Shown one piece after another: positions 1 through 11,601 of a stretch of DNA of 11,601 nt. How positions within the stretch are numbered: position 1 is the stretch's first letter; each line of letters starts with the position of its first letter. The stretch lies in NCBI GenBank assembly GCA_003694425.1, contig RFJX01000103.1, positions 1 through 11,601 on the forward strand. Direction: 5' to 3'. Both the position numbers and the translations under genes were made by a program. The notes under the pieces were generated by a model. That model saw only the letters and a program-made list of their open reading frames with translations, made no database searches and was not told the DNA's origin. This DNA is from Gammaproteobacteria bacterium. Lineage in GTDB: Bacteria > Pseudomonadota > Gammaproteobacteria > J113.

Positions 1-1352
1 GCCGCTATTTCCAGCGCGGGCGCGAGCGGCGCGGCTTCGCCGCCCTCGCCGATGCCATGGTCGCCCTCGCGGCCGGCGAGCCGCGCGAGGCGCTCAGCAA
101 GGCCGAGAAGGCCGAGCGCCTCCTCGGCCGGCCCGAGCTCACCCGGCTGATCACCGCCCAGGCGGCCGAGGCGGCGGGCGACCGCAAGCGCGCGGCCGAG
201 GCGTGGAAGGCGCTGCTCGCCGATCCGCGCACCCGCTTCGTCGGCGTGCGCGGGCTGATGCGCGAGAAACTCGCCGAGGGCGATGTCGAGACCGCCCTGG
301 CGCTGGCGCGCAAGGCCTTCGAGCTGCGCCCGCGCCACGGCGAGACGCTCGATACCCTCCTTGCCCTGCAGAACCGCGCCCATGACTGGCACGGCGCGCG
401 CACCACGCTCGCGGCGCAGTTGCGCGCCGGGCGTCTGCCGCGCGACGTCCACGCCCGCCGCGATGCGGTGCTCGCGCTGGCCGAGGCGCTCGACCGCGCG
501 TCGCGGGGCGATCAGGAGGGCGCGGACCGGGCGGCGCGCGAGGCGCAGCGCATGGCCCCCGATCTGGTGCCGGCGGCGGTGATGGCCGCGCGGGCCGAGC
601 TGCGGGCCGGCAACCGCCGCGCCGCCGAGCGCATCCTCCGCCGCGCGTGGAAGGCGGCCGGGCCGCACCCGGAGCTGGCCGCCGCCTGGGCCGCGCTCGA
701 GCCGGACGAGACGCCCGAGGCGCGCCGCCGCCGCTTCGCCAGGCTCCTTTCCGAGCACCCCGACGATCCCGAAACGCGGATGCTCGAGGCCGAGCTGGCG
801 CTGGCGGCCGAGGACTTCCCCGCCGCGCGCCGCGCCTTGGGCGATCTGCCCGAGACCCGCCCGACGGCCCGCGTGCTCACGCTGATGGCCGCGATCGCCA
901 AGGGGCAGGGCGCCCCGGAGCACGAGATCCGGGGCTGGCTGGCGCGGGCGATCTCGGCCCCGCGGGACCGGGCCTGGGTCTGCGAGGCCTGCGGCCATGT
1001 GCATGCCCATTGGGTGCCGCTGTGCGAGCGCTGCGGCGCCTTCGACACCCTGGCCTGGACCGAGCCGCCCGAGGGCGAGGCGGGCGCCCGCACCACGCCC
1101 GAGCTTTTGCCGGTGATCGCCGGTCTGCTCGAGGCCGGCGACCGGCCGGCCACGGAGGCGCCGGAGGAGTCGGAGGAGCCTGATGCCGCCGGGGCCGAAG
1201 CCGCATCGGCGGCGGGCGGATCCGATGCCGGCCCGGCCGAGCCTGCCGCACCCGAGTCGGCCCCGCCCCGGCGCGCTAGCGCCGACGATACCGAGGAGGT
1301 CTATGGCGACGTGGTGGTGCTGCCGGCGAGCGAGGAGCCGGGCAAGAGCTGA
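1..1352 (+). CDS. hemY: HemY-like TPR protein, 5'-truncated by window edge
   Basis: The reading frame is open from base 3 to the TGA at 1350-1352. The ATG at 57 is internal: in-frame residues before it (RYFQRGRERRGFAALADAM) match the arginine-rich stretch that follows the N-terminal membrane helices in HemY proteins, so the true start lies left of the window. What is visible is an Ala/Arg/Glu-rich chain of helical repeats of TPR type, then a C-terminal four-cysteine knuckle (CEACGHVHAHWVPLCERCG, about bases 981-1038) followed by FDTLAW, an ending typical of alphaproteobacterial HemY. HemY is an inner-membrane protein whose gene often lies in a haem-biosynthesis cluster; its exact role is not settled. 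After the knuckle comes an Ala/Glu/Pro-rich tail of about 90 residues that looks disordered. It is on the opposite strand from the redox operon and is probably unrelated to it. Family assignment is good; the function is inferred from the family. Confidence 0.8.
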   Translation, partial: RYFQRGRERRGFAALADAMVALAAGEPREALSKAEKAERLLGRPELTRLITAQAAEAAGDRKRAAEAWKALLADPRTRFVGVRGLMREKLAEGDVETALALARKAFELRPRHGETLDTLLALQNRAHDWHGARTTLAAQLRAGRLPRDVHARRDAVLALAEALDRASRGDQEGADRAAREAQRMAPDLVPAAVMAARAELRAGNRRAAERILRRAWKAAGPHPELAAAWAALEPDETPEARRRRFARLLSEHPDDPETRMLEAELALAAEDFPAARRALGDLPETRPTARVLTLMAAIAKGQGAPEHEIRGWLARAISAPRDRAWVCEACGHVHAHWVPLCERCGAFDTLAWTEPPEGEAGARTTPELLPVIAGLLEAGDRPATEAPEESEEPDAAGAEAASAAGGSDAGPAEPAAPESAPPRRASADDTEEVYGDVVVLPASEEPGKS

Positions 1353-1400
1353 AAATCGGGGCTACCGTTCGCCATCGGCATTTGCTATCTGCGCGGCCGG

Positions 1401-1476
1401 GCCGGTGTAGCTCAGCTGGTAGAGCAGCGCATTCGTAATGCGCGGGTCGGGGGTTCGAGTCCCTTCACCGGCACCA
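1401..1476 (+). tRNA. tRNA-Thr (anticodon CGT)
   Basis: A full cloverleaf can be drawn by eye. The acceptor stem GCCGGTG pairs with CACCGGC (1466-1472), followed by discriminator A1473 and an encoded CCA at 1474-1476. The D arm carries AGCTCAGCTGGTAGAGC. The anticodon stem GCGCA (1427-1431) pairs with TGCGC (1439-1443) around the loop TTCGTAA, giving anticodon CGT at 1434-1436, which reads the threonine codon ACG. The T arm contains GGTTCGAGTCC. The 48 nt between the hemY-like stop and the tRNA hold no convincing -35/-10 pair. The 3' end faces the redox operon, which begins 32 nt further on and is transcribed toward it; no terminator with a T-run is visible between them. Confidence 0.97.
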
Positions 1477-1508
1477 CCTCTTGCCTGGAGATGCGAGCGG
1501 GCGCGCCG

Positions 1509-2870
1509 TCAGCCGCCGCCCTGGTCCCGTCGGCGCGAGAGCATGCGGTAGATGCTGCGCTCGCTGATGCCCATGATCCGCGCCACGCGGCGGCGGTTGC
1601 CGCCGTGCCGCTCGAGCAGAAGGTCCAGATAGCGCTCGGCCAACCTGTCCAGATCGGGCTCGTCCGAGACGTCGAGGGCCCCGGCCGGCTCGCCGGGCCG
1701 GACGGCGTTGAGCTCGACGTGGCGGGGCAGGATGTTGGGGCTCTCGCCCGAGAGGATCACCGCCCGTTCGATCACCCCCTGCAGCTCGCGCAGGTTCCCC
1801 GGCCAGTCCCACTCGCACAGGCGCCGCAGCGCGCCCGACGACAGCCGCTTCGGCCGGTCCCGGGCAAAGCTCCTGCGCTTGAGGAAGTTCTGCGCAAGCT
1901 CGGGGATGTCCTTGCGGCGCTGGCGCAGCGGCGGCACCTCGAGCGTCATGCCGGAGAGCAGGAAGAACAGCTCCGGCACGATCTCGCGTCGGCCCGAGAC
2001 CGGGCCCGAGGCGAGCGTCACACCGGCGAGGATACGCGCCCGCAGCGGCTGCAACGCGGCCGAGCCCCGCCGGGCGAAGGCGCCGCTCTCGATGATGACC
2101 GCGATCTGGCGCTGCGCCGCGGCCGGGGCGCGGCCGATGTCGGCCAGATAGAGGGTGCCGCCGGCGGCGAGCTCGAGCAGTCCCGGCTCCTCGTCGCCGA
2201 CCAGCTCGGCCATCAGCGTCTCGGCCGAATGCTCGACGCAGGAAATCTGGTGGAAGGGCCCGTCGCGACGCGGACCCTGGTGGTGGATGAAGCGCGCGAC
2301 GGTGCGCTTGCCCGTCCCCCACTCGCCGGCGATCAGCGCCGGCACGTCACCCTCGGCCAGCGCGCTCGCCCGGCGGCGGAGCTGCACCATCTCGGGCGAG
2401 GAGCCGACGAGCTCGGGCGGCTCCTGAGCCCCGATCGCCCGGCGCAGCCGGCCAAGCTCGCCGCGCAGCCGTGCCATCTCGAGCACACGCGCCAGAACCA
2501 GTTCCAGGGCCGCCGGGGTGATCGGCTTGGTCAGGTAGTCGGCCGCTCCTGCCCGCACCGCCGCCACCGCCTGATCGACCGAGCCGTAGGCGGTGAGCAC
2601 CACCACCGGCGCGACACGGGCGAGCTCGGCGACGAGATCCATGCCGTCGGCATCGGGCAGGCGCTGATCGAGGAGCACCGCGTCGGGCCGGTGCGCGGCA
2701 ACGGCGGCGCGCGCCTCTGCCGCCGTGGCCGCCACCTCGGGCGTGTAGCCGAGCCCGGCGAGCTGGCGGGCGAGCAGCCGACCGAGGGTGGCGTCGTCAT
2801 CGACCAGGAGAACCCGCGCCGGCGCGGGCTGGCCGGCGGCTTGGCTTCGCTCGGGGGCCGCCAGGCTCAT
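1509..2870 (-). CDS. NtrC-family response regulator with degenerate AAA+ domain
   Basis: The 453-residue protein starts at the ATG 2870-2868, which overlaps the kinase stop (ATGA) and has a strong AGGAGG seven bases upstream. Domains: receiver at about 18-130, with acidic D24-D26, phospho-acceptor D68 (VLLDQRLP), T93 and K115; AAA+ region at about 150-375, with Walker A GEWGTGKR (182-189) and a WPGNLREL sensor II motif (356-363); Fis-type helix-turn-helix at about 424-446 (NRRRVARIMGISERSIYRML). The AAA+ domain is damaged as a sigma-54 activator. The GAFTGA loop is gone (VGDEEPGLLELAAGGT, roughly 10 residues shorter than usual), Walker B reads LYLADIG instead of LFLDEIG, and the arginine-finger segment LYYRL is LFFLL. 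It is therefore unlikely to remodel sigma-54 holoenzyme. By analogy with Rhodobacter capsulatus NtrC, which lacks GAFTGA and acts with sigma-70, it may be a direct activator or repressor. The likely partner is the adjacent kinase and the likely target is this operon; both are inferred. Confidence 0.9.
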   Translation of the reverse strand: MSLAAPERSQAAGQPAPARVLLVDDDATLGRLLARQLAGLGYTPEVAATAAEARAAVAAHRPDAVLLDQRLPDADGMDLVAELARVAPVVVLTAYGSVDQAVAAVRAGAADYLTKPITPAALELVLARVLEMARLRGELGRLRRAIGAQEPPELVGSSPEMVQLRRRASALAEGDVPALIAGEWGTGKRTVARFIHHQGPRRDGPFHQISCVEHSAETLMAELVGDEEPGLLELAAGGTLYLADIGRAPAAAQRQIAVIIESGAFARRGSAALQPLRARILAGVTLASGPVSGRREIVPELFFLLSGMTLEVPPLRQRRKDIPELAQNFLKRRSFARDRPKRLSSGALRRLCEWDWPGNLRELQGVIERAVILSGESPNILPRHVELNAVRPGEPAGALDVSDEPDLDRLAERYLDLLLERHGGNRRRVARIMGISERSIYRMLSRRRDQGGG

Positions 2871-4780
2871 GGGCGCGCCTCCTGCGGCGGGTGCTGCGCC
2901 TCTGCACCGGCGGAGGGGGCCTGCCGCGGCAGGGTGACGGTGAAGGTGGCGCCTTCGCCGGGGCGCGAGCGCACTTCGATGCGGCCGCCGGCGCGGCGGA
3001 CCACCTGCCGGCACAGCGCCAGCCCCAGCCCCCGCCCGCGGCTGCCGTCGGCGCGGCGGGTCCAGAAGGGCAGGAAGATGTGCTCGAGATCCTCGGGCGC
3101 GATGCCGACTCCACTATCGGCGACGGTCAGGCGCAGGCTGTCGGGTTCGGCGTCGATGGCAAGGCGCAGGCGCCCGCCGCCGCGCATGGCGTGCATCGCG
3201 TTGGCGACGAGGTTGAGGATGAGAATCCGCATGTCGCTTTCGGATCCGATCATCTGCGCGCCACCTTCCGGCGGCTCGAAATGCACCTCCACGCCCCCCT
3301 GCTCGAGGGCCGGCGCCATGAGCCGAAGCATGTCCCGCGCGAGGTCCGCAAGGTCGAAGACGGTGACCGTCTGCTCCGAGGGCATCGAGAGGCGCATCAG
3401 GCTCTCGGTGACCTCGAGGCAGGAGCGGATCTCGCCCTCGACCACCTCGGCCAGCTCGCGGCGCTCGTCGCCCTCGGGCAGGGCGTCGCGCATCTGGTCC
3501 ACCGCCAGCAGGATCGAGGACAGCGGGGTGTTGATCTCGTGCGCGACGCCGTTGGCCAGCATGGCCACTTCGGAGAGGCGCTGCTGCTGCGAGAGCTCCA
3601 CCTCGGCGTCGAGGTCGCGGATCACCTCGATCGCGCAGGCCTCGCTTCCGCCATCGGTCACGAGTCTCAGCGGCGCGGCGATGATGTCGGCGCTCATCTC
3701 GCGCCCGCCGGGCAGACGCAGGCGGTCGAGAAAGCGCGTGGTGTCGAGCCGGCCCTCGCGCAGCCGCGCCACCGGGCAGGTCTGGAGCGTGGCCGGGCAG
3801 GGCTCGTCGCGCCCGTGGGTCAGCGCGTAGCAGGGCCGGCCGATCACCTGCTCCCGCGGCAGGCCGAGCTGGGCGAGATGGGCGGCGTTGGCGTCGCGGA
3901 TGCGGTAGTCGGGTCCGATGACGCGGATGCCGTCCGGCGCGGCCTCGAGCACCGACCGCGTGGCCGAGAGCGCGGCGGCGAGCTGGTCGCGCGCCCGCTC
4001 GAGGCGCTCGGCCATCAGGTTGAAGCTGCGGGCGAAACGGGCGAGCTCGTCCGCCCCCTCGACCGGCGCGCGCCGCTCCAGCCGACCGGCGCCCAGCTCG
4101 CGGGCCGCCTCCTCGAGCCTCTGCAGCCGGGCGGTGACCAGCCGTCGCGTGGACCACCAGAGGGCGGCGGCGAGCAGGGCCATCACCACCGCGCCCATGC
4201 CGATCAGCATCAGCGAGGCGCGAAGCGCGTAGGCCCGGGCGGGGCCGGCGTCGAAATCGACCACCAGATAGCCGTTGACCGGATGGCGCTCGGGCGGGCC
4301 GTGGCACTCGGCGCAGGGCGGCTGGTTGTGCACGGGGTTGATGCTGCGGAGCACATCGCCGCGACCGGGCAGCGACAGGAACTCGCTGCGTGCCTCGCCG
4401 CGCCTCAGGGCGGTGCGCACGGCCTCGGTCTCGAGCCGCGTGCCGAGCGCGGTGTCATTGCTCGAGAAGCGGATCTCGCCGTTCGGTGCGATGATGTGCA
4501 CGCCGACGACCTCGGGCAGGGCCCCGACCCCGGCCACGATGCGCCGCAGCCCGGGCAGATCGCGCTTGAGCATGGCGTTCTCGAGGGCGGCGCGCAGGGC
4601 GTTGTTGACCGTGAGCGAGGCGCGGGCGTGCTCGCTCAGGAGGAAGCGCGTCTGGGCCGAGAGCAGGATCAGCAGGAAGGCGAGCGAGGCGAGGCCGAGG
4701 CCGGCGAGCGTCACCGCCATGAACTGGCGCAGGAGCGAGGCGCCGAGAAACGCGCGGGCCCGGCCCCACCAGCCGCGCAT
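2867..4780 (-). CDS. Membrane sensor histidine kinase with periplasmic CxxCH heme motif and Cys-rich PAS domain
   Basis: The 637-residue protein starts at the ATG 4780-4778 (MRGWWGRARAFLGASLLRQF), five bases after the ferredoxin stop. The open frame continues 41 residues upstream but overlaps that gene and is not membrane-like. Order: TM1 at about 21-43; periplasmic sensor at 44-187 with one c-type heme motif CAECH (156-160) near its end; TM2 at about 188-210; HAMP to about 265; PAS at about 270-390 with C317, C328 and C335 (RPCYALTHGRDEPCPATLQT, then CP); H-box with H414 (AHEINTPL); N-box around N527; G1 DSGVGI (555-560); F-box FLPFWTRR; G2 GRGLGLAL. It should autophosphorylate H414 and pass phosphate to D68 of the next gene, with which it overlaps by 4 nt. 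A covalent heme on the periplasmic face would suit sensing redox state or a small gas; the PAS cysteines could bind an Fe-S cluster or act as thiol switches. The signal is unknown. Confidence 0.92.
   Translation of the reverse strand: MRGWWGRARAFLGASLLRQFMAVTLAGLGLASLAFLLILLSAQTRFLLSEHARASLTVNNALRAALENAMLKRDLPGLRRIVAGVGALPEVVGVHIIAPNGEIRFSSNDTALGTRLETEAVRTALRRGEARSEFLSLPGRGDVLRSINPVHNQPPCAECHGPPERHPVNGYLVVDFDAGPARAYALRASLMLIGMGAVVMALLAAALWWSTRRLVTARLQRLEEAARELGAGRLERRAPVEGADELARFARSFNLMAERLERARDQLAAALSATRSVLEAAPDGIRVIGPDYRIRDANAAHLAQLGLPREQVIGRPCYALTHGRDEPCPATLQTCPVARLREGRLDTTRFLDRLRLPGGREMSADIIAAPLRLVTDGGSEACAIEVIRDLDAEVELSQQQRLSEVAMLANGVAHEINTPLSSILLAVDQMRDALPEGDERRELAEVVEGEIRSCLEVTESLMRLSMPSEQTVTVFDLADLARDMLRLMAPALEQGGVEVHFEPPEGGAQMIGSESDMRILILNLVANAMHAMRGGGRLRLAIDAEPDSLRLTVADSGVGIAPEDLEHIFLPFWTRRADGSRGRGLGLALCRQVVRRAGGRIEVRSRPGEGATFTVTLPRQAPSAGAEAQHPPQEARP
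2878..2883 (-). promoter_or_regulatory. Ribosome binding site of response regulator
   Basis: On the minus strand AGGAGG lies seven bases before the ATG at 2870. This decides the start: the open frame runs further upstream, but that part overlaps the kinase gene and has no regulator-like sequence. Confidence 0.75.
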
Positions 4781-4785
4781 GGGGC

Positions 4786-5763
4786 TCAGAGCACCAGAAT
4801 GTCGGGCCGGGTGTGCCCGCGCGCCGCGCAGACCGCGCACAGGGCCCGCTGCCCTGCCCGCCGGGCCGTCGGACGATGTGCCTGCACGCCGCATCCCTCG
4901 CACCTGAATTCGCTCAAGGCTATCGGCGCGGGGGCGGGGGCGTCAAACGCGATCTCGATCGCGCGGGCGTCGCAGAGCGCCGCGCACTGGCCGCAACCGT
5001 TGCAGCGCCAGGGCAGGATCCGGTAGCGCGGAACCGGCTCGGCATCGAGGCGGATCGCGCCGGTGGGGCAGACGCTCGCGCAACCGTCGCAACCTGTGCA
5101 GGCCTGCGGGTCGATGCGCGGCACGATCGGAAAGAGCGCGTCGGGCCGGCGGCGCGCGGCGAGCAGGCGGCCGAGCGCGCCGGGCGGCTCCTCCTCGTCC
5201 CGCGAGGTGCCGGCCGGCAAGCGCGCGAGCAGATGCCGCCGGCCGCGATCGGGGGCCACCGGCGCCAGCTTCGGGCCGAACAGCCCGCGCGTCGGCGGCT
5301 GCTCCTCGAAGGCAATGGTCTCGAGCCGGCGCGAGCGCAGCAGGGCGTTGAACCGCGCCAAAGTGCGCGTGAAGTCCGGCGCGCCCTGCCGGGGGCATCG
5401 GCCGCAATCGCGGGGCGCGGCGAGGATGCGGCGCACCCCGGCGAGCCACGCCGCGGCCAGCTGCTCGAGCCCGAGGGCGTTCAGGCAGCCGATGTTGGCG
5501 CGGCCGGGCAGCGCGCCGCTGCAGGCCAGCCGCCAGTCCGGGCCCTGCGGCTCGGGCAGCGGAAGCGGATCGAGCGCGCCGGCGGGGCAGGCGGCGGCGC
5601 AGGCGCCGCAGCCGTTGCAGGCCTCGGTGGCGATGCGGGGCGCGCTTCCGGCCGCGAGCTCGATCGCCGCGCGCGGGCAGGCCTGTTCGCACAGGGTGCA
5701 GCTGCCCAGCGGGTTGCGCGCCCGGCTGCATGCGGACGCCGCGACTCTCGGCGCCGGCGTCAC
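4786..5763 (-). CDS. Polyferredoxin-like iron-sulfur protein with C-terminal zinc-ribbon-like motif
   Basis: I chose the GTG start at 5763, which overlaps the chaperone stop as GTGA; a TTG lies one codon upstream. This gives 325 residues. Cysteine groups in order: C12 with C22, C25 and C29 (an atypical spaced set, CTLCEQACP); C49, C52, C55, C59 (CNGCGACAAACP); a middle set C81, C93, C120, C123; C222, C225, C228, C232 (CTGCDGCASVCP); C254, C257, C260, C264 (CNGCGQCAALC); and C288, C291 with C309, C312 (CEGC...CAVC), which looks like a zinc ribbon. That allows up to four or five [4Fe-4S] clusters. There is no signal peptide or membrane segment, so it is probably cytoplasmic. Its place between the chaperone and the kinase suggests a role in electron delivery or cofactor maturation for the Mo enzyme, or a redox link to another pathway. 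It resembles NapF/NapG-like ferredoxins only in general terms, and I cannot name a precise family. Confidence 0.85.
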   Translation of the reverse strand: MTPAPRVAASACSRARNPLGSCTLCEQACPRAAIELAAGSAPRIATEACNGCGACAAACPAGALDPLPLPEPQGPDWRLACSGALPGRANIGCLNALGLEQLAAAWLAGVRRILAAPRDCGRCPRQGAPDFTRTLARFNALLRSRRLETIAFEEQPPTRGLFGPKLAPVAPDRGRRHLLARLPAGTSRDEEEPPGALGRLLAARRRPDALFPIVPRIDPQACTGCDGCASVCPTGAIRLDAEPVPRYRILPWRCNGCGQCAALCDARAIEIAFDAPAPAPIALSEFRCEGCGVQAHRPTARRAGQRALCAVCAARGHTRPDILVL

Positions 5764-6533
5764 CAACTCGGCGCCGCCCCGGGCACGTAGGCCACCGCCT
5801 CGGGCTCGCTCGCCGCGCGCTTGGGCGGCTCGGGAATGCGCTCGGCCACGCCGGTGATGCGCTCGAGTTCGGCCCGCAGGCGCGACAGGAGCACGCCGGC
5901 GAACTCGGCCGCGGCGCGGTAGAGCGCGGTGTCGGCCCGCTGGGCCACGCGGCCGAGGAAGTTGCCGACCCAGGGGCCCATCTGCGTGTCCAGGAACACC
6001 GCCGCATCGACCAGCGCCGCGCCGCTCGCGGTCTCAAGGAGGAGCGAGACGAACTGCAGCATGGGCACGATGTGATCGTCGGGCCGCTTGCGCCAGTCGG
6101 GAACCTTGACCCCCCAATGCGCGTACCAGCGGCGGGCGGCGAACATCGGCTCCCCGCGCTCGGTGTGGTCGTCGGTCAGCCAGACCGAGGCGCTGGGCGC
6201 GGCGCGGTGGCCGTGGGTCAGGAAGATGTCGGCGTAGTCCGCCGCCAGCCGGTCGAGCACCGCCTGATCCGGCGTCTCGGGCAGGGCATCCACCGCGTCC
6301 TTCAGCCGCGCCACCGCCTCGCGCCCGGCGGAGTCATCGAGCACGCCGGCGAGAAAGGCCCAGAGCTCGGGCTCGGCCAGGGCGCGGACCGTGGCCGTGT
6401 CGAGCTCGCGATCGAACAGGCGCAGCACCACCCCGAGCGCCTCGGCGAATTCGGCGAGCCGGGCCCGCTCCGCGCCGTCCGGCTCGCGTGGCGTCTCGGG
6501 CAACTCGTGGAGCTTCTCCGCGGCGGCGCTCAT
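5760..6533 (-). CDS. TorD/DmsD-family maturation chaperone
   Basis: This 257-residue protein is almost all helical, with no signal peptide and no cysteines. It carries the family signature in the form RPDDHIVPMLQF (150-161), corresponding to the E-P-x-D-H motif of TorD/DmsD/NarJ-type chaperones, followed by a helix SLLLE. Known members bind the twin-arginine leader and the immature Mo subunit in the cytoplasm, help insert the molybdopterin guanine dinucleotide cofactor and hold back export until folding is complete. It lies two genes downstream of a Tat-leader Mo enzyme, which is the obvious client. The ATG at 6533 overlaps the stop of the Fe-S subunit (ATGA), and its own stop overlaps the next start (GTGA), so translation is probably coupled on both sides. 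It is longer than the usual roughly 200 residues because of a polar N-terminus and a Pro/Ala/Glu-rich tail after about residue 230. Confidence 0.88.
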   Translation of the reverse strand: MSAAAEKLHELPETPREPDGAERARLAEFAEALGVVLRLFDRELDTATVRALAEPELWAFLAGVLDDSAGREAVARLKDAVDALPETPDQAVLDRLAADYADIFLTHGHRAAPSASVWLTDDHTERGEPMFAARRWYAHWGVKVPDWRKRPDDHIVPMLQFVSLLLETASGAALVDAAVFLDTQMGPWVGNFLGRVAQRADTALYRAAAEFAGVLLSRLRAELERITGVAERIPEPPKRAASEPEAVAYVPGAAPSW

Positions 6534-7198
6534 CCCTGCACCTTGCCCTTGGAGTGCGGCACGAAGACGATCGACGGGTGGGTGAGGTTGGGATCGGCCA
6601 TGCCGCGCACCTGATCGACCACCTCGTCATGCGGCCCGCGCGCCTTCGTCTCGTAGGTGCCGGCGCGCAGCTCGTCGATCGGCCCGATGTCGAGCACCCG
6701 CATCATGCAGGCCTCGACGCAGTAGGGCTTGCGGCCTGCCTCGAGCTGGTCGATGCACATGTTGCATTTCTTGACCACCTTCTCCTCGGGGTCGAACTGC
6801 GGCGCGCCGAACGGACAGGCCGCCTCGCATTTGCGGCAGCCGATGCAGAGGGTGGAGTCGATGTCCACCACCCCGTTGTCCTTGCGCTTGAAGATCGCCC
6901 CCGTCGGGCAGGCCGGCAGGCAGGCCGGCTCCGCGCAGTGGTTGCAGGACATGTTGATCTTGAAGGCGAACACCTCGGGGAAGGTGCCGCCCTCGACGTA
7001 CTGCACCCGGCGGAAGCGGGGTCCGGCGGGCAGGCCGTTCTTGTCCTTGCACGCCATCTCGCAGGCCCGGCAGCCGATGCAGTCCACGTTGTTGTGGATG
7101 AAGCCGAGCTGCACCTCCGGCACGACCTTGGGGTAGCCGTACTTGCGGAGACGGGCGACGCTCTCCTTGATCTTCGCCTTGTCGATCCGGTTGGCCAT
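6530..7198 (-). CDS. dmsB-like: DmsB-like electron-transfer subunit with four [4Fe-4S] clusters
   Basis: The 222-residue protein has sixteen cysteines in four ferredoxin groups, laid out as in DmsB/NrfC/PhsB: C40, C43, C46, C50 (CIGCRACEMAC); C85, C88, C93, C97 (CNHCAEPACLPACP); C118, C121, C124, C128 (CIGCRKCEAACPFGAP); C145, C148, C160, C164 (CNMC ... CVEAC). The tail GPIDELR also matches DmsB closely. It would take electrons to or from the catalytic Mo subunit and pass them to a cytochrome or membrane partner. It has no leader of its own, as is normal for subunits exported by hitch-hiking with the Tat-leader catalytic subunit. The start ATG at 7198 has GGAGGAGG eight bases upstream. It begins 18 nt after the Mo subunit stop and overlaps the chaperone start by 4 nt. 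The first residues (MANRIDKAKIKESVARLRKY) are an amphipathic extension before the first cluster. Family is secure; the exact partner is not. Confidence 0.93.
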   Translation of the reverse strand: MANRIDKAKIKESVARLRKYGYPKVVPEVQLGFIHNNVDCIGCRACEMACKDKNGLPAGPRFRRVQYVEGGTFPEVFAFKINMSCNHCAEPACLPACPTGAIFKRKDNGVVDIDSTLCIGCRKCEAACPFGAPQFDPEEKVVKKCNMCIDQLEAGRKPYCVEACMMRVLDIGPIDELRAGTYETKARGPHDEVVDQVRGMADPNLTHPSIVFVPHSKGKVQG

Positions 7199-7206
7199 CT
7201 CGTCTG

Positions 7207-7214
7207 CCTCCTCC
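7207..7214 (-). promoter_or_regulatory. Strong ribosome binding site of DmsB-like subunit
   Basis: GGAGGAGG on the minus strand lies eight bases before the ATG at 7198, inside the 18-nt gap after the Mo subunit gene. It sets the start. Confidence 0.75.
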
Positions 7215-7216
7215 GC

Positions 7217-9775
7217 TCAAAGATCCCGCCGGAACACGGCGCTGCGCGACGTGGCCAGGATGTCCCAGCCCGGGCGGTGTGCCTTGTCGGTCTTGCGCAC
7301 GTTGCAGAGCACGGTGTTGTAGGCGAACGCGCCCGCCGGGCTCGGGTTGTCCAAGGTCAGGAAGTCGGGGTTCCCCGCCCGGTCCGAGCCGTCCTCGGCG
7401 ATGTCCATCCAGGCGCCCTCGTGCAGCACCACCACGCCGGGCATCACCCGCTCGGTCACATAGACCGGCACCACCACCGAGCCGCGCTCGTTGTAGACCT
7501 CGACCGTGTCGCCGGTCTGGATGCCCAGCTTGCGGGCATCGGACGCGTTCATCGTCAGCTCCTGGCTGTAGGTCTCGCGCAGCCAGGGGATGTTGTTGAA
7601 GATCGAATGCGTCCGCCACCGCGGGTGCGGCGAAACCATGTGGAAGGGGTAGTCCTTGGTCTTGGGCGAGTTCAGGCTCTCCCAAGGCTCGATCCACTTC
7701 GGGATCGGCGGGATCGGGTAGCCGTACTGGGTCTTGGTCCAGTCCTTGATCTGGGCCAGCGTCGTCGAGAAGATCTCGATCTTGCCCGAGGGTGTGGGCC
7801 AGGGCACCCCCTTCTCGACCTGCTCGCGGAAGGCCACGTGCGGCTCCGGCAGGCGGAACTTGTAGACCCCCCGGCGCTTGAACTCCTCCCAGGTGATCTC
7901 GACCCCCTGGTGATGGCGCACCCGCTCCCACCATTCGGCGAGATAGGCCTCGTCCACGGGATCGGGGTTGTAGAAGTAGTCCCGCGTGGCCTTCGGGTTG
8001 TAGGCCGGCCCGAAGCCGAGCCGGTAGGCGAGCTCGGTGAAGATCTGGAAGTCGGTCTTCGACTCGCCGAGCGGCTCGATCACCTTCGGCCGGTGGATGT
8101 AGTAGTGGCCCTTGTACCAGGGGAGGGCGACGTCGTGGCGCTCGAAATGCGTCGCCACCGGCAGCAGGAAGTCGGCCCAGAGCCCGGTCGGGGTGATCGT
8201 GCTGTCCATGCAGACGAACAGGCTCTCCATGTCGCCTTCCGCCTTGAGCTTGCGGATGGCCTGGATCTCCTTGTTGATGTTCGTCAGCTGGTTGAACCAG
8301 TCGGAGCCCTGCCAGAAGATGCCGCGGATGTTGGGGATCACCCCGTCGAGGTGATCGTTGCGCGGCCACAGGCCGATCTCCTCGCGCTTGACGTTGGGGT
8401 AGTTGAGCACGCAGTGGGCCCAGCGGTCCGACTTGATCGAGGCGAACCAGACGTTGGCCCACTGGTCGTAGGGATAGGCCACCGCCTCGGCGTGCCAGCC
8501 CTTGCCGACCCCCTCGGCGCAGCCGCCGAGCACGCCGATGTTGCCGGTCATGGCCTGCAGCGCGTTGGCCATGCGGGCGTATTGCTCGCCATAGGCGTTG
8601 CGCCCCGGCGCCCAGCTCGCCTTGAGCGCGGCCGGCTTGGTGGTCGCGTACATGTGGGCGAGCTTCTTGATGTCCTCGGCCGGCACCCCGCAGATCTCGG
8701 AGGCCCATTCCGGGGTCTTGGGCTGGCCGTCGAACTTGCCGAGGATGTAGTCCTTGAAGCTCTCCTGCCCCTTGGCCCAGTCGGGCATGGTGCCTTCGTC
8801 CATGCCCTGGACGAAGCGGTTGATGAATTCCTGATCCTGCAGGTTGTTGGTGAAGATGTAGTGCGCCATGCCGGCCATCATGGCCGCGTCGGTGTTGGGC
8901 CGGATCGGGATCCACCAGGCGTCATAGGCGGCGGCGCTGTCGGTGTACTGCGGATCGACCAGCACGAACTTGCAGCCGCGCTGCTTGGCGAGCCGCATGT
9001 AGTAGAAGGTGTTGCCGCCGTGGAAGGTGTAGGCCGGGTTCCAGCCCCACATGATGATCAGCTTCGAGTGCGCGAAGGCGTCATCCTCGTTGCCGTCGTG
9101 GATGGTGCCGTAGTTGATCCGGCTGGCGAAGGTCGTGCCCTGGTAGGACGGCACCGACCAGGACGAGGTGCGGCAGCCGAACATGCCGAGGAAGCGGCCG
9201 AGCAGTCCCTCGATCTGGTCGGACTTGTGCAGCACGCCGTAGGATGCGCCGGCGTAGGACTGATCGACGAGCGCGGTCGGGCCGTACTTGTTCTTGATGT
9301 AGACCATGCGCTCGGCGATCTCGGACAGCGCCTCGTCCCAGCTCACCCGCTTGAACTTGCCTTCGCCGCGCTTGCCCACCCGCTTCATCGGGTAGAGGAG
9401 CCGCTCGGCCGAGTAGAGCCGCACCCGGTAGCTGCGCCCGCGCAGGCAGGCGCGAAGCTGGGGCATCTGCTCGGTGTCGGTGCCGTAGGCGTCGCCCTGG
9501 TAGCTGCCGTTGTCGGTCGAGAGCCGGACGATCACGTCGCCCTTCTTGTGCGCGACCAGCATGTGGCGCGAGCCGCAGTTGTGGGCGCAGGAGGTGACCA
9601 CCGTCTCGAGCTGATCATCGGTGTAGTAGGGCTCGTAGGCGAAGGCCCGGGCGGGGTGGCGGACACCGTCGGCGACCAGCCCGCCGGCGACGAGCGCCGC
9701 CGAACCCTTGAGGAATCCGCGCCGGCTCGGGGCGAAGGGGCCGGCCGCGGCGTCGGGTCGATCAATCCTGGTCAT
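7217..9775 (-). CDS. dmsA-like: DmsA-like molybdopterin oxidoreductase, Tat-exported catalytic subunit
   Basis: The 852-residue protein starts at the ATG 9775-9773, with AAGGAG seven bases upstream; the frame is open for another 35 codons, but those overlap the cytochrome gene and are Pro/Ser/Arg-rich. It has a twin-arginine leader SRRGFLKG (17-24) followed by a hydrophobic stretch, so export is by Tat as a folded enzyme. The N-terminal Fe-S region reads C63-x3-C67-x3-H71 ... C110 (CAHNCGSRHML, then ACLRGRS). E. coli DmsA has a third cysteine where this protein has His71. DmsA-like blocks continue: YPMKRVGKRGEGKFKRVSWDEA (129-150 region), WIPIRPNTDAA, KTPEWASEICGVPAEDI, ADFLLPVATHFER, TPSGKIEIFS and MPGVVVLHEGAW. 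The likely protein ligand to Mo is Ser210 (SVPSYQGTT), as in DmsA, by rough alignment. The family uses bis-MGD for oxygen-atom transfer or related two-electron chemistry. No DmsC anchor follows; a hexaheme cytochrome precedes. Substrate and direction are unknown. DMSO/TMAO reduction, dimethyl sulfide oxidation or another oxyanion are all open. Confidence 0.93.
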   Translation of the reverse strand: MTRIDRPDAAAGPFAPSRRGFLKGSAALVAGGLVADGVRHPARAFAYEPYYTDDQLETVVTSCAHNCGSRHMLVAHKKGDVIVRLSTDNGSYQGDAYGTDTEQMPQLRACLRGRSYRVRLYSAERLLYPMKRVGKRGEGKFKRVSWDEALSEIAERMVYIKNKYGPTALVDQSYAGASYGVLHKSDQIEGLLGRFLGMFGCRTSSWSVPSYQGTTFASRINYGTIHDGNEDDAFAHSKLIIMWGWNPAYTFHGGNTFYYMRLAKQRGCKFVLVDPQYTDSAAAYDAWWIPIRPNTDAAMMAGMAHYIFTNNLQDQEFINRFVQGMDEGTMPDWAKGQESFKDYILGKFDGQPKTPEWASEICGVPAEDIKKLAHMYATTKPAALKASWAPGRNAYGEQYARMANALQAMTGNIGVLGGCAEGVGKGWHAEAVAYPYDQWANVWFASIKSDRWAHCVLNYPNVKREEIGLWPRNDHLDGVIPNIRGIFWQGSDWFNQLTNINKEIQAIRKLKAEGDMESLFVCMDSTITPTGLWADFLLPVATHFERHDVALPWYKGHYYIHRPKVIEPLGESKTDFQIFTELAYRLGFGPAYNPKATRDYFYNPDPVDEAYLAEWWERVRHHQGVEITWEEFKRRGVYKFRLPEPHVAFREQVEKGVPWPTPSGKIEIFSTTLAQIKDWTKTQYGYPIPPIPKWIEPWESLNSPKTKDYPFHMVSPHPRWRTHSIFNNIPWLRETYSQELTMNASDARKLGIQTGDTVEVYNERGSVVVPVYVTERVMPGVVVLHEGAWMDIAEDGSDRAGNPDFLTLDNPSPAGAFAYNTVLCNVRKTDKAHRPGWDILATSRSAVFRRDL

Positions 9776-9782
9776 TGCGGAA

Positions 9783-9788
9783 CTCCTT
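9783..9788 (-). promoter_or_regulatory. Ribosome binding site of Mo subunit
   Basis: AAGGAG on the minus strand lies seven bases before the ATG at 9775, in the 25-nt gap after the cytochrome gene. It supports the start that places the twin-arginine motif at residues 17-24. Confidence 0.75.
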
Positions 9789-9800
9789 CGCTTCTCCGGC

Positions 9801-11273
9801 TCACTGGCCGGCCTCGGGCAGCTGGTACTCGGGCTTGCTGGTGGTGGGGCGATCCTTGGCCCAGTCAGGGACCTCCTCATCCATGTCGGGCCAGGGATGG
9901 CGCGGGTAGGGGTAGGAGATCTGGTACCACTGCCGCCCGCCGTGGCAGCCGAAGCAGGTGTCGGACTTCTGGCGCGCGAGCTTCTCGATGTTGAGCGCGT
10001 TGAGGTAGCTCACGTTGTGGCGGTTGGTGCGGATCGTCTCGTGGCAGCTCAGGCAGCCGTTGGGCGTCTCGTCGCTCTCGAAGTCGGCGCGCACCTCGGG
10101 CCACGGGCCGCCGAGGCCCATGATCTTCTCGGGATCGGGCATGGCGCCGTGGCACAGCAGGCAGGTCTCCGAGGGGTTCACCATCTTGCGGTTGGTGAAC
10201 TCGGGAACCGCCGGCGCCGTGCCCGCCTGGCGCGTCGGCACCATGTCCGGGCTCTCCTCGCGCGGATCGTTGCCCTTGTGGCAGAAGTTGCAGCGCAGGT
10301 TCATCACCTGCTTGGCGAAGGGGCTCTGCAGGTGCCGCCAGTGGAAGCTGGCCTGCGGGCCCTCGTAGGTGTCGAGGGTCTGGTACCAGGCCAGAACCTG
10401 GTCGGCGCGGACCCCTGCGGGCGAGACCTCGCGCGGCTTGTAGGTCAGGATTTCCTGATGGCAGACGAGGCACTCCTCGTCGCTCGCCTCGTTGATGGCG
10501 GGCGGGAAGTGGATCGGATGATACCGGGCGCGCTGATAGTCCATGCCGGCGTCCACGGCCGCCTTGATCGCGGCGGCCCGCTCGCGGGCACGGGCGATCT
10601 CGTCCGCCGAGCGCGGCGGCGGGTTGCGGAAGGCGGCGAGGATCTCGTCAAGGCCGGAGTCCCCGGCCGCTGCGGCCGCCGTCTCCCCCTGGGCAGCGGA
10701 CGCGGCCGCTGCCGATCCCGCCTGCGCCTTGAGCCAGGCGATGACCGCCTTGCGGTCCTCGGCCTTCTTCAGGCCTGCAAAGCTCATCTTGGTCCCGGGA
10801 ACCGCGGCCTTGGGCTTGGCGAGGAAGGCATCGAGCGCGGCCTCGTCCCAGACGCCGCCCTTGGCCTTGAGCGCGCTTGAGTAGCGGAAGCCCTCGACCG
10901 AGGCGACCGGCCGGCCGACCACGCCATGCAGGTTGGGGCCGGTGCCGTTGCGGCCGCCGGGGTCGGCGTTGTGGCAGGCCTTGCACTTGCGGAAGACCTT
11001 GGCGCCGCGCGCCACCAGATCGTCCGTGCCCGCCTGCGCGAGCCGCGTCGGGGCGGCGGGCGCGCCGGTGGCCCGGGAGGCGGGGGCAGGTGTGCCGTCG
11101 TTGGCGACTGTGGGGCTGGCGGCGGCGACGCGCTCGCGCTCTTGCGTGCCCTCATCCGTTCCCGGCGAGAACAGCTGACCGAGCCCGGTGAGCAGCACGA
11201 TGAACGCCACCACGGTCGCCGCGGCGGCGAGCAACGCCGTGAACCAGCCCAGAATCGTTTCCAAACTCCTCAT
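9801..11273 (-). CDS. Membrane-anchored hexaheme cytochrome c: cytochrome cy-like domain fused to a pentaheme region
   Basis: The 490-residue protein starts at the ATG 11273-11271 with AAGGAG six bases upstream. An uncleaved-looking N-terminal membrane helix (about 9-35, [19 protein letters not shown]) is followed by an Ala/Pro/Thr-rich linker to about 80. Residues 85-185 form a class I cytochrome c: CKACH (97-101), [12 protein letters not shown], and TKMSF with M163 as the probable sixth ligand. Helix, linker and class I domain together match the layout of cytochrome cy. After an Ala-rich spacer comes a second part with five more CxxCH motifs: CLVCH (268-272), CNFCH (328-332), CLLCH (371-375), CLSCH (407-411) and CFGCH (440-444). 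It should face the periplasm. Lying directly upstream of the Mo subunit, it is the natural electron partner of the DmsAB-like pair: the pentaheme part would contact the enzyme and the cy-like part the cytochrome c pool, bc1 or a terminal oxidase. That wiring is inferred. I do not recognise the pentaheme region as a named family. Confidence 0.92.
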
Positions 11274-11279
11274 CGCGCG

Positions 11280-11285
11280 CTCCTT
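11280..11285 (-). promoter_or_regulatory. Ribosome binding site of hexaheme cytochrome
   Basis: AAGGAG on the minus strand, six bases before the ATG at 11273. It fixes the start just before the membrane helix. Confidence 0.75.
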
Positions 11286-11301
11286 CCCGGTTGGTCTGGG
11301 A

Positions 11302-11329
11302 GCGGGCGACCGCCGCAGCGATCGCCCGC
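11302..11329 (-). other. Inverted repeat (hairpin) in the 63-nt intercistronic gap
   Basis: GCGGGCGA (11302-11309) and TCGCCCGC (11322-11329) are perfect complements around a 12-nt loop, between the Met-rich gene stop and the cytochrome ribosome binding site. No T-run follows on the minus strand, so it is not a typical intrinsic terminator. It could stabilise or process the mRNA and let the two genes be expressed at different levels, or it could be chance in GC-rich DNA. Confidence 0.4.
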
Positions 11330-11336
11330 CGGGTGG

Positions 11337-11601
11337 TCACTCGCTCTTCTCTTTGGACTTCTCGTCCTTCTTCTCGGTCGGGGGCACCCATTCGCCGGAC
11401 ATGCCGCCCATGCCCGACATCCCGGACATGCCGCTCATGCCACCCATGCCCGACATGCCGCTCATCCCCGACATGCCGCTCATCCCCGACATCCGGGGCG
11501 AAGCGGTCCACTGGGTGCAGATCCACCGGGCACCCACCGCGCCGGCCATGCCGGACATGCCGCTCATGCCACCCATGCCGGACATGCCGCCCATTCCGGA
11601 C
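11337..11601 (-). CDS. Methionine/glycine/serine repeat protein, N-terminus beyond right edge
   Basis: The frame is open from the TGA at 11339-11337 to the end of the window and codes Ser-Gly before the first visible Met (ATG 11594-11592), so the gene almost certainly starts outside. The visible 88 or so residues hold two runs of the tripeptide Met-(Ser/Gly/Ala)-Gly: six copies, then a 16-residue spacer AVGARWICTQWTASPR, then eleven copies, ending in a charged tail EWVPPTEKKDEKSKEKSE. Serine within the repeats is coded by TCC, TCG and AGC, and glycine by GGC, GGT and GGG, so the repeat is kept at the protein level and is not a fresh DNA slippage product. Methionine-rich chains of this kind can bind soft metals such as Cu(I), but that is only a possibility here. 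It is the first visible gene of the redox operon, 63 nt before the cytochrome. I do not recognise the family and cannot see whether it has a signal peptide. Confidence 0.75.
   Translation of the reverse strand, partial: SGMGGMSGMGGMSGMSGMAGAVGARWICTQWTASPRMSGMSGMSGMSGMSGMGGMSGMSGMSGMGGMSGEWVPPTEKKDEKSKEKSE
11394..11492 (-). repeat. Eleven tandem 9-bp units coding Met-Ser/Gly-Gly
   Basis: Eleven consecutive in-frame ATG-NNN-GGN units: five MSG, one MGG, three MSG, one MGG, one MSG. Third positions and serine codon families vary between units. Expansion or contraction would keep the frame, so length variation between strains is plausible. Confidence 0.85.
11541..11601 (-). repeat. Second Met-x-Gly 9-bp repeat block, continuing past the edge
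   Basis: Six in-frame units (MGG MSG MGG MSG MSG MAG) are complete in 11541-11594, preceded by Ser-Gly codons that indicate at least one more unit beyond the window. It is separated from the larger block by a unique 48-nt spacer that encodes two Trp and the only visible Cys. Confidence 0.8.

Follow-up and report, generated by a model that had tools for sequence, protein, structure and literature searches.

In Shewanella, the DmsEFAB system combines DmsAB with the decahaem cytochrome DmsE and the porin DmsF. The type II enzymes DdhABC, ClrABC and SerABC are linked to cytochrome c and have an Asp ligand, a haem-b gamma subunit and a His-Cys3 FS0 cluster; high-potential acceptors suit ClrABC and SerABC. 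MsrP, a member of the sulfite-oxidase family, has a membrane cytochrome b as its haem partner in MsrPQ. Cytochromes of the cy type feed oxidases, and MxxM is a known Cu/Ag motif. Part of PMC7402097 reports that DorA of Rhodobacter reduces protein-bound methionine sulfoxide (MetO), part of PMC4623255 that mrpX/yedYZ cycle methionine against hypochlorite and that mrpX accompanies perchlorate reduction, and part of PMC5008109 that SilE acts as a periplasmic sponge for silver.

A conserved gene set around a DmsA-like enzyme

Our window, the whole stretch of 11,601 nucleotides that was analyzed (contig positions 1–11601), encodes the following features; its right end severs the Met-rich frame.

11337..11601, minus strand: (Met-X-Gly)n repeat protein, C-terminal part (open frame severed by the contig end)
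9801..11273, minus strand: membrane-tethered cytochrome, cytochrome cy-like plus pentahaem (CxxCH list, cytochrome cy/c552 matches, pentahaem family alignment)
7217..9775, minus strand: 852-aa DmsA-like Mo-bisMGD subunit carrying a Tat signal (Pfam/NCBIfam, alignment)
6530..7198, minus strand: DmsB-like four-cluster ferredoxin subunit (Pfam/NCBIfam, Cys alignment)
5760..6533, minus strand: TorD/DmsD-type maturation chaperone (PF02613)
4786..5766, minus strand: polyferredoxin, probable maturation factor (Fer4 domains; TTG start uncertain)
2867..4780, minus strand: sensor histidine kinase whose periplasmic sensor domain bears a CxxCH haem motif (domain scan)
1509..2870, minus strand: sigma-54-dependent response regulator of NtrC type (Pfam/NCBIfam)
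1401..1473, plus strand: tRNA gene adjoining the module, outside it (tRNA call)
3..1352, plus strand: HemY-like protein, outside the module, which served to place the contig (domain scan)

ORF calling and Pfam/NCBIfam scans confirmed every part of the module. They bear out the original prediction of one unit with a Tat-exported DmsA-like molybdenum subunit, a DmsB-like subunit and a TorD/DmsD chaperone, and the membrane-tethered cytochrome with six CxxCH motifs, the Met-rich repeat protein and the polyferredoxin that it described are each present in the window. The unit reaches left as far as 1509, taking in the kinase and regulator. For DmsA, the ATG at 9775 is the most probable start codon; the kinase ORF was called from GTG 4903, and the ATG at 4780 is the likelier start.

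The gene set recurs in many genomes whose DmsA proteins are 69–87% identical to that of the window, which makes it more than a chance arrangement. The gene order is conserved across 27 loci, the window among them: the pentahaem gene lies directly upstream of dmsA in 24 of the 27, dmsB downstream of dmsA in 25 and the polyferredoxin gene downstream of torD in 20, and one locus (L046) holds an orphan dmsA copy without partners. The module occurs in at least two proteobacterial classes, including the isolate Rhodobacter xanthinilyticus LPB0142, where it is carried on plasmid pEJ01 (NZ_CP017782.1); one module-bearing plasmid was typed as conjugative. Marinosulfonomonas MAGs and a sea-water isolate are also among the hosts. 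A literature search covering open-licence PMC found no paper naming this gene set.

Relatives with upstream DNA often have a gene for a small protein at the head of the unit, and a sigma-54-type site (TGGCA[CTG]-N5-[CT]TGC[ATG], standard spacing) falls within 300 bp upstream of that gene in 8/12 loci, with 0.055 expected. These distances are counted from where the tblastn match to the small gene begins, not from its start codon, and the pattern was tried three ways: loose, with a spacer one base short (0/12 loci) and with standard spacing (8/12). Four of the 12 loci have no such site in the tested place. TGCCA-TGGCA palindromes, considered as activator sites and set aside, occur upstream of the small gene in 2/12 loci.

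Enzyme clade and electron partners

The DmsA-like protein carries PF00384 and PF01568 domains and, by eye, a twin-arginine motif (SRRGFLK; PF10518 E 0.00044, 20.5 bits against a cut-off of 22.7). It scores below the cut-offs both for DmsA (TIGR02166, 623.6 bits versus 777.7) and for the type II DMSO reductase family (TIGR03479, 223.9 versus 984.75), and its nearest characterized kin are DmsA/YnfE and DorA. In a tree, as the original prediction had advised, the 26 rows of DmsA-like proteins form a single clade outside DmsA/YnfE, with support of 100 and a long stem of about 1.1 changes per site; one locus with a truncated N-terminus (L049) was left out of the tree and of the FS0 count. By its sequences this appears to be a DMSO-reductase-family clade for which our search of open-licence PMC returned no description. 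The third FS0 Cys is replaced by His in 26/26 clade rows (ligands C-C-H-C) and in 0/32 other rows, 7 of which have no FS0 altogether. All 26 clade rows align a Ser with the one that ligates Mo in E. coli DmsA, and the alignment rules out Tyr in that role. A DorA-like Tyr is kept, giving a Tyr/Gly substrate pocket, as the residue matching DorA Trp116 is Gly; this Gly implies an active site other than that of known S-oxide reductases.

The DmsB-like subunit misses the TIGR02951 (DmsB) cut-off (200.4 bits versus 214.1) and has Cys wherever E. coli DmsB has one of its 16 cluster Cys, these 16 positions being kept in 19 or more of 20 module DmsB proteins. The chaperone matches PF02613 and falls below the NF003442 TorD cut-off (83 bits versus 132), and the polyferredoxin has Fer4 domains with NapF/PorD-like matches under cut-off. 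No signal peptide was seen on the polyferredoxin by eye, its TTG start being uncertain, and its gene lies downstream of torD; it is therefore probably involved in maturation in the cytoplasm, not in the DmsC replacement to which it was first assigned.

The window cytochrome consists of an N-terminal hydrophobic segment, a cytochrome cy-like domain (residues about 16–184 resemble cytochrome cy/c552; one CxxCH, at residue 97) and a pentahaem domain (five CxxCH, at 268, 328, 371, 407 and 440). Five or six CxxCH motifs are found in 20/20 module cytochromes. The cytochrome c partner is fused in some members and separate in others; some alphaproteobacteria have the tethered cytochrome cy domain joined to the pentahaem protein. 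The window cytochrome has no Pfam match to NapC/NirT (PF03264), and its OmcA/MtrC-type match reaches 22.5 bits against a cut-off of 209.3. A PDB profile search for the pentahaem fold gave nothing better than E 0.36, and the mean pLDDT of an AlphaFold model was 37.

As predicted, none of the nine scanned window proteins has a Pfam match to DmsC or NrfD, nor to NapC/NirT. A quinol anchor just past the right edge is excluded by relatives with upstream DNA, in which the Met-rich gene, often with the small gene, occupies that place instead of DmsC. The contig is probably mis-binned; an NrfD found in its own bin was set aside, and a DmsC search of its own genome is uninformative for the same reason. 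Anchoring by a quinol-oxidizing DmsC or NrfD protein encoded elsewhere would be consistent with PF04976 (DmsC family) matches in 9/18 module genomes, but the other nine, including some called 99–100% complete, have none. In one genome (G456), the match adjacent to the module proved to be a 630-aa DmsB-DmsC fusion on the strand opposite to it, beside genes that by eye are nirB- and nasA-like, and was discarded as a module anchor because it is a separate protein in a nitrate/nitrite-assimilation-like setting. We regard such remote anchoring as very improbable. Given the nine genomes without a DmsC match, a connection to cytochrome c is the most plausible interpretation, and we are confident that the module lacks DmsC and is connected in this way. 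The predicted exchange with the cytochrome c pool thus stands in so far as the anchor-less enzyme is conserved beside a multihaem cytochrome and some members have fused c domains, which support it; the role given to the polyferredoxin does not.

The methionine repeat protein and a candidate substrate

The Met-rich repeat protein, which the original prediction listed without drawing on it, is the most informative partner in the module and the strongest clue to its function. About one quarter of the protein is methionine: the window fragment has 17 MxG triplets and 20% Met, and full-length relatives, with up to 30% Met, begin by eye with a signal-peptide-like stretch, suggesting that the protein is probably exported. 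An (MxG)n gene lies upstream in 23/27 loci; in L044 the contig edge cuts into a Met-rich frame, leaving it partial, and L048 has no Met gene within its 2.1 kb of upstream DNA. The enzyme occurs in 15 of 369 genomes (own bin counted) and at least five MxG-pattern matches in 18 of 369, and all 15 enzyme bearers have both (Fisher p=4e-24), with the threshold of five chosen after the genome table had been viewed and both counts presumed, from their equal number and matching handles, to come from one genome set. Many of the single Met-pattern matches are (MGG)n runs, which also occur in GroEL tails. Three genomes, G272 (98% complete), G237 (55% complete) and G035, have MxG repeats without the clade enzyme. 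A functional link between the Met protein and the enzyme is likely.

Alternatively, the module could serve plain anaerobic S- or N-oxide respiration, with the cytochrome in place of DmsC and the Met protein as a bystander that binds Cu(I)/Ag(I). The kinship with DmsA/YnfE and DorA, the MxxM motif, the silver sponge SilE (part of PMC5008109) and a P-type-ATPase-like ORF noticed by eye near one module (L045 1-2550) are in keeping with this explanation, which we consider improbable because the active-site and cluster changes span the whole clade and a bystander leaves the 15/15 co-occurrence unexplained.

We propose that the methionine polymer is either a target of the enzyme or a shield for it, the reaction being reduction of methionine sulfoxide or of halogen oxyanions. 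Gene content, conservation, clade, ligand change and promoter-like sites come from sequence comparison; export, electron route, regulation, direction and substrate we infer. In the scheme that we tentatively prefer, at less than even confidence, a periplasmic DmsAB-like enzyme would use a dedicated pentahaem cytochrome in place of DmsC, exchanging electrons with cytochrome c and not directly with quinol. DmsA would hold the Mo site and the His-Cys3 FS0 cluster, and DmsB, with four clusters and carried across by the DmsA Tat signal, would hand electrons to the pentahaem protein. TorD and the polyferredoxin may mature the enzyme in the cytoplasm, and the haem-c kinase and sigma-54 regulator may turn on the unit, which would begin with the small protein and the (Met-X-Gly)n protein, both apparently exported. 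The methionine polymer could be a macromolecular partner: reactive species would oxidize its methionines, and the enzyme, acting as an S-oxide-type reductase, would turn MetO back. The reduction of protein-bound MetO by DorA (PMC7402097) and the mrpX/yedYZ methionine cycle (PMC4623255) are precedents for this scheme. That MetO is the main substrate is possible but doubtful. More speculatively still, enzyme and polymer might form a redox pair, in which a cytochrome c-coupled Mo reductase acts on the collagen-like (Met-X-Gly)n protein, storing and returning oxidizing equivalents as MetO in the manner of a redox capacitor or regenerating oxidant shield.

Cytochrome c, at about +0.25 V, is usually more oxidizing than sulfoxide/sulfide, at about +0.16 V. 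Reducing a sulfoxide with electrons from the cytochrome c pool would therefore run slightly uphill, which favors high-potential oxyanions or the oxidative direction. For example, the enzyme could be a cytochrome c-dependent iodate, bromate or chlorate reductase, with the methionine polymer as a sponge for by-product hypohalous acid or peroxide. ClrABC and SerABC illustrate such acceptors, the His-Cys3 FS0 recalls type II enzymes, and mrpX accompanies perchlorate reduction (part of PMC4623255); yet the TIGR03479 score does not place the enzyme with an oxyanion-reductase family, and inspection by eye of the listed ORF starts of the loci revealed neither a chlorite dismutase nor a peroxidase or halide gene, leaving this rather unlikely. 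An enzyme that oxidizes an organic sulfur compound, for instance dimethyl sulfide, and passes the electrons to cytochrome c by DdhABC-like logic would accord with the potentials, with a cytochrome cy-like domain of a type that feeds oxidases and with the Marinosulfonomonas and sea-water hosts. We think it a poor prospect, because the clade keeps Ser, unlike the Asp of DdhA, and nothing in the module would explain the Met protein.

More broadly, the DMSO-reductase-family clade, spread over at least two proteobacterial classes and also carried by a plasmid typed as conjugative, appears to swap the quinol anchor for a pentahaem cytochrome. Its His-Cys3 cluster sits at an unusual position, and an extreme methionine-repeat protein is linked to it. 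This conserved gene set suggests an unstudied form of electron exchange beyond the inner membrane, and whether a molybdoenzyme turns over methionine in a purpose-built polymer is a question testable in a cultured isolate. If it does, the oxidation of methionine in proteins would belong to a system for electron transfer or oxidant defence, with MrpX/YedYZ as the nearest known precedent.

Comparison with known systems

The module shares with E. coli DmsABC/YnfEFGH homologous A and B subunits (DmsA about 36%), the Ser Mo ligand, the 16 DmsB Cys and a TorD-family chaperone, whereas it lacks DmsC, has His for the third FS0 Cys and a Tyr/Gly pocket, adds cytochrome partners and a Met-repeat protein, and misses both NCBIfam cut-offs. 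Like Shewanella DmsEFAB, it pairs DmsAB with a multihaem cytochrome without DmsC, but that cytochrome has 5–6 haem motifs instead of ten, and no porin was noticed by eye. TorCA/DorCA likewise combine a periplasmic Mo enzyme with a pentahaem cytochrome from an adjacent gene, a torCA pairing also seen here, and the DorA-like Tyr is kept; in contrast, the window pentahaem protein has no NapC/NirT match, and its enzyme has FS0, a DmsB and Gly for the DorA Trp. The type II enzymes DdhABC, ClrABC and SerABC resemble it as periplasmic Mo/Fe-S enzymes linked to cytochrome c, whereas the module has Ser rather than Asp as ligand, no recognized haem-b gamma subunit and a score short of the TIGR03479 cut-off. 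Finally, in MrpX/YedYZ (MsrPQ) a Met-rich, apparently exported protein is likewise encoded together with a Mo enzyme and its haem partner, and the linkage of an exported-looking Met-rich protein (signal peptides by eye) to a Mo enzyme, on which MrpX/MsrP cycling is recognized, is found here as well. By contrast with that system, the Mo enzyme of the window belongs to the DMSO-reductase family (PF00384/PF01568), the repeat is (MxG)n and the haem protein is a cytochrome c.

Gene layout, proposed electron route and conservation

Open reading frames and domain scans of nine window proteins confirm the predicted arrangement, in which DmsA-like and DmsB-like subunits are accompanied by a cytochrome and no DmsC or NrfD; DmsC, NrfD and NapC/NirT domains were not found in any of the nine. 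The encoded features are:

11337-11601, minus strand: Met-rich repeat protein, end part
9801-11273, minus strand: cytochrome
7217-9775 from the ATG (upstream start at 9880 in the ORF listing), minus strand: DmsA-like protein
6530-7198, minus strand: DmsB-like protein
5760-6533, minus strand: TorD-type chaperone
4786-5766, minus strand: polyferredoxin
2867-4780, minus strand: sensor kinase
1509-2870, minus strand: sigma-54 regulator
plus strand: tRNA
plus strand: HemY-like gene

The six CxxCH motifs of the cytochrome comprise one in a cytochrome cy/c552-like domain, preceded by a hydrophobic segment (signal peptides and membrane segments are by-eye calls throughout); the other five lie in a pentahaem domain at the C terminus. 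Such fusion of the pentahaem to a cytochrome c domain occurs in 3 of 20 cytochromes (the window, L006 and L011) and also in the six-CxxCH protein of Rhodobacter xanthinilyticus; elsewhere, the gene for a separate monohaem cytochrome lies close by. Of the 18 module genomes, nine have no match to the DmsC family, several of them called 99-100% complete, and nine have one. For example, the match in genome G456 is a 630-residue DmsB-DmsC fusion (stretch L173, 10365-12257) beside genes that we read from their sequences as nirB- and nasA-like, on the strand opposite to the module and convergent with its regulator; the matches in four additional genomes lie in frames of 627-654 residues. Because DmsC is often not found and cytochrome c partners are fused or nearby, we propose that electrons would pass along the Mo site, FS0, the DmsB clusters, the pentahaem and cytochrome c, an order drawn from gene content. 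The polyferredoxin, originally cast as a stand-in for DmsC, probably serves in cytoplasmic maturation, since it has no evident signal peptide and is encoded downstream of torD.

The module recurs widely. The cytochrome as query against species genomes returned six module loci, two in Marinosulfonomonas and one each in a Rhodobacteraceae MAG, Anderseniella, a Hyphomicrobiales MAG and an uncultured alphaproteobacterium, in whose stretch (L011) the polyferredoxin, kinase and regulator were not seen. Of 369 genomes drawn from the bin's class, 15 (the bin itself among them) encode the DmsA-like protein at E<=1e-100, the other 14 at 71-81% identity. A phylum-wide draw of 398 genomes added four carriers (77-85%), and a draw of 385 from the class to which one of these four, G526, belongs gave three at 78%, two of them shared with the phylum-wide draw. 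Among plasmids, the single close record was pEJ01 of R. xanthinilyticus (80%; runners-up 37%). This plasmid is typed as conjugative, and the analysed stretch carries IS21- and IS1380-type transposase genes. Across 27 loci including the window, the pentahaem gene lies directly upstream of dmsA in 24; it is downstream in L048 and absent in L046, an orphan second dmsA copy of genome G031, and L049 has just 50 bp of upstream DNA. Downstream, dmsB is present in 25/27, torD in 24/27 and polyferredoxin in 20/27, several of the missing cases being contig ends. Upstream of the Anderseniella module (L009, 390-5863) are genes that by eye encode a nitric oxide reductase, norCB together with accessory genes. 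A 274-residue protein of unknown family is encoded between kinase and Met gene in L042 (5207-6028), is also found in L043 and has weaker matches in L038, L045 and L048.

A distinct DmsA-like clade and the origin of the contig

In a tree of 58 proteins, built by a quick method whose program gave long-branch warnings, the 26 module sequences form one clade (SH-aLRT 100) outside DmsA/YnfE, on a stem of ~1.1 changes per site. All 26 carry the FS0 motif C-x3-C-x3-H...C, and none of the 32 other sequences, seven of which have no FS0, has His at the third position. In the window, the ligand residues are C98, C102, H106 and C145 (887-residue frame), with the codon for the clade-specific His106 at 9563-9565. 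The clade retains Ser at the column aligned with E. coli DmsA Ser, which we take to be the Mo ligand; the pocket shares a Tyr with DorA (Tyr114), whereas the adjoining DorA Trp (Trp116) is Gly. DmsB keeps all 16 Cys. More distant relatives (L177-L180 and L129; 39-42% identity, five genomes of G526's class) have a four-Cys FS0, and none of the five matches a simple Tat pattern, which also missed one of five module proteins tested alongside. Around L129, the sole relative whose neighborhood (stretch L163) was examined, no partner genes were found. Given the four-Cys FS0 of these relatives and their lack of a match to the simple Tat pattern, the His seems to have arisen at the same stage as export and the cytochrome partnership; it would raise the cluster potential, suiting cytochrome c.

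The window, contig C194:1-11601 of a metagenome bin, is probably mis-binned, and would be alphaproteobacterial in a gammaproteobacterial bin. Its HemY has a 53% match (E 1.5e-124) in G526, which belongs to a different class from the bin, and 34-37% matches in three more genomes outside the bin's class, with no match in another outside genome, G469; within the bin's class, 7 of 55 other genomes have matches, the best at E 6e-7. Its DmsA is 87% identical to that of a Rhodobacteraceae MAG versus at best 81% in the bin's class. Tetranucleotide correlation with the 19 pooled bin contigs is 0.882, below that of every bin contig against the rest (0.892-0.990, median 0.977), but the G+C of 72.0% lies inside their range (61.1-72.8%), so composition alone is weak evidence for mis-binning. 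DmsC was not found in the window's bin, which, given the probable mis-binning, says little about the true host.

The methionine-repeat protein and its upstream region

By a strict triplet rule, 23 of 27 loci encode a Met-X-Gly protein upstream of the cytochrome, with up to 123 triplets, a longest run of 117, and 18-31% Met in frames free of N runs or frame change. The other four are L044 (Met-rich frame at the edge of its contig), L049 (no upstream DNA), and L046 and L048 (none). Nine contigs or stretches start inside this gene (L006, L007, L008, L037, L039, L040, L047, L162 and the window). In L159 it is split over two frames, left unmended and probably reflecting a frameshift. Recurrent interruptions include WVCTQW or YFKITPQGQIFFYP, among others. 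The Anderseniella protein matches collagen (PF01391, E 3e-36) because every third residue is Gly; by this match the protein may be called collagen-like, without implying trimers. When 369 genomes from the bin's class are searched for a DNA pattern of six Met in MxG register, 18 have at least five matches, among them every one of the 15 that carry the enzyme (Fisher p = 4e-24, or 9e-23 when the window's own genome is left out). The three repeat-only genomes are G035, in which the repeats are (MGG)n, and G272 and G237, whose genera also contain the enzyme carriers G008 and G122; a loose search did not turn up the clade enzyme in any of the three, and thus the repeat can occur alone. Assemblies seem to break at the Met-repeat gene, which may therefore be under-reported in MAGs.

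In 11 loci, the Met gene is preceded by a gene for a conserved protein of ~100-118 residues (for example, L062 on pEJ01, 9278-9634; L009, 8130-8447) with a signal-peptide-like start, the motif APVI, an end like PYD(I/L)R.WH and no Pfam match. The gene lies downstream of torD in L019 and is absent from the 8 kb upstream in L042. Sites of the sigma-54 type (TGGCA[CTG]-N5-[CT]TGC[ATG]) occur <=300 bp upstream of the small-gene match in 8 of 12 loci versus 0.055 expected; they are missing from that stretch in L019, L041, L062 and L160, although in L019 a site lies ~100 bp ahead of the Met frame. The cluster's own regulators are a sigma-54 regulator and a kinase, and all 12 of 12 kinases, including that of the window, have a CxxCH haem motif in the periplasmic sensor.

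Possible function and known systems

The original interpretation is partly supported. Pairing of the enzyme with the Met polymer is the strongest functional lead. As an electron donor to sulfoxides, cytochrome c is rather oxidising, which counts against a role in reducing methionine sulfoxide (MetO). A close second, slightly less probable in our judgment, is that the enzyme would reduce an oxyanion, with the Met polymer acting as a sponge. We nevertheless tentatively favor the possibility, itself of low confidence, that it would reduce MetO on the polymer, because of three precedents: a Rhodobacter periplasmic DMSO reductase reduces protein-bound MetO (PMC7402097); perchlorate reducers counter hypochlorite through a methionine cycle made up of the MetO reductase YedYZ and a Met-rich peptide that is exported (PMC4623255); and in E. 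coli, MsrPQ maintains a copper chaperone's Met in the reduced state (PMC9302797).

By the features tested, the module is distinct from DmsABC, from DmsEFAB, from TorCA/DorCA and from the type II family, and is a member of none of these systems.
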